A stretch of 62,863 nucleotides of DNA from Pilibacter termitis (lineage in GTDB: Bacteria; Bacillota; Bacilli; Lactobacillales; Streptococcaceae): NCBI RefSeq assembly GCF_900167335.1, contig NZ_FUXI01000021.1, forward strand, positions 1 to 62,863. Reading direction: 5' to 3'. This document shows, piece after piece, positions 1 through 62,863 of this stretch. Positions within the stretch are counted from its first letter, which is position 1; every line of letters starts with the position of its first letter. The notes under the pieces were generated by a model. It saw only the letters and a program-made list of their open reading frames with translations, was not told the DNA's origin and searched no databases. The translations under genes and the position numbers were made by a program.

Positions 1-321
1 CGAATCATGAAAAGTGAATTTAAAGCTCGCCCTGTTCATCTTAGTCGTGATGATAGGATTCAAGCACATTTCATTACTTGTTTTATTTCGATAACGATTT
101 TCCGTATTCTTGAGAAACTTCTTCACGAGCAATTTTCGTCACATGATATTATTACAACGTTAAAAGAAATGAATTTCTTAAATGTACATGGGGAAGGTTA
201 TATTCCAACGTACACACGCACTGAGTTAACGGATAGATTACATGATTTAGCAGGGTTCAATACAGATTATCAATTGCTCTCTCAAAAAAAAATAAAAAAT
301 ATTTTAAAATCCTTAAAATGA
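1..321 (+). CDS. IS1634/IS4-type DDE transposase, C-terminal end (cut by window edge)
   Basis: The reading frame is open from base 1, so the gene begins outside the window and only about 106 C-terminal residues are seen. The text FKARPVHLSRDDRIQAHF is the pattern found at the end of IS1634-like transposases of the IS4 superfamily, where an ARPV(F/Y) strand is followed by the helix bearing late catalytic-core residues. The tail (TRTELTDRLHDLAGFNTDYQ) also fits that family. It ends 34 bases before a strong hairpin. The exact IS family name is from memory of family signatures and is less certain than the transposase call itself. Confidence 0.75.
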   Translation, partial: RIMKSEFKARPVHLSRDDRIQAHFITCFISITIFRILEKLLHEQFSSHDIITTLKEMNFLNVHGEGYIPTYTRTELTDRLHDLAGFNTDYQLLSQKKIKNILKSLK

Positions 322-354
322 GAAAAACGTACGCACTTTTGAGGTGACACGGAA

Positions 355-400
355 CTCCCTATAAATGTTAGTATACCAACGTTTATAGGGAGATTTTCTT
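355..400 (+). terminator. Rho-independent terminator after the transposase end
   Basis: CTCCCTATAAATGTT and AACGTTTATAGGGAG pair across a short loop and are followed by ATTTTCTTTT. The position just after the transposase stop fits an intrinsic terminator. The hairpin could also belong to the IS end. Confidence 0.7.
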
Positions 401-562
401 TTGTCAACTGTCAAACTTGGGATTATAAATCAATTTTAAGTGTTACGCAAGCAGTTGTTAAGAATTTTTAGACATTCTGCACATTTGTGCTACTCTTGTA
501 TTCAAGTTTTACTCTACTTCTAAAAAATAGGCAACTCACAAGGAATCACCTATCGTTCTTCG

Positions 563-2755
563 CTATTTCTCTACAACTTCCACATCAATTTTTTCCAAAT
601 ATTCTCCTAAATCTTCTTTTTCCCCTGTCGATTCATTTTTTACTTCCCAAGTTTTTCCGATTTCTTGCTCTAAGTTCATCTCTTTCAAATAAGGTGATAT
701 TTCCCGTGGGTCATCAAAAACAAATGTCATAGAGTTTTTCACACGTGTTATCGCTACATAAAAAATACGCCTCTCCGTTTCTAGTTGTTCTGGTGTTTTA
801 GCATGATGAATAGGCCATGTTCCATTCGTACTTGATAAAATATAGGTGTGGTCATACTCTCTTCCTTTCGTTCTAAAAGCTGTTGTCAAGTGAATATTCG
901 CTCCTATATTCATTTTTTCATCATACGAATTTTTTGTCTTTCTCAAGTCAACCATAAATTTATAGAAATCATCTCGATAACTTTTTGCTAACAGCGACAA
1001 TTGCTCTAATGGAGGTTCTAAATGAAACATATCGTCTTTTCCGAAGGCTTTTTCAAAGCTTAAAAAATCTTTTTTCAATAATTGAATCAGTTCAGCGACT
1101 GTTTCTGTTTTGAAAAATTCCTCCATTATTCTCGCTAGTGACGCTTGGTGGTGAATTAAATTTTTGCCCCACTTTATTTTTTCAGAATCAGGCATCTTCG
1201 CAATCATTTTTTTCATCTCCTCCAAAGTCCGAACCTCATCATATCGCCTACCAACATGATTCAAAAACACTTCTTTTTCTTTCTTCTTTAACTTATACTT
1301 AAAAATCGTTTCTATCAACGTCATATAATTCTCTGATTCCATATATGCCAATGCTTCTTCTGTCTTTCCTTGTTCATATATCATTTTTATTTTCAGAAGT
1401 TCTATAATGTCATCAAATGCACCCCCAATGAAAATATTTAAATCATCCTCTGAATAAAAAGAGATTTTGTGGTGATTTAGTAAAACTTGTAATGGCACTA
1501 AATGAGATTTCTTTCTTGCAATAATGCCAACTTTTTCGTTTTTCTCGTGATTTTCTTTTATTCTATCCAACAAATCCTCCAAACCATCTTCTACATTCAA
1601 AAATTCTACCTTTGCATTTTCTTGCACATATGCTGATATTTCCTTTTTTTCTCTAAATGTATTATTGTTTATCAGTTGTTGAGACATCTCAATAATATTT
1701 TTAGGCGATCTATAATTTACATCTAAAACATACGTTGTAAATTCTTCATTTAAGATTTTTTCAGGTTGTAAAATAATGCCCAACGCCGCTCCTCTAAATT
1801 GATAAATCGACTGATCATCATCTCCTGCTAAAACTATGTTGGCATTATAATGTTTTTTCAACTCATTTAACATAAAAACATCTAAGGGGGAGCTATCCTG
1901 AAATTCATCTACAATCAATGTCATCTTCTCATTCGAATCCTCTTTTTCCCAATGAGTATTGATATATAAAAATGTCAAATAAAGCTGGTCAGTAAAAGTA
2001 TATCTAGCATTTGTAAACAAGCGTTCTTTAATTTCTTTTGAAAATCTCAATAGTTTCAGCAGTGACGTAAGCGTTACATTTTCAATTTCCTCGTTAGCTA
2101 TTAACTCTTGCTTGCTAGTTGTTTTCTCAGATTTTCTAAATAATTCCTCAACCGATACTAAAAAATCTGATAAAAATTCTTCCGAACCTATCTCTTTCAA
2201 AAATCGAATATGTTCTTCTATCTTGTCTTTCTTCTCCACCATATCATCTGTAAACCCAAGCAATTTACTGTTTTCAATTAAATCAAAAATTTTCTTTTGC
2301 TTATTAACTGCAACTCCACCTTTTTTATGAATTAATTCAGCAATATACTCAAATTTTTTCTTTTGAACAATATCACCACAAAAATTGGTCAAAAGCCTGT
2401 TTTTCTCATTTTCTTCAATGAGTTTGGGATAAACTTTGAAGAATCCTTTACGTATAAAACTATCACCAAACGAATTCAACGTCATCACACAGAGTTTGGA
2501 TTTTATTTCACTAAATTGCTCCTCTCTATTTAACCTTTCTTCAATTTCTCCTGCTGCTGCTTTCGTAAAAGAAAATAAAATAAATTTTTGATTCTTATCT
2601 TTTTCTATTTTTCGTTTACAAAACTGTAGGATGCTTTCTGTTTTTCCACTTCCTGCAGGTGCTAAAAGTTTAATAAAGTTTTCATCACTATTAATAAACT
2701 TCTGTTGACTCTCGTTAATTAAAAATAACTCTTTCTTTTTTTGTTGTTCAATCAT
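563..2755 (-). CDS. UvrD/PcrA-like superfamily 1 DNA helicase
   Basis: A 730-residue SF1A helicase. The Walker A loop APAGSGKT lies at about residues 32-39, the Walker B motif DEFQDSSP at about 281-288, motif III GDDDQSIYQFRG near 313, motif IV YRSP near 346, motif V TAFRTKGREYD near 628 and motif VI YVAITRVK near 668, so the ATPase should be active. It presumably moves 3'-5' on single-stranded DNA. It is not the housekeeping PcrA: there is no ligA or pcrB neighbour and the spacing between motifs differs. It stands alone between an IS remnant and aspS, with 240 gene-free bases downstream and about 420 upstream, which suggests accessory DNA. A nuclease partner is not visible nearby. The start ATG is followed by a Lys-rich stretch; an AGGAG-like site is weak. 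Confidence 0.88.
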   Translation of the reverse strand: MIEQQKKKELFLINESQQKFINSDENFIKLLAPAGSGKTESILQFCKRKIEKDKNQKFILFSFTKAAAGEIEERLNREEQFSEIKSKLCVMTLNSFGDSFIRKGFFKVYPKLIEENEKNRLLTNFCGDIVQKKKFEYIAELIHKKGGVAVNKQKKIFDLIENSKLLGFTDDMVEKKDKIEEHIRFLKEIGSEEFLSDFLVSVEELFRKSEKTTSKQELIANEEIENVTLTSLLKLLRFSKEIKERLFTNARYTFTDQLYLTFLYINTHWEKEDSNEKMTLIVDEFQDSSPLDVFMLNELKKHYNANIVLAGDDDQSIYQFRGAALGIILQPEKILNEEFTTYVLDVNYRSPKNIIEMSQQLINNNTFREKKEISAYVQENAKVEFLNVEDGLEDLLDRIKENHEKNEKVGIIARKKSHLVPLQVLLNHHKISFYSEDDLNIFIGGAFDDIIELLKIKMIYEQGKTEEALAYMESENYMTLIETIFKYKLKKKEKEVFLNHVGRRYDEVRTLEEMKKMIAKMPDSEKIKWGKNLIHHQASLARIMEEFFKTETVAELIQLLKKDFLSFEKAFGKDDMFHLEPPLEQLSLLAKSYRDDFYKFMVDLRKTKNSYDEKMNIGANIHLTTAFRTKGREYDHTYILSSTNGTWPIHHAKTPEQLETERRIFYVAITRVKNSMTFVFDDPREISPYLKEMNLEQEIGKTWEVKNESTGEKEDLGEYLEKIDVEVVEK

Positions 2756-3050
2756 TTTTTTCTCCTATTCTATTTTGCAAGCCTTTTCAATTCGAAAATA
2801 CTACCACTCCTAATATCGGTAAATTCAATATTATTCTTCTCCTATAATGATTGAAATTATTCATTATTGAAAAAACAACCCTCCTGTCAAATTATTTTGA
2901 ATAATTATCATTGATAAAATCACTAAACTCTCTAATTCACTCCTGTTTCTGTTATCATTTAGATGAGTAGTTAGGGCTGCAAGTTCTAACTACTTTGTAG
3001 TGTACTACAAAGGCTTTTTCTTCTATTTTATATCGCAAAATCAAAAAAAG
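2756..3050. other. Gene-free stretch with palindromes
   Basis: I see no plausible gene in these 295 bases. They are very AT-rich. Positions 2967-2990 form a hairpin (TAGTTAG against CTAACTA), directly followed by a perfect 20-bp palindrome CTTTGTAGTGTACTACAAAG at 2992-3011. The two palindromes may be the trace of a mobile element. Confidence 0.5.
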
Positions 3051-3165
3051 AGTGGGACAAAATTCAAAGTCTAGTCTAAATGAAACAATAGAAAAATCGC
3101 ATGAAATCAACATTTGAGAAAATGAAATTCCTGCGATTTTTCTATTCTTGCTAGTTTTGTCCCAA
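3051..3165 (-). terminator. Nested hairpin terminator after aspS
   Basis: The outer arms are GTGGGACAAAA and TTTTGTCCCA and the inner arms are AATAGAAAAATCGCA and TGCGATTTTTCTATT. The minus-strand RNA ends in CUUUUUUU beyond the stem, 10 bases after the aspS stop. GTGGGACAAAA-type terminators are common in Lactobacillales. Confidence 0.7.
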
Positions 3166-3174
3166 GTTTTACCT

Positions 3175-4938
3175 CTATTCTTCCACAACTCTAAGCCTCA
3201 ACTCACCAAGTTGTTCCGCACTCACAACGCTTGGTGCATCACTCATTGGGTCGCTTGCTTTTGCATTTTTCGGAAATGCGATGACTTCACGGATATTGTC
3301 AGTATTTGCCAAAATCATAGCGAAACGATCAAGACCTAGGGCTAATCCGCCATGCGGTGGGAAACCATAGTCAAGTGCTTCAAGTAAGAAACCAAATTGC
3401 TCATTGGCTGCCTCTTGTGTAAATCCTAGAGCTTTGAACATTTTCTCTTGCAATTCTCGGGTGAAAATACGCAAACTTCCTCCGCCAAGCTCATAACCAT
3501 TTAACACAATATCATATGCCTCTGCATAAACATTTGCCAAATCATTGTTCTCTAGCTTTTCTATATCCTCTTTAAAAGGTAGGGTAAATGGATGATGTGC
3601 CGACATATAGCGATTTTCTTCTTCACTCCATTCAAACATTGGCCAATTCACAACCCAAAGGAAATTGAATTTACTCTCATCAATCAAGCCCAACTCTTTT
3701 CCAAGGCGTGTGCGAAGTCCGCCAAGTGTCGCTGCGACTATTTCTTTCGTATCCGCTGCAAAAAGGAGCATATCGCCAGATTTTGCCTCACACAACTCTA
3801 GCAATTCACTTTCAATCTCGCCCAAGAATTTTGCAATCGGACCTGTTACTCCCTCATCCGTTACTTTGACCCATGCAAGACCTTTTGCACCATATTGTGT
3901 GGCAATTTGTGTTAATTTATCAATATCTTTTCGAGAATATTTTTCAGCTGCTTGAGGAACGCAAATCGCTTTGACTTGCCCGCCATTTTCAAGAGCAGAG
4001 CTGAAAACTTTAAACTCTACGTTTTTTGCGATTTCGCTCAAATCAACTAATTCCATACCAAAGCGTGTGTCAGGCTTATCACTTCCGTATCTACTCATCG
4101 CCACGTCATAATCCATACGTGGAAACGGAAGAGTGACATCAATTCCTTTCACTTCTTTCATCACACGTGCAATCATGCCCTCTGTTAATGTTTGAATTTC
4201 TTCTGCTGATAAGAAACTTGTTTCTAAGTCAATTTGCGTAAATTCTGGCTGACGGTCACCACGCAAATCTTCATCACGGAAACATTTAGCAATTTGATAA
4301 TAACGGTCAAATCCTGCATTCATCAACAACTGCTTGAAAATCTGCGGACTTTGTGGCAATGCGTAAAAATGCCCTTCATGAATACGACTAGGCACAAGAT
4401 AATCCCTCGCACCTTCTGGTGTCGATTTGTTCAAAATAGGTGTTTCTACATCTATAAAATCTTGTTCATCCAAGAAATGACGTGCCGCTTTTGTCAATTT
4501 GTGACGAAGTTTAAAGTTTTCAAGCATTTCAGGACGACGTAAATCGAGATAACGATAGCGTAAACGCGTGTCATCACTAGCCGTCGTGTCGTCTGTAATC
4601 TCAAACGGTGTCGTTTTAGAAGAACTCAAAATTTCAACTTCGTTCGCCTCAATTTCAATGCCTCCTGTTTTTAGTTTGTCATTCTTGCTTGTTCGTTCAA
4701 CGACTTTCCCTGTGATTTCCACCACAAACTCGCTCCTAAGTTTTTCAGCAGTCGCTACAACATTCTCGCTTGCCAACTCTGGATTCACCACCACCTGCAC
4801 AATGCCTTCACGGTCACGAATATCCAAAAATACAAGCCCGCCAAGATTGCGACGACGTGCCACCCAGCCTTGAACGGTCACTGTTTGATTGAGGTATTCC
4901 TCTGTAATATTTCCACAATAGTTTGTTCGTTTTTTCAT
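3175..4938 (-). CDS. aspS: Aspartate--tRNA ligase
   Basis: AspRS charges tRNA-Asp with aspartate in the cytoplasm. The 587-residue protein has the N-terminal OB-fold anticodon-binding domain ([19 protein letters not shown]), class II motif 2 [16 protein letters not shown] near residue 224 and motif 3 [13 protein letters not shown] near 536, with the bacterial GAD insertion between them. I chose the ATG at 4938 (MKKRTNYCG) because AAAGGA sits a few bases upstream; an in-frame start 15 bases earlier has no such site. It is the last gene of the hisS operon and is followed by a long terminator hairpin. Length is normal for bacterial AspRS. Confidence 0.97.
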
Positions 4939-4966
4939 GATAGTTCCTTTCAATTTCTTTTTTTCC

Positions 4967-5320
4967 TTACGCTACTCTCAAAATCTTTTCCATCGCCTTG
5001 CCTTTGGCAAGTTCATCAATCAACTTATCCAAAAAACGCACTTTTTGCGTTATCTCGTCCTCAATATCTTCCACACGCACACCGCAAACCACGCCTTTTA
5101 TCAAACAGGCATTGGGATTGAAAAGTGGGGCTTGTTGAAAAAATTTTTCCAGTTCAAGCTCCTCTTGAAGTGCTTGTGAAAAAGTTTCTTGATTGTATCC
5201 TGTCAGCCAGAAAATGATTTCATCAACTTCGGCTTTCGTACGTCCTTTTCGCTCTGCTTTTTGGATATAGGCAGGATAAACGTCAGAAATTTTGATTGTA
5301 TAAATCCTCGGTTTTTTCAT
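4967..5320 (-). CDS. DUF2200 family protein
   Basis: A 117-residue cytoplasmic protein matching the DUF2200 pattern: [19 protein letters not shown], then ERKGRTK.EVDEII.WLTGY. The family has no established function. It lies between the acetyltransferase gene and aspS in the operon that starts at hisS, 28 bases before aspS, so it is likely co-transcribed and under the same T-box. The C-terminal half ([20 protein letters not shown]) is predicted helical by eye. No catalytic residues can be proposed. Confidence 0.85.
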
Positions 5321-5344
5321 TACTTCGCCACTCCATTCTTTTTG

Positions 5345-6097
5345 CTACGCTTTTTTCGTCCAGCGTATCTCCGTAAAACCAATAGTAAATCCCGCTTGAA
5401 TTGCCACATTCATGCTTTTTACATGAGAAAATTGCGTGCCGTATAACAATAAATTTTCCGGATAATCCGCTAACGTCTTGTTTTTCATTGCACGCACGAG
5501 TTTTGAGGCAATTCCTCTGCCTTTTGCTTTTTCGCTCAGCAGTTCAACTCCTACTTCCCACGCAAATCGTCCGCCCTCGCTCGCTCCAGCAACTGCCAAC
5601 ATTTCACCTTGCTCAATAAACGCCGCACCTAATTTGTCAGGAAATGCTTCGTCAAATGAGAACGAATGAACAAATCGTTTGTCCTCTTTGAATTGCAAAA
5701 TTTCTTCTGGCGAAAAAAACTGAATCTCTTCCCCAAGCGACACGTTTTCCTCCGTATTCGGAATGAAAAACGGTGCCACCCCTGCAATCTCAAAGCCAAA
5801 ATCGTCCAATACTTTCCGCAACTTAACGAGATTCACTTCTTCCATAAACCATTGATTTTCCTCTAAAGCATAGAGTTCTTGCAATTTATTCGTCAATTTT
5901 TCGCAATTTGTCCGCACGAACATTTTGCCGTCAAGCAACGCAATACAGCCGTCCGACTTCGCCCAAAAACGCATTTCATCCTTTGGCTCTGCCGTTTGAA
6001 AAATCGTCCGTTGCCTCATCAATTCCTCAAAAGGAGTCACATAATCGAGAGCTAGTTGTTTATATAATAATTTCTTTTGATTTTCTATTTTCCTCAC
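5345..6097 (-). CDS. GNAT family N-acetyltransferase
   Basis: A 250-residue protein whose C-terminal half looks like a GNAT fold. [20 protein letters not shown] (about residues 178-197) contains the acetyl-CoA pyrophosphate loop (K-x-G-R-G-I-A), followed by a helix and the late AFT/AGF strand ([21 protein letters not shown]). The N-terminal half is family-specific and not recognised. The start codon overlaps the hisS stop by four bases (ATGA), so translation is probably coupled to hisS. The substrate cannot be inferred; a link to aminoacyl or tRNA metabolism is only suggested by the neighbours. Confidence 0.8.
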
Positions 6098-7377
6098 CCT
6101 TTTATCAAATCATCGTAAATCACAGAAAAATCACGGTACAATTCTTTTAATGGATAGGCTTTTTCTTCACGTGTATCGGCATTTTTCACATTTGCCTCTG
6201 CTTTTTCTAACTCACCCTCACCAATCGTAATCACAAGTTTTGCCGCTAATTTGTCAACCGTCTTAAACTGAGCTTTCGCCTTACGATTGAGAAAATCTCG
6301 TTCTGCCGAAAAGCCTTGCTTACGAATAGATTGCACCAACTTCAACGTCTCAACATTTACCGCTTCACCAAGGGATACTACATAAACGTCCACTTGATTT
6401 GGATTAGGAATTTCTACTTTTTCTTCCTCAAGCAAAAGTAGGAGACGCTCAATTCCTAGTGCAAAGCCAAAACCGCTCGTTTCAGGTCCGCCAAAATATT
6501 CTACTAGCTTGTCATATCTGCCACCTGCTGCAACGGTCAATTCCTTGCCAGAAATAGTTGCCATCAATTCAAAAATCGTATGATTGTAATAATCCAGCCC
6601 TCGAACCATATTGGTATCAATCACATAAGGAATTTCCAATGCCTCAAGCATTGTTTTCACCGTTTCAAAATGTTTGCTACTTTCTTCATCTAGGAAGTCC
6701 AATATAGACGGAGCATTTTTGACAACTTCTTTGTCCTTAGCATCTTTTGAGTCCAACACACGCAACGGATTTTCATGTAAACGACGTTTAGAATCCTCAC
6801 TTAATTCCTCAAAATGTGGCATGAGAAAATCAATCAACGCCTTGCGATAATTTGCCCGACTTTCAGTATTTCCTAGCGTATTAATATGCAAACTTGTGTT
6901 TTTTATCCCAAGTTGCTCAAAATACGTCATCACCATCGCCATACTTTCCACATCTGTCGCAGGATTGTCGCTACCAAAAACTTCCGCACCTATCTGATGA
7001 AATTGACGATAACGCCCTTTTTGCATACGCTCGTAGCGGAACATTGCACCAGCATAATAAACTTTGTACGGTTTTTGATATTCTGGAGCGAACAATTTAT
7101 TTTCCACAAACGCACGTACAACAGGAGCCGTTCCCTCTGGTCGTAGCGTAATATGCCGTTCCCCTTTATCGTAAAAATCGTACATTTCTTTTGAAACAAT
7201 ATCCGTCGTATCTCCCACGCTTCGTGAAATCACCTCATAATGTTCAAACAACGGTGTACGGATTTCTTGGTATTGATGTCCGCCAAACACGAGACGTGCT
7301 TTTTCTTCTACGAATTGCCATTTGTAACTTTCACTCGGTAAAATGTCATTGGTTCCTTTTGGTCGTTGTAACTTCAT
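6094..7377 (-). CDS. hisS: Histidine--tRNA ligase
   Basis: HisRS charges tRNA-His. The 427-residue class II enzyme begins [14 protein letters not shown] and shows motif 2 [19 protein letters not shown], the histidine motif [11 protein letters not shown] and motif 3 [16 protein letters not shown], then the anticodon-binding domain. The start at 7377 is set by GGAGGG seven bases upstream; the 26 extra in-frame codons upstream run back into the T-box terminator and are not coding. It heads an operon hisS-GNAT-DUF2200-aspS. Control is by tRNA-dependent antitermination in the leader. Confidence 0.97.
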
Positions 7378-7392
7378 GCTATCCCTCCAAAA

Positions 7393-7601
7393 AATAAAAC
7401 TCACCCTAGAAAAATCTCTAGGGCGAGTAAAGTTCATCATCACACGCGGTACCACCTATTTCAAAGGGAATTTCCCTTCCTCAAACGCTATATCGGTGCG
7501 TACCGTTTCCCTCCAGATTGTCCATGACCTCTCTTGCACTTCTTTTCAGCAAACAGAAGTTCTCTTTGCCAAGAGTATTGTCAATAATTTCTTTCATTGG
7601 T
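7393..7601 (-). promoter_or_regulatory. T-box leader of hisS
   Basis: Read on the minus strand, the leader carries the T-box core AGGTGGTACCGCG (7444-7456 region), preceded by the antiterminator arm GGAAGGGAAATTCCC. It is followed by a strong terminator, ACTCGCCCTAGAG pairing with CTAGGGTGAGT and then TTTATTTTTT (about 7393-7428). Uncharged tRNA, here presumably tRNA-His, should stabilise the antiterminator. I could not place the His specifier codon in Stem I with confidence. Confidence 0.93.
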
Positions 7602-7607
7602 ACCCTT

Positions 7608-7636
7608 ACTATACTTTGGTATCTTCGTTCTGTCAA
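7608..7636 (-). promoter_or_regulatory. hisS operon promoter
   Basis: TTGACA at 7631-7636 and TATAGT at 7608-7613, spaced 17 bases, give a near-consensus vegetative promoter. Transcription would start close to 7601, at the 5' end of the T-box leader. Confidence 0.9.
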
Positions 7637-7645
7637 GAGGTAGGT

Positions 7646-7672
7646 ATAAAAAAACCGAGATTTCTCTCGGTA
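7646..7672 (-). terminator. Terminator after the aquaglyceroporin gene
   Basis: On the minus strand CCGAGAGAAATCTCGG is followed by seven T residues (7648-7654). It separates the MIP channel gene from the hisS promoter a few bases further on. Confidence 0.85.
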
Positions 7673-7683
7673 GTTTGGTAAAT

Positions 7684-8499
7684 TTAGCCCGCAAGTCCGC
7701 CATAAAGGAATTTGAATAACGCTACGGCTAAAACACTTGCTAAGATTGGTGCTACAACTGGAATCCAAGCGTACCACCATTGACTGTCGCCTTTGTTTTT
7801 AAGGATTGATTTCGGTAGTATTGCGTGCAACATACGTGGACCTAAATCACGTGCCGGGTTCAATCCCGGTCCTGTTGGGCCCCCAAGAGAGGCTACAAGC
7901 GTCATTACTAGAAAACCAAGAGCCAAATGTCCGATTTCTAAACTTCCCGCATGGAAACCTTTTTCCGCCACTTCTGCACCGAAAAAGTTTTTCGTGATAC
8001 AAAGTGCTGCAAAAAATAGAACAAATGAACCGAAAAATTCATTTAAAAATCCATTCAAGCGAGTTCCTGCGTTATCAATCGTAGAAAACGAACCTAAAAT
8101 GTGGTTTGTTTCTGTCGTTTTGTTAAAGAACGGACGATAAACTGCCACGACAACTAATTGCCCTGCAATCGCACCTAAAAATTGAGCGATAATGTACGGT
8201 GCAACGTGTGCCCAAGGAAAATAGCCTGAAACTGCCAATCCTAGTGTAAATGCTGGATTGATGTGGTTTCCTGAGATATTCCCAAACATAAGTGCTGGAA
8301 TCATTACACCTGCACCATATCCCCAAGCAATTGTCATCCAGCCTGAAGCATGACCTTTTGTGCCACGCAAATCAACGTTTGCGACCGCACCATTTCCTAA
8401 AATAATCAAAAATGCTGTTGCTAAAAATTCTGTGATGTACTTTAGTGTCCAACCATTTGAGTTGGCAGCGTCCATCAATTGTGTCCATGATACACCCAT
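7684..8499 (-). CDS. glpF: MIP-family aquaglyceroporin (glycerol facilitator type)
   Basis: A 271-residue membrane channel of the major intrinsic protein family that should pass glycerol and/or water. Both half-helix signatures are present: NHINPAF (first NPA) and GLNPARDLGPR (second NPA, with the Asp after Arg typical of glycerol facilitators). Six transmembrane helices can be read. AGGAGG lies eight bases before the ATG. It is a single-gene unit between a terminator and a promoter with a cre site, so catabolite repression is likely. No glpK or glpO is next to it, so the physiological solute is not settled; the symbol reflects the best family match. Confidence 0.85.
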   Translation of the reverse strand: MGVSWTQLMDAANSNGWTLKYITEFLATAFLIILGNGAVANVDLRGTKGHASGWMTIAWGYGAGVMIPALMFGNISGNHINPAFTLGLAVSGYFPWAHVAPYIIAQFLGAIAGQLVVVAVYRPFFNKTTETNHILGSFSTIDNAGTRLNGFLNEFFGSFVLFFAALCITKNFFGAEVAEKGFHAGSLEIGHLALGFLVMTLVASLGGPTGPGLNPARDLGPRMLHAILPKSILKNKGDSQWWYAWIPVVAPILASVLAVALFKFLYGGLAG

Positions 8500-8583
8500 G
8501 AAAGTGACCTCCTAATGATAATCGCTTTAAAACCACGCCTTAAAGCAATCTCCGTCTGAAAAATTTCCGATAATATTTTTATA

Positions 8584-8658
8584 AATATAGCTCAATTTTA
8601 GATTTTAGCAAGTTTCATGGAAAAAGTAAATCTTTTTCACGCAATGGAAACGATTTTA
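8584..8658 (-). promoter_or_regulatory. Promoter and cre-like site of the MIP channel gene
   Basis: TTGCTA at 8607-8612 and TATATT at 8584-8589 are spaced 17 bases. Upstream at 8644-8658, ATGGAAACGATTTTA matches the CcpA cre consensus WTGNAANCGNWNNCW at all but one position. The site is about 30 bases upstream of the -35, so the sign of control by CcpA is open. Confidence 0.6.
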
Positions 8659-8674
8659 TTTTTTCAATAAGAAT

Positions 8675-8710
8675 AAAGTCTACCTACTCTAAGAATAGAT
8701 AGACTTTTCC
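8675..8710 (-). terminator. Terminator of glmS
   Basis: On the minus strand AAGTCTATCTA pairs with TAGGTAGACTT across a 9-base loop and is followed by TATTC. It directly follows the glmS stop codon. The U-tract is short. Confidence 0.6.
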
Positions 8711-8711
8711 T

Positions 8712-10523
8712 TTATTCCACGGTAACAGATTTCGCAAGGTTTCTTGGTTTATCCACGTCTAAACCACGCTGTAATGTTGCGTAGTAGGCAATCATTTGCG
8801 TTGGTACGACCATTGCTAGACTGGTCAAATACGGGTGAACACTTGGGACGATAATGTCGTCGTCCTCATTTGCCAAATCATCACTCACAACCGTCAAAAC
8901 TTTCGCCCCACGGCTGATTACTTCCATTATATTGCCACGTGTGTGTGGAGCAAGTGCTTTGTGTGAGAGTATCGCTTGAACTGGTGTATTTTCCTCAATC
9001 AAAGCAATCGTCCCATGTTTCAACTCTCCTGCTGCAAATCCCTCGCATTGAATGTAGGAAATTTCTTTTAACTTGAGTGCAGCCTCCATGGAAACATAAT
9101 AATCTTCACCTCGACCAATGTAAAACGAATTGCGAGTTCCTTTTAGATGTTCTTCCACTTTTTCAGCAATCCGTTCTTTTTCTGCCAAAACGGCGACCAT
9201 ACTTGTTGCGACAAGACTTAATTCTTTCACCAAGTGAAACTCACTTGCTGCTATATTGCCAATGTAATCTCCTACCGCTTTTGCCAAAACTGCCATGACA
9301 GAAATTTGAGCCGTGTATGCTTTGGTGGAGGCAACCGCAATTTCTGGCCCCGCGTGAAGTGAGAGTGTGTAATCCGCCTCACGAGAGAGCGTTGAGCCTG
9401 CGACATTGGTAATCGTGAGTGCTGGATAACCAAGGGCTTTCGTTTTTACTAACACTTGACGAGAATCTGCTGTTTCACCCGACTGAGAAATATAGATAAA
9501 TAGCGGTTTTTCGCTTAACAAAGGCATATTATAGCCAAATTCAGAGGCAATGCACAACTCAACAGGAGTTTTGGTCATCTCCTCAAAAAATGCTTTCGAC
9601 GCAAATCCCGCATGATAGCTCGTTCCCGCCGCTACGATGTAGAGTCTGTCCGCCTGTTGAATGGCTTTTAAAATTTCCTCATCTATCTTGTATTGACCGT
9701 CCACATAATAATGCTGTAAAATGCGACGCAAAACTGCTGGTTGTTCGTCAATTTCCTTGAGCATATAGTATGGATACGTTCCCTTGCCAATATCTGACAA
9801 ATCAAGCTCTGCCGTGTAAGGTGCTCTCTCCATTTTCTCGCCAGTTTGGTTAAAGATTTCCACGCTGTCCTTTTTGACAATGACCATTTCGTTATCCTGA
9901 ATTTCCATAAATTCCTTCGTTTCACGAATCATCGCCATTGCATCACTTCCAACAAGGTTGAATCTATCCCCTAGCCCAATCAACAAAGGCGATTTATTTT
10001 TCGCCACATAAAGCGTAGTAGCGTCATTCTTATCAATCATCGCAAACGCAAAAGACCCTTCAATCACACTCAACGCTTTTTGAAATGCTTCTTTTGTGGA
10101 TAAATTGCCTTCCTCAGCAAATTTTCCAATCAAATGAACCGCAATTTCCGTATCGGTTTCTCCGATAAAATGGTCATTTGCCAAGTATTCAGTTTTCAGC
10201 TCTTTATAATTTTCAATCACGCCATTATGCACTAGCACAAAACGACCGCTCTCACTTGTGTGCGGGTGAGCATTGTTTTCCGTTGGTTTTCCATGCGTTG
10301 CCCAACGTGTATGTCCAATTCCGATACTGCCATTCACTTCAATCCCAATTTTTTCTTGTAACGCACTAATTCTCCCTACCGCCTTTACAAGAGACTCCCG
10401 ATTTTTTTCATCTGTTACAAAAATACCAGACGAATCATACCCTCGATATTCCAATTTCTGTAATCCTTGAATTAAAATATCCGTTGCATTCCGACTTCCT
10501 ACGACACCTACAATTCCACACAT
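8712..10523 (-). CDS. glmS: Glutamine--fructose-6-phosphate aminotransferase (isomerizing)
   Basis: GlmS makes glucosamine-6-phosphate from fructose-6-phosphate and glutamine, the entry step to UDP-GlcNAc and the cell wall. The 603-residue protein starts MCGIVGVVG, exposing the catalytic Cys after Met removal. The class II glutaminase domain runs to about residue 220 ([16 protein letters not shown]), and two SIS sugar isomerase domains follow ([26 protein letters not shown]), ending in KSVTVE. I see no glmS ribozyme in the 300 bases upstream. Instead there are several GntR/NagR-type operator sites, which suggests repression linked to amino-sugar supply. Confidence 0.97.
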
Positions 10524-10584
10524 GATAAAATCTCCTTATGATTATATTTTTTGGTCTAATGCGTATTTCTCGATTGCTTAGGCA

Positions 10585-10697
10585 ATTGGTTTATACCATT
10601 TCGAATTGGTATAGTTTATAATACGATTAAGAATATACCATTTATAAAAGTTTTATGCAAGAATTTTATACTTTTAAAGAAATTGGTCTATACAGTT
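10585..10697 (-). promoter_or_regulatory. glmS promoter with NagR-like operators
   Basis: The promoter is TTGCAT (10655-10660), 17 bases, TATATT (10632-10637). Sites related to the palindrome ATTGGTMTAKACCAAT surround it: ATTGGTTTATACCATT at 10585-10600, ATTGGTATAGTTTATA at 10605-10620, a half-site at 10634-10642 over the -10, and ATTGGTCTATACAGTT at 10682-10697. GntR/HutC regulators of the NagR type bind such sites in other Firmicutes. The arrangement fits repression. Confidence 0.65.
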
Positions 10698-10758
10698 TTC
10701 GGTTTTTACACTCATCTTTTTTAAATTCGTAAATTCTTAAAACATCTCCTAAAACGTT

Positions 10759-10787
10759 TTGCCTATATGCTTGGTTAAGTATATAAT
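10759..10787 (+). promoter_or_regulatory. rodA promoter
   Basis: TTGCCT at 10759-10764 and TATAAT at 10782-10787, spaced 17 bases, lie 40 bases before the rodA start. It is divergent from the glmS promoter. Confidence 0.8.
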
Positions 10788-10827
10788 AGAAGAGATAAAT
10801 AAAAATTAAAGCGGGAGTATTTTATTC

Positions 10828-12042
10828 ATGGAAAACAGACGTCGTCGGCAAATTGATAATCGGATTGATTACGGAGTGATTTTGCCAGTATTCTTACTTT
10901 GTCTTATCGGGTTACTTGCCCTTTATATCGCGTATTCACATTCTGGAACGGGAGAAAATGTGCTAAGCAAAGTGGCTCAACAAGGAATTTGGATGGCAAT
11001 CGGGGTGTTTGCTGTATTTATTACCATTCATTTTTCTAATAAAATGCTTTGGCTACTCACCCCGATTTTTTACGGAGTTGGCTTGATTATCAATATTTTG
11101 CCAAGATTTTTTTTCAGTCCTGCACTTCTTGAGCGGACAGGGAGTTACAACTGGATTGTCATCGGCAACAAGCAACTGTTTCAGCCAAGCGAATTATTGA
11201 AACTTGCTTACATTCTCGTTTTGGCATACGTTATCACTCAGCACAATGCTTATTATACTCACCGAGTAATGCGTAGTGATGTTTGGCTTATTTTGAAAAT
11301 GAGTGCTTTGACCGCACCAATGGCAGTATTATTATTGTTCGTCCAAAACGACTTCGGAACATTTTTAGTTTTCGTTGCGATCTTTTTAGGAATGTTACTT
11401 TTAACTGGGATTTCTTGGAAAATTCTCGTGCCACTTTACACCGTCGTCATCTCCTCCGGTGCCTTAGGGTTGTTCCTTGTCACCAATGACGTAGGACGTG
11501 AATTTTTACGCAAATTCGGTGTGCAATCTTATAAATTCGCTCGTATCGACACATGGCTTGACCCTTGGAAATATTCTTCTGGCAACGGGTATCAACAGGC
11601 AAGAGGATTACTAGCGATTGGTAGCGGTGGGTTAACAGGGAAAGGCTTCAATGTTTCACAAGTTCACGTACCCGTACGTGAAAGTGATATGATTTTCACC
11701 GTTATCGGCGAAGATTTTGGTTTTATCGGTAGCACATTTGTCATTTTACTCTATTTTATCCTTATCTATCGTATGGTTCGGGTAACATTTGAGTCAAATA
11801 ACGAATTTTACACCTATATTTCAACTGGAATTATCATGATGATTCTTTTCCACGTACTCGAAAATATCGGAGCAAATATCGGTCTTTTACCACTAACAGG
11901 GATTCCTCTTCCTTTTATTTCACAAGGGGGAACCAGTCTAGTCGGCAATATGATTGGAATAGGATTAATCCTCTCCATGAAATATCACCAAAAACCCGAT
12001 TTTGAGGAATGGAAAGAAAGTCGCAGCCGTCGAAGAGTTTAA
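10828..12042 (+). CDS. rodA: SEDS peptidoglycan glycosyltransferase RodA
   Basis: A 404-residue polytopic membrane protein of the FtsW/RodA/SpoVE (SEDS) family, which polymerises lipid II during cell wall elongation together with a class B penicillin-binding protein. Ten membrane segments can be read. The long extracellular loop carries GNGYQQARGLLAIGSGGLTG and the family signature VRESDMIFTVIGEDFGFIG; the end shows PLTGIPLPFISQGGTSL. The separate locus, without division genes, favours RodA over FtsW. A GCGGGAG ribosome site precedes the ATG. It is a single-gene unit closed by a strong terminator. Confidence 0.92.
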   Translation: MENRRRRQIDNRIDYGVILPVFLLCLIGLLALYIAYSHSGTGENVLSKVAQQGIWMAIGVFAVFITIHFSNKMLWLLTPIFYGVGLIINILPRFFFSPALLERTGSYNWIVIGNKQLFQPSELLKLAYILVLAYVITQHNAYYTHRVMRSDVWLILKMSALTAPMAVLLLFVQNDFGTFLVFVAIFLGMLLLTGISWKILVPLYTVVISSGALGLFLVTNDVGREFLRKFGVQSYKFARIDTWLDPWKYSSGNGYQQARGLLAIGSGGLTGKGFNVSQVHVPVRESDMIFTVIGEDFGFIGSTFVILLYFILIYRMVRVTFESNNEFYTYISTGIIMMILFHVLENIGANIGLLPLTGIPLPFISQGGTSLVGNMIGIGLILSMKYHQKPDFEEWKESRSRRRV

Positions 12043-12046
12043 CAAT

Positions 12047-12098
12047 AAAAATCGCAGAAACATCACTTTCTAAAAATGATGTTTCTGCGATTTTTCTC
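12047..12098. terminator. Bidirectional terminator between rodA and the ABC permease gene
   Basis: The perfect 19-bp arms AAAAATCGCAGAAACATCA and TGATGTTTCTGCGATTTTT enclose an 11-base loop. A-rich and T-rich flanks let it end transcripts of both convergent units. Confidence 0.9.
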
Positions 12099-12099
12099 C

Positions 12100-13257
12100 T
12101 TAAATTTCTAATTTGTTCATTCTTCTAGCGGTCAAAGCATACAAAATGCCTGATAACAATAGAAGATAAATCATTCCTATAACAAATGAATGTTTTGGAA
12201 AATATAAATCCGTCTGCGTTATAACGCCAAATGTATCAAGATAGCTGTAAGGAACGAAAGGACTTATCATTTTCATAAAATCCATATCTTTAATCAGCGT
12301 AAAGCCGTAATAACTCAACAAAAATATCCCTAGACTTAACAGCGTTTTTTGTAGATAACTCCCTAAAAATAAAAAGAGAATAATCAAAAACAACAATACA
12401 ATAAAATAATAAGGAATATACATTAATAGTAATTGCAATGCAGAAATAAATGACAAGTTGTCCACATTGTTACCTATGGCAACTGGAACTTGCGAGACAC
12501 CAAAGCCTGCTATCATTCCTTTAATGAAGAACATTAACGGAAACGCGACACTTGAAACCACTACTGCTACCAAAAATTGAACAATTAATTTAAAACTTAA
12601 AATACTCCTCTTCTTTTTAACAGTAAATGAGTAGAGATAAATAGTTGATTTTTCAAAGTTATTTGTTAAAAAATCACAAAACAGAATGGCGAATAACATA
12701 ATCAAAATAAAGCTAGAAAACGTTGCTAAATCTATTGATAAAGCCCCCCACGAACTCTTTGGCATTGCAAGGTCTTCTGTAATAGGAATTTTTTTATCGA
12801 CCATATATTTTCTCTGCTCTAAATCTTTTTTTGACGCCAAATATCTCTTAGGATCTTTTTGTTTCAAATATTCTAACCCGTCACCTGTATTTGCTCCGCC
12901 TTCTGCAAATAATAATTTCGCTCTTTTCTGCTCTAATGTGTAAAATTCACTCCAATCTTCTCGTCTTAAAGCCGTTATTTGCTGACTACTGATTTCGTTT
13001 ATTTTTTCCGTGTTCTCTAAACTCTTTAACCAGACTTCATCTTTTGCATTTCTTGCCTCTTCTTTTTGCTCCTCTAACCCTTTAGAATTGACTCTTATAT
13101 CCTCTTCTAAAACAGGAATTAAGCTCTCGTTATTATTAAAATTTGAAAAAAATAACGATACAAAACTTAGAAAAAACGTTGCCGATAATAATACAATCAG
13201 TATGATATTTTTCACCGTAAGAAACGTTTTCCACTCAAAAATCAATCTCTGCTTCAT
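12100..13257 (-). CDS. ABC-2 type transporter permease
   Basis: A 385-residue membrane protein. An N-terminal membrane helix (residues about 15-38) is followed by a long extracytoplasmic loop of about 130 residues rich in Glu and Lys, then five hydrophobic helices after about residue 175. This is the plan of ABC-2 family exporter permeases. Its start lies inside the end of the ATPase gene upstream (23-base overlap), so the two are one unit. In position it follows the secreted-peptide gene at 14038-14349, which suggests export of, or immunity to, that peptide. The substrate is not shown by the sequence. Confidence 0.82.
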   Translation of the reverse strand: MKQRLIFEWKTFLTVKNIILIVLLSATFFLSFVSLFFSNFNNNESLIPVLEEDIRVNSKGLEEQKEEARNAKDEVWLKSLENTEKINEISSQQITALRREDWSEFYTLEQKRAKLLFAEGGANTGDGLEYLKQKDPKRYLASKKDLEQRKYMVDKKIPITEDLAMPKSSWGALSIDLATFSSFILIMLFAILFCDFLTNNFEKSTIYLYSFTVKKKRSILSFKLIVQFLVAVVVSSVAFPLMFFIKGMIAGFGVSQVPVAIGNNVDNLSFISALQLLLMYIPYYFIVLLFLIILFLFLGSYLQKTLLSLGIFLLSYYGFTLIKDMDFMKMISPFVPYSYLDTFGVITQTDLYFPKHSFVIGMIYLLLLSGILYALTARRMNKLEI

Positions 13258-13936
13258 CTAACCCCTCCGTTATTTTTTCAAGATAAAGACTTTCTAATGA
13301 CATCGAATCAATCTCTTCCTCCAGTTTTTCCAATCCTTCATCGTGCAAAAAATAAATCTCATCAGATACCTCTGAAACCTCCATTAATTGATGTGAAGAA
13401 AGGAAAATAATTTTTTCTTTTTTTAATTTCAACAATAAATTCATCGCTTTTCTACGATTGATTGGATCTAAACCATTTAAAATTTCATCAAATATCAAAA
13501 TAGGCACATCAAAACTACACGTTAAAATGATAAGCAAAATTTGTTTCATTCCAAGAGAATAACTTTTCACTTTTTTCTTTAACAAATCATGTGCTACAAA
13601 ATATTCGATTAATTTTTCCGTTCGCTCCTTTTGCTCTTTCGGTAGCAAAAGAAGGTGTTCTCTCCCTGTCAAATTTTCCATAAGTGTACTTTCACTTACA
13701 AAAAAAGCAAGCGAGTGAAAACTCTCCTTTGTTGAAAATATTTCCTTTGTATCGAAGAAAATATTCCCTTCATCTTTATGTAAAATCCCAGCAATCACCT
13801 TTAAAAGTGTGGTTTTCCCCACTCCATTAGGACCAACAAAAGTAATAAGAGAATTTTTCCGAATTTCCAAAGAAACATTCTCAAAAACTCGATGTTTTTT
13901 GAATGTTTTCCCAATGTTTTTTAAAATAACAACCAT
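13235..13936 (-). CDS. ABC transporter ATP-binding protein
   Basis: A 233-residue nucleotide-binding subunit. Walker A GPNGVGKTT is at about residues 34-42, the signature is SLGMKQILL near 125, Walker B is VPILIFDEIL near 145 and the switch His is in LSSHQ. The Q in the signature and the short length fit ABC-2 type exporters such as those for peptides or lantibiotic immunity. It pairs with the overlapping permease gene downstream. A hairpin of ten pairs lies between the peptide gene and this gene, so they may be partly co-transcribed. Confidence 0.9.
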   Translation of the reverse strand: MVVILKNIGKTFKKHRVFENVSLEIRKNSLITFVGPNGVGKTTLLKVIAGILHKDEGNIFFDTKEIFSTKESFHSLAFFVSESTLMENLTGREHLLLLPKEQKERTEKLIEYFVAHDLLKKKVKSYSLGMKQILLIILTCSFDVPILIFDEILNGLDPINRRKAMNLLLKLKKEKIIFLSSHQLMEVSEVSDEIYFLHDEGLEKLEEEIDSMSLESLYLEKITEGLDEAEIDF

Positions 13937-13963
13937 TCACTCTCTTCCTTTCATTCGTATGAG

Positions 13964-14023
13964 GAGGTTGAGACGATAATCAAATTTGTATTAAGTAGTA
14001 AACAAACACTTTCTCCCAACCTC
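13964..14023 (-). other. Long-loop stem between peptide gene and ABC genes
   Basis: GAGGTTGGGA and TCTCAACCTC pair across about 40 bases on the minus strand. There is no T-tract after the stem, so a partial terminator or an mRNA-processing/stabilising stem is more likely than a full stop. This could let the peptide mRNA be made in excess over the ABC genes. Confidence 0.45.
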
Positions 14024-14037
14024 GTCATGCTGTAAAA

Positions 14038-14349
14038 TTATCTAACTGTAACTTTATAATGGTCTACATACCATATAATCCCATAATGTATTCCATTGAT
14101 TCTTTCTCTATACGAAAAGCTCGAGCTAATACTATTCGTAAAAGCGAACTCTCTACCGTATTTAGTTACACGTCTATAACTTCCATTTATATAGGTTTCT
14201 TGTGCTGTCATCACCCATGCCATACGCCGAGGTGCTGCTTTGACCTCATTAAAAGAGGTAAACACACCCACTCCAAAGATACCTAAAGCCACCGTAGGAA
14301 CAACTAATTTTTTCACTAATTTGTTCTTTTTTTCGTTTACGACACTCAT
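14038..14349 (-). CDS. Small secreted basic peptide, candidate bacteriocin precursor
   Basis: A 103-residue precursor starting MSVVNEKKNK. I chose 14349 because GGAGGG lies seven bases upstream; an ATG 15 bases earlier is part of that ribosome site. The n-region KKNKLVKK, the hydrophobic core LVVPTVALGIFGVGVF and the probable cleavage EVKA/APRR form a classic signal peptide, leaving a mature chain of about 65 residues. It has no Cys, is rich in Tyr, Arg and Ser and ends HYKVTVR. I do not recognise the family. Size and signal peptide resemble lactococcin-972-type precursors, but the aromatic/His pattern of that family is not clearly present. ABC transporter genes flank it, and a degenerate second copy lies at 16810-16890. 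Confidence 0.7.
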   Translation of the reverse strand: MSVVNEKKNKLVKKLVVPTVALGIFGVGVFTSFNEVKAAPRRMAWVMTAQETYINGSYRRVTKYGREFAFTNSISSSFSYRERINGIHYGIIWYVDHYKVTVR

Positions 14350-14434
14350 TCTATTTCCCTCCATTTTCTGATATTAAGCCTTTCAAAATACCAACCGGTT
14401 TTTTGCAAAAGTATTTTTTTAATAGCTTAAATAC

Positions 14435-14503
14435 ACTGTAACATATCATTCTTAATCAAAAAATGGCAAACGAGGTCAAATCAACAATGTAAACGGGGTC
14501 AAA
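14435..14503 (-). promoter_or_regulatory. P1: activator-type promoter of the secreted peptide gene
   Basis: On the plus strand AAACGAGGTCAAA (14468-14480) and AAACGGGGTCAAA (14491-14503) are direct repeats 23 bases apart. Twenty-eight bases from the nearer repeat lies an extended -10, TGTTACAGT on the minus strand (TACAGT at 14435-14440). No -35 is present (poly-T at that place). The layout suggests a promoter that needs an activator bound just upstream of -35. The same layout recurs at 16976-17044. Confidence 0.7.
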
Positions 14504-14518
14504 AAAAGAAAACATTAA

Positions 14519-14573
14519 GGGTACCTCTAAAAAACATCTACTTTTGATACTAAACAGATTTTTAGAGACACCC
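14519..14573. repeat. Mini inverted repeat with GGGTACCTCTAAAAA ends
   Basis: GGGTACCTCTAAAAAA (14519-14534) faces TTTTTAGAGACACCC (14559-14573). It belongs to the GGGCACCTCTAAAAA terminal-repeat family found at several places in the window, and here sits between the second ABC transporter and the peptide promoter P1. It may also terminate transcription. Confidence 0.7.
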
Positions 14574-14603
14574 TTTAGGAATTTACGTCATTTTTTCGTT
14601 ACC

Positions 14604-15260
14604 CTAATTTTCCACCAATTTATAGTTTTCAACGCTATATTTTCGGTCTGCTATCGCCCAAATTCGTTCATCGTGCGAGGCGATAATCACAATTTTTCCT
14701 TGCTTACTCAGCTTTTTAAATAATTCTACAATAAACGAAAAATTATCTGCATCTAAATTCGTTGTCGGCTCGTCTGCCAAAATTATTTTAGGGTCAAGCA
14801 ATAAACTTCGGATAATCGCCACTCTCTGCTTTTGTCCTCCAGAAATATTCTTGACTTTTTTGTCTAAAATTTCTCTCAGGTCAAAGCGTTCTGCCAGACT
14901 TTTCGCCTTGTTTTCAGCTTGTGATTTATCCATTTTTTCATTGTAAAACGAGGGCAAAAGGATATTTTCCAAAACCGTATAATCATCAATCAATGCAAAA
15001 TCTTGCAAAATATATCCTATTTTATCGTTTCTAAATTTACTCATTTGAGAATCGTTTTTCGTCAAAATCATCTGCCCTTGGTAAAAATATTCCCCCTCAT
15101 CAAATTGCTTGATTCCTGCAATCATATCTAGTAAAGTCGTTTTTCCAATACCACTTTTTCCAGTTAAAACCACAATTTCGCCACTTTCAGCTTTAAAATT
15201 GGTACTTAAAAATACCTTTTTCTCTTTGTAAAGTTTTTGAATCCTTTTAAGTTCAATCAT
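14604..15260 (-). CDS. ABC transporter ATP-binding protein (FtsX/MacB-type exporter)
   Basis: A 218-residue ATPase with Walker A LTGKSGIGKTTLL (about 32-44), Q-loop ILQDFAL, signature NISGGQKQRV, Walker B PKIILADEPTTNLD and switch IASHD. The DEPTTNLD form is typical of LolD/MacB-like exporters and of ATPases linked to bacteriocin loci. The start overlaps the end of the permease gene upstream by eight bases, so the subunits are co-translated. Together with the two membrane genes upstream it should form one exporter, probably for the secreted peptide or in defence against it. Confidence 0.9.
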   Translation of the reverse strand: MIELKRIQKLYKEKKVFLSTNFKAESGEIVVLTGKSGIGKTTLLDMIAGIKQFDEGEYFYQGQMILTKNDSQMSKFRNDKIGYILQDFALIDDYTVLENILLPSFYNEKMDKSQAENKAKSLAERFDLREILDKKVKNISGGQKQRVAIIRSLLLDPKIILADEPTTNLDADNFSFIVELFKKLSKQGKIVIIASHDERIWAIADRKYSVENYKLVEN

Positions 15261-16155
15261 TTAAGACACCTTTTAACTTTCTTCTAATAATCAAATAGAT
15301 GAATCCTGCTAATATGAAATTTAACGCAAACAAGTACAGGTAATCTACAAGCAATATGCCATACCCAACAGCATGGATACAGAAGAGAGACACTATTGCT
15401 GCCACAAAAACTGGACTAATTAGCAAGTAGCTAAAATTTCTTTGTATCGCTTTTTTCGACACACCAATCACACGAAACAGACGTATTTCTTGTTTGAAAA
15501 TTTTGATTGCTGAGGCGATAAGAAAATACGACAATGTTATTACAAAGAGATAAAACAAAATAGTCATCGCTAACGCCCAGAGAAAATTGCCGAAATAGTA
15601 TTGAAACTCTTCTTTCAGAAGATCCTTTAATGAAAATAAACGTAAATCAACATTCTTCTTTTTGGAAAATTCTTCTAATTTCTTGAAATCTTCTTTGCTA
15701 GGATTGAAAACAATCAGTTTATCAATAAAGTTCCCATCCACAAATCCAACTTCGTCGGCATAGAAAAGTTCCTTTTGCAATGTTTTTTCAGTTAAACGTT
15801 CTTTTTTTCCGCTTGAAACATCGAGATAAGTAGATTTCCCTGTATAAACGCTCATTTCACTATTAGAATGTAAAAAGAAAGTTGTTAAAAAAGACAAAAT
15901 TTCCTGTTGTTCTTCTGCGGAATAAGAATAAGCTCTAGCACCTCCTGATTCATTCAGTGCTTCACTTCTAGGATTATGCCGCACTTCGTAGACATCCTCA
16001 TCAGATTTTGATTGCAAAGCAAACAAATTCGGCAGTATTCTTATAAACCGTGTGGTTTCATTCCAAAAGAGTATATTCATTACGAAAACAATCAAAAGAA
16101 TAATTCCAAATAAATAAAATCTTTTTTTCAACAATAGTATATTTAATTTTTTCAT
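15253..16155 (-). CDS. FtsX-like permease subunit, large part
   Basis: A 300-residue membrane protein: one N-terminal helix (residues 10-30), an extracytoplasmic domain of about 150 residues, then three helices from about 190 to the end with the cytoplasmic turn FRVIGVSKKAIQRNF between the first and second. This is the single-domain FtsX layout. It overlaps both neighbours by a few bases. Permeases accompanying lactococcin-972-like bacteriocins are single proteins of over 600 residues; here the two halves appear to be encoded separately (this gene and 16152-16538). No recognised signature decides the substrate. Confidence 0.75.
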   Translation of the reverse strand: MKKLNILLLKKRFYLFGIILLIVFVMNILFWNETTRFIRILPNLFALQSKSDEDVYEVRHNPRSEALNESGGARAYSYSAEEQQEILSFLTTFFLHSNSEMSVYTGKSTYLDVSSGKKERLTEKTLQKELFYADEVGFVDGNFIDKLIVFNPSKEDFKKLEEFSKKKNVDLRLFSLKDLLKEEFQYYFGNFLWALAMTILFYLFVITLSYFLIASAIKIFKQEIRLFRVIGVSKKAIQRNFSYLLISPVFVAAIVSLFCIHAVGYGILLVDYLYLFALNFILAGFIYLIIRRKLKGVLND

Positions 16156-16538
16156 ACGATTCTCCTAAGAAATAAAAATAGATACATATTTTTTAATGTA
16201 ATTAGCAAAAAACTAAGCAAACATAATATAAAAAGATGACTTTCACGCAAAAATATCGCGAACATTCCGTTAAATACAATGGTACTAAGAAATAAAGAAA
16301 AGAAATCTACACAAAAATTTTCAGTCCATTCTCGTTTTTTTGATTTCCCCACGATATAATATACTTGAATCACTCGTTTATTTGCTAAAATTACTGCGAT
16401 AAAAACAAAAAGGTGTATGAAGATGATCAAGATTGGAAAAACAAGCGAACTCGTTTTCATCTTCATCACAAATAAGTTGAGTAATAAAACAGTGTAAATA
16501 TCCAAAGCGATGAACGATAGTTTTAGTTTTTTTGTCAT
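16152..16538 (-). CDS. Small membrane protein, second FtsX-like half
   Basis: A 128-residue protein with four hydrophobic segments and a central cytoplasmic turn VYYIVGKSKKREWTENF, which mirrors FRVIGVSKKAIQRNF in the next gene (V-G-x-S-K-K). It lacks the extracytoplasmic domain and the first helix of a full FtsX unit, so it is either a split or a reduced half of a duplicated FtsX permease. Its stop overlaps the start of the 300-residue permease gene by four bases (ATGA). It is the first gene of the transporter operon. Confidence 0.65.
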   Translation of the reverse strand: MTKKLKLSFIALDIYTVLLLNLFVMKMKTSSLVFPILIIFIHLFVFIAVILANKRVIQVYYIVGKSKKREWTENFCVDFFSLFLSTIVFNGMFAIFLRESHLFILCLLSFLLITLKNMYLFLFLRRIV

Positions 16539-16697
16539 GATTGCCTTTCTATTTTTAACAAAACTTGTGCAAGTATAGAAGGGTACTCGAAAACTTACGT
16601 TTGCTAAAATTTTCTAATTTTTTAAATAAATAGTTCGTGTCCACTTCACTCTTTCTTGCTTAACGAACACAGCTAATAAAAAAATGATTTCCCCTTA

Positions 16698-16706
16698 AGT
16701 ATAGCA
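16698..16706 (-). promoter_or_regulatory. Possible extended -10 promoter for the split-permease operon
   Basis: TGCTATACT on the minus strand (TATACT at 16698-16703) is an extended -10 with only poly-T at the -35 place, about 160 bases before the first gene. It resembles the -10 parts of P1 and P2 but has no direct repeats nearby. Confidence 0.4.
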
Positions 16707-16809
16707 CACTTTCATTCAGAAAAAACATTCTAAATCATGACAACTTTATTACTAAATTCTAACGTTTTTATTTCAATTTTTTATTCTAAGTAGTTCTTAC
16801 TTTTCCTCT

Positions 16810-16890
16810 ATTCATGAAGAAAGCACAGCTACTCTAAAAACACCTAAAATCAGCATAGGAACAATCATTTTTTTCGTTTGCTATGCTCGT
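16810..16890 (-). pseudogene. Decayed copy of the secreted-peptide signal sequence
   Basis: Read on the minus strand, this region aligns with the 5' part of the gene at 14038-14349. The ribosome site GGAGGAAAATAGA is kept, but the start ATG has become ACG (16888-16890). A deletion after the conserved AACGAAAAAAA shifts the frame, and the stretch TTGTTCCTATGCTGATTTTA corresponds to TTGTTCCTACGGTGGCTTTA of the intact gene. The mature part is gone. It follows promoter copy P2, so the peptide gene and promoter were once duplicated together. Confidence 0.7.
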
Positions 16891-16975
16891 TCTATTTTCC
16901 TCCATTTTTTCATAATAAGCCTCTCAAAATACCAACCGATTTTTTTGCAAAAGTATTTCTCAATAGCTTAAGGAT

Positions 16976-17044
16976 ACTATAACATATCCTCTATTATTAA
17001 AAAACGGCAAATAAGGTCAAATCAACAATGTAAACGAGGTCAAA
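16976..17044 (-). promoter_or_regulatory. P2: second copy of the activator-type promoter
   Basis: AAATAAGGTCAAA (17009-17021) and AAACGAGGTCAAA (17032-17044) are again 23 bases apart, and an extended -10 TGTTATAGT (TATAGT at 16976-16981) again lies 28 bases from the nearer repeat. Spacing and repeat sequence are better conserved than the flanks. P2 points at the decayed peptide gene and the split-permease operon, and it is divergent from the AraC-type regulator gene. Confidence 0.7.
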
Positions 17045-17067
17045 AATAAAAAACAATGATTCTTTTG

Positions 17068-17095
17068 TTGATTTTTCTATTAAATTACTTATAAT
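17068..17095 (+). promoter_or_regulatory. Possible promoter of the AraC-type regulator
   Basis: TTGATT at 17068-17073 and TATAAT at 17090-17095 are spaced 16 bases. The -35 is weak. It lies directly behind the P2 repeats, so a protein bound there could affect both directions. Confidence 0.45.
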
Positions 17096-17147
17096 TATTT
17101 TTAAAGAAAACTTGAACAAAATCTATGAGAAGTGGGGAGAGAGGGAA

Positions 17148-17891
17148 ATGGAGAAATTTATTGTTAATAAGCTAAAACAATTTTCAAAAAAGAATCAAGT
17201 GCCATTTATTTATTTTTTAGATAAAAACGGGGAAATTCTGTTCAAAAAACATCAAAATGATTTTTTTGAAAACTATAACGAATTTGAAGTTTGGGAACAA
17301 AAATTTACACATAAGTGTATCATTTCTTTTCATCTCCATTTAGAAGAAACCGCTATCTTTTTAGACTCGTTCAATCTTTTGATCGCTTGTCAAAACATCT
17401 ATGATAATGAACAGAAGATAGGAGTTCTTGCATTAGGCGGTTTTCGTCTGCAACACTTTGATTATAGAGAAATCAAACTTTCGTATGAACACTGGGAACT
17501 TTTCGATAAACTTCCTGTAATTTTGTCAAAAAAGGAGTTAATAGAGAGAACCTCTCGTTTTTTCTCCAGTACAAAAAACGTTCAACTGGAGAGTAACTTT
17601 CAAAAAATCATTGAGCTATTATCAAATGAAATGCACATAAAGCATACTTTGAATAGCATTAGCAACATTTTTCACCTTTCGCCTTCAACAATTAAAAGAC
17701 TATTCCAGTTGCATACTGGTTATAGCTTTACTACTTTTTATACAGAAATGAAGATAAAGAAAGCACTTCAAATGAGAACAGAAGGGTTAGCCTATCACAA
17801 AATACTTGAATATTTGGGTTATAAAGAAAGCAAGTGTTTTCTTGAAAAATTAAAAAAACGCTTGCGTGATGATGTGGAGGACAGTATATAA
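17148..17891 (+). CDS. AraC-type transcriptional regulator
   Basis: A 247-residue protein with a C-terminal AraC-like DNA-binding domain: first HTH around NSISNIFHLSPSTIKRLFQL (about residues 172-191), then GYSFTTFYTEMKIKKAL, and a less typical second HTH ILEYLGYKESKCFLEKLKKR. The N-terminal 140 residues hold a GEILF and a VLALGGFRL strand and may sense a ligand, but I do not recognise the fold. I chose the ATG at 17148 because GGGGAGAGAGGG precedes it; a TTG 36 bases earlier is possible. It is divergent from P2 and is the obvious candidate to bind the paired direct repeats of P1 and P2. Confidence 0.82.
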   Translation: MEKFIVNKLKQFSKKNQVPFIYFLDKNGEILFKKHQNDFFENYNEFEVWEQKFTHKCIISFHLHLEETAIFLDSFNLLIACQNIYDNEQKIGVLALGGFRLQHFDYREIKLSYEHWELFDKLPVILSKKELIERTSRFFSSTKNVQLESNFQKIIELLSNEMHIKHTLNSISNIFHLSPSTIKRLFQLHTGYSFTTFYTEMKIKKALQMRTEGLAYHKILEYLGYKESKCFLEKLKKRLRDDVEDSI

Positions 17892-17897
17892 ATTCGC

Positions 17898-18061
17898 AAA
17901 AAACTCACGATTTAAAAAGAGGTTGCTGAAAAAGTTCGTTTTTAGAGAAAATCAAATTCAAAAGTCGCTCAACCATGCGGTTTTCAATCTGTATTTTCCT
18001 AAAAACTTATACTTTTTCAGCAACCTCCTTAAAAAATCTGTGAGTTTTTTAGAGGTGCCCT
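17898..18061. repeat. Nested MITE-like palindromes after the regulator gene
   Basis: The outer arms are AAAAAACTCACGATTT on the left and AATCTGTGAGTTTTTTAGAGGTGCCC-type sequence on the right (18035-18061); the left terminal GGGCACCTCT is missing. Inside lies a complete palindromic element (17919-18026) with 17-bp perfect ends GAGGTTGCTGAAAAAGT. GGTTGCTGAAAAAG ends are of the kind seen on IS-derived MITEs. The inner element seems to have inserted into the outer one. Confidence 0.7.
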
Positions 18062-18077
18062 TTATATAATAAAAATT

Positions 18078-19766
18078 TTATTCTTCCTCATGCACTCGAA
18101 CCAAATCTCCAAACAACTCCGTAGCCTCTTGAATTATTGGGTCGCTTTTTTGTTTTTCGACTTCTTTGGGAACTTCTTCTGTTGCCTGTGCTGCTCTGAA
18201 ACTCTCTTTAATCTTGTCCCAACCGGCTTGCGTGACAGGAACTAGCTCTGGAGCGTACCGAGTAAGCCTTGAGAGATTGTTGGAAACGGCGAGTTTTAAC
18301 CCCTCGTCCATGCTGATTTTTTCTGCTAAAAACGACAAATTGTTCTCAAACATAATCACAACCTCATTTGGCGTTGCAGCAACGATAGAGTAACGTTGGA
18401 AATTCGCTCGTTGAGGTGTCGATAGCATACTGAGCATATCTGTCCAGACCTCTCTTACCTCTTTTCTGATTTCCTTCGTTGCGTTTGGCAAAAGTTTTAA
18501 AATGCGATCAATCGGATCTTTATAATTTGTCTTAATCGTTACATTTGATCGGTTTTGCGGTGTTGCTTTCGCATTCGGCTGCGGTTGTGTTTTTAGCTCG
18601 TTGATTTCCTGTTGAAGAAGTAAAATCTCTTGCTTGAGACCGTCTAATTCCCTACTTGTTGGTACATTCAACTGCGATGTCGCCATTTGTTGTGGTGTAA
18701 TCATTTGAATCGTCATCACTTCAAGTTGCACTTGAGCGTTGGTGGAACTTGAGAGACTCTCTAGCGTTTTATTCAACACGTGTATCGCTGAGAACACTTC
18801 TTCTCTCGTCATTTTTTCTTTGACCGACTTGGCAGAACGATTTTCCCCAGACAACTCCTCAACAAACTTAGGGGCAAAATCTATCATCAACGCATCTCGC
18901 AAAAACAAGAGACTATCTTCGACAAAACGTTTCGCCTCTTTTCCAGAAGAAAGCATTTCGTTTATAATCTCTAACGCCACCTCCGCGTTTTTTTCTGTAA
19001 TTGCAAGAAAGTATTGAGCTAACACTTCACTTGTCATGCTCCCTGTCATTTTCAAAGCAACTTCTTTTGTCAATTGTTCATCTGAAAAACTAATCGCCTG
19101 ATCCAAAATCGAAAGAGCATCTCGCATACCACCTTGTGCGGCACGTGCAATAATCACAAGAGCTTCTTCCTCAAATGGTTGATTGACTTCATTTAAAACG
19201 TGCTTTAAATGTTCTACAATATCATTCATAGAAATGCGTTTAAAATCAAATCGCTGAGTACGACTTAAAATCGTTGCTGGCACCTTATGCACTTCTGTCG
19301 TTGCCAAAACAAATAGCACACGCTCAGGCGGTTCTTCCAACGTTTTCAAAAGGGCATTGAATGCTTGGTTCGTAAGCATATGCACCTCGTCAATGATATA
19401 CACTTTGATTTTCGCTACACTCGGCGGAAACTTGACCGTCTCACGTAAACGGCGAATTTCTTCCACACCATTATTACTTGCCGCATCAATCTCAATTACA
19501 TCTTCTAAACTTCCTTGTGTAATTTCTTTACACGTTTGACATTCATTGCACGGCTCTCCGTCATGCGTAGAAGTACAATTCACCGCCTTGGCAAAAATAC
19601 GTGCAGCACTCGTTTTCCCAGTTCCTCTTGGGCCTGTAAAAAGATAGGCGTGGCTCATTGTCCCATTCATCACTGCATTTTTCAAAGTCTTACTAATAAG
19701 CGATTGTCCAACTATATCACCAAATCGTTGCGAACGAAAGGTTCTGTATAATGCTTGATATGCCAA
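18078..19766 (-). CDS. dnaX: DNA polymerase III subunits gamma/tau
   Basis: The clamp-loader ATPase of the replisome. The 562-residue protein has Walker A GPRGTGKTSA (about residues 45-54), the four zinc-binding Cys in CTSTHDGEPCNECQTC, Walker B IIDEVHML, sensor 1 LATTEVHKVPATILSRTQ and the collar domain; a tau-like C-terminal part is present. Usual neighbours yaaK/ebfC and recR are absent here. It lies between a nested palindrome downstream and about 600 bases of repeat-rich DNA upstream, next to the ribosomal cluster, which points to a rearrangement at this place. Confidence 0.96.
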   Translation of the reverse strand: MAYQALYRTFRSQRFGDIVGQSLISKTLKNAVMNGTMSHAYLFTGPRGTGKTSAARIFAKAVNCTSTHDGEPCNECQTCKEITQGSLEDVIEIDAASNNGVEEIRRLRETVKFPPSVAKIKVYIIDEVHMLTNQAFNALLKTLEEPPERVLFVLATTEVHKVPATILSRTQRFDFKRISMNDIVEHLKHVLNEVNQPFEEEALVIIARAAQGGMRDALSILDQAISFSDEQLTKEVALKMTGSMTSEVLAQYFLAITEKNAEVALEIINEMLSSGKEAKRFVEDSLLFLRDALMIDFAPKFVEELSGENRSAKSVKEKMTREEVFSAIHVLNKTLESLSSSTNAQVQLEVMTIQMITPQQMATSQLNVPTSRELDGLKQEILLLQQEINELKTQPQPNAKATPQNRSNVTIKTNYKDPIDRILKLLPNATKEIRKEVREVWTDMLSMLSTPQRANFQRYSIVAATPNEVVIMFENNLSFLAEKISMDEGLKLAVSNNLSRLTRYAPELVPVTQAGWDKIKESFRAAQATEEVPKEVEKQKSDPIIQEATELFGDLVRVHEEE

Positions 19767-20077
19767 TTTATTTCCTCTTTTCGTTTGTGCGTACCTCTAA
19801 AACTTTTAGAGTCACTTTAACTTCTCACTCTAGTATAACACAAAAAAGGCAAGTTCCAGGCTCACCTTTTTGTGATTTCAGTTTGTGAAATCTTAAAAAT
19901 TGACCTCCGCTTATCCAAGCTGGGTCTTTACGAACAAGAGTCCGCACATTGTTTACATTCTCTCAAAATCTATTTACTGATTTGCTACTGTTTTATTATC
20001 TCAAAAAGAAAGAGAGATTTCAAATAAAACGGAGTGAGAGGTGTGTTCTAAATAAAAACTGAATTTCTTTCGCATAT
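19767..20077. repeat. Repeat-rich stretch without genes upstream of dnaX
   Basis: No gene is visible. It holds a mini inverted repeat GTACCTCTAAAACTTTTAGAGTCAC-like at 19791-19815 (arms of 12 bases), a stem around 19846-19872, and at about 19870-19950 a degenerate relative of the repeat at 37562-37680 (shared words TTGACCT, CGCTT, ATCCAAGC, GGGTC, ACGAAC, GTCCG in the same order). Confidence 0.55.
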
Positions 20078-20232
20078 GGGCACCTCTAAAAACTCCGCTT
20101 AAGACTAAATTAGCTAGTTTTTCGATTTTCGAGAAAATCGACGAAAGCTATGTGGTTCATAGGTTGAGGAGATTGACAAAGAAAATCGGAAAACTAGCAA
20201 TTTAGGATAAGTGCGAGTTTTTAGAGGTGCCC
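20078..20232. repeat. 155-bp MITE-like element with GGGCACCTCTAAAAACTC ends
   Basis: Ends GGGCACCTCTAAAAACTC and GAGTTTTTAGAGGTGCCC are perfect inverse copies, and the arms stay largely complementary inwards (CTAGTTTTTCGATTTTC against GAAAATCGGAAAACTAG). ATAT flanks both ends, a possible target duplication. No coding potential. The same element, cut short, is at 59449-59518. Confidence 0.8.
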
Positions 20233-20257
20233 ATATATTAAAAGGGTCTACGCTTTT

Positions 20258-20371
20258 CGATAAAATAAAAAAACACCATTTGATGAGTGCCTTCTCCGAG
20301 TCTGTTGACCCGGAGAAGCTCAGAGCTAGACTAGGGAAAATTCCCACCATCATAACACTCAACAAAAAGTG
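20258..20371 (-). ncRNA. Structured 3' end of the alpha operon (elaborate terminator or small RNA)
   Basis: On the minus strand a 16-base outer arm (20356-20371) pairs with 20274-20289 with few mismatches. It encloses a GGGAATTTTCCC hairpin and a 12-pair stem CTTCTCCGGGTC-AACA-GACTCGGAGAAG (20291-20318). TTTTTTT follows outside. It begins 12 bases after the rplQ stop. It must at least end rplQ transcription; the branched form is more than a terminator needs. I know no RNA family that fits. Confidence 0.55.
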
Positions 20372-20383
20372 ATAAATTTTGTT

Positions 20384-20764
20384 TTAGACAAGTTCGATAA
20401 TCGCCATTGGTGCTGCATCCCCACGACGAGGTTCAGTTTTTAAGATACGAGTGTATCCACCATTGCGTTCTTTATAACGTGGTGCAAGATCGTTAAATAG
20501 CTTTTGCAATGCAGTTTCTACTACAATGTCATCTCCATCTTCCTTGATAGAGGCAACTTCGTTGCGAACGAATGCTGCTGCTTGACGACGTGCGTGCAAA
20601 TCTCCACGTTTACCCAACGTAATCATTTTTTCAACTGTCTTGCGAATTTCTTTCGCACGTGTTTCAGTTGTTACAATGCTTTCGTTGATAATCAAATCCG
20701 TTGTTAAATCACGTAGTAAAGCTTTACGTTGAGAGCTTGTACGTCCTAATTTACGGTAAGCCAC
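20384..20764 (-). CDS. rplQ: 50S ribosomal protein L17
   Basis: L17 (126 residues) binds 23S rRNA near the exit tunnel in the large subunit. The start [20 protein letters not shown] and the middle [20 protein letters not shown] are diagnostic. It is the last gene of the alpha operon, 49 bases after rpoA. In many Lactobacillales cobalt/ECF transporter ATPase genes follow here; in this window a structured terminator, repeats and dnaX follow instead. Confidence 0.98.
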
Positions 20765-20813
20765 GAGATTTCCTCCTTATAATTAGTTTCAATTTTTGTA
20801 AGTTCCAGCTAGA

Positions 20814-21752
20814 TTAGTCTTCTTTACGAAGTCCTAAGCCTAAGTCATGCAATTTCATCTTGACTTCATCAAGCGATTTGCGACCAAGATTGCGAACCTT
20901 ACTCATTTCGGCTTCTGTTTTGTCTGCCAACTCTTGAACGGTGTTAATTCCCGCACGTTTCAAACAGTTGTACGAACGAACAGATAAGTCCATTTCTTCG
21001 ATAGTCATCTCTAACACTTTTTCTTTTTGTGTTTCTTCTTTTTCAACCATCATCTCAGTATCTTGAGCAATGTCTGTCAAAGTCACAAAAATTCCCAAAT
21101 GCTCCGTCAAAATCTTCGCAGATAAACTTAAAGCATCTTGAGGTGTAATAGAGCCATCTGTCCAAAGTTCCATTGTTAGTTTGTCGAAGTCATCACGTTT
21201 CCCAACACGTGCAGTTTCTACTTGGTAGTTTACACGTTTTACTGGAGTGTAAATAGAATCGACTGCTAATAAACCAATAGGTGCATCTTTGCGTTTATTT
21301 TCCTCTGCAGGAACATAACCGCGACCCGGTTTTGCTGTCAATGTCGCTTGCAAGCGGGCACCTTCAGCTACTGTACAAAGATATAAATCTTTGTTCAATA
21401 CTTCTACATCACTGTCTACTAGAATATCACCTGCTGTTACTCTGGCAGGTCCAGTAATATCAATGTGTAGCTGTTTTTCTTCTTGCACATAAAGCTTCAT
21501 TGCAAGTCCTTTGATGTTAAGAATGATTTGCGTAACATCTTCACGTACACCTGGTACAGTCGAAAATTCATGCAAAGCTCCTTCAATCTCCACACTTGTA
21601 ATAGCACTTCCCGGCAAGCTAGATAGTAAAATACGACGCAGAGAGTTGCCGAGCGTAGTTCCATATCCTCTTTCAAGGGGTTCTACGACGAACTTGCCAT
21701 AATCTTTGTCTTCATCAATTTTTGCAAATTTTGGTTTTTCAAACTCAATCAT
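20814..21752 (-). CDS. rpoA: DNA-directed RNA polymerase subunit alpha
   Basis: The alpha subunit (312 residues) starts core RNA polymerase assembly as a dimer and contacts upstream DNA and activators. The N-terminal domain shows [20 protein letters not shown]; the C-terminal domain (about 245-312) shows [20 protein letters not shown] and [14 protein letters not shown], including the helix that contacts UP elements. Position between rpsK and rplQ is standard. Confidence 0.98.
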
Positions 21753-21839
21753 TCTTATGTGCCCCTTTCAAGTTTGAGTGGTCAAACTTCTCATCTTGTA
21801 TCTTTTTTCATTATACACCACAAGAGTTAAATGAAAAAA

Positions 21840-22226
21840 CTATACACGACGACGTTTTGGAGGGCGAGCACCATTGTGAGGTACTGGAGTTACGTCACGA
21901 ATTGCTGTAACTTCTAGTCCATTTGCTTGAAGTGAACGGATAGCCGCTTCACGACCTGCACCCGGACCTTTTACAGTTACTTCAACTGATTTCAAGCCGT
22001 GTTCCATTGCTGCTTTTGTAGCTGCCTCAGCTGCCATTTGAGCGGCAAATGGTGTTGATTTTTTGCTTCCCTTGAAACCAAGAGCTCCTGCTGAACTCCA
22101 AGCAAGTGCGTTTCCATGAACGTCTGTAATCATAACGATTGTGTTGTTGAATGTTGAATGGATATGAGCAATCCCAGATTCAATATTCTTTTTCACACGA
22201 CGTTTGCGTGATACTTTCTTAGCCAC
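21840..22226 (-). CDS. rpsK: 30S ribosomal protein S11
   Basis: S11 (128 residues) sits on the platform of the small subunit near the mRNA exit. Recognised by [33 protein letters not shown] and the basic tail [15 protein letters not shown]. It lies 23 bases after rpsM. The spacer of 87 bases to rpoA is slightly longer than others in the operon. Confidence 0.98.
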
Positions 22227-22249
22227 GAATTTTCCTCCTTACTTACGAA

Positions 22250-22615
22250 TTATTTTTTCTTCCCTGCTACTGTTTTAGAAGGGCCTTTACGTGTACGTGC
22301 ATTATTTTTCGTGTTTTGTCCACGAACTGGTAATCCACGACGGTGACGGATTCCACGGTATGAACCGATTTCCATCAAGCGTTTGATGTTTAGGTTTACT
22401 TCACGACGAAGATCCCCTTCAACTTTTAATTTGTCCACTTCTGAACGGATTGCATCCGTTTGTTCGTTTGTCAAATCTTTCACGCGGATTTCTTCTGAAA
22501 CACCAGCTGCTGCTAAAATATCTTGTGCTGTTTGTTTCCCAATTCCATAAATGTAAGTAAGAGAAATTACTACACGTTTTTCACGAGGAATATCTACTCC
22601 TGCAATACGAGCCAT
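22250..22615 (-). CDS. rpsM: 30S ribosomal protein S13
   Basis: S13 (121 residues) is in the head of the small subunit and contacts L5 and P-site t[32 protein letters not shown] and the tail [20 protein letters not shown] identify it. It follows rpmJ closely, in the order infA-rpmJ-rpsM-rpsK-rpoA-rplQ normal for Firmicutes. Confidence 0.98.
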
Positions 22616-22638
22616 GTTTACTGTTTCCTCCTTTCAAA

Positions 22639-22755
22639 TTATCCTTGACGTTGTTTGTGTTTAGGGTTTGCTGGGCAAATCACCATAACACGACCTTTGC
22701 GGCGAATCACTTTACAATGTTCGCACATTGGTTTTACTGATGGTCTTACTTTCAT
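22639..22755 (-). CDS. rpmJ: 50S ribosomal protein L36
   Basis: A 38-residue protein, [20 protein letters not shown] followed by [18 protein letters not shown], read directly from the sequence. The C-x2-C plus C and H residues form the zinc ribbon of the zinc-binding L36 type. AGGAGG lies a few bases before the ATG. It fills the 165-base space between infA and rpsM. Confidence 0.97.
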
Positions 22756-22780
22756 GATTATACCTCCTAGAATGGATACA

Positions 22781-22999
22781 TTATTTAAAGCGGTACGTAA
22801 TGCGGCCACGTGTCAAATCATACGGTGACATTTCTACCGTTACTCTGTCGCCTGTCAAAATACGAATATAGTTCTTACGAATTTTTCCAGATACAGTTGC
22901 TAAGATTTGATGACCATTTTCAAGCTCCACTGTAAACATTGCATTCGGCAAAGTATCGACGACTGTTCCTTCGATTTCAATCATATCTTCTTTTGCCAC
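22781..22999 (-). CDS. infA: Translation initiation factor IF-1
   Basis: IF-1 (72 residues) is an OB-fold protein that blocks the A site during initiation. [20 protein letters not shown] and [20 protein letters not shown] are standard. It lies between adk and rpmJ; the 116 bases to adk hold no gene. Confidence 0.98.
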
Positions 23000-23115
23000 G
23001 CACAGTACCTCCTGAATTTCTTTATCAGATTTTTTTGTTTTGTCCTTAAAAAATCAGACTGTGGTATTTTACCACATTTTTGCTGTTTCGTAAAGTTCAG
23101 CGCATGGCGAAAATA

Positions 23116-23819
<704 letters not shown>

Positions 23820-23835
23820 GTTATTATTTAACAAT

Positions 23836-25161
23836 CTATTTAGTTGTTGTCTCAGCTGTTGTATTGATAAAGCCGACATATTTGCGTTTTAGCATTAAAC
23901 CTTCTAGTTGTTTACTTGTCTCAAGTGCCACACCGATTACAATAAGCAAACTTGTTCCACCTAGACCGATAGATTTCGGTAAAGTGAACGCCATTGCAGC
24001 CACAATCGGTAGTAAAGCAACAAGTCCTAGGAAAATTGAACCTACTGTTGAAAGTCGCATTAACAGGCGAGATACCCATTCTTCCGTTCCTTTTCCGGGA
24101 CGAACTCGTGGAATATAGCTGCCTTGTTTTTGCAGATTTTCAGCCAATTTTTCAGGATTGACTTGCACAAATGCGTAGAAGAATGTAAAGGCAATAATCA
24201 GAACCGTATAAATCGTTGCACCGGGAATGGTGTTGTAATTAAAGATTTCTGTCATCACCTTGTACCAGCCAGCTCCTGCATTTTTCTGAGCGAAGAATTG
24301 CAGAATTGCATTCGGTGTTGCGATAAAACTTGATGCAAAGATTACTGGGATAACCCCAGCAGCATTTACTTTCAGTGGCAAATAGCTACTTGTCGGAGCA
24401 CCCGCAACACGTTTTGTGTATTGGATAGGAATTTTACGCTCTGCTTGTTGCATGAATGTTGTTGCAGCCACAATAATAATGATTGCAATCAACAATACAG
24501 CGACAAAGGCATAAGATTGCCATGAACCTGCATTTTTCCCATTTACGAAATGGTCAATGTAAATATCATGAACAGATTTTGGAAGTCCCGCTACGATACC
24601 ACCAAAGATAATCATAGAAGTCCCGTTTCCAATTCCTTTATCCGTAATCATTTCCCCAAGCCAAGTAACAAACATCGTACCGCAAGTCAGAATTAGTCCG
24701 ATTACGACATATGTTTCAACCGTTGCTTTAGGAACAAGTTTATCACCGTATTGACTAAGCTGGTTGAATCCAGCTGTTATCCCGATAGATTGGACGAAAC
24801 CTAATACTAACGTGAGATAACGTGTCGCTTGATTCAATTTTTTACGCCCAACTTCTCCCTGTTTGCTCCACTCTACAAATTTTGGCACAATGTCCATTTG
24901 TAAAAGCTGAATGACGATACTCGCTGTAATATATGGCGATACCCCCATAGAGAAAACAGAGAAACTTTGCAACCCACCACCGCTGACCATGTTTAACATG
25001 CTGACAAATGGTAAGTCTACAATTTTGGTTAATGCTTTCGCATCCACACCCGGCACAGTAATTGCCGCACCAAGACGGAATACGAAAAGAACAAAAACAG
25101 TAAATAAGATTTTTGACCGAATGTCTTTTACTTTAAAAGCGTCTTTTAAAAGCTTGAACAT
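23836..25161 (-). CDS. secY: Preprotein translocase subunit SecY
   Basis: The channel subunit of the Sec translocon (441 residues, ten membrane helices). It begins [41 protein letters not shown] and the cytoplasmic loop YTKRVAGAPTSSYLPLKVN are conserved. Its ATG shares one base with the rplO stop (TAATG), so the two are translationally coupled. Confidence 0.98.
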   Translation of the reverse strand: MFKLLKDAFKVKDIRSKILFTVFVLFVFRLGAAITVPGVDAKALTKIVDLPFVSMLNMVSGGGLQSFSVFSMGVSPYITASIVIQLLQMDIVPKFVEWSKQGEVGRKKLNQATRYLTLVLGFVQSIGITAGFNQLSQYGDKLVPKATVETYVVIGLILTCGTMFVTWLGEMITDKGIGNGTSMIIFGGIVAGLPKSVHDIYIDHFVNGKNAGSWQSYAFVAVLLIAIIIIVAATTFMQQAERKIPIQYTKRVAGAPTSSYLPLKVNAAGVIPVIFASSFIATPNAILQFFAQKNAGAGWYKVMTEIFNYNTIPGATIYTVLIIAFTFFYAFVQVNPEKLAENLQKQGSYIPRVRPGKGTEEWVSRLLMRLSTVGSIFLGLVALLPIVAAMAFTLPKSIGLGGTSLLIVIGVALETSKQLEGLMLKRKYVGFINTTAETTTK

Positions 25162-25601
25162 TAGATCACCTCAACAGTCCCTCCAGCAGCTTCGATTTTT
25201 TCTTTCGCAGCTTCTGAAATTTTTGTTACTTTTACTGTAACTTTTTTACTTAATTCACCAGTCGCAAGCACTTTGATTCCAGCTTTTACGTCTTTCACGT
25301 AACCAGCTTCTTTCAAAGTTTCAGCACTGATGATTGCACCTTCTTCAAAGCGGTTCAATACATCAAGGCTTACGATTGCGTATTCTTTACGGTTAATGTT
25401 AGTAAATCCACGTTTTGGCAAACGACGGAACAATGGTGTTTGTCCACCTTCAAAACCAAGACGTACGCCACCACCACTACGAGATTTTTGACCTTTTTGG
25501 CCACGTCCACTCGTTTTACCGTTACCAGATGATGTTCCACGTCCTACGCGGTTACGAACTTTACGGCTACCAGCAGATGCTTTTAATTCATGAAGTTTCA
25601 T
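25161..25601 (-). CDS. rplO: 50S ribosomal protein L15
   Basis: L15 (146 residues from this start) is an early-assembling 23S rRNA-binding protein. [20 protein letters not shown] and [20 protein letters not shown] identify it. I placed the start at the ATG at 25601, which matches the family N-terminus; a GTG nine bases earlier lies too close to AGGAGG. The stop overlaps secY. Confidence 0.97.
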
Positions 25602-25635
25602 TGCGTTCACACACCTCCTTAAATTTTCGAATCAA

Positions 25636-25818
25636 TTATTTTACTTCTTCAACGTCCACAAGGTGTGAAATCGTGTTAATCATACCACGAATGGCAGCAT
25701 TGTCAGGTTTCACAACTGTTTTGTGCATTTTTGTAAGACCAAGTGTCTTAGCAGTAATGCGTTGGTTTTCAGGACGCCCAATTGGTGATTTTACTAATGT
25801 AATTTTTACTTCAGCCAT
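25636..25818 (-). CDS. rpmD: 50S ribosomal protein L30
   Basis: L30 (60 residues) of the large subunit: [20 protein letters not shown], then [19 protein letters not shown]. Typical short bacterial form. It lies 13 bases after rpsE. Confidence 0.97.
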
Positions 25819-25831
25819 TTATTCGTCCTCC

Positions 25832-26332
25832 TTACCCTTGAAAATGTTCTACTGAAAGGCCACGCAAAGCAGCAACCTCTTCAGCTTTTTTCAATTGTTT
25901 TAACCCTTCAACTGTTGCACGAACTACGTTGATAGGTGTGTTTGAGCCAAGTGATTTTGAAGTAATATCTGCAACACCAGCAAGCTCCAATACGGAACGA
26001 ACAGGTCCACCTGCAGCAACCCCAGAACCTTCTACGGCTGGTTTCATCAAAATGCGTCCACCGCCGAATACTCCGATTACTTCGTGAGGAATCGTTGTAC
26101 CAACTGTTGGTACTTCAATTAAGTTTTTCTTCGCATCTTCAATTGCTTTACGGATTGCTTCAGGTACTTCTTGAGCTTTCCCTGTTCCAAATCCTACGTG
26201 ACCGTTTTTGTCACCAACGACAACAAGAGCAGCAAAACGTAGACGACGTCCACCTTTTACAACTTTTGTTACGCGGTTAATGGCAACAACGCGGTCTTCA
26301 AGATCTAATGTTTTTGGATCGATAAAAACCAT
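25832..26332 (-). CDS. rpsE: 30S ribosomal protein S5
   Basis: S5 (166 residues) lies at the mRNA entry site and affects fidelity. [20 protein letters not shown] and [20 protein letters not shown] mark the S5 RNA-binding domain; the C-terminal domain shows [19 protein letters not shown]. No change is evident at the loop linked to spectinomycin response (VVKGGRR). Confidence 0.98.
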
Positions 26333-26352
26333 GAATGGTGTTCCTCCTTCTA

Positions 26353-26709
26353 TTAAAATTCTAATCCATTTTCACGAGCAGCTTCAGCTAAAGCAGCTAC
26401 GCGTCCATGGTAGAGGTATCCACCACGGTCAAATACTACTACTTTGATGCCTTTGGCAGTTGCACGTTCTGCAACTAATTTCCCAACAGCAGCTGCAACT
26501 TCAGTTTTTGTTCCACCTGAAATTTCTTTATCTAAGGCAGAGGCACTTGCTAGCGTCACACCCGCTACGTCATCAATCACTTGCGCGTAGATGTTTTTGT
26601 TCGAGCGGAATACATTTAAACGTGGGCGCTCAGCAGTACCAGAAACGTGATTACGCACACGCATGTGGCGTTTTTGACGTTTTTTGTTTTTATCTGGTTT
26701 TGAAATCAC
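26353..26709 (-). CDS. rplR: 50S ribosomal protein L18
   Basis: L18 (118 residues) binds 5S r[17 protein letters not shown] at the N-terminus and [21 protein letters not shown]-type text fix the family. I chose the GTG at 26709, which gives the family start M-I-S-K-P and has GAGGTG six bases upstream; a GTG nine bases earlier lies inside that ribosome site. Confidence 0.96.
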
Positions 26710-26776
26710 AATTTTCACCTCTTGTTTTTTGGTTTATTGCGAGAATCTCGCTGAATTTGTTAATAAGCGTAAGTTC

Positions 26777-26809
26777 TTCCTTTCAAGCTGTTCATAGAAC
26801 ATTGCTTGA
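26777..26809 (-). other. Hairpin in the unusually long rplF-rplR spacer
   Basis: CTTTCAAGC and GCTTGAAAG pair, with GTTC/GAAC pairing inside the loop. A second small stem GCGAGA/TCTCGC lies at 26739-26751. The spacer is 136 bases where neighbours have 10-30. No T-tract follows. Confidence 0.5.
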
Positions 26810-26845
26810 AAGAGAGAATACACTATTTTAGAGAAACTGTTAAAA

Positions 26846-27382
26846 TTATTTACCAGTTTTCCCTTCTTTACGACGAACGTATTCGCCCTCGTAACGAATC
26901 CCTTTCCCTTTATAAGGTTCAGGAGAACGAAGCGAACGGATATATGCTGCAGTTTCACCTACAACTTCTTTTGAAATACCTGATACTGTAATTTCAGTAT
27001 TGTTGTTTACTTCAAAAGTGATTCCTTCTGGTGCTTCGACTTCATCAGGGTGAGATTTCCCTACGCTCAATACAAGTTTTTTCCCTTGTAATTGTGCACG
27101 GTACCCTACCCCGATCATTTGTAGTTTTTTAGAGAAACCAGCACTTACACCTTCAACCATATTGTTGAAAAGAGCACGTGTAGTTCCATGAATTGTTTTC
27201 ATTTCTTTCGTATCGTTTGGACGAGTGAACGTAACTGTTGTACCGTCTTGCTCGATAGTAATATCAGAGCTTAACGCACGTGACAATTCGCCTTTTGGTC
27301 CTTTTACCGTTACAACGCCTGCGTTTTGTTCAAACGAAACGCCTGCTGGTAATTCAACGACTTTATTACCAATACGACTCAC
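26846..27382 (-). CDS. rplF: 50S ribosomal protein L6
   Basis: L6 (178 residues), two repeated alpha/beta domains near the sarcin-ricin loop. [20 protein letters not shown] at the start and [20 protein letters not shown] at the end are diagnostic. It is followed by a spacer with hairpins before rplR. Confidence 0.98.
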
Positions 27383-27412
27383 TTAAGGCACCTCCTTAAT
27401 TTGTTAAAAATC

Positions 27413-27811
27413 TTACCAAACGTAAGCTAGAACTTCTCCGCCAACGTTTTTAGCACGAGCTTCCTTGTCTGTTACAACACCTTCACTCGTAGAAATAATC
27501 GCAATACCTAAACCGTTCAATACTTTTGGTACATCGGCACTTTTCACGTAAACGCGAAGACCCGGTTTAGAGATGCGTTTCAAGTTTGTGATAACACGTT
27601 CGCCGTCACGTCCGTATTTCATAAATACGCGAATAACGCCTTGTTTGTCATCCTCGATATATTCAACATCCTTCACGAAACCTTCTTTTTTCAAGATTTC
27701 AGCGATGTCACGTTTGATTTTTGATGCAGGAACTTCAAAACTATCATGTTTAACCATGTTTGCGTTACGAATACGCGTTAAGAAGTCTGCGATTGGATCT
27801 GTCATGACCAT
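27413..27811 (-). CDS. rpsH: 30S ribosomal protein S8
   Basis: S8 (132 residues) binds the central domain of 16S rRNA and in other bacteria regulates the spc operon. [20 protein letters not shown] and the C-terminal [20 protein letters not shown] identify it. The ATG at 27811 is ten bases from AGGAGG; an ATG six bases later is also possible. Confidence 0.98.
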
Positions 27812-27847
27812 TGATGAGTTACCCTCCTTTTATTAGAGTTGTGTAAA

Positions 27848-28033
27848 TTACCAGCTTGCTTTTTTCACACCCGGAATTTGTCCTTTGTAGGCAAGTTCAC
27901 GGAAGCAAACGCGGCAAAGTTTGAATTTACGATATACAGAGTGCGGACGTCCACAACGTTCGCAACGAGTATATGCTTGCGTAGAAAACTTAGCTGGACG
28001 CTTGTTTTTTGCAATCATAGATTTTTTCGCCAT
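27848..28033 (-). CDS. rpsN: 30S ribosomal protein S14, zinc-binding type
   Basis: S14 of 61 residues, the short type with four Cys (CERCG and CRVCF) that bind zinc. [20 protein letters not shown] and the tail [11 protein letters not shown] are typical. It occupies the normal place between rplE and rpsH (also called rpsZ in some genomes). Whether a zinc-free paralogue exists elsewhere cannot be seen here. Confidence 0.97.
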
Positions 28034-28048
28034 GAATTTTGCCTCCTA

Positions 28049-28591
28049 TTATTTTTCAAATGGCATTCCTAAGCCTGCCAATAGTTCACGTGATTCTTCG
28101 TCAGTATTTGCAGTTGTAACAATTACGATATCCATCCCACGAACTTTATCAATCAAATCATAATCAATTTCAGGGAAGATTAATTGTTCTTTCACACCCA
28201 ATGTGTAGTTTCCACGACCGTCAAATGCCTTTTTAGAAACCCCATGGAAGTCACGTACACGTGGTAATGCAACAGAAACCAATTTATCTAGGAATTCGTA
28301 CATACGTTCTCCACGCAATGTTACTTTTGCACCGATTGGCATACCCTCACGTAAACGGAAGCCAGCGATAGATTTTTTTGCCTTTGTGATTAATGGCTTT
28401 TGACCAGCAATCAACGCCAATTCTTCTACTGCCTTGTCAAGATTTTTAGAGTTGCTTACAGCATCTCCCACACCCATGTTCAAAACAATTTTTTCAACTT
28501 TAGGTACTTGCATTACAGAAGTATAACCAAATTTTTCAGTCAAAGTAGGAATTACTTCAGCCGAATATTTTTCTTTTAAACGGTTAGCCAC
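28049..28591 (-). CDS. rplE: 50S ribosomal protein L5
   Basis: L5 (180 residues) binds 5S rRNA and contacts S13 and P-site t[23 protein letters not shown] and [20 protein letters not shown] are conserved. Ends GLGMPFEK. Standard location after rplX. Confidence 0.98.
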
Positions 28592-28616
28592 TTAAAGTGC
28601 CTCCTTTCCTTGCAAA

Positions 28617-28922
28617 TTAATCTAGCACTTCACCAGATTTTTTGTTGTAGCGAACTTTTTTGTCGCCATCCATCTTGTAACCAACGCGACCTGCAACGCC
28701 GTTTTTGTCAAGCACCATCACGTTTGATACGTGAATAGCAGCTTCCATTTCGACGATACCGCCGTTCGGGTTCGCTTGAGATGGTTTTTGGTGTTTTTTG
28801 ACTTTGTTGACACCTTCAACAACCACTTTATCTTTTTTAGGAAGAGCAGAAAGCACTACACCTTCTTTTCCTTTGTCTTTACCTGTGATTACTTTAACTT
28901 TGTCACCTTTTTTTACGAACAC
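28617..28922 (-). CDS. rplX: 50S ribosomal protein L24
   Basis: L24 (101 residues) with an N-terminal KOW motif: [40 protein letters not shown] follows. It acts early in 50S assembly. AGGAGG precedes the start. Confidence 0.98.
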
Positions 28923-28953
28923 TTTTTTGCACCTCCTTCATTGGTGTTGGAAA

Positions 28954-29322
28954 TTATAGCACTTCTGGTGCGAGGGAAACAATCTTCATAAAGTTTCCGT
29001 CACGCAATTCACGCGCAACAGGACCGAAGATACGTGTTCCACGAGGAGATTTATCGTCACGGATGATTACCGCAGCATTTTCGTCAAATTTGATGTAACT
29101 TCCGTCAGTACGACGTGCACCAGATTTTGTACGAACGATTACCGCTTTTACAACATCACCTTTTTTCACAACTCCACCTGGAGTAGCTTGTTTTACGGTC
29201 GCAACAATAATGTCTCCAATGTTCGCTGTTTTTCTACCTGAACCACCAAGAACCTTGATAGTAAGAATTTCGCGAGCACCTGAGTTATCAGCAACTTTTA
29301 AACGACTTTCAGCTTGGATCAC
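28954..29322 (-). CDS. rplN: 50S ribosomal protein L14
   Basis: L14 (122 residues) forms inter-subunit contacts. [20 protein letters not shown] and [16 protein letters not shown] at the ends are the textbook signature. Its order between rpsQ and rplX is conserved. Confidence 0.98.
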
Positions 29323-29367
29323 TTGTGAATCCTCCTTTCAGATTTTGTTTCAATCTATACGGAACTC

Positions 29368-29631
29368 TTAGATGATTACTGCTTTTTCAACGATTTCGAG
29401 TAAACGGAAACGTTTTGTAGCTGATAATGGACGAGTTTCCATGATACGCACGATGTCGCCAACTTTTGCTTCGTTGTTTTCATCATGTACTTTGTATTTC
29501 TTTGTATAGTTCATACGTTTACCGTAGATTTTGTGGTTTACTTTTGTTTCAACAGCAACAGTTACGGTTTTATCCATTTTGTCACTTACCACGCGTCCTT
29601 GGTATACTTTACGATTGTTACGTTCAGTCAT
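29368..29631 (-). CDS. rpsQ: 30S ribosomal protein S17
   Basis: S17 (87 residues), an OB-fold primary binder of 16S r[23 protein letters not shown] and the late motif [20 protein letters not shown] identify it. Confidence 0.98.
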
Positions 29632-29650
29632 GCGAGAAAGCTCCTTTCAA

Positions 29651-29839
29651 TTATTTGTCGTTTTCACGCATAACTGTTTTAATGCGTGCAATTGTTTTAC
29701 GCACTTCTTTGATACGTGCAGTGTTTTCTAATTGACCAGTAGCCAATTGGAAGCGAAGATTGAACAATTCCTCTTTCAATTTAGCTTCTTCTTGAGCTAA
29801 GTCAGCAGATGATAATTCACGAATATCTTTAATTGTCAT
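29651..29839 (-). CDS. rpmC: 50S ribosomal protein L29
   Basis: L29 (62 residues), a helical hairpin at the tunnel exit near the SRP and trigger factor site. [20 protein letters not shown] and [20 protein letters not shown] are typical. Its ATG shares one base with the stop of rplP. Confidence 0.97.
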
Positions 29840-30261
29840 TATTTATCCCCCGCTTCCTCACGTTTTACGATTTTTGTTTTTACTGGCAATTTGTGGCTTG
29901 CAAGGCGAAGTGCTTCACGAGCAACCTCTTCAGATACGCCTGCGATTTCAAACATGATTTTTCCACGTTTCACAGGTGCTACCCATCCTTCAGGAGCCCC
30001 TTTACCAGAACCCATACGTACACCAATTGCTTTAGCTGTATATGATTTGTGAGGGAAGATTTTAATCCATACTTTCCCACCACGTTTCATGTAACGCGTC
30101 ATGGCGATACGTGCCGCTTCGATTTGGCGGTTTGTAATCCAATGAGAGTCTACGGCTTGAAGACCCCATTCACCAAAAGCAACTTCTTTTCCACCTTTTG
30201 CTTCCCCGCGCATTTTTCCACGGAACTCACGACGGTGTTTTACACGTTTTGGTACTAACAT
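29839..30261 (-). CDS. rplP: 50S ribosomal protein L16
   Basis: L16 (140 residues) helps shape the A-site and peptidyl transferase region. [20 protein letters not shown] and [20 protein letters not shown] are standard. No insertion is seen around the loop where evernimicin-type resistance changes are known. Confidence 0.98.
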
Positions 30262-30264
30262 AGA

Positions 30265-30921
30265 TTACTCTCCTCCTTTCTCAGCTTTCTTTTTAGTTGG
30301 AAGAATTTCACCACGGTAAATCCAGACTTTTACACCTAGTTTTCCATAAGTAGTGTCAGCTTCTTCCCAAGCGTAGTCGATGTCTGCACGAAGTGTATGA
30401 AGTGGAACAGTCCCTTCAGAATATCCTTCAGCACGGGCAATATCTGCACCGTTCAAACGACCACTTACTTGTGTTTTGATTCCTTTCGCTCCAGCACGCA
30501 TTGTACGTTGGATTGCTTGTTTTTGAGCACGACGGAACGCCACACGGTTTTCTAATTGACGAGCGATTCCTTCGCCGACCAATTTTGCATCTAAATCTGG
30601 TTTTTTGATTTCCACGATGTTAATGTGAACATTTTTACCAGTCATTTTGTTTAAGTTTTTGCGTAATGCATCAACTTCGCTTCCGCCTTTACCAATAACC
30701 ATACCAGGTTTTGCAGTGTGCAAGCTTACGTTTACACGGTTTGTGCTACGTTCGATTTCGATTGTAGAAATTGCCGCATCACGAAGTTTGGTTTGGACAT
30801 ATTTACGAATGCGTAAGTCTTCATGTAGGAAGTCCGCATAATCTTTTTCTGCATACCATTTTGCATCCCAATCACGGATGATACCTACACGCATGCCAAT
30901 TGGATGTACCTTTTGACCCAC
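30265..30921 (-). CDS. rpsC: 30S ribosomal protein S3
   Basis: S3 (218 residues) at the mRNA entry tunnel. The KH domain shows [20 protein letters not shown]; the C-terminal domain shows [20 protein letters not shown]. It lies three bases before rplP. Confidence 0.98.
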
Positions 30922-30935
30922 TAGTAAAACCTCCT

Positions 30936-31283
30936 TTATTTCTCCGTAACAACCACAGTAATGTGAGAAGTACGTTTGTTAATTGGTGAAGCAGAACCTT
31001 TTGCACGAGGACGGAAACGTTTCATTGTTGGTCCTTCGTTTACAAATACTTCGCTCACGAATAAGTTTTCAACATCTAAGTCGAAGTTATTTTCAGCATT
31101 TGCGATTGCAGAGTTTAACACTTTTTCTACAATACCCGCTGCTTTATTTGGTGTAAATTTCAAAATTGAAATTGCTTCGGCAACTTGTTTGCCTCGAATC
31201 AAGTCCACTACAAGACGAGCTTTACGAGGAGAAACGCGAACTGTTTTCGCAGTTGCTTTGGCAGATAAAATTTGTTCTGACAT
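30936..31283 (-). CDS. rplV: 50S ribosomal protein L22
   Basis: L22 (115 residues) has a beta-hairpin lining the exit tunnel. [20 protein letters not shown] and [20 protein letters not shown] are present, with a normal-length tunnel loop. Confidence 0.98.
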
Positions 31284-31300
31284 AATAGCCTCCTATAAAA

Positions 31301-31579
31301 TTAACGTCTAGTTTTCTTGTCGTCTGCAGCATGACCTTTGTAAGTACGAGTTGGAGCAAATTCTCCAAGTTTGTGACCTACCATATCCTCTTGGATATAC
31401 ACTGGAACGTGTTTGCGTCCGTCATAAACTGCAATAGTCAATCCAACAAATGATGGATAAATTGTTGAACGGCGAGACCAAGTTTTGATTACTTGTTTTT
31501 TCTCTGCGTTTGCTTGAGCTTCCACTTTTTTCAACAAATGTTCATCAGCGAAAGGCCCTTTTTTCAAACTACGGCTCAT
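31301..31579 (-). CDS. rpsS: 30S ribosomal protein S19
   Basis: S19 (92 residues) forms the head of the small subunit with S13. The family start [18 protein letters not shown] sets the ATG at 31579, nine bases after GGAGG; eleven further codons upstream in frame are not coding. [20 protein letters not shown] is conserved. Confidence 0.98.
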
Positions 31580-31654
31580 TGTGTTTGACCTCCATTTAAT
31601 TTTGTACCACACTAACTGCTAAGGTTAGGCTGGCTGTTTGGTCTAAATAATAGA

Positions 31655-32488
31655 TTATTTAGTGTTGCGACGACGAACAATAAGTTTGTCAGATTTCGCT
31701 TTTTTGTTACGAGTTTTGTACCCAAGAGCTGGTTGACCCCAAGGTGAAACTGGTGCTTTACGTCCGATTGGTGCTTTACCTTCACCACCACCGTGTGGGT
31801 GATCGTTCGGGTTCATTACAGAACCACGTACAGTTGGGCGTTTGCCTAACCAACGAGAACGTCCTGCTTTACCAATATTGATAAGGCTGTGTTGTTCATT
31901 CCCAACAGTTCCGATTGTTGCACGACAAGCAGCAAGAATCATACGAACTTCACCAGAGTTCAAACGAATTAACACGTATTTTCCTTCTGTACCAAGCAAT
32001 TGAGCGCTTGTTCCAGCAGAACGGATTAATTGTCCACCTTTACCTGGTTTCATTTCGATGTTGTGAATCACAGTACCAACTGGGATATTTGCAAGTGGAA
32101 GTGTATTTCCTACTTTAATATCTGCATCTACTCCAGAGTAAACTTCCATTCCTACTTCCAAACCTTTTGGAGCAAGGATGTAAGATTTCACACCGTCAGC
32201 ATACACGATAAGTGCAATGTTTGCACTACGGTTTGGATCATACTCGATAGTTTTTACGATTGCTTTGATACCGTCTTTGTTACGTTTGAAGTCTACCAAG
32301 CGGTATTGACGCTTGTGTCCACCACCATGGTGACGAACAGTAATGCGACCGTTGTTGTTACGACCAGCATTTTTCTTCAATGGCTCAAGCAAACTTTTTT
32401 CAGGTTTGTTCGTTGTGATTTCAGCGAAGTCAGAACCTGTCATGTTTCTGCGACCATTTGAGGTCGGTTTGTACTTTTTAATCGCCAC
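31655..32488 (-). CDS. rplB: 50S ribosomal protein L2
   Basis: L2 (277 residues) is needed for subunit joining and peptidyl transfer. [20 protein letters not shown], an OB/SH3-like core, and [20 protein letters not shown], which contains the His conserved near the catalytic centre, identify it. Confidence 0.98.
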
Positions 32489-32508
32489 GTCTTTTCCCTC
32501 CTATATTA

Positions 32509-32799
32509 TTATTCAGCAGAAAAGATCTCGATGTCTTTTGAGTCTTCTGTAAGAGTTACGATTGCTTTGCGTTTTTTCTTTGTGTAACCTGCGTATTTAC
32601 CTACACGTTTTTTCTTAGGTTTCACGTTCATGATGTTCACTTTTTCAACTTTCACACCATCAAACGCTGCTTCAACCGCTTGTTTTACCAAAGTTTTGTT
32701 TGCTTTTACGTCAACTAAGAAAGTGTATTTTTTCTCGTCAATCGCAAGCATACTTGCTTCAGTAATGACTGGTTTTTTGATTACGTCTAATAAATTCAT
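32509..32799 (-). CDS. rplW: 50S ribosomal protein L23
   Basis: L23 (96 residues) docks trigger factor and SRP at the tunnel exit. [20 protein letters not shown] and [20 protein letters not shown] are typical. Its ATG shares a base with the rplD stop. Confidence 0.97.
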
Positions 32800-33425
32800 T
32801 ATGCAAGAACCTCCTCAATTTCAGAGATTGCAGCTTTTGTTACGATTACTTTATCCGCATTTGCAATATCAAGTACGCTTGCACTTTGTGCAGTTGTAAA
32901 TGCTACTTTTGGAAGGTTGCGAGCTGATTTTTCAGCTGTTTCATTTCCTGCGTTTTCTACGATAACAAGAACTTTTGAATCTACATTCAGATTTGATAAA
33001 ACCTGTTGAAATTCTTTTGTTTTTGGTGCATCAAAACTTAATGTTTCAATTGCAACCAATTTTTCTTCTGCTACTTTACTTGAGTAAACAGATTTCAATG
33101 CCAATTGGCGAACTTTTTGAGGATATTTGAACGCATAACTGCGAGGAGTTGGTCCAAATACGATTCCTCCGCCACGCCATTGCGGGCTACGGATAGAACC
33201 TTGACGAGCACGCCCAGTTCCTTTTTGACGCCACGGTTTGCGACCGCCGCCAGAAACTGCACTACGGTTTTTTACAGCGTGTGTTCCTTGACGTTTGCTC
33301 GCACGTTGGCTAAGAATTACGTCAAAAACTACTGCTTCATTTGGTTCAATTCCAAATACCGCATCGTTCAATGTAACTTCTCCGGCTTTTGAACCGTCTT
33401 GTTTGAATAATGCTACGTTTGCCAT
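32799..33425 (-). CDS. rplD: 50S ribosomal protein L4
   Basis: L4 (208 residues) lines the exit tunnel and autoregulates the S10 operon in several bacteria. [20 protein letters not shown] is the conserved tunnel loop, without insertion. The structured leader upstream of rpsJ would be a natural place for L4 feedback, but that is inference. Confidence 0.98.
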
Positions 33426-33450
33426 TTCCTAAAGTTCCCTCCTTTTTCGA

Positions 33451-34083
33451 TTATTTTCCAGCTTTAACTGCTGATTTGATAGTAATCAATGATTTTTTCG
33501 CACCTGGAACATTTCCTTTGATAAGGATAACGTTTTTGTCTGCGATTACTTTTGCAATCTCAAGGTTTTGAATCGTTACACGATTGCCACCCATACGACC
33601 AGCAAGTTTTTTATTCTTGAATACACGGTTTGGTGCCACAGGACCCATTGAACCTGGACGACGGTGATAACGAGAACCGTGAGCCATAGGACCACGAGAT
33701 TGACCATGACGTTTGATAACACCTTGGAATCCTTTCCCTTTTGTCGTACCTGTTACATCCACAATGTCGCCTGCTTGGAATGTTTCTACTGTTATTTCTT
33801 TTCCTACTTCATACTCTCCAAGCTCAACATTTCTGAATTCACGAATGAAGCGCTTAGGAGCCGTGTTTGCTTTCGCAACATGACCTTTCGCAGGTTTGTT
33901 ACTCAATACTTCACGCATATCTTGGTAACCAACTTGAACTGCTTCGTAACCGTCATTTTCAACAGTTTTCACTTGCAAAACAACGTTTGGTGTTGCTTCT
34001 ACAACAGTTACTGGAATCAATTCACCTGATTCTGTAAAGATTTGAGTCATTCCCACTTTTTTCCCTAAGATTCCTTTGGTCAT
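33451..34083 (-). CDS. rplC: 50S ribosomal protein L3
   Basis: L3 (210 residues) is an early 23S binder reaching to the peptidyl transferase centre. [20 protein letters not shown] and the loop [20 protein letters not shown] identify it. Confidence 0.98.
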
Positions 34084-34109
34084 GAGTACACCTCCATTTT
34101 TCTCTTAGA

Positions 34110-34418
34110 TTAAAGTTTGATTTCGATATTGACACCACTTGGAACATCAAGTTTCATCAAAGCGTCAACTGTTTTTGGCGTAGGGTTCACAATGTCAATC
34201 AGACGTTTGTGTGTACGCATTTCGAATTGCTCACGAGAGTCTTTGTACTTGTGAGTCGCACGAATGATTGTGTAAAGGCTACGTTCTGTTGGAAGTGGAA
34301 TTGGACCACTCACACCTGCACCTGTACGCTTTGCTGTATCCACAATCTTATCCGCAGCTGTGTCTAAAATACGGTGTTCATACGCTTTTAAACGAATACG
34401 AATTTTTTGCTTTGCCAT
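34110..34418 (-). CDS. rpsJ: 30S ribosomal protein S10
   Basis: S10 (102 residues) of the 30S head, also NusE of antitermination complexes. The ATG at 34418 gives the family start [19 protein letters not shown] and has GGAGG seven bases upstream; the open frame extends 24 codons further into the leader, which is not coding. [20 protein letters not shown] is conserved. First gene of the S10 operon. Confidence 0.98.
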
Positions 34419-34587
34419 CTTGTTACCTCCTTCGTCTATTTTGAAAATAGGCTTAGCTCCATAGGAAAACCGACATAGGTTGCGTGGCAATGCAACCGGG
34501 TGTGTCGCAACCTCCTACTTCATAGCCGCACGAAAATTTCTTCCGTGCAGTGCTTGTTTTTCAGCCTTCTGAAAAGACACCTTAGCT
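34419..34587 (-). promoter_or_regulatory. Structured 5' leader of the S10 operon
   Basis: About 165 bases of untranslated leader. A perfect stem AGGTTGCG/CGCAACCT (34477-34484 with 34506-34513) encloses the loop ACACACCCGGTTGCATTGCCA. An upstream stem around 34527-34562 contains GCACGGAAG. Leaders of this kind carry ribosomal-protein feedback control in Firmicutes. I cannot name the RNA family with certainty. Confidence 0.65.
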
Positions 34588-34616
34588 ATCTTATCATCTT
34601 TTATAGTTAAGTGCAA
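34588..34616 (-). promoter_or_regulatory. S10 operon promoter
   Basis: TTGCAC at 34611-34616 and TAAGAT at 34588-34593 are spaced exactly 17 bases, about 170 bases before rpsJ. No other strong promoter is visible before rplQ, so it probably drives most of the 29-gene run. Confidence 0.85.
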
Positions 34617-34901
34617 GTCTTTTTAATTGATTTCTCGATTTTCTCTATCTTTCTATCCAATTTTTTCTCTCTCTATTTTTCTTTCATAATGAAAATGTTC
34701 GGATTTTTTTCTGAAAACAACTAGAAAACCTTAATATATCAAGGTTTATACCTTGTTTTTCTTTTTTAATCCGACACTCTCGGGCGAGTTGTTATGGAAA
34801 CCCTGCGTATTATTCGTGTTTTTTTCTTTAAAATTTCTTTAAGATTTCAAAAAGAAAAAGCCAAGTTCCAGCCCTCAGCTTTCTTAAAGACACCTCTAAA
34901 A
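34617..34901. other. Gene-free stretch between ydcF-like gene and the S10 promoter
   Basis: No gene is visible. It is T-rich. AAACCTT/AAGGTTT (34727-34748) and CAAGG/CCTTG followed by TTTTTCTTTTTT (34739-34766) form overlapping stems; the second could terminate plus-strand transcripts. Near 34888-34900, ACACCTCTAAAA is one end of the GGGCACCTCTAAAAA family, touching the stop codon of the next gene. Confidence 0.5.
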
Positions 34902-35486
34902 TTAACGATCAAATATCAAAGCATACCCCAACGCTAAAACTTCTCGACAATAATTAATCGGAGTAACAGCCGTTGTACTCGGAGCAGATTCTAAACTTGC
35001 ATTTTCCACCCCACATCGCCTTGCCAACATTTTCGAGCGAAACGTGTGAAAATCATTCGTTACAATCGCAACGCTCTCCCCTTTTTCTATCCACTTTTTA
35101 GAGTTTTTCATATTTTGCACCGTATCTCGTGATTTCTCTTCTTTGATGATATGCGTTGGTGCAATACCGTGCAAAATCAAATAATTTTCCATACATTCCG
35201 CCTCACTAATTGGTTCATCTACTCCTTGACCACCAGAGACGATGACTTTCGTTTCTGGATTTTTCTTCAAATAAAGAAGTGCCGTATCTAATCTTTCTTT
35301 TAAAACAGGCGAAGGACGAGCCTCACTTGGTGTTTTCCCAAACACTCCCGCACCTAAAATCAACATTTTATCCGCATGAGGTGCCGCCACACTTTTCGTA
35401 TCACTCAATATCAAACCAAACATTACACAAGCATAAAGCACTCCGAATGCAACAAAACACCCGACAATTTTTACTAATTTCTTCAT
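34902..35486 (-). CDS. YdcF/SanA-type DUF218 membrane-anchored protein
   Basis: A 194-residue protein with one N-terminal membrane helix (KLVKIVGCFVAFGVLYACVM) and an extracytoplasmic DUF218 domain. Family marks are LILGAGVFGKTPSEARPSPV, VIVSGGQGVDEPISEAECM and VTNDFHTFRSKMLARRCG. Such proteins (YdcF, SanA, ElyC) act at the cell envelope, but the reaction is not known. I chose the ATG at 35486 with GGAG six bases upstream. It is the last gene of its unit and its stop codon touches a MITE-like repeat end, so its last residues may derive from that junction. Confidence 0.85.
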   Translation of the reverse strand: MKKLVKIVGCFVAFGVLYACVMFGLILSDTKSVAAPHADKMLILGAGVFGKTPSEARPSPVLKERLDTALLYLKKNPETKVIVSGGQGVDEPISEAECMENYLILHGIAPTHIIKEEKSRDTVQNMKNSKKWIEKGESVAIVTNDFHTFRSKMLARRCGVENASLESAPSTTAVTPINYCREVLALGYALIFDR

Positions 35487-35532
35487 ACTATTCTCCTTCA
35501 CACTTTTCCATTATCTTAATATAAAAACGTGA

Positions 35533-35575
35533 AAAAAACTTTCCTATCTCCAAAAAGATAAGAAAGTTTCATAAA
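35533..35575 (-). terminator. Terminator after the tandem lipoprotein genes
   Basis: On the minus strand AAACTTTCTTATCT and AGATAGGAAAGTTT pair and TTTTTTC follows. It lies about 15 bases after the stop at 35590. Confidence 0.85.
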
Positions 35576-35589
35576 AATTTAGTGATTTT

Positions 35590-36546
35590 TTATAAATATT
35601 TTACCATTCCCTCAGCACGACCTGAAATTCTACCATTCAAGACTTTCTCTCTTAATTTCTCCCCTGAAATTGATAAGTCTTCAATCTGTTCACTTAACCA
35701 TTTCTTCCCTACATCATTTTTCCGAAGGTCATCATATACTTGTAACGCTGTTAAAACTTTTTCCAATTGTTCACGAGTGAAACCTGTTTTCTCTACCTTT
35801 TCATCTGAAATTCCAGCAGTTTGCTTTCCTGAGTTCGTAACTTCCCCCATTAATTCCACTCTCTTAACTTCCATTTCCTTACTCATTTGCAACACTCGAT
35901 AAAAACGATTCAATTCTGCCGTATTTCCCCCGCTTTCTTCTGGATTGACTGGTTTATATTGTTCAAAATACGTTTGTACTTCTGCTTTTAGCGGTGCAAA
36001 ATCGCCATTCCAAAGCTGATTCAAGAGAGATTCTCCATTTATTTCTCGTTCTCCATAGTTTTCTACTAACCATTTCTTCCCTAGTTTATTATTTGTTAGA
36101 TTTGAAGAGTATAAATGGTATGTCGTTATAAAAATTTCGACTTCCTCTTGTGAATAACCTGTTTTAGCGATTTTCTCTTCTGGAATCCCGACAGTTTGGC
36201 TACCTATTTCAAATACTCCATTCCACATTTCATATGTCTTATCATAGATTGCTTGAGCATTTTTCATAAGGAAAATAAAATCTTCCATTTCTTTCGTTCT
36301 TTGCACAACTTCTTCTTTCGGTTTTTCTGTTGAAACAGGTGTTACTTCTTGTTTGTCGTTCTCCACCTCCTTTTTCACTTCTTGACTCGTCGAAGTGCTA
36401 GTTGTTTCTTTTTTCTTCACGCTTGTTTTGATCTCCTCTTTCCCTGCTGAGCTTTTTCCTTTTTGCCCGCAAGCACCTAAAACGGCAGTTAACCCTACTA
36501 CTGCTGCAAATAGCAATACTTTTTTGATTTTTCCTTTTTGTGACAT
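35590..36546 (-). CDS. Lipoprotein with two internal repeats (paralogue A)
   Basis: A 318-residue secreted lipoprotein. The signal peptide KVLLFAAVVGLTAVLGACGQ ends in the lipobox L-G-A-C, so Cys26 should be lipidated. A Lys/Glu/Thr/Ser-rich linker to about residue 85 is followed by two copies of a domain of about 100 residues: each has Q-T-x-G-I, a K-T-G-(Y/F) turn, a helix, G-K-K-W-L and a final helix with N-G. I do not recognise the domain. The next gene upstream encodes a paralogue with the same plan, so this arose by both internal and gene duplication. Clear GAGGAGG ribosome site. Confidence 0.75.
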   Translation of the reverse strand: MSQKGKIKKVLLFAAVVGLTAVLGACGQKGKSSAGKEEIKTSVKKKETTSTSTSQEVKKEVENDKQEVTPVSTEKPKEEVVQRTKEMEDFIFLMKNAQAIYDKTYEMWNGVFEIGSQTVGIPEEKIAKTGYSQEEVEIFITTYHLYSSNLTNNKLGKKWLVENYGEREINGESLLNQLWNGDFAPLKAEVQTYFEQYKPVNPEESGGNTAELNRFYRVLQMSKEMEVKRVELMGEVTNSGKQTAGISDEKVEKTGFTREQLEKVLTALQVYDDLRKNDVGKKWLSEQIEDLSISGEKLREKVLNGRISGRAEGMVKYL

Positions 36547-36578
36547 TTTGTTGTCCTCCTCATAAATTTTTAAATTTT

Positions 36579-37547
36579 TTATAGATACTCTTGATACCCT
36601 CTTCTTATAAATGTAAACGCTCCTTTTTTCAACTTCTCTCTAAGCACTTCAGTAGAAATATTCTCAGCTACCTCGTTTTCTGTTAACCATTGTTTTCCTG
36701 CAACATCTTTTTGCATTTCATCATAAATCTTGAATGCTACATAGATTTTTTCAAGTTCTTCACGTGTATAGCTTGTATTTTCTACATCTTCCTCTGTAAA
36801 ATTCGCTGTTTGAATCCCAAAATCAGCCTTCTCCCCCTTTATTTCCTCCCATTTCGCACTCATTTCATTTCTTTTTCCCAATATTCTATCAAGATTCATG
36901 ACTTCCGCTATTTTTTTCTGATAATCTTCCGGATAATCTTCCTTATACTTAGTTCTAACTCGAATTTGAGCCAAGTATGGTTTCAACTCTGGCTCAAGCG
37001 ATGCAAAACTTCCAGCCCAAAACTGACTACTCAATTCATCCGAATCAATCTCTCTTTCTCCATATTGCTCAAGCAACCATTTATTCCCGGGTTTTACTTC
37101 CTGCAATTGCCCGTAAAACGCTAATGTAAGTTTTACTTTATCAGCTTCATCTGCTGAAAAACCACTTTTTTCGATATCTTCTTCTGTCAGGTAGTACCCA
37201 AGAGGAAAATAGTCATTCGTCAATTCTCCCATCTTATTTTGTATCTCCTGACCGTTTTTCATAATAAAAATAAAATCTTCCATTTCTTTCGTTCTTTGCA
37301 CAACTTCTTCTTTCGGTTTTTCTGTTGAAACAGGTGTTACTTCTTGTTTTTCCTCCTCATTCTTCACCTCCTTTTTCACTTCTTGATTCGTCGAAGTGCT
37401 AGTTGTTTCTTTTTTCTTCACGCTTGTTTTGAACTCCTCTTTCCCTGCCGAGCTTTTTCCTTTTTGCCCGCAAGCACCTAAAACGGCGGTTAACCCTACT
37501 ACTGCTGTAAATAGCAATACTTTTTTGATTTTCCCTTTTTGTAGCAT
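36579..37547 (-). CDS. Lipoprotein with two internal repeats (paralogue B)
   Basis: A 322-residue paralogue of the downstream gene. The first 85 residues are nearly identical (signal peptide to VLGACGQKGKSSAGKEE, then the linker STEKPKEEVVQRTKEMEDFIF), while the repeats have diverged: GNKWLLEQYGEREIDSDEL in the first and GKQWLTENEVAENISTEVL in the second. The sharp contrast suggests recent gene conversion of the 5' part. The ATG at 37547 has GGAG eight bases upstream; a GTG 27 bases earlier lies inside a palindromic repeat. No function can be assigned; an envelope role is implied by the lipobox. Confidence 0.75.
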   Translation of the reverse strand: MLQKGKIKKVLLFTAVVGLTAVLGACGQKGKSSAGKEEFKTSVKKKETTSTSTNQEVKKEVKNEEEKQEVTPVSTEKPKEEVVQRTKEMEDFIFIMKNGQEIQNKMGELTNDYFPLGYYLTEEDIEKSGFSADEADKVKLTLAFYGQLQEVKPGNKWLLEQYGEREIDSDELSSQFWAGSFASLEPELKPYLAQIRVRTKYKEDYPEDYQKKIAEVMNLDRILGKRNEMSAKWEEIKGEKADFGIQTANFTEEDVENTSYTREELEKIYVAFKIYDEMQKDVAGKQWLTENEVAENISTEVLREKLKKGAFTFIRRGYQEYL

Positions 37548-37561
37548 TTTTTTCTCTCCTT

Positions 37562-37680
37562 TCTGCGAAATCACTTCGTGATTTCGCAGAAACTTGACCT
37601 ACGCTTCGCTACGTCCAAGCGGGGTCATTCACGAACTTCGTCCGTTCAAAGTCTTTTCTGCGAAATCACTTCGTGATTTT
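37562..37680. repeat. Palindromic repeat with TTC-loop hairpins
   Basis: A perfect palindrome TCTGCGAAATCAC-TTC-GTGATTTCGCAGA spans 37562-37590. Its left part returns at 37657-37680, and between them lie GACC/GGTC arms and GAAC-TTCGTCC-GTTC. A decayed relative occurs at about 19870-19950. It abuts the ribosome site of lipoprotein B, so that gene's leader is inside the repeat. The rest, to 37854, has no gene that I can see. Confidence 0.65.
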
Positions 37681-37854
37681 TTGTTTTTTCGAGATTTTCA
37701 TTCCCTTTTGTACGCCAAACCCTTTCCTTTCACTTCTCCTCCTTTACTCGCTTGCGTACGGAGCGTCTTTGAATAAATCTTACAAGTGATATTATGACAT
37801 ATTATTTCTTATGTTACAAGTTTTTTACAGAGTTATTTCTTAAATATTTCTTAA

Positions 37855-37896
37855 CTAAAAAACGCACCTATTTTAAAAGTAATAGCTACGTTCTTT
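37855..37896 (-). terminator. Terminator after the DUF368 remnant
   Basis: On the minus strand AACGTAGCTATT and AATAGGTGCGTT pair with two imperfect positions and TTTTTAG follows. Confidence 0.6.
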
Positions 37897-37898
37897 TA

Positions 37899-38511
37899 CT
37901 ATTTGTATTTTTCTTCTAACTTACTCATCCAGAATCGTAGCAATACCCCCGCGATAAACAACAAAACACTTAACAAAACTGTAATAAAAGTAACATTCTC
38001 ATAACGAATCGCTTCCGTTGCATAAGGATTTGGAACAAGGATTAAGACCGTACTTGCAATGACAAGTCCTAAAATAAAAGGGTACACTCTGGAATGTGCC
38101 GTTTGAATGAAATATTCCATTCCTTTTGAAAACAAAAGCATTGCCAAAACGCCACCAATCGCAATCGGCAAAAATACACCCGCTACAAACGTAATCGCTA
38201 GACACGCAAAATCAAATACATCTCGATTACTTTTTGAAACAGACTCTTTGAAAAGCGACAGAAGTGTTCCTACAATCGCTCCTGCCCCCCAAAAAGCACA
38301 ATCATTTGGAAATGTTCAAACAAAAATTCAAGAGGAAATTTTCTTTGAAATTTTCACGAAAATGTGCCATGAATCGCAACATTCTTTCGTAAATCCCAAG
38401 AATCGCCGTCAAAACACCACCTGATACCCCCGACAAAATAAATCCTAGGGCGATAACGACTCCTTTTGCAAATCGCACAATCCAATCTTTTACATTTTTT
38501 CTATTGTACAT
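37899..38511 (-). pseudogene. DUF368 family membrane protein, broken
   Basis: The N-terminal part (VKDWIVRFAKGVVIALGFIL then SGVSGGVLTAILGIYER) is the DUF368 start, and the C-terminal part (FDFACLAITFVAGVFLPIAI then GGVLAMLLF and two helices) is its end, but they are in different frames. A stop follows NFCLNISK near 38300, and the intervening EHFQMIVLF text needs a second frame change at a run of six G at 38285-38290. Total length is about 204 codons, where intact members have about 280, so an internal deletion is also likely. It starts right after the stop of the TMEM175-type gene. Confidence 0.8.
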
Positions 38512-39282
38512 CTAAACACCTCCCTCTTTTTTCTCTCTTGAAAAATCATGCACAAAACTCTCCCTTTCTCGATTGCTATTTCTCGTTCCGAGGACAAAAG
38601 AGGCGATTGGAAGTGTGATATAAAGCCAATGAGCGATTTTGGGATGATAAAAGGCAAACAGCAGAATGGAAATATTCAACCCTACAAGCAACAGAAAATG
38701 TGACAAAGAGTAAATTTGAAATACTTTTCCACGCTTTTCATCATTAACAAAATGTTCACGCATAATCAAATGCGACATTCTATCCAAACTCGCATTAACA
38801 ATGAGATACACCACACCATAATTCATCACTGAAAAGCTCGTCACTTCACTCATCATCCACTTGGTAAAAAGTGGAATTAAACATAAACCTGCGATAAAGA
38901 GCATATCTAGCAATAAAATCCGCTCGTTTAATTCCTCAATATCGGCAAACATTTTGTGTTGCTCGTACCAAAAATTCGCCACGATAAAAAAGCTAATCAA
39001 AAAAATCCCTATTGCTTTCAAAAACGCAGCATAGCTACTTTCCTCTGGAATCGGAATTTCAAGCACCATTACCGTGATAATAATCGCCACAATCGCATCT
39101 GTAAACACTTCTAAATGTTCACGCAATCTTCTTCGTCGACTTTTCTCCCGCTTTTTAATTTGCCCTTGAAATTTTTGCCATTTTTCTTCGATTGTTCCGT
39201 CATTCTCACCTGGAAAACTTTCTAAAAACCTCTCCTTAAATTTACGTTCTCTTTCTTCACGTCTTTCCTCATTCCACTTCAT
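38512..39282 (-). CDS. TMEM175/DUF1211 family membrane protein (candidate K+ channel)
   Basis: A 256-residue protein. A charged N-terminal region (to about residue 60) precedes a membrane domain that begins HLEVFTDAIVAIIITVMVLE, the F-(S/T)-D signature of the TMEM175 family, followed by five more helices (FFIVANFWYEQHKMF is also typical). Bacterial members are potassium-permeable channels built from two such units or as dimers. The conserved FSD motif is FTD here. I chose the ATG at 39282 with AGGTGG five bases upstream; a GTG nine bases earlier is less likely. Co-transcribed with the broken DUF368 gene. Confidence 0.78.
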   Translation of the reverse strand: MKWNEERREERERKFKERFLESFPGENDGTIEEKWQKFQGQIKKREKSRRRRLREHLEVFTDAIVAIIITVMVLEIPIPEESSYAAFLKAIGIFLISFFIVANFWYEQHKMFADIEELNERILLLDMLFIAGLCLIPLFTKWMMSEVTSFSVMNYGVVYLIVNASLDRMSHLIMREHFVNDEKRGKVFQIYSLSHFLLLVGLNISILLFAFYHPKIAHWLYITLPIASFVLGTRNSNRERESFVHDFSREKKEGGV

Positions 39283-39381
39283 TCTAACCACCTATCCACT
39301 CAAATTATCGAGAGTTTTTTATTCAATAATCATACTATAAATAGTTAGAAAAAAATAGTTTTTAGATGTATCCATATTGAA

Positions 39382-39426
39382 ATAAAAAAAAAGGAACCTT
39401 ACTTTCTCAAAAGGTTCCTTTTTTAT
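39382..39426. terminator. Bidirectional terminator
   Basis: AAGGAACCTT and AAGGTTCCTT flank a ten-base loop, with A9 on one side and T6 on the other. It closes the gene at 39468-39884. Confidence 0.85.
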
Positions 39427-39467
39427 CTAACAACGAAGGACAGAAGTCTAGTAGTATCACAACCCTC

Positions 39468-39884
39468 TTAATATTCCTGACGTTTAAATTGTCCGTCTAT
39501 CGCAAATAATGCACGTTTTGCCGTGAATTTCAGCAAACGATAATTTTCACGTTCTGCATTTTGGAAATAGACTTTTTTGGCAAGCGAGCGAATTTCCTCT
39601 ATTGTTGCTTTGTCATCAATGACTTCGATTTCACCAAAAATTGTTACCGTGTCATTTCCTTTATGAAATTCAAGCCCTGCTTTATTGTTGGCAAGAAATT
39701 GTTTGACTTTCGTTGGACCTTCCGCACGTTCCACCGTTTCAAAATAAATTTCTTGAATCCCTTTAGAAAATATTTTCGTCATTGCCATAGGTCTTGGATA
39801 CCCTTCCTCAGCAATTGAGGCAAGCGTTACAGCTTGTGCTTCTTGCAAAATCACTTCTGCACGTTCTTCTAAATAAGTTGGCAT
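39468..39884 (-). CDS. Pyridoxamine 5'-phosphate oxidase-fold (flavin-binding) family protein
   Basis: A 138-residue protein like general stress protein 26: AVTLASIAEEGYPRPMAMTK is the first strand pair of the split-barrel fold, followed by KQFLANNKAGLEFHKGNDTV and an end AKRALFAIDGQF. Members bind FMN, F420 or heme; none can be decided here. It is a single-gene unit with its own terminator and no functional neighbour. Confidence 0.82.
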   Translation of the reverse strand: MPTYLEERAEVILQEAQAVTLASIAEEGYPRPMAMTKIFSKGIQEIYFETVERAEGPTKVKQFLANNKAGLEFHKGNDTVTIFGEIEVIDDKATIEEIRSLAKKVYFQNAERENYRLLKFTAKRALFAIDGQFKRQEY

Positions 39885-39959
39885 AAAATTCCCTCCATTT
39901 TTATCATTTTTAACTTAGTGTCTATATCCATTTTACACTAAAACGCTAAAAATAATCAG

Positions 39960-39990
39960 CAAAACCCCCTGCAAAATGCAGAGGGCTGTT
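39960..39990 (-). terminator. Terminator of fusA
   Basis: On the minus strand CCCTCTGCA-TTT-TGCAGGGGG is followed by TTTTGC, directly after the fusA stop. Confidence 0.85.
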
Positions 39991-39995
39991 ATCAA

Positions 39996-42080
39996 TTATG
40001 CGTTGCCGCCATTTTTCTTGATGATTTCTTCTTGGATAGATTTTGGTACATCTTCGTAGTGGTCAAATACCATCATGAATGTACCACGACCTTGTGTTGC
40101 AGAACGAAGTGTTGTTGCATATCCAAACATTTCAGCAAGCGGAACAATCGCATTAACGATTTGGCTGTTCCCATGTGCTTCCATACCTTCAACACGTCCA
40201 CGACGAGCTGTAACGTGTCCCATAATATCTCCAAGATATTCTTCTGGAACAGTAACTGTTACTTTCATCATAGGCTCAAGAATTACTGGATTTGCTTTTT
40301 TCGCTGCAGCTTTCAATGCCATAGATGCGGCTACACGGAACGCCGTTTCATTTGAATCGACATCGTGGTAGCTACCATCATAAAGTTTTGCTTTAATGTC
40401 AACCATTGGGTAACCAGCAAGCACACCGTTATCCATAGATTCACGCAATCCTTTTTCAACTGCTGGAATGTATTCACGAGGAACCACACCACCAACGATT
40501 GCATTTTCAAACTCGAATCCTTTTCCTTCTTCGTTTGGTGTAAATTCAACCCATACGTGACCGTATTGACCTTTACCACCAGACTGACGAACGAATTTAC
40601 CTTCCGCTTGTACCATTGGTGCACGGAATGTTTCACGGTAAGATACTTGAGGAGCACCTACGTTTGCTTCTACTTTGAACTCACGACGCATACGGTCAAC
40701 AAGTACGTCAAGGTGCAACTCACCCATACCAGAGATAACTGTTTCTCCAGTTTCCACGTTTGTTTCAACACGGAATGACGGATCTTCTTCCGCAAGTTTT
40801 TGCAAAGCAATACCCATTTTATCTTGGTCAGCTTTTGATTTTGGTTCAACGGCAACTTGGATAACTGGTTCTGGGAACTCAATAGATTCCAAGATTACTG
40901 GTGATTTTTCATCACACAATGTGTCTCCTGTTGTTGTATCTTTCAAACCAACTGCTGCTGCAATATCTCCAGAGAATACACGGTCAATTTCTTGACGAGT
41001 GTTTGCGTGCATTTGAAGAATACGTCCGATACGTTCTTTTTTACCTTTTGAGGCATTTAAAACGTAAGAACCGCTATCTAGCACACCTGAGTAAACACGG
41101 AAGAATGTTAAACGTCCTACGAATGGGTCAGTCATTACTTTAAATGCAAGTGAGGCAAATGGTTCTTCGTCACTTGCTGGACGAGTTGTTTCTTCTTCAG
41201 TTTTAGGGTCAATCCCTTTGATTGCTTCAATGTCTGTTGGTGCTGGCAAGTAGTCAAGCACAGCATCAAGCATTAATTGAACCCCTTTATTTTTAAACGC
41301 AGAACCTGCAAGAACTGGGAAGAAGTCTACGTCGATTGTCGCTTTACGGATAGCAGCTTTCAATTCTTCTTCAGTGATTTCTTCACCTTCCAAGAATTTC
41401 ATCATCAAATCTTCGTCAGTGTCCGCCACTGCCTCGATAAGTTTTTCACGCCATTCGTTTGCCAATTCAACATAGTCAGCTGGAATGTCTGTTTCTTCAA
41501 TATCAGTTCCAAGGTCATTTGTGTAAATTTCAGCTTTCATTTTTACAAGGTCAATCAATCCTGTGAAGTCATCTTCAGCTCCAATTGGAATTTGGATTGG
41601 ATGAGCATTTGCGTTCAAACGGTCATGCAAAGTAGATACTGAGTACAAGAAGTCTGCACCGATTTTATCCATTTTGTTACAGAATACAATACGTGGAACT
41701 TTGTATTCATTTGCTTGACGCCAAACTGTTTCAGTTTGTGGTTCTACACCAGATTGTGAGTCAAGAACTGTTACCGCACCATCCAATACACGAAGTGAAC
41801 GTTGTACTTCAATTGTGAAGTCTACGTGTCCCGGTGTGTCAATGATGTTTACTCGGTATCCTTTCCACTGTGCTGTTGTTGCAGCAGAAGTGATTGTAAT
41901 ACCACGTTCTTGTTCTTGTTCCATCCAGTCCATTTGTGAAGCTCCTTCGTGAGTTTCACCGATTTTGTGGATTTTACCAGTATAGTACAGGATACGTTCT
42001 GTTGCAGTTGTTTTCCCTGCATCAACGTGTGCCATGATACCAATATTACGAGTTTTTTCTAATGAAAATTCGCGTGCCAT
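39996..42080 (-). CDS. fusA: Elongation factor G
   Basis: EF-G (694 residues) drives translocation on the ribosome with GTP. G1 is AHVDAGKTT (about residues 18-26), G2 [13 protein letters not shown]3 DTPGHVDF and G4 NKMD, followed by domains II-V ([40 protein letters not shown]). Length and sequence are normal. It lies 233 bases after rpsG with its own extended -10 promoter; tuf does not follow, which is common in Lactobacillales. Confidence 0.98.
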
Positions 42081-42137
42081 GAGTGTTATTCTCCTTTTGT
42101 TTTTACTTCCTTATTCGGAAAAAATTTTTACTTTTTT

Positions 42138-42146
42138 ATTATATCA
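42138..42146 (-). promoter_or_regulatory. fusA promoter (extended -10)
   Basis: TGATATAAT on the minus strand (TATAAT at 42138-42143) lies about 57 bases before the fusA start; no good -35 is present at 17 bases. Confidence 0.55.
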
Positions 42147-42213
42147 CATAGACGTCCTAAGACACTTCTTGAACTTTTTAAAGCAAGTAGGCAAAAGAAA
42201 ATCTTATGATGTC

Positions 42214-42264
42214 GATAAAAAAAGGACTAGGGCAAAACGCCACAGCCCCTTTTTTATTTGTATT
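42214..42264 (-). terminator. Attenuator-like stem between rpsG and fusA
   Basis: On the minus strand GGGGCTGTGGC pairs imperfectly with GCCCTAGTCC and TTTTTTTATC follows. It would lower read-through from rpsG into fusA. Confidence 0.55.
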
Positions 42265-42313
42265 TGTTAAGAAATGTGCAAGTTGTGTATCACTTACAGC
42301 AAACCACAAAATC

Positions 42314-42784
42314 TTACCAACGGTAATGAGCAAACGCACGGTTCGCTTCTGCCATTTTGTGTGTATCTTCACGTTTTTTCACTGATGCTCCTGTGTTGTT
42401 TGCAGCATCCATGATTTCTTTTGCAAGACGCTCTTGCATTGTGTGTTCACCACGCAAACGAGCGTAGTTTACCAACCAACGAAGTCCAAGTGTCGTACGA
42501 CGTTCTGGACGTACTTCGATTGGCACTTGATAGTTAGAACCCCCAACACGGCGAGCTTTTACTTCAAGAACTGGCATAATGTTTTCCATTGCTTGTTCAA
42601 ATACTTCTAATGGATCATTCCCAGTTGTTTCTTTTACTTGTTCAAATGCTTTATAGATGATGTTTGATGCAACACCACGTTTTCCGTCTAACATTACACG
42701 GTTGATTAAACGTGTAACAAGTTTAGAGTTATATAACGGATCTGGTAATACTTCACGTTTTGGTGCTTGTCCTTTACGAGACAT
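42314..42784 (-). CDS. rpsG: 30S ribosomal protein S7
   Basis: S7 (156 residues) organises the 30S head. [20 protein letters not shown] and [19 protein letters not shown]-type text identify it; the end is [15 protein letters not shown] lies just upstream, and that ribosome site itself is the left edge of a 196-bp tandem duplication. Confidence 0.98.
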
Positions 42785-42792
42785 TCCAAGTT

Positions 42793-43184
42793 CCTCCTTG
42801 TTAATTAATTCTTAATGTAGTTTTATTTTTTTGTGTTCTCTAAGGAGTGGTTGCTTATCGTGTCTTACTTTGAACTGCGTTCAAAGCGAAACTTCGTTTC
42901 GGTCTGCTGCCGCAGACTCAAGTCACTCTTCGCAAAAACATTTCTCTACGCTGAAATGCTTCGCATTTCGACTTCGTTCAATGTTTTTCCTCCTTGTTAA
43001 TTAATTCTTAATGTAGTTTTATTTTTTTGTGTTCTCTAAGGAGTGGTTGCTTATCGTGTCTTACTTTGAACTGCGTTCAAAGCGAAACTTCGTTTCGGTC
43101 TGCTGCCGCAGACTCAAGACACTCTTCGCAAAAACATTTCTCTACGCTGAAATGCTTCGCATTTCGACTTCGTTCAATGTTTTT
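42793..43184. repeat. 196-bp tandem duplication in the rpsL-rpsG spacer
   Basis: Positions 42793-42988 and 42989-43184 are direct copies with period 196 and only one difference noticed (CAAGTCACTC versus CAAGACACTC). Each copy carries four small hairpins: TTTGAAC-TGC-GTTCAAA, CGAAAC-TTC-GTTTCG, GTCTGC-TGCC-GCAGAC and GAAATGC-TTC-GCATTTC, and includes the AGGAGG ribosome-site sequence. The spacer is 439 bases; under 100 is usual. Confidence 0.9.
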
Positions 43185-43223
43185 CCTCCTTGTGATTTCG
43201 TTCTTATCAAGAAAAGCTATCGC

Positions 43224-43637
43224 TTATTTTTTAGGTTTTTTCGTTCCGTATTTAGAGCGAGATTGTTTACGGTCTGTAACACCTGCTGTATCAAGTGCTC
43301 CACGAACGATGTGGTAACGTACCCCTGGTAAGTCTTTTACACGTCCACCACGCAATAATACCACGCTGTGTTCTTGCAAGTTGTGTCCGATACCTGGAAT
43401 GTAAGCTGTCACTTCGATAAGGTTTGACAAACGTACACGAGCGTATTTACGCAACGCTGAGTTCGGTTTTTTCGGTGTCATTGTTCCCACACGAGTTGCA
43501 ACCCCACGTTTTTGTGGTGAGTTTACGTTTGTTTGAACTTTTTTAAAGCTGTTATAGCCTTTGTTCAAAGCTGGTGAGTTAGATTTTTCAACTTTTGATT
43601 TACGGCCTTTACGCACTAATTGGTTAATTGTAGGCAT
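43224..43637 (-). CDS. rpsL: 30S ribosomal protein S12
   Basis: S12 (137 residues) in the decoding centre. [20 protein letters not shown] and [19 protein letters not shown], with the Lys residues linked to streptomycin response unchanged, then [20 protein letters not shown]. First gene of the str operon. Confidence 0.98.
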
Positions 43638-43811
43638 TTCCTTGAAATCCTCCTTATAAAATTGGTCTGCCTAGACCCACACATCCAGGTGGTTCATTTT
43701 CTGGCAAAATTAAAATATAGGGTTCAATCCCTATGAGATAAAGCTTCACATCTGTCAGCACGTCTTTTGCATGACTTGCAAACAAAAGACCAAATGCTAC
43801 GCACAAAGAAC
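43638..43811 (-). promoter_or_regulatory. Structured leader of the str operon
   Basis: About 170 bases. GGTCT-AGGC-AGACC (43662-43675 region) forms a stem right upstream of the rpsL ribosome site, and AGGG-TTGAAC-CCT and a GCAAAAGAC/GTCTTTTGC pair lie further 5'. Feedback control by a ribosomal protein is plausible but not shown. Confidence 0.5.
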
Positions 43812-43840
43812 ATTTTAACACGTGAATATAGCAGTGTCAA
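43812..43840 (-). promoter_or_regulatory. str operon promoter
   Basis: TTGACA at 43835-43840 and TAAAAT at 43812-43817, spaced 17 bases, upstream of the rpsL leader. Confidence 0.88.
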
Positions 43841-43951
43841 TTGTTATGTTGAAAAAAATTTCTTCTTTTTTACATTTTTATAGAGAACAACCTTTCATTT
43901 TCCTATATAATAGAAGTTGGAATCTATTAGCACAATAAAGGAGCATTCACC

Positions 43952-44632
43952 ATGAACCAAGAAGAATTGAAAAAGAAAGTCGGAATTGAGTCTGCAAAGT
44001 ATATAAAGGACGGAATGATTGTTGGACTCGGAACAGGTAGCACTGCTCGGCATATGATTGAAGAAGTCGCTCGCCGTGTTCGTGAAGAAAATTTAAATAT
44101 TGTTGGCGTGACAACGAGTAACGAAACAACAAAACTTGCGAAATCGCTTGGTATTCCGCTAAAAGAAATTGATGAAGTACCTTTCGTCGATGTCGTAATT
44201 GACGGAGCTGATGAAATTTCTGCAGATTTTCAAGGGATAAAAGGTGGCGGTGCTGCTCTTTTGTTTGAAAAAATTGTCGCAAGCTACGCTAAACGTGTCA
44301 TTTGGATAGTGGATAAAAGCAAAATGGTCAACTATCTCGGTGAATTTCCGCTCCCTGTCGAAGTCGTAAAATATGGTAGCGAAAATCTTTTCCGTTTGTT
44401 TGAAGATAAAGGTTATAATCCAACTTTTCGTATGAACAAAAACGAAAAACTCACCACTGACGGTGGGCATTACATTATTGATTTACACTTAGGAAAAATC
44501 AAAGAACCTCTTGCTCTGTCTGATGAATTGAGCAAAACTGTCGGTGTGGTAGAGCATGGTTTGTTTACGAATATGGTGAATGTTGTGATTGTCGGAAAAG
44601 AAGAGGTTGTGGAGACTTTAGTGGCGAGGTAG
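43952..44632 (+). CDS. rpiA: Ribose-5-phosphate isomerase A
   Basis: Interconverts ribose-5-phosphate and ribulose-5-phosphate in the pentose phosphate pathway. The 226-residue protein shows GLGTGSTARHMI (about 26-37), TTSNETTKLAKSLGI, VIDGADEI (catalytic Asp) and IKGGGAALLFEKI. AAAGGAG precedes the ATG. A TATAAT at 43906-43911 may be its -10. Divergent from rpsL; single-gene unit. Confidence 0.96.
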   Translation: MNQEELKKKVGIESAKYIKDGMIVGLGTGSTARHMIEEVARRVREENLNIVGVTTSNETTKLAKSLGIPLKEIDEVPFVDVVIDGADEISADFQGIKGGGAALLFEKIVASYAKRVIWIVDKSKMVNYLGEFPLPVEVVKYGSENLFRLFEDKGYNPTFRMNKNEKLTTDGGHYIIDLHLGKIKEPLALSDELSKTVGVVEHGLFTNMVNVVIVGKEEVVETLVAR

Positions 44633-44708
44633 GATTGCCAAAAAGTACATTTAAAAAACTCTCAAAATACAAATAGCAAGGGCAATAAACCTAAGACCAA
44701 ACTAGCAA

Positions 44709-44768
44709 AAATAGAAAAACTGCATAAAATCAGACGCTCAATCGTTGATTTTATGCAGTTTTTTCTAT
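44709..44768. terminator. Bidirectional terminator between rpiA and the PHP phosphatase gene
   Basis: AAATAGAAAAACTGCATAAA-type and TTTATGCAGTTTTTTCTATT-type arms of about 24 bases pair around a 13-base loop. Confidence 0.88.
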
Positions 44769-45608
44769 TTACTTCAAGTTCACAACACTTAAAAACTCTT
44801 CATATCCACGTCCAACATCTTGCAGGTCATGGCTATCCGAGCCATAGACAAGTTTCACTCCTTGCCCGTACTGTTTCAAAATCTCAACTGGCGGGTACAT
44901 TTCTAAACAATTTTCCTTGAAAAGTCCTGCCATATTGAAATCAATTTGGAGCTGTTTTTTTCTTAACTCATTAAAAATTTCTTGATAATAAGCATGACAC
45001 TTTGCGGAAAAATCGGTGTTTTCATTTGTATAGGAACGAAAGAATTTTCTTGCCAAACTAATATGCCCAATACGCTTAGGCTTATACTTGCCTAAATCAG
45101 CTTGAATACTCTTTTGCACCATGCGTAAATATTCTTCTTGAGCAGATTGGAAATCTCCGTAATACGTCAAAATTCCCTCATGATAATCTTCTGCTGAATA
45201 ATCAATCGCACGCAAGCCACCTACTCCATTTAAGAAGTGAACAGACAAAATACTTTCTTCTAAGTACACGCCATACTCTGCTAGAAACTCTCGTGTATCC
45301 TCCTCGAAATCAGCTAAATAATCAAGTTCGACACCAACGGTAATTTCTATATCATGCTTGTATTTTTCTTTTAAGCGGAGCATTTTTTTCAAATAATGCT
45401 CCCAATCACTCCATGCAATGCCAGCAGTGTCAATGGCATCTTGTGCACCACTCGCAACTTCAAAAAAACTAGTTGGAAGTGGACCATGCTCTGTAATCGA
45501 GTATTTCTCAAAACCAAGCTCAATTGCTCGAAGAACTAAACGCTCCGTATCATCAATCGTACCATGCGGGCAATATTCTGTATGTGTATGTCCGTCCCAT
45601 TTTTTCAT
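44769..45608 (-). CDS. PHP-family histidinol-phosphatase
   Basis: A 279-residue metal-dependent phosphatase of the HisK/HisJ type. The metal ligands appear as DGHTHTEYCPHG (residues 4-15), EHGPLP, and GSDSHDLQDVGRGYEE near the end. Family members dephosphorylate histidinol phosphate in histidine synthesis. No other his genes are near, and orphan copies may act on other sugar or amino phosphates. It is 23 bases after ackA. Confidence 0.85.
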   Translation of the reverse strand: MKKWDGHTHTEYCPHGTIDDTERLVLRAIELGFEKYSITEHGPLPTSFFEVASGAQDAIDTAGIAWSDWEHYLKKMLRLKEKYKHDIEITVGVELDYLADFEEDTREFLAEYGVYLEESILSVHFLNGVGGLRAIDYSAEDYHEGILTYYGDFQSAQEEYLRMVQKSIQADLGKYKPKRIGHISLARKFFRSYTNENTDFSAKCHAYYQEIFNELRKKQLQIDFNMAGLFKENCLEMYPPVEILKQYGQGVKLVYGSDSHDLQDVGRGYEEFLSVVNLK

Positions 45609-45631
45609 CTTTTTTCCTTTTCTCTCAACGC

Positions 45632-46828
45632 TTACTCAAACCGTTTCAACCTCTCCACATCACGAGCAATCACAAGTTCCTCGTCTGTCGGGATAACTAG
45701 CACTTTTACTTTAGAATCTGGTGTTGAAATGTCCCCTTCTACACCGAAAACATTTTTGCTTTCGTCAATTTCCATGCCAAACCAGCTCATTTTTTCAATG
45801 ACTGCTGTACGCACCCAATTTGAATTTTCGCCAATTCCTGCAGTGAAAACAACTGCGTCAGCTCCGTTTAGCACGGCAAAATATTGTGCAATATATTTGC
45901 GAATACGGTCTGTAAACACTTCAAACGCAAGTTGTGCTTTTTCATTTCCTTCTTTGCGTGCTTGAATAATGTCACGCATATCGCTAGATGTATCACTCAC
46001 ACCAAGCAAACCAGATTTTTTGTTTAATACTTCAATCATTTCATTGACATCAGTAATCTCTTCTTTTTCCATGAGAAACGGAATAAGTGACGGATCAATG
46101 TCACCAGAACGCGTTCCCATCATCACTCCTGCAAGTGGTGTGAATCCCATAGAAGTATCAATTGAACGCCCATGACGAACCGCTGTAATAGATGCTCCGT
46201 TTCCGATATGAGCCGTGATAATTTTCACTTCATCAATGTCTTTTCCGAGCATTTCCGCTGCTTTTTGACTAACGTACATATGGCTCGTTCCATGTGCTCC
46301 ATATTTTCTTGCTCCGTATTTTTCGTAGTATTCCGTTGGAATAGCGTAACGATAAGCTACTGGTGGCATTGTAGAATGGAACGCTGTATCAAATACTGCA
46401 ACAGAAGTAATATCTGGCAAAATTGCTTTAAATGCACGAATACCCGCAGCATTTGCTGGATTGTGAAGTGGTGCTAATTCTGCTAAATCCTCAATTTTTT
46501 TCAAAACTTCCTCACTAATCACAACAGATTCTTTGAAAATTTCACCCCCTGCTACCACACGATGACCTACACCTGTAATTTCATCGTAAGATGCAAGGAT
46601 ATTAAGATTGATTAATTCATCTAAGAGCATTTGCACCGCAAGTTCGTGCGTTGGAATATCTTCTACTTTTTCAAATTTTTGTCCGTCGCCATATTTCACC
46701 GTGAAAATAGAATCATTTAACCCAATTCTTTCTACGATTCCTTTCGCAATGACTTCCTCCTCTGGCATATTGTAAAGTTGCCACTTCAAACTTGAGCTTC
46801 CAGCATTGATTGCAATTGTTTTTGACAT
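45632..46828 (-). CDS. ackA: Acetate kinase
   Basis: Makes ATP and acetate from acetyl phosphate, a main energy step of fermentation. The 398-residue protein shows [12 protein letters not shown] (7-18), [21 protein letters not shown] and FTAGIGENS, the ASKHA-fold nucleotide and acetate sites. It follows a YtxK-type methyltransferase gene by 114 bases, a gene pair widespread in Firmicutes. Confidence 0.97.
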
Positions 46829-46942
46829 GTGAATTTCCTCTCTCTAACTAAAATATAGCCGTTCATAACCACATTTCTCCATGTAAAATTATGTTGACAC
46901 TTCCAAATTGTAACAGGTTTCAACCATTCTGTCATCTATTTT

Positions 46943-47941
46943 TTATATTTTTGTGAAATCGTTTTTCCATTTCACAAATGCTCGCAAGAATTTCGCTAAT
47001 ATTCCTTTCTCACTCAGACTTGTTAAATGATAAGCAAAAACCTCTTGTTGTTTTGCGTTTTCGCCTTTTCGTTGGAACAAGTAAAGACTTTTTTGCCGTC
47101 CTTTTGTTTGGAAAAGCGTTTCTGGCAATTGAATCACCGCTTGCAAGTAAACTTCCTCGACAAGCCATTGTTTCAGGTTGTTCGCTTGCTCACTCAAAAA
47201 CAAATCCTGCGGCAAAAGAAACAGCCCAAAACCGCCTTTTTTCACTTGTTTCATTGCACTTTCTAGCAATAAATGATGTGCGTAAGTATGTTCGCCACTT
47301 TCAAACACCTTGAACTCTTTTGACTTTTCATCGTTCGGATAATACCCAATCGGGAAATCCGAAAGGACAATATCTGGTGCAAAAGACGAAATTTCCGTCA
47401 AACCGTCCTGAAGATACAATTCAACCGTCTTATCCATAAGCATACTATTAATTTCTGCCACAGCAATCAGAGCATCATCTACTTCACTTCCTGCTCCTTG
47501 CACATTTTTCCCCGCTAACTCTAGCTGATTCATCACCGCAAAAAGCAAATTCCCCATTCCAAGAGCATTATCGTACAAAGTCAACGTTTTTTGTTCTGAG
47601 GTTAACTGCTCAAGTAAATACGCAAATAAAAACGCCAAGCCGTCTGGTGTCATCTGATGATTAGCTTGCAAAATTTCTGTTTTTTGACCTTTCAAAAGCG
47701 TTAACTGTGCCGTTTTCCGCCAATCTTCAGCAGATAATTCTAACGAGTTCAACTGCTGATATTCCATCTCTAACTCATGAATCACTTCTTCAGAAAAGCC
47801 TTGATTATTTTTTACCACTCCGCCATTTCGCACGTTCCAAGCATTTTCAATATAACTATCCAAAAAACTCATGCCACTTTTTTGCTGAAACAATTGCGTT
47901 GACTTCAATAGCCCTTCAAAAGATTTTGTTAATTTTGACAT
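46943..47941 (-). CDS. YtxK-like class I SAM-dependent methyltransferase
   Basis: A 332-residue protein related to N6-adenine DNA methylase folds: the SAM loop is reduced (TLYDNALGMGNLLFAVMNQL, about 138-157), and the catalytic D-P-P-Y-type place reads LSDFPIGYYPN. Proteins of this kind sit upstream of ackA throughout Lactobacillales. The methyl acceptor is unknown. A good promoter precedes it. Confidence 0.82.
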   Translation of the reverse strand: MSKLTKSFEGLLKSTQLFQQKSGMSFLDSYIENAWNVRNGGVVKNNQGFSEEVIHELEMEYQQLNSLELSAEDWRKTAQLTLLKGQKTEILQANHQMTPDGLAFLFAYLLEQLTSEQKTLTLYDNALGMGNLLFAVMNQLELAGKNVQGAGSEVDDALIAVAEINSMLMDKTVELYLQDGLTEISSFAPDIVLSDFPIGYYPNDEKSKEFKVFESGEHTYAHHLLLESAMKQVKKGGFGLFLLPQDLFLSEQANNLKQWLVEEVYLQAVIQLPETLFQTKGRQKSLYLFQRKGENAKQQEVFAYHLTSLSEKGILAKFLRAFVKWKNDFTKI

Positions 47942-47967
47942 AATCCACCTCGTTTTCTTCTTTCACT

Positions 47968-47996
47968 ATTATATACTCTGCAAACCATTTACGCAA
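47968..47996 (-). promoter_or_regulatory. Promoter of the methyltransferase (and ackA)
   Basis: TTGCGT at 47991-47996 and TATAAT at 47968-47973, spaced 17 bases, 27 bases before the start codon. Confidence 0.78.
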
Positions 47997-48071
47997 AAAC
48001 TCCGAATACTTTTGCGATAAACTAGACATTCATTGTTAACAAAAAACTACGATTAATACTTTCGTTTTTAT

Positions 48072-48140
48072 TGTCTTGACAGTAAAGGAAGTAACTGATA
48101 CAATGTTCAACATTACAGTTACTGTCTTGACAGTAACTGT
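48072..48140 (+). promoter_or_regulatory. niaX-like promoter with two palindromic operators
   Basis: The promoter is TTGACA (48076-48081), 17 bases, TACAAT (48099-48104). TGTCTTGACA at 48072-48081 covers the -35. A second copy at 48123-48132 is the centre of a perfect 26-bp palindrome (48115-48140; arms ACAGTTACTGTC / GACAGTAACTGT) downstream of the start point. TGTC-TT-GACA-type palindromes fit the NiaR niacin-responsive repressor motif as I recall it. Confidence 0.75.
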
Positions 48141-48176
48141 TGAGAAAAACAAAAACTCAAAACAAGGAGATTACAA

Positions 48177-48767
48177 ATGAACACAACCGCAAAAAACAAT
48201 GTCCGTATACTCACAATCTCAGCATTACTGACCGCACTAGGAATCCTTATTCCATTCGTTATGCCAGTCAAACTCGTTATCGGCCCTGCCTCATTCACCT
48301 TAGCTTCTCACGTACCTGTGATGATTGCCATGTTCTTTTCGCCAATTATGGCAATGTTCGTTTCTCTTGGAACAACCGTAGGTTTTATGCTCGCATTGCC
48401 TGTTCCAACCATTTGGTTGCGTGCTTTGACGCATTTAATTTTCGCAGTCGGCGGAGCCTATGTGTTGCAAAAACGCCCCGATATTTTGACAAACAAAGGA
48501 AAATTACAGGTTTTCAATTTTATCATCGCACTCATTCACGCACTCGCTGAAGTTTTGATTGTTTTCGGCTTTTATGCCCTCGGTTTTGGAAACCTTGATA
48601 CACAAGCTCTCTTTAATTTCTTACTTTTGATTGGTTTCGGAACAATCGCTCATAGCATGATTGATTTTCAAATTGCATACGTCCTAGCAAATGGACTAAG
48701 CCGCATTTACCCAATCCAAGCATTTGAAAAAGCAAGCACCCACTTCAAAAAAAGCAAATTGGCTTAA
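48177..48767 (+). CDS. niaX: ECF transporter substrate-binding (S) component, NiaX-like
   Basis: A 196-residue integral membrane protein with about six helices. ALGILIPFVMPVKLVIGPAS then FTLASHVPVMIAMFFSP is the typical S-component N-terminus, in which GPASFTLASHVP is characteristic of the niacin transporter NiaX. S components bind the vitamin and dock to a shared EcfA-EcfA'-EcfT module encoded elsewhere. Two NiaR-like operators in front support niacin. AAGGAG lies before the ATG. Its 3' end runs almost directly into a seven-unit hairpin array. Confidence 0.78.
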   Translation: MNTTAKNNVRILTISALLTALGILIPFVMPVKLVIGPASFTLASHVPVMIAMFFSPIMAMFVSLGTTVGFMLALPVPTIWLRALTHLIFAVGGAYVLQKRPDILTNKGKLQVFNFIIALIHALAEVLIVFGFYALGFGNLDTQALFNFLLLIGFGTIAHSMIDFQIAYVLANGLSRIYPIQAFEKASTHFKKSKLA

Positions 48768-48770
48768 ACC

Positions 48771-49650
48771 GAAAAGCGAAGTGGGGCGGTTTGAAGTCTG
48801 CAACAGCGAACCATGTCGTTTATTTACTTGAAGCTTTAGCTTCAAGCGACATTGTGAGCAGTTGCCAGACTTCAGCCCCTCGTAGCTAGACAAAGAAAAG
48901 CGAAGTGGGGCGTTAAGGAGTTTGTCGCAGTGAGCTATGCCATTTACTTGCCTGAAGCAAAGCTTCAGGTGGCATTGCGAACAGCGACCAAACTCCTGCC
49001 CCTCGTAGCTAGACAAAGAAAAGCGAAGTGGGGCGGTTTGAAACTTGTCGCAGTGAGCCACAGCATTTACTTGCTGGAAACTTCAGTTTCCAGTGCTGTT
49101 GCGAACAGCGACCAAGTTTCAGCCCCTCGCAGCTAGACAAAAAGAAAAGCGAAGAGGGGCGTTAAGGAGTTTGTCGCAGTGAGCCTTGCCATTTACTCGC
49201 CTGAAGCAGAGCTTCAGGTGGCATTGCGAACAGCGACCAAACTCCTGCCCCTCAGAGCTAGACAAAGAAAAGCGAAGAGGGGTGTTCTGAAGTCTGTGGC
49301 AGTGAGCCGTGCCGTTCATTCACTGCTACACTTCGTTTCGCATACAGTCTTTCTAAGAATCAAAGATTCTTGAAATACTAGCATCAAAACGAAGTTTCGA
49401 GCGACACTGCGAACAGCCACCAGACTTCACCCCCTCGTAGCTAGACACAGAAAAGCGAAGAGGGGCGGTTTGAAACTTGTCGCAGTGAGCCACAGCATTT
49501 ACTTGCTGGAAACTTCAGTTTCCAGTGCTGTTGCGAACAGCGACCAAGTTTCAGCCCCTCGTAGCTAGGCACAGAAAAGCAGAGAGGAGCAATTTGAAGT
49601 CTGCAACAGCGAACCATGCTATTTACTTGCTACTACATACAGTCGTTCTA
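48771..49650. repeat. Array of seven covarying hairpin repeats
   Basis: Units start at 48771, 48895, 49018, 49144, 49267, 49450 and 49574 (the last is cut). Each begins GAAAAGCGAAGNGGGGCG and ends GCCCCTCGTAGCTAGACAAA. Inside, two arms pair and an apical hairpin (such as CCTGAAGC/GCTTCAGG or CTGGAAAC/GTTTCCAG) closes the fold. The stem sequence differs between units but both arms change together. Unit five is 183 bases with a longer apex; the others are 123-126. No convincing gene is encoded. Confidence 0.9.
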
Positions 49651-49657
49651 ATTTAAA

Positions 49658-49706
49658 ACAAAAAATCATCTAACAACCTTTCAAAAGTTGCTAGATGATT
49701 TTTTCT
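49658..49706. terminator. Bidirectional terminator after glnK
   Basis: AAAATCATCTAACAAC and GTTGCTAGATGATTTT pair (one bulge) with A- and T-rich flanks, directly after the glnK stop. Confidence 0.82.
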
Positions 49707-50046
49707 ATAATACTTTTTCGCCACGTTCTCCTGTACGTATACGAATAGCGTCTTCTATTGGAATGATGAAGATTTTTCCATCTCCTACTTCGCCAGTTTG
49801 TGCCTCTTCGACAATCACTTTCACCAAGTCTTCTACTTTTTCATCTGGTACGACGATTTCAATTTGCACTTTTGCAAGCAAGGTAGTCAAAATCTTTTGT
49901 CCACGTATATATTCATCAAAGCCCTTTTGCTGACCAAAGCCAAGAACTTGAGAAACAGTCATACCATTCGCAAGCTCATTCTCGCCGATTTTTTTCTTTA
50001 AATCTTCTAATTTTTCCGCACGAACAATTGCTTGAATTTTCTTCAT
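49705..50046 (-). CDS. glnK: PII nitrogen-regulatory protein
   Basis: A 113-residue trimeric PII signal protein. MKKIQAIVRAEKLEDLKKKI, the T-loop region GFGQQKGFDEYIRGQKILTT with the Tyr at the usual uridylylation place, and the ATP-binding end TGEVGDGKIFIIPIEDAIRI are present. It follows amtB by 31 bases; GlnK binds and closes the ammonium channel when nitrogen is rich. Confidence 0.95.
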   Translation of the reverse strand: MKKIQAIVRAEKLEDLKKKIGENELANGMTVSQVLGFGQQKGFDEYIRGQKILTTLLAKVQIEIVVPDEKVEDLVKVIVEEAQTGEVGDGKIFIIPIEDAIRIRTGERGEKVL

Positions 50047-50077
50047 GTTAGCCTCCGTATTTATTTTCTATTATTCA

Positions 50078-51313
50078 TTAGCTGTCCAATCCCATAAAAG
50101 TTGGATACGCTGTTTCATCATGCTCTGTATCGTCCATTCCAATCGCTTCTTCACGTTCAGATACACGAATGTTCAGGAAGAGTCCAATTACTTTGATAAT
50201 CACAAAACTGATAAGTGCCGCATAGACAATTGTAAAGACAATGGATAAGAGTTGTGCGATAAATAATTTTGTTTCTCCGTAAAATAAGCCTGCTCCACTT
50301 TCCAATGCCAACTCTTTTGTCGTGAAAATTCCTGTCATAATACCGCCGACAATTCCACCGACACCATGGCAACCGAAAGCATCTAGTGCATCGTCTAAGC
50401 CAAGTTTTCTCTTTAATGCTGAGATAAAGAAATAGCAAACTGGCGAAACGACTAGCCCAATGACAATTGCAGAGCCAATTGAGACAAATCCTGCCCCAGG
50501 AGTAATACCAACAAGCCCTACAACTGCACCTGTGCAAGCACCTACTACTGTCGGTTTTTTAATCAAAATTCGCTCAATAATTAACCAACTTACCATACCA
50601 GCAGCGGCTGCTGTATTGGTTGTTATAAAGGCATGAACTGCCAAACCGTCTGCTGCTAACGCACTTCCTGCGTTAAAACCAAACCAGCCAAACCATAACA
50701 ATCCTGCACCAAGCACGACAAACGGGATATTGTGTGGTCTGTATTCTAATTGGTGATAATCACGTCTTTTCCCTACCACGTAGGCTAAAACAAGACCTGA
50801 AACACCACTTGAGATATGCACAACGTTTCCGCCTGCAAAGTCAATCGAACCAATTTTCGCTAAGAAACCTCCGCCCCATACCATGTGTGCGAGTGGATAG
50901 TAGACCAATACACTCCATGCAACGATAAAGGCGACAATTGCTCCAAATTTCATTCGTCCAACTACTGCTCCTGTCAAGATAGCTGTCGTGATAAGCGGGA
51001 ACATCATTTGAAAAATAGCGAATAATTCATCTGGAATTTCTAGCCCATGCAACGTATTTTTTGTAGCCGAAACGCCACTCATAAACATATGCTCCAGATT
51101 CCCGAAAAAGTCGCCATCGCCAGAAAAACTGATGCTGTAACCAATCGCTACCCACATGATACTAGCAATCCCCAACGTGCAGATAACCATCATCATAGTG
51201 TTCAAAATATTTTTCCTACGTTCTAGCCCTCCGTAAAAGAATGCCAATGCTGGTGTCATTAGAAATACTAATGCCGAGCAAATCAAAATAAATGCAATAC
51301 TTCCTGTGTCCAT
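50078..51313 (-). CDS. amtB: Ammonium transporter
   Basis: A 411-residue Amt channel with eleven helices. ALAFFYGGLERRKNILNTMM is the family N-terminal signature; AGGNVVHISSGVSGLVLAYV and the twin-His helix region DAFGCHGVGGIVGGIMTGIF follow. I chose the ATG at 51313 (MDTGSIAFIL) with GAGAGGGG upstream over one 18 bases earlier. It forms an operon with glnK. Confidence 0.95.
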   Translation of the reverse strand: MDTGSIAFILICSALVFLMTPALAFFYGGLERRKNILNTMMMVICTLGIASIMWVAIGYSISFSGDGDFFGNLEHMFMSGVSATKNTLHGLEIPDELFAIFQMMFPLITTAILTGAVVGRMKFGAIVAFIVAWSVLVYYPLAHMVWGGGFLAKIGSIDFAGGNVVHISSGVSGLVLAYVVGKRRDYHQLEYRPHNIPFVVLGAGLLWFGWFGFNAGSALAADGLAVHAFITTNTAAAAGMVSWLIIERILIKKPTVVGACTGAVVGLVGITPGAGFVSIGSAIVIGLVVSPVCYFFISALKRKLGLDDALDAFGCHGVGGIVGGIMTGIFTTKELALESGAGLFYGETKLFIAQLLSIVFTIVYAALISFVIIKVIGLFLNIRVSEREEAIGMDDTEHDETAYPTFMGLDS

Positions 51314-51502
51314 AGTGCAAACCCCTCTCATAAAAAATAGTTTTACTAATTCAAATTAGCAGTTTTTTGTGTTTCATGTTATAAATTCTACCACAGTTTT
51401 TTTAATTTCTACTCGTTTTTTCAAATTTTCTGTATCTTTTTCCTGAAACATCTATTTTTCATGTTAGGTTTTATTACATCATTTGCATTTTAGAGATTAC
51501 TA

Positions 51503-51531
51503 AACAAAAAAACGAGAGCCTCACTCCCGTT
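51503..51531 (-). terminator. Terminator of galT
   Basis: On the minus strand AACGGGAG-TGAGG-CTCTCGTT is followed by TTTTTTG, 45 bases after the galT stop. The rest of the space to amtB (51314-51502) shows no gene. Confidence 0.8.
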
Positions 51532-51575
51532 CTCTCATTCTTTCAAATCGCTCTAAACGCTAGAGCCACAAGGTT

Positions 51576-53042
51576 TTATTTTTGTAGACAATCAAGAAAA
51601 CGATTCAGTGCATTCTTTCCTTTTTCGTCTTCTTTAAACACGCTTGCGTCTTGTAAAACACGAACGAATTTTTCACCGAGTTCTTCTAAAACAATTTTTC
51701 CAGCATTTTCTTCTGTAATTTCACGTCTGCTTAAAATTTCTTCCGCCCAAGGCTTGTGCATTTCTTCTATTTTATGCTCTTTTCCAAGCAAATAATTTTC
51801 CACTTCAACGAGTTCCGTTTTCAAGCGTGGCGGGAGAATAGCAAGCCCCATTACTTCAATCAACCCGATATTCTCTTTTTTGATATGCTGAACGTCCTTA
51901 TGCGGATGAAACACGCCGTCTGGAAATTCCGCCGTCGTGTGATTGTCACGCAAAACCAAATCCAACTCAAAATCCTCATCTCTTTTGCGGGCAATCGGTG
52001 TAATCGTGTGATGTGGCACACCATTCGTTTGTGCTATAATTTCCACGCTTTTATCAGAATAACCCTGCCATTTTTCCAAAATAAGCGTTGCAGCTTTAGT
52101 TAATTCCTCTAAATCTTTGCCACTTAAACGAATGACCGTCATCGCCCATTCTAAAATACCTGCTTTTATTTGAGGGAATTGTGGTAAGCCAAAATTTCTA
52201 CGCATTTTCGCATTCGCCATTGGAAGTGTCGCGATCCCTCCTTGGAAATGTTCATGAGTCAAAATAGAACCTCCAACAATCGGCAAATCGGCATTACTTC
52301 CGACAAAATAATGTGGAAATTGTTCAACAAGTGCCAAAATCTTGCCAAAAACTTCACCGTTAATTACCATTGGTTGATGAAGTTCATTTAAAAAAATGCA
52401 ATGCTCTTTGTAGTAGGCATACGGCGAATATTGAAATCCCCACTTTTCGTTTCCTAATCCGAGACGAATAATTCTATGATTGCTACGTGCAGGGTGATTG
52501 CTCCGTCCTAGATAGCCCTCATTTTCCATGCAAAGCTGGCATTTCGGAAAGTGAGAGGTCGCTTGCAACTTCGCTTTAGCAATTTCTTTCGGGTCTTTCT
52601 CGGGCTTAGAAAGATTAATCGTAATATTTAGCACACCATATTGACTTTTATGCTCAAACTCGATATTTTTTGCAATTTCTCGTGTTTTAATATAATTATT
52701 TTCCTCAGAAAGTCGATAAAACACATCTGTCGCTCGCTTAGGAGAATGAGCATAATTTTCTTGGAAACGCTTATTTACCAAACTTGGAAGTGGTGTGAGA
52801 AAACTGTATAGTTTGTTCTCAAACATTTCACGACTCCACGAAAGCATCTCTATTCTGCCATTTTCCTCCGCAATATCCGTTAGCGTATCCACGATTTCAA
52901 GTGTCGAGTTGTTTTTTATTTCACAAGATAAGTCATCAACACCCTCCAACGCACGAATTTCATTTGCTAAATAAAGCGTATCGAGTTCTTGAATCGCTTC
53001 ATTTTTTATCGCTTTTTCAATAAATGCTTGTAATAATTCCAT
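51576..53042 (-). CDS. galT: UDP-glucose--hexose-1-phosphate uridylyltransferase
   Basis: The second enzyme of the Leloir pathway, exchanging UMP between UDP-glucose and galactose-1-phosphate. The 488-residue protein is the Gram-positive GalT2 type; the catalytic H-x-H-x-Q motif is in GGSILTHEHFQGG near residue 264. It is separated from galM by an array of three hairpin repeats that ends 14 bases before its ATG. Confidence 0.95.
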   Translation of the reverse strand: MELLQAFIEKAIKNEAIQELDTLYLANEIRALEGVDDLSCEIKNNSTLEIVDTLTDIAEENGRIEMLSWSREMFENKLYSFLTPLPSLVNKRFQENYAHSPKRATDVFYRLSEENNYIKTREIAKNIEFEHKSQYGVLNITINLSKPEKDPKEIAKAKLQATSHFPKCQLCMENEGYLGRSNHPARSNHRIIRLGLGNEKWGFQYSPYAYYKEHCIFLNELHQPMVINGEVFGKILALVEQFPHYFVGSNADLPIVGGSILTHEHFQGGIATLPMANAKMRRNFGLPQFPQIKAGILEWAMTVIRLSGKDLEELTKAATLILEKWQGYSDKSVEIIAQTNGVPHHTITPIARKRDEDFELDLVLRDNHTTAEFPDGVFHPHKDVQHIKKENIGLIEVMGLAILPPRLKTELVEVENYLLGKEHKIEEMHKPWAEEILSRREITEENAGKIVLEELGEKFVRVLQDASVFKEDEKGKNALNRFLDCLQK

Positions 53043-53055
53043 GTGTTCTCCTTAT

Positions 53056-53452
53056 TTTCTTTGTCTAGCTACGTGGGGCTGAAGTCTGGCAACTGTTCGC
53101 AACGTTGCTCGCAACTTGTGTTGCGAGTAAATAAACAACGTCGCTCACTGTTGCAGACTTCATAACACCCCTCTTCGCTTTTCTTTGTCTAGCTACTAGG
53201 GGCAGGAGTTTGGTCGCTGTTCGCAATGCCACCTGAAGCTCTGCTTCAGGCAGGTAAATGGCATAGCTCACTGCGACAAACTCCTAAACGCCCCTCTACG
53301 CTTTTCTTTGTCTAGCTACTAGGGGCAGGAGCTTGGTCGTTGTTCGCAACAGCACTGGAAACTACGTTTCCAGCAAGTAAATGCTGTGGCTCACTACGAC
53401 AAGCTCCATAACGCCCCTCTTCGCTTTTCTTTGTCTAGTTACAAGGGGTTGA
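53056..53452. repeat. Three hairpin repeats inside the gal operon
   Basis: Same family as 48771-49650, in reverse orientation: units 53058-53184, 53185-53306 and 53307-53430 plus a partial end. The third has arms GGAGCTTGGTCGT and ACGACAAGCTCC, changed on both sides relative to the second (GGAGTTTGGTCGC / GCGACAAACTCC). They lie in the galM-galT spacer and would be part of the mRNA. Confidence 0.88.
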
Positions 53453-53468
53453 ACTTTTGCCTACCCAA

Positions 53469-53518
53469 ATCCCCTGCGATAAGAGGCATAATACTTATCG
53501 CAGGTTTTTTGTTGTTTT
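53469..53518 (+). terminator. Strong hairpin with T-tract on the plus strand
   Basis: CCTGCGATAAG and CTTATCGCAGG flank a ten-base loop, followed by TTTTTTGTTGTTTTTT on the plus strand. On the minus strand (galM direction) no T-tract follows. No plus-strand gene precedes it, only the repeat array. Confidence 0.65.
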
Positions 53519-54553
53519 TTAGAAATAAATCTCAAATTTTGTTGTTGAACGAAATCCTCTATCTGGTGTTATCTCAATCTCTCCAAATTGAGTAAATTGC
53601 TCTGAACCTGGAGGGTTTTGTGTTTCAAGCGTTACTCCTGAATGATTGGCAAGTTTTTCACCACGCATTTCATAAGTATCTTCACCAAAATTCGCCGTAA
53701 AGACGACCACGGAAGTCTCCTCGGTAAACATTTTGATAGAAATATCATCTTTCGGCAACGACAAAACAGCGTGTGGCACATCTTCTGACAATGAATCTAG
53801 GAGAAATGGATGATCAATGCCGTCCACTTGATTCTTTTGAGGAAAATCACTCTGAAAAACTTCTCTCAACACTTTCGGTTTACGAAAATCAAATGGTGTT
53901 CTATCCACTTTTTTCACCTCACCTATCACCGTATTATCCAGCGGATGTGTAAGTAAAAACATATCTGAGGAAAGTTGAAGCGTATGCTCATCAACCGTTT
54001 GACTAGGATGTCCTGTAAAATTAAAATACACGTGGTTGGTCGGATTAAATAACGTTTCTTTGTCCGTTGTCGCTGAGTAGTCAATCGTCCATGTATTTGT
54101 ATTGTCAAATGTGTAAGTGACTGTAACTGTTAAATTCCCGGGGAAACCATTTTCTCCGTCTGGGCTAAACAGTTGAAACTCAATAGAGGCGGACCTTTCA
54201 GTTTCTTTCGTTTTAAACACCCATTTTGCTGAATCAAAACTTGGCGTACCGCCATGCAAAGTATTTCCTAGATTGTTTGTCGGAATATGATAATGGTCGT
54301 CGCCAACTTCAAACGTACCATTCGCAATTCGCCCTGCCACACGTCCAATGGTTGCTCCCATAAACGTATCTTTTTCCAAATATTCTTTTGCACTGTCAAA
54401 ACCAAGCACTAACTCACGAAAACCCTCATCTTTTGGGACTTTCATACTCACAATGCGTGCTCCTAAATCTGAAAACGCAAGTTTCACTCCGTTGTCGTTT
54501 TCAAGCGTAATAAGCGTGTATCCTTCACCAAATGGTTCTTGTGTAATTTTCAT
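53519..54553 (-). CDS. galM: Aldose 1-epimerase (galactose mutarotase)
   Basis: Interconverts beta- and alpha-galactose before GalK. The 344-residue protein shows GATIGRVAGRIANGTF, NNLGNTLHGG (first His), NPTNHVYFNFTG (second His) and VTLETQNPPGS with the catalytic Glu. The ATG at 54553 (MKITQEPFGEGY) has GAGGAG six bases upstream; the open frame runs 17 codons further without a site. Between galK and galT. Confidence 0.94.
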   Translation of the reverse strand: MKITQEPFGEGYTLITLENDNGVKLAFSDLGARIVSMKVPKDEGFRELVLGFDSAKEYLEKDTFMGATIGRVAGRIANGTFEVGDDHYHIPTNNLGNTLHGGTPSFDSAKWVFKTKETERSASIEFQLFSPDGENGFPGNLTVTVTYTFDNTNTWTIDYSATTDKETLFNPTNHVYFNFTGHPSQTVDEHTLQLSSDMFLLTHPLDNTVIGEVKKVDRTPFDFRKPKVLREVFQSDFPQKNQVDGIDHPFLLDSLSEDVPHAVLSLPKDDISIKMFTEETSVVVFTANFGEDTYEMRGEKLANHSGVTLETQNPPGSEQFTQFGEIEITPDRGFRSTTKFEIYF

Positions 54554-54667
54554 GTTGTTCTCCTCTTTCTTTTCGCTACGAAATGCAACTGCACTCGCTT
54601 TCACGTTTTGTTTTATTGTAAAACATAATGTGATTTGCTACAAGTAAAAAATTACGAGAACATCATT

Positions 54668-55834
54668 TCACTCCAACACTCCTGCTCCATTGCCAATTTC
54701 AGCAGTATAAAAACTTGCTGGATAGCCGATGAGAGAAGTATATGTGCTATCAACCGTATTTTCTAGTTTTTCTACGCTATCCTTATGCACAAGAGCAATG
54801 GCACAACCGCCAAACCCCGCTCCTGTCATGCGAGAACCTAAAACACCCTCTACTTTTTGAGCAGTTTCAGCAAGCGTGTCTAATTCTACTCCTGTCACTT
54901 CATAGTCATCTTTCAAAGATTGATGCGAAGCATTTAAAAGTTCCCCAAAAGCTACTAAATCTCCCTTTTGCAAAGCGGAGACGGCAAGCATCGTGCGTTC
55001 ATTTTCGTAAACTGCGTGCTTGGCACGTTTTTCCAAAATATCGTCGTTGATTAATTTACGATTTTTTTCAAATTCTTCCGCTGAAAGTTCGCCCAACGAT
55101 TGAATAGGCAAGGAAGTTTGCAAGCGTCTGAGAGCTTCTTCACATTCACTTCTGCGTTCATTGTATTTGGATTCCGCAAGTTCACGACGTTTGTTGGTAT
55201 TCATGATGACCACCACGTAATCACCAAATTCAGCAGGAGCCATTTCGTACTCAAGAGTATTTGTGTCAAGGTAAATCGCCTTATCTTTTTGCCCAAAAGC
55301 AATCGCAAATTGATCCATAATACCAGAATTTACACCGATATATTCATTTTCCGTTTTCTTGCCGATTTCAACCAATTCAAGCGTTGATATATCTAGTGCG
55401 TAAAGCTCTTTTATCACTACACCAACCAACAACTCAAGCGACGCACTAGAAGAAAGACCTGAGCCGTTAGGAATATTGCCGTGCAAAACTAAATTGAAAC
55501 CCGTTGAAATTTCATATCCTTTTTCTTTTGCTTTTAAAATATAGCCTTTGACATAATTCGCCCAACCGTCCTCTTTACGATAGGCTAAATCTTCTAAGTT
55601 AAATTCTATCACGCCTTTTTCCTCGAAATTCAAAGAATATACGCAAACTAACGAGTCCTCACGTTTGGAGGCAACACCATAGGTTCCGATTGTGATACTT
55701 GCAGGGAACACGTGCCCTCCATTATAATCCGTGTGTTCACCTATCAGATTAATTCGCCCCGGGGAAAAGAAAGTGGTCACATTCATTTCTCCAAATAACT
55801 CTTTAAATTTACTTCTTACTCTTTCGATTTGCAT
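54668..55834 (-). CDS. galK: Galactokinase
   Basis: Phosphorylates galactose with ATP. The 388-residue GHMP kinase has FSPGRINLIGEHTDYNGG (about residues 23-40), NGSGLSSSASLELLVG (P-loop-like) and GSRMTGAGFGGCAIAL. First gene of galK-galM-galT; AGGAGAG lies before the start. galE is not in the window. Confidence 0.97.
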   Translation of the reverse strand: MQIERVRSKFKELFGEMNVTTFFSPGRINLIGEHTDYNGGHVFPASITIGTYGVASKREDSLVCVYSLNFEEKGVIEFNLEDLAYRKEDGWANYVKGYILKAKEKGYEISTGFNLVLHGNIPNGSGLSSSASLELLVGVVIKELYALDISTLELVEIGKKTENEYIGVNSGIMDQFAIAFGQKDKAIYLDTNTLEYEMAPAEFGDYVVVIMNTNKRRELAESKYNERRSECEEALRRLQTSLPIQSLGELSAEEFEKNRKLINDDILEKRAKHAVYENERTMLAVSALQKGDLVAFGELLNASHQSLKDDYEVTGVELDTLAETAQKVEGVLGSRMTGAGFGGCAIALVHKDSVEKLENTVDSTYTSLIGYPASFYTAEIGNGAGVLE

Positions 55835-55846
55835 TGTACTCTCTCC

Positions 55847-56047
55847 TTTGTCTAGCTGTGGGATTGAAATATGACAAGTGATTACACCGTTGCAAACTTC
55901 AAAACGCCCCTCTACGCTTTTCTTTGTCTAGCTGCGAGGGGCAGGGTTTTGGTCGCTGTTCGCAATACCACCTGAAGCACTGCTTCAGGCAAGTAAATGG
56001 CATGGCTCACTACGACAAAACCCTGAACGCCCCTCTACGCTTTTCTT
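55847..56047. repeat. Two hairpin repeats between galK and its promoter
   Basis: 55847-55922 is a shortened unit, and 55923-56047 is complete with arms CAGGGTTTTGGTCGC and ACGACAAAACCCTG and apex CCTGAAGC/GCTTCAGG. They would form the 5' untranslated leader of the galK mRNA if transcription starts near 56050. Confidence 0.88.
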
Positions 56048-56056
56048 TATGACTAT

Positions 56057-56121
56057 ATTATAAAATGAAAACGCTGTGATTTTTTTCAACTTTGTGACTT
56101 GTTTTTAACATTTTGTGACTT
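56057..56121. promoter_or_regulatory. gal control region: -10, cre and tandem activator sites
   Basis: For galK, TATAAT on the minus strand (56057-56062) has no good -35. ATGAAAACGCTGTGA at 56065-56079 matches the cre consensus but for one base. TTTGTGACTT occurs at 56091-56100 and 56112-56121, 21 bases apart (two helix turns), a layout suited to an AraC-type activator such as the divergent gene. A TACAAT at 56130-56135 may be the -10 of that regulator. Confidence 0.65.
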
Positions 56122-56188
56122 TCTTCTGTTACAATAATGAGTAGGGTACCTTTAAGAAATCATCAAGTATAGGGGAAGGGTGTTTGGT

Positions 56189-57094
56189 ATGGAGCAGGCG
56201 ATTTATAATAATCGGAAAAATTATTTTTTCTCAGAAAGCATGAAATTTGAATTTTGCGGTTTCTCAAAGACTTTGCCTATGCACTCGTTTGGACCTGCGT
56301 ATCGCAAACATTATATTTTGCATATTGTTTTAGACGGTGGCGGGAGTTATTATGTGAAAAATAATTCTTATCACCTTACAGCTGGAGATATGTTCCTCAT
56401 TCGACCAGATGAGTCTACTTTTTATCAAGCGGATAAAAATAATCCTTGGGTATATTGTTGGTTAGCTTTTAGCGGAAGTGAGGCTGAGGCAATTGTCGAG
56501 CAGTCAGCTTTTGCAAAAGAGCGTTATACGCTACATTCTTCACAAATAAATAGCTATGTTGACATCATCAAATCTTGTCTTACACTCAATCATGAAACAA
56601 TTGAGGAAGAATTGGCATTGAATGAATTACTGTATAAATTTTTCCGCATTTTGCTAATTGATACAACGCATAGCGTTCCCTCTTTGCAGGAAGAATTTTC
56701 TCCTTTGGTTCAACAAACAATTCAATATGTAGAACGACATTTTGATGAAGAAATTACAGTGCAGTCTGTCGCTTTGGCACTGAATATTGACCGAAGTTAT
56801 CTCTCACGATCTTTCTCGAAAATCATGCACACGAATCTAAAGTCGTGGATTTTATCCGTCAAACTAAACTATGCTGCGTATCAGCTTTTTATGACGAAAA
56901 AATCTGTCGAAGAAATCGCTCAAATGGTAGGTTTCCATAGTATCGAATCTTTTTCAAGAGCTTATAAATCGTTTACTGGCGAGTCTCCTTTGCAATATAG
57001 AAAACGTCTAGCGAAAAAAGAGAATCTAGGCATTCACGACAAGGAGATTTCGCAACTTCTCGAACAACAGCAAGTCGAAAAAAGAGCAACATAA
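56189..57094 (+). CDS. AraC family regulator of the gal genes
   Basis: A 301-residue regulator with an N-terminal cupin sugar-binding domain (HYILHIVLDGGGSYYVKNNS, GDMFLIRPDESTFYQADKNN) and a C-terminal AraC HTH pair (VQSVALALNIDRSYLSRSFS; VEEIAQMVGFHSIESFSRAY, then SPLQYRKR). It resembles MsmR/RafR-type activators of sugar operons. The ATG at 56189 is eight bases after GGGGAAGGG; a GTG nine bases earlier is too close. Divergent from galK, so it is likely the galactose-responsive activator. Confidence 0.88.
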   Translation: MEQAIYNNRKNYFFSESMKFEFCGFSKTLPMHSFGPAYRKHYILHIVLDGGGSYYVKNNSYHLTAGDMFLIRPDESTFYQADKNNPWVYCWLAFSGSEAEAIVEQSAFAKERYTLHSSQINSYVDIIKSCLTLNHETIEEELALNELLYKFFRILLIDTTHSVPSLQEEFSPLVQQTIQYVERHFDEEITVQSVALALNIDRSYLSRSFSKIMHTNLKSWILSVKLNYAAYQLFMTKKSVEEIAQMVGFHSIESFSRAYKSFTGESPLQYRKRLAKKENLGIHDKEISQLLEQQQVEKRAT

Positions 57095-57095
57095 A

Positions 57096-57162
57096 AAGAG
57101 GGGAACTTAACACTTTGCACACATTCTAAAAATGTTGCTAAGTGTTGAGTTCCCCTCTTGAA
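57096..57162. terminator. Bidirectional terminator between the AraC gene and veg
   Basis: AAGAGGGGAACTTAACACTT and AAGTGTTGAGTTCCCCTCTT arms pair nearly perfectly over a loop of about 25 bases that itself has ACATT/AATGT pairing. Confidence 0.88.
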
Positions 57163-57168
57163 AATGCT

Positions 57169-57414
57169 CTATACTGCCTCTTCTAAGAAACACACTTCTA
57201 CTGATTTTGTCAATATGTCAGAATAAGAATAGCTCACACGCTCGAATGAGTTTTCGTCTTGGTCTAAGTCTACGACAAACACGCTCGGATAAACCTCAGA
57301 CAGCACACCTTTTCTCTTACTTTGACGTTTGCGACCCGTTTGAGCGATAATTTCGATTTGTGAACCTAATTTATTTTGCATATTTTCTTTTATATTTGCG
57401 ATTGTTGTTGGCAT
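57169..57414 (-). CDS. veg: Veg family protein
   Basis: An 81-residue protein of the Veg family, recognised by GVLSEVYPSVFVVDLDQDEN and SFERVSYSYSDILT. In Bacillus subtilis Veg affects biofilm formation and is strongly transcribed. The promoter here is also near-consensus. Single-gene unit. Confidence 0.93.
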   Translation of the reverse strand: MPTTIANIKENMQNKLGSQIEIIAQTGRKRQSKRKGVLSEVYPSVFVVDLDQDENSFERVSYSYSDILTKSVEVCFLEEAV

Positions 57415-57433
57415 ACACTCACCTCTTTTAGTG

Positions 57434-57462
57434 ATTCTATCATTTTTCTAATCATTTTTCAA
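57434..57462 (-). promoter_or_regulatory. veg promoter
   Basis: TTGAAA at 57457-57462 and TAGAAT at 57434-57439, spaced 17 bases, with an A/T-rich upstream stretch that could act as an UP element. Confidence 0.82.
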
Positions 57463-57596
57463 TACTTTCTAAAAAATTTTTTTCAAAAAGAACAAGTATT
57501 TCTGCCAACTCATGTAGGAAAATAATCTCTTAAAATGTAAAGTTTTCATAAAAAAACCACGCTAAATAAAAATTTTTTAAGAAATCATTATCATGA

Positions 57597-59420
57597 TTAC
57601 TTCTTCAAATGATAACTATAATTCGCCACCACAATATGCTCTCGCCAACTTAGGTAATAACGGATTCTTAGACTTGTTTGATTATGCAAAACTGCCTGCC
57701 AACGTCTATTGGGAACAAATTGTGGCACTAAGACTGTTGTCGTAAAATTATGCTTGCGTGCGTTTTTGCTGACCAAATCCACATATCTTACCACGGGACC
57801 AACGATTGAACGATAGCTGGAATGTACTACGCTCAAGCGAATATCTGGAAAATGACGAGAAAATTCTTGTTTGATTTCTTCTTCTTTTGACTTGTTCTCA
57901 TCTGTCGCCACGTGCATGGCAATCACATGGTCGCCAATCGAGCGTGCGTAATTAATCGCCCCAATATCCACTTGTGTCACATTTCCCACAAGAACTACTA
58001 CCGTGTTGCCCGAAAACTCATGTTCTTGTATCTCGTCACGCAGGCGAAGTTGCTCAGCTACGCTAATGTAGTGCTTGTGAATCGCATAGAAAACGTACAG
58101 CAATATCGGCATGATAATGAAAAACGGCCAAATGTCTGCCATACGAAAGACAAAGAGAATGATAATAATCGCATAAGAAATAATCGCCCCAATGATATTG
58201 GGGATTGCTTTTACAAACCACACTCCGCCTTGTTTGTTCCAATGTCGCACCATACCACTTTGCGAAAGAGCAAACGGAATGAATACGCCAATCGAATAAA
58301 GGGGAATTAAACGTTCTGTTGACCCTTGGAAAATAAAGAGCAAGACAATCGCTCCAAAGGCTAGAGTGATAATTCCGTTAGAATACCCGAGTCTATCTCC
58401 TCGCTCCATGTACATATGTGGCATATATTTATCCTTTGCCAAATTAAAACTCAGCATTGGAAAGGCGGAAAATCCTGTATTGGCTGCCACCGCTAAAATC
58501 ATGGCTGTCGCAAATTGGAAAAGAATATACAAAATATTTTTCCCAAAAACGTGTGAGGCTACTTGCGAAAGAACGGTCACTTTTTCCTCTGGAACAATGC
58601 CATACCAATAATTTAAAAATGTGATACCGCAGAAGAAACATCCTAAAATAATACTCATCATTGCAAGGGTTGCTGCTGCATTTTTTGCTCGTGGTTTTTT
58701 GAAAAATGGCACAGCATTGCTAATTGCCTCCACACCTGTAAGAGAGGCGGAACCGCTTGAAAACGAGCGAAGAAGTAACGCTACACTTACCCCCGGAATT
58801 GCTTGCCCAACCGCACTTGTCGCATGAAATGGTGCTTGCCCGATAAGAATTTTGACCACTCCTACAACGATTAAAAGTGCTGTTACTCCGATAAAACAAT
58901 ATACGGGAAACATCAAAAAGCTCGCTGATTCACGAAGTCCACGCAAATTCATTAACATCAAAACAAGGACAATAATAACCGAAATCGCAACTTGATGACC
59001 GTAAAGCTCAGGAATTGCACTCGTAATTGCCTCACTTCCTGCGGAAACAGATACTGCAACCGTCAGCATATAGTCAATCAAGAGTGAAGAACCTGCAATT
59101 AAGCCGAAATTTTTCCCTAAATTTTGACTGCTCACTACATACGCCCCACCACCTTGTGGATAGGCATGAATAATTTGCCGATAGCTCAATGTCAAACTAA
59201 TCAATAGCACCAAAACGGCAAGTGCAATTGGCAGAGAGTACCAAATCGCTGCTGTCGAAAGAGTAACAAGTACAAGTACAATCTGCTCCGTACCATAAGC
59301 AACAGAGGAGAGAGCGTCACTTGAAAGCATGGCTAGAGCCGCAAATTTACTTAGTTTATGATCATCACCCGTTCCACTTTTTAACGGTTTTCCTACTAAA
59401 ATTCGTTTAATATAATCCAT
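57597..59420 (-). CDS. kimA: KimA-type potassium importer (APC superfamily)
   Basis: A 607-residue APC-superfamily permease, the same length as Bacillus KimA. KLSKFAALAMLSSDALSSVA then YGTEQI, AYPQGGGAYVVSSQNLG and LLIDYMLTVAVSVSAGSEAI are the family signature; twelve helices are followed by a cytoplasmic domain from about residue 455 (VVVLVGNVTQVDIGAINYAR). KimA imports K+ with protons and is inhibited by c-di-AMP. AGGAGG precedes the ATG. Only 28 bases upstream a MITE-like repeat begins, so no c-di-AMP riboswitch is present in its usual place. Confidence 0.92.
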   Translation of the reverse strand: MDYIKRILVGKPLKSGTGDDHKLSKFAALAMLSSDALSSVAYGTEQIVLVLVTLSTAAIWYSLPIALAVLVLLISLTLSYRQIIHAYPQGGGAYVVSSQNLGKNFGLIAGSSLLIDYMLTVAVSVSAGSEAITSAIPELYGHQVAISVIIVLVLMLMNLRGLRESASFLMFPVYCFIGVTALLIVVGVVKILIGQAPFHATSAVGQAIPGVSVALLLRSFSSGSASLTGVEAISNAVPFFKKPRAKNAAATLAMMSIILGCFFCGITFLNYWYGIVPEEKVTVLSQVASHVFGKNILYILFQFATAMILAVAANTGFSAFPMLSFNLAKDKYMPHMYMERGDRLGYSNGIITLAFGAIVLLFIFQGSTERLIPLYSIGVFIPFALSQSGMVRHWNKQGGVWFVKAIPNIIGAIISYAIIIILFVFRMADIWPFFIIMPILLYVFYAIHKHYISVAEQLRLRDEIQEHEFSGNTVVVLVGNVTQVDIGAINYARSIGDHVIAMHVATDENKSKEEEIKQEFSRHFPDIRLSVVHSSYRSIVGPVVRYVDLVSKNARKHNFTTTVLVPQFVPNRRWQAVLHNQTSLRIRYYLSWREHIVVANYSYHLKK

Positions 59421-59448
59421 TTTCGTCCTCCTCGTCTAACTATAATAT

Positions 59449-59518
59449 GGGCACCTCTAAAAACTCACACTTATCCTAAATTGCTAGTTTTCCGATTTTC
59501 TTCGTCAGTCTCCTCAAC
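59449..59518. repeat. Truncated GGGCACC MITE-like element upstream of kimA
   Basis: GGGCACCTCTAAAAACTC and the next 50 bases match, in inverse sense, the right arm of the element at 20078-20232 with only a few changes. It stops after CTCCTCAACC, exactly where a hairpin repeat (TTGTCTAGCTACG) begins. The other half is missing. Confidence 0.8.
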
Positions 59519-59705
59519 CTTGTCTAGCTACGAAGTGCAGGAGTTTGGCAACTGTTCGCAGTGTCGCTCGAAACTTACGTTTTGATGCTAGTCTTTCAAG
59601 AATCTTTGATTCTTAGAAAGACTGTATGCGAAACGAAGTGTAGCAGTAAATGAACGACAGTGTTCGCTGTTGCAGACTTCAAATCGCCCCTCTTCGCTTT
59701 TCTGT
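59519..59705. repeat. Single chimeric hairpin repeat
   Basis: Same family as the arrays, with the long apex also seen in the unit at 49267-49449 (AAGAATC/GATTCTT core). Its outer arms do not match each other: the left reads GGAGTTTGGCAAC, the right GTTGCAGACTTCAA, as if two unit types had recombined through the apex. Confidence 0.78.
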
Positions 59706-59713
59706 GCAATCAA

Positions 59714-59748
59714 GTAAAAAAAGACTACCGCTAAAGTAGTCTTTTGTC
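59714..59748 (-). terminator. Terminator of the ThrE operon
   Basis: On the minus strand AAAGACTAC-TTTAGCG-GTAGTCTTT is followed by TTTTAC. It lies about 45 bases after the stop at 59792. Confidence 0.85.
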
Positions 59749-59791
59749 AAAGAAAAACCTCTATTTTCTCTAGGATTATTGCATGAATAAG

Positions 59792-60121
59792 CTAGGATTT
59801 TTTAGCGACTTCTTCAAACTTGTCTAGTAGAGAAGAAAACGCTGTTTGAAGTTTTTCTTGCTCCTCTGGTGTATCATTTCGTAAAAATTGAACAGGGGTT
59901 TCATAAGTATCAAACAACTGAACTGGAATAAGCTCGCCCTCCTGCATTTTCAGACGAATTTGTGGGTGTAAAACACTAGAGCCACACGGGTCTGGTAGCG
60001 AGTAATCAAAATCGAATGTTTCATCATCTACTTTCCTCAAGCGATAGTAGCCACCGTCAACGTATAATTTTTCCTCACCAAAAACATCTGCCAATTTCAT
60101 AAAACGTTCTGTATTGTTCAT
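59792..60121 (-). CDS. Hypothetical cytoplasmic protein
   Basis: A 109-residue acidic protein that I do not recognise. It has no signal or membrane segment. YVDGGYYRLRKVDDETFDFD suggests a small beta-rich start, and EEQEKLQTAFSSLLDKFEEV a C-terminal helix. It starts seven bases after the second ThrE gene with AGGAG in front, so it is the last gene of that operon. Confidence 0.7.
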   Translation of the reverse strand: MNNTERFMKLADVFGEEKLYVDGGYYRLRKVDDETFDFDYSLPDPCGSSVLHPQIRLKMQEGELIPVQLFDTYETPVQFLRNDTPEEQEKLQTAFSSLLDKFEEVAKKS

Positions 60122-60127
60122 TTTGTA

Positions 60128-60616
60128 TCACTCCTTTATTTTCATTCGCAATTTCCTTCCCGCTTTTACACGAAGTAAAAACGAGCGGATATTGTGATTC
60201 ATTACTTCTGCTAGTATCAAACCTAGTGCAATCGCTCCTGCCGCCATAACGGTATTTACTCCAACACGCATAAAATTATTGTAATCACCTAATGCCAAAC
60301 TTCTAACCGACTCATACGCAATTGCCCCCGGAACAAGCGGGACAATCCCCGGAATATTGAACACCGTCACAGGCATTTTACATTTTCTGGAAAAATGATT
60401 GCTCATAATTGCCACACCAACACTTCCCGCTAGTGCAGATAGAGGCATGGAACAATGTAGCTCCATTAACACCCAATAAACAATCCACCCTATCGCACCT
60501 GTAAGCCCACAATAAACAAGCACGTATCGTGAAACATTCCACAAAATAGCGACTGCGACCGTCCCCAGAAAACCAAATATAAATTGAATAATGCCTTCGA
60601 TGATTTCTTTTTGCAT
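60128..60616 (-). CDS. Threonine/serine exporter ThrE, DUF3815 subunit
   Basis: A 162-residue membrane protein with five helices: the C-terminal half of a ThrE-type exporter (ThrE_2). Family marks are MPLSALAGSVGVAIMSNHFS and FNIPGIVPLVPGAIAYESVR. It is encoded next to the DUF1212 subunit; in ThrE of corynebacteria the two are fused. Amino acid export is inferred from the family. Confidence 0.87.
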   Translation of the reverse strand: MQKEIIEGIIQFIFGFLGTVAVAILWNVSRYVLVYCGLTGAIGWIVYWVLMELHCSMPLSALAGSVGVAIMSNHFSRKCKMPVTVFNIPGIVPLVPGAIAYESVRSLALGDYNNFMRVGVNTVMAAGAIALGLILAEVMNHNIRSFLLRVKAGRKLRMKIKE

Positions 60617-60761
60617 ATACTTTGCTCCTTTCTACGAGCGAACTTACGACTGCTCGAAGTCTTTTTTCTATTTGTATGAGGTAGTGCGATACGCTCTTGG
60701 ACGTACTTTTTGCTTTTTCTGGTTCACTGCGACAAAAAAACTAAACGCCCCTCTTCGCTTT
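60617..60761. repeat. Spacer with hairpin-repeat remnant between the ThrE genes
   Basis: From about 60718, GGTTCACTGCGACAAAA...AACGCCCCTCTTCGCTTTTC is the 3' part of the hairpin-repeat family; its last bases run into the 3' end of the upstream gene (stop at 60762). The first part (60617-60717) has small inverted repeats and no gene. Confidence 0.7.
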
Positions 60762-61496
60762 TCAAACGACTTGGAAAGCGAAGGCTATTCCGAAGCCTAT
60801 TGCACAGGCGGTCATGGTGGCTTCGCTCATTCTTGAAACTCCGCTCAATAGATGTCCTGCGAGTAAGTCTCGCACGGAGTTGGTAATTGCAACTCCCGGC
60901 ACAAATGGCATGACGCACCCAATTAAGACTACATCTGTTTGCTGAACAATGCCTTGTTTGGAAAGGAATAAAACAACCACCCCGACTAGAAAACTAACCA
61001 AAAATTCACCTAAAAATCGCACTTGTAGAGGTTTCATCATTTGCAAATAAACGATATATCCCACACCACCTATCAAAAAAGTTAGCGGCATTCCTTTCAA
61101 TTGTCCGCCAAACAAAATCATCATGCTTCCGCTAATCATTGCAGCTGAAAGAATTTCTAGCCATTTCGGAAAAAAGAGCTGTTCACGCTCTAACTCTTTC
61201 AAACACTCTATGAGTTCGTCAAGTGTCCTTTGATTGTTTACAAATTCACGACTTAATTGATTGATTTTTGTTATTTTATCCAGATTTATTGAGCGATTGG
61301 TAATCTGTGTCATGCGGACATTGCTTTTCCCGTCAATACCGACAAAAATACCTGTCTGCGTTGTATAACAAACAACCTCAAATCCGCTATGTCTACCAAT
61401 TCTCATCAGCGTATCTTCCACACGATACATTTCCGCTTGATTGGTCATCAAAATTCGACCTGCAAGCAAACAAGCCTCTAACACTTTTTCTTCCAT
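60762..61496 (-). CDS. Threonine/serine exporter ThrE, DUF1212 subunit
   Basis: A 244-residue protein: a cytoplasmic N-terminal DUF1212 domain (ACLLAGRILMTNQAEMYRVE, TGIFVGIDGKSNVRMTQITN) then five helices (VLIGCVMPFVPGVAITNSVR). Partner of the gene at 60128. The ATG at 61496 has GGAG six bases upstream; the one 12 bases earlier has none. The C-terminal codons overlap a repeat remnant border. Confidence 0.87.
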   Translation of the reverse strand: MEEKVLEACLLAGRILMTNQAEMYRVEDTLMRIGRHSGFEVVCYTTQTGIFVGIDGKSNVRMTQITNRSINLDKITKINQLSREFVNNQRTLDELIECLKELEREQLFFPKWLEILSAAMISGSMMILFGGQLKGMPLTFLIGGVGYIVYLQMMKPLQVRFLGEFLVSFLVGVVVLFLSKQGIVQQTDVVLIGCVMPFVPGVAITNSVRDLLAGHLLSGVSRMSEATMTACAIGFGIAFAFQVV

Positions 61497-61592
61497 ATTT
61501 TTCTCCATTTTCTTTTACTAACCTTATTTTACTTCCTTTTACGAAAAGAAAAAAGCAGAAGTTATGAAAAAGCAAAAAATTTTTAGACTTGA

Positions 61593-61607
61593 TTTTTAGA
61601 GGTGCCC
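61593..61607. repeat. Isolated end of the GGGCACC repeat family
   Basis: GATTTTTAGAGGTGCCC ends at about 61607 and is followed by TTTATATAA, the same flank as at 18062. No partner arm is visible nearby. Confidence 0.65.
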
Positions 61608-61651
61608 TTTATATAAAATTATTAATATGTATAATTTCTGCAATCATTTAC

Positions 61652-61755
61652 TTGAAAACGCTTTGTTTTTTAGGTAAAATGGAGATAAAGAATAGACATA
61701 TAATTTATTTTGCTAACTATACTCAGTCAAGTAATCCTATTCTAATTGAGTATAG
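61652..61755 (+). promoter_or_regulatory. GntR gene promoter with cre-like site and inverted repeat
   Basis: TTGAAA (61652-61657), 17 bases, TAAAAT (61675-61680). TTGAAAACGCTTTGT at 61652-61666 covers the -35 and matches the cre consensus but for one base. CTATACTCA (61727-61735) and TGAGTATAG (61747-61755) form an inverted repeat downstream, a likely autoregulatory operator. Confidence 0.65.
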
Positions 61756-61785
61756 AAGACAATTATCGAAAGTGAGCTAAACATT

Positions 61786-62505
61786 ATGAGTAAATACCTT
61801 GAAATTGCCAAAGTTTTGCGTGACCGTATCAAAAGTGAGTATTATCCGCCAGATTCTCTATTGCCAAATCAAGTAGACTTAGTAGAAGAGTTTGGTGCAA
61901 GTCGTATGACGATTAAAAAAGCGTTGAACATTTTAGCACTTGACGGTTTGATTTATTCCAGACGTGGTGCTGGAACAAAAATTTTGAATCGTTCTTTTTG
62001 GGACAAGGATACTTCTCCTGCTGATGAATATGGCGGTTTAACTGCAACACTCGCTGGTTCAAACAAAAAAATCGAAAGTGAGTCTATCATTTTTGAAATT
62101 GAGTTTCCTGATGAAAAAATCCAAGACAAACTTCTCCTCAATCCTCATCAGCCTGTTTATAAAATTATTCGTTTGAGAATTGTGGATGATGAGCCGTTTA
62201 TTTTGGAACATACCTATTTCCCTGCACATATTGTGCCGAATCTCACAGAAGATCATATTTTGTCGTCAATTTATGACTATATCAAAGGCGACTTAGGGTT
62301 GAAATTTGCAGGAGCATTTCGTAATGTGCAGGCAACGAAGAGTGATGAATGGGATCAAAAATATTTAGACGCAAAAAAAGACGACCCAATGCTCGAAGTA
62401 GAACAAGTAATCTACCTCAAAGACGGTCGTCCGCTAGAATATTCACGTGCGAGAAATCGCTACGACAAACGTGGTTATACGATTTTGGACGTACAACAAA
62501 ATTAA
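61786..62505 (+). CDS. GntR/HutC family transcriptional regulator
   Basis: A 239-residue repressor-type protein: winged helix at residues 5-70 (IKSEYYPPDSLLPNQVDLVE, ASRMTIKKALNILALDGLIY, RRGAGTKI) and a UTRA ligand domain (PVYKIIRLRIVDDEPFILEH, EVEQVIYLKDGRPLEYSRAR). HutC-type members sense sugars or amino sugars. Neither neighbour tells the target. The half-site ACTATAC in its leader resembles ACTATACCAAT of the glmS operators, so it might control glmS too, but that is a guess. Confidence 0.88.
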   Translation: MSKYLEIAKVLRDRIKSEYYPPDSLLPNQVDLVEEFGASRMTIKKALNILALDGLIYSRRGAGTKILNRSFWDKDTSPADEYGGLTATLAGSNKKIESESIIFEIEFPDEKIQDKLLLNPHQPVYKIIRLRIVDDEPFILEHTYFPAHIVPNLTEDHILSSIYDYIKGDLGLKFAGAFRNVQATKSDEWDQKYLDAKKDDPMLEVEQVIYLKDGRPLEYSRARNRYDKRGYTILDVQQN

Positions 62506-62534
62506 GACAGCTAAAAAGAAGGTCGACAAACTTT

Positions 62535-62863
62535 GGCTCTTTGTCAAATCGTGTGGAAAGCATCTATTTTACAAAGCGTACCTAAGAGAGTTGGACATCT
62601 TGTCCAGCTCCTCTTTTGCGTCTACCAGAAATAGTTTTCTTGTAGCATTCTGCTCTGTCGAACCTAGCCAGTAGCACAATTATAGGTCGTTCAACATGCA
62701 AAACCTTGTTCACTTGACTATTCTCTTGTTTTATCTTTCACTGTTACACTTTAAATACTGAAATATCTATTCTAAACCACCTTACAAATCCCTGTAAGAA
62801 GACCACACTGAATATAGCTCCTCGTACGGAAATTCTCAAATCTTCTAAAACCATAAGCCAATC
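62535..62863 (-). mobile_element. ISL3-family insertion sequence, right part (cut by window edge)
   Basis: GGCTCTTTGTCAAATCGTGT at 62535-62554 has the form of ISL3-family terminal repeats. The end of a transposase frame follows on the minus strand. Between them (62584-62618) lies a stem AAGAGAGTTGGAC/GTCCAGCTCCTCTT with TTTT after it on the plus strand, which may terminate gntR transcripts. Confidence 0.65.
62772..62863 (-). CDS. ISL3-family transposase, C-terminal end (partial)
   Basis: Read on the minus strand from 62861, the frame gives LAYGFRRFENFRTRSYIQ and ends 12 residues later at a stop (62772-62774). AYGFR-x-F-x-NF-x-x-R is the usual C-terminal motif of ISL3 transposases. The rest of the gene is outside the window. 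The ending is slightly unusual (CGLLTGICKVV), so the copy may be frameshifted near its end. Confidence 0.6.
   Translation of the reverse strand, partial: LAYGFRRFENFRTRSYIQCGLLTGICKVV

Follow-up and report, generated by a model that had tools for sequence, protein, structure and literature searches.

A Sec-type peptide gene and a recurrent ABC module in a bacteriocin-like island of Pilibacter termitis

What might be the role of a small secreted protein whose gene lies between those of two ABC transporters? The question is raised by an island at positions 12100-17891 of a 62,863-nt stretch of Pilibacter termitis DNA, the whole of which is here called the window. On the minus strand, the genes for a 128-aa membrane protein, a 300-aa permease, an ATPase, a 103-aa precursor, a second ATPase and a 385-aa permease follow each other in this order, while an AraC-type regulator of 247 aa, identified by its ORF and by Pfam and NCBIfam searches, is encoded on the plus strand from ATG 17148 (17148..17891) and matches Pfam HTH_18 at 33.7 bits (cut-off 33.6). 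All gene positions of the initial annotation were confirmed, and the bacteriocin-like gene logic that it had proposed is supported. Our best explanation, to which we give an even chance, is a Sec-exported bacteriocin with ABC-type self-immunity that resembles lactococcin 972 in its working without being a member of that family; the antimicrobial activity of the peptide is what we infer.

The precursor gene (14038..14349, minus strand) starts at ATG 14349 behind GGAGGG; the ORF listing gives 108 aa from an upstream ATG. Visual inspection and a simple script revealed a Sec-type signal with a basic start, a hydrophobic core and an Ala-x-Ala-like site, followed by a mature part of about 65 aa (net charge +6, pI 10.1, no Cys), and the earlier description of a small, basic, Cys-free secreted precursor was thus borne out by ORF and signal inspection. 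The 103-aa protein appears to be secreted from the island. The mature sequence had also been placed outside known families, and indeed no Pfam or NCBIfam model, those of class II and other bacteriocins included, matched at E≤1. No convincing relative was found in Pfam, NCBIfam, PHROGs, PDB sequences, plasmids, viral contigs and genome contigs, nor in 196 family and 198 order genomes (overlapping sets), where part of the scans reach close relatives only because they were seeded with six exact 8-residue stretches. Weak matches occurred in 12 other genomes (E 0.005-0.09). Two matches from another search were rejected, one lying inside an unrelated 213-aa protein and the other containing two stops and falling inside the stretch occupied by a helicase-like gene.

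A transporter module that recurs across genera

The first ABC comprises a small, hydrophobic membrane subunit (128 aa; 16152..16538, minus strand) recognized from hydropathy and homologues, a larger membrane subunit (300 aa; 15253..16155, minus strand) with one N-terminal and several C-terminal hydrophobic segments, and an ATPase (218 aa; 14604..15260, minus strand). The best NCBIfam model for this ATPase is TIGR03608 (L_ocin_972_ABC), matched at 209.7 bits and thus below the cut-off of 254.85; the same lactococcin-972 ABC group was the best model for all four relatives that were scored. Pfam PF00005 was detected in the two island ATPases at 9.8e-24 and 4.1e-32. At E≤1, Pfam gave no match for any of the three island membrane proteins, and the earlier labels "ABC-2" and "FtsX-like" for the permeases therefore rest on hydropathy, the partner ATPases and FtsX matches below threshold in two relatives (E 1.8 and 2.6).

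New here is the observation that this module of small membrane protein, permease and lactococcin-972-group ATPase is found in several genera, often behind a different, unnamed family of secreted peptides. In 13 loci it stands behind the gene for a secreted peptide about 100 aa long, and the three members of this sister family that were tested matched no Pfam or NCBIfam model. A permease-seeded search found the sister peptide directly before the module in six of ten named loci, a class search yielded two more genomes with the peptide before the module in both, and in all five further loci from a peptide-seeded search (three plasmids, two genomes) the small membrane gene, permease and ATPase follow. 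A search with the sister profile matched 5 of 395 genomes, three of these five being rows of the profile itself. The window's first ATPase shares 67% identity with its counterpart in Enterococcus alcedinis, whose operon begins with a sister peptide, and 50-67% with the ATPases of the seven loci compared; homologues of the 128-aa subunit (32-34% identical) were present in five of these seven. No openly licensed PMC paper was found that contained four motifs of the sister family, or three protein accessions plus a locus tag.

In the window, as in the sister-family loci, a Sec-type precursor of about 100 aa adjoins genes for the small membrane protein, the permease and the ATPase of this clade. 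However, the sister peptides have mature parts of 80-87 aa with a conserved "G-x-A-W ... W-D" type pattern that is absent from the window peptide, their gene is the first of the operon whereas that of the window follows an ATPase gene, and neither BLAST in nine module loci nor inspection by eye of the others displayed revealed a second ABC like that of the window. Against the 13-member sister profile, in which two rows are partial and one still includes its leader, the window peptide ranked 125 of 501 among its own shuffles, which gives no sign of kinship; in pairwise comparisons with eight members, 37 to 398 of 500 shuffles scored as high. The role of the sister peptides is filled in the window by a peptide with no detectable kinship to them. 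The two structure models were both poor (mean pLDDT 52.9 and 49.7), and Foldseek with the sister-family model gave no match at E≤0.001.

A protective role is the main rival of the bacteriocin reading. The island would then be a defence or stress-response unit, in which the regulator senses envelope stress or a foreign antimicrobial, the ABCs detoxify, and the peptide is a shield or scavenger. We regard this as rather unlikely, although the names of the models closest to the two ATPases refer to bacteriocin transport or lantibiotic protection, and two ABCs for one peptide make the island pump-heavy. Moreover, the first ABC can exist alone, since no sister peptide was present in four of the ten permease loci (Trichococcus sp. 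K1Tr, a record titled Sedimentibacter, Enterococcus 8G7_MSG3316 and Streptococcus CSL10205-OR2). Conversely, Lysinibacillus alkalisoli retains an open peptide gene beside a permease and ATPase of which only fragments are left, which is awkward if the first ABC is essential immunity; damaged peptide genes were seen in 2 of the 13 sister loci. Against a defence unit, the sister loci all have the peptide first and then one ABC, as in the lactococcin-972-type locus on contig C36 of P. termitis itself. Three of the 13 lie on plasmids (peptides WP_164943081.1, WP_201706036.1 and WP_185160644.1), two of them typed as mobilizable, and plasmid location is common for bacteriocin genes. The strong divergence of the peptide would also fit an arms race.

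The promoter region and its decayed copy

A direct-repeat operator candidate with TTTGACC repeats 23 nt apart lies upstream of the peptide gene (14474..14503, minus strand), followed by a sigma-70-like match (14469-14440), and a second copy lies upstream of the first ABC genes (17015..17044, minus strand). The search pattern, which was derived from these same two copies, occurs with up to three mismatches only in these two places of the 2.79-Mb assembly, and its reversed control nowhere. Promoter-like sites were not commoner in the region than in shuffles (23 versus 25.1), and the promoters were therefore called on the strength of the duplicated region. This duplicate (16800..17055, minus strand, matching 14238-14514) comprises the promoter region and a decayed leader gene and stands before the 128-aa membrane gene. 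The decayed duplicate of the initial annotation is real: of the 166 columns that precede the start of the 103-aa gene 140 are identical, as are 68 of 112 (21 gapped) in the leader part. The copy has lost the start codon of the 103-aa gene and lacks 20 nt in two pieces, while the upstream ATG is kept; no sister-peptide remnant was found behind the decayed leader. The duplicated and decayed promoter-leader, together with a peptide that has no detectable relatives, supports the idea that the island is changing fast.

The two MITE-like repeats that had been proposed fared differently. Positions 17898-18048 form an imperfect palindrome, of which the genome contains two more partial copies (90% and 77%), whereas 14505-14600, with 26 short matches elsewhere (up to 67 nt at 78%, but mostly of 19-31 nt), looks more like a terminator-type stem. 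A weak hairpin (-22.7 kcal/mol, z -1.8) was predicted between the peptide gene and the second ATPase gene (13937..14037, minus strand), and a terminator-like stem ends the island towards a rodA-type gene (12048..12094, minus strand). Rfam gave no match at gathering scores within 12000-18100.

An adjoining regulator and an operator candidate common to both promoters would also suit a secreted pheromone or surface protein that is co-regulated with the transporters by chance. We consider this improbable: with 65 to 87 residues, and an aromatic-rich pattern in the case of the sister peptides, the mature parts are larger than one would expect of a pheromone, and neither the window peptide nor three sister peptides matched a surface or wall-binding model. 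It seems just as improbable that the peptide gene is a relic or a chance reading frame. That no relative was found in the searches made and that the neighbouring leader copy is already broken would agree with such an origin, as would the fact that dinucleotide shuffling of the 667-nt gap separating the ATPase genes gave an equally long frame (at least 103 aa) in 9 of 1000 cases (at least 108 aa in 6 of 1000). However, the gene has a start behind a ribosome site, a Sec-type leader and an operator region in register, and its leader and promoter region are parts of a duplicated unit.

The second ABC and a possible mode of action

The second ABC consists of an ATPase (233 aa; 13235..13936, minus strand), for which the best NCBIfam model is the lantibiotic protection ABC TIGR03740 at 136.4 bits, far below the cut-off of 309.75, and a permease (385 aa; 12100..13257, minus strand) that shares 55-56% identity with two paralogues encoded on contig C30 of this genome. 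Close relatives of this ABC were found only in that paralogue cluster. No lantibiotic synthesis models were found for the seven island genes, for the ATPases among the best 25 matches.

The initial annotation had assigned export to the downstream ABC and possible immunity to the other pair. The exporter role is not supported, as the precursor carries a Sec-type signal, and the recurring neighbour of secreted peptides across genera is the upstream and not the downstream ABC. That either of the two ABCs exports the peptide is very improbable, in spite of the name of TIGR03608 ("putative bacteriocin export ABC transporter"): with a Sec-type signal on the peptide neither needs to do so, the ABC domain takes up the 218- and 233-aa ATPases wholly and leaves no room for a leader peptidase, and Sec is thought to be the exit route of lactococcin-972-like peptides according to an excerpt of PMC11796350.

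Under the bacteriocin reading, the AraC-type regulator would act on two promoters via their common direct-repeat operator, one driving the peptide and the second ABC and the other the first ABC. The peptide would leave by the Sec pathway, its signal being cleaved off, and the basic mature protein of about 65 residues would act outside the cell, the envelope of related Gram-positive bacteria being its most likely target. The first ABC may protect the producer by peptide removal or target relief, and the LanFEG-like second ABC could be a lineage-specific second layer of protection. If so, one and perhaps two peptide families would be added to the Sec-exported bacteriocins, and looking before split membrane genes would offer a search handle that is independent of the peptide.

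More tentatively, the first ABC module might be a general immunity platform for which unrelated Sec-exported killers are exchanged, namely lactococcin-972 types, the 13-locus family and orphans like the window peptide. The window would then capture such an exchange under way, the promoter and leader having been duplicated and the former head-of-operon gene being in decay, and each of the two peptide groups would represent a bacteriocin family not yet described. The split and peptide-less versions, and those with a peptide and a broken ABC, are natural material for probing the function of the first ABC.

Comparison with known immunity and bacteriocin systems

The second ABC resembles the LanFEG-type immunity ABCs (TIGR03740, its best model) in combining an ATPase with a multi-pass permease; it differs in having one permease, while the C30 paralogue has two.

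For lactococcin 972, the same excerpt of PMC11796350 describes a beta-sandwich fold, lipid II binding and septum inhibition. Judged by PF09683 and TIGR01653, neither of which it matched in the Pfam and NCBIfam searches, the window peptide is not a member of this family. A six-frame PF09683 search, which as a positive control gave matches in 46 of 147 genomes of the bacterial family, P. termitis included, found in this genome only C36:41582-41791, outside the window. The C36 peptide is over the PF09683 cut-off and under that of TIGR01653 (25.8 versus 32.1 bits), and its ATPase reaches 264.6 bits against TIGR03608 (cut-off 254.85). The membrane part of the C36 locus is one 687-aa protein just under the TIGR01654 cut-off (1.3e-53; 182.6 versus 189.35), whereas that of the window is split into proteins of 128 and 300 aa, neither of which matches TIGR01654 at E≤1. 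That the sister family might be homologous to lactococcin 972, an idea prompted by chain ends that look alike by eye, was rejected as unproven after profile comparison: the eight-member profile scored 12.6 (91st of 100 sorted column shuffles 12.4, highest 18.0) and the 13-member profile 9.6 (median of 200 shuffles 9.4).

In its layout, the island is unlike the lactococcin 972 operon in having a second ABC, an AraC-type regulator and an ATPase below the family cut-off. It shares with lcn972-orf2-orf3, and with the scbABC genes of pneumococcal streptococcin B, a Sec-type precursor near 100 aa, an adjoining membrane protein and ATPase and, for scb, a regulator beside the locus, and the lactococcin 972 ATPase group TIGR03608 is the best model for its first ATPase too. 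By analogy with lactococcin 972 orf2-orf3, the first ABC is more likely to serve immunity.

Layout of the island and its duplicated control region

In the 2.79-Mb, 59-contig assembly of Pilibacter termitis, of which the window is contig C41, a low-GC stretch (0.29-0.34 in 2-kb windows, against ∼0.38-0.41 in the surroundings) holds seven genes between a rodA-type gene (10828-12042) and dnaX (18078-19766). The initial annotation had placed this island at 12100-17891, and both its coordinates and its gene list proved correct. In order of transcription, the minus strand encodes a 128-aa membrane protein (16152..16538), a 300-aa permease (15253..16155) and a 218-aa ATPase (14604..15260), together the first ABC transporter, then the 103-aa peptide precursor (14038..14349), and then the 233-aa ATPase (13235..13936) and 385-aa permease (12100..13257) of the second ABC transporter. 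The island's plus-strand gene, on the dnaX side, encodes a 247-aa AraC-type regulator (17148..17891).

A second copy of the peptide gene's promoter region and leader (14238-14514) lies at 16800-17055, before the gene for the 128-aa protein. Upstream of the start codon the two copies are identical in 140 of 166 columns, and in the leader part in 68 of 112 columns (21 gapped); the copy at 16800-17055 has lost the start codon of the 103-aa gene and lacks 20 nt, in two pieces. Both copies contain two TTTGACC repeats, 23 nt apart, and a pattern built from the two operator copies found only those two sites in the whole assembly with three mismatches allowed. That the control part is the better conserved one and is present twice suggests a common regulator for both transcription units, the simplest candidate being the neighbouring AraC-type protein.

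Other features of the window were also recorded. A MITE-like imperfect palindrome of ∼150 nt lies at 17898-18048, with two more partial copies on contigs C36 and C34. A second low-GC stretch (35590-37574) carries adjacent, similar lipoprotein-like genes of 318 and 331 aa, apparently a tandem duplication, and a low-GC gene at 563-2755 encodes a 730-aa protein that by eye is UvrD/Rep-type helicase-like.

The window peptide and its sequence comparisons

The peptide gene starts with ATG at 14349, preceded by GGAGGG, and its product has a Sec-type signal and a mature part of ∼65 residues with net charge +6 and no Cys. The frame exceeds the usual chance length, as only 9 of 1000 shuffles reached 103 aa. 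The peptide had no match in Pfam and NCBIfam (E≤1) or in PHROGs, nothing better than E 1.4 among PDB sequences, no relative among the plasmids, viral contigs and genome contigs searched, and no convincing relative when 196 genomes from the family and 198 from the order (overlapping sets) were searched. AlphaFold modelled it as a lone sequence with a mean pLDDT of 52.9.

The first ABC transporter as a recurring module, and the second as an apparent addition

A search of 395 genomes of the order with the 300-aa permease gave matches in 12 (E≤0.001), the own genome included; of the others, seven were strong (E≤2.4e-23) and four weak. At all seven strong loci the adjoining ATPase is 50-67% identical to that of the window, and the small membrane protein was found by BLAST in five, the remaining two having an ORF of matching size in its position. 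A permease scan of named genomes gave ten loci, several being the same records as the strong ones: Vagococcus acidifermentans, Trichococcus sp. K1Tr, Enterococcus alcedinis, Enterococcus sp. 8G7_MSG3316, four Streptococcus, Lysinibacillus alkalisoli and a record titled Sedimentibacter, whose locus resembles that of Trichococcus. For the ATPases of the window and of all four relatives scored, the best NCBIfam model was the lactococcin-972 ABC group, with every score short of the curated cut-off. Among 15 ATPases placed in a tree, the one nearest to that of the window by path was from E. alcedinis (67% identity), at a fork without strong support.

Directly before the small membrane gene, six of the ten scanned loci encode a peptide of a sister family; in four of them the frame is open and gives a Sec-type precursor of 102-109 aa. 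In Vagococcus a frameshift separates the signal from the mature part, and the MAG copy has no in-frame signal; a six-frame profile search found no sister peptide at the other four loci. The peptide was present in both of two further genomes found with the permease profile, and a peptide-seeded search added five loci, on plasmids of Macrococcoides canis, Enterococcus casseliflavus and Mammaliicoccus sciuri and in two genomes, all with small membrane gene, permease and ATPase adjoining. The family thus counts 13 loci, all with the ABC, although in Lysinibacillus only fragments of permease and ATPase are left. One branch of seven of these loci has permeases of 404-410 aa and membrane proteins of 146-150 aa. 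Its own profile matched 5 of 395 genomes, three of these being rows of the profile itself. Three sister peptides had no match in Pfam and NCBIfam (E≤10), the plasmid genes are annotated 'hypothetical protein', and AlphaFold (mean pLDDT 49.7) placed beta strands in the mature part with low confidence.

Individual loci differ in detail. In L. alkalisoli (L052, 5232-6443) the peptide and small membrane genes are open and precede the fragments, so that the ABC was apparently lost while the peptide remains. The plasmid operons (L042, M. canis; L114, E. casseliflavus; L115, M. sciuri) encode a 406-aa permease, preceded by a 146-149-aa membrane gene that is absent from the plasmid gene tables. In Streptococcus sp. 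LYSM12 (L040, 5835-6761) a 308-aa regulator is divergent to the peptide gene and is Rgg-like by eye, in contrast to the AraC type of the window.

In the second ABC transporter, the ATPase scored best against the lantibiotic protection group, though far short of the cut-off. Its permease has two paralogues on contig C30, 55-56% identical and flanking one ATPase (L008, 3183-6195), with no secreted peptide of the window's kind seen beside this permease-ATPase-permease cluster. Weak relatives of the permease comprise one on contig C24 and those in 9 of 197 other genomes of the order, and six weak loci viewed by eye (∼4 kb each, one in the own genome) showed no such peptide. The second ABC thus looks like an addition of the window's lineage.

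Relation to lactococcin 972 and reading of the island

The window peptide itself was ruled out as a lactococcin 972 by the model: a six-frame PF09683 search across 147 genomes of the family had matches in 46, its sole hit in the own genome being C36:41582-41791. This C36 locus (∼38690-42088; L109, 2691-6089) serves as an internal control, encoding successively a 172-aa precursor above the PF09683 cut-off, a 687-aa membrane protein just below that of TIGR01654 and a 216-aa ATPase above that of TIGR03608. In a profile comparison the sister family aligned with lactococcin 972 no better than column shuffles did. The window peptide ranked 125 of 501 among its own shuffles against the sister profile, and in pairwise comparisons 37 to 398 of 500 shuffles scored equally high. 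Without detectable kinship in either comparison, three unrelated-looking peptides therefore stand beside ABCs of one ATPase group.

By analogy, the island may encode a bacteriocin exported by Sec, together with two layers of ABC-based self-protection, all under a single regulator. The observation of a secreted-peptide island was confirmed and its interpretation supported in part; the exporter role that the initial annotation gave to one ABC is not needed for a peptide read as Sec-exported. The main rival is a protective rather than aggressive role. Counted against the bacteriocin reading are modules that lack the peptide, a locus that keeps its peptide beside a broken ABC, and damaged peptide genes in two relatives. 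The reading as a bacteriocin has as its models lcn972 with orf2-orf3 (excerpts of PMC4055356) and scbABC (excerpts of PMC11796350). Because it fails the lactococcin-972 sequence tests, the island is not counted as a member of that group, but as far as its anatomy tells it works like a lactococcin-972-type system.
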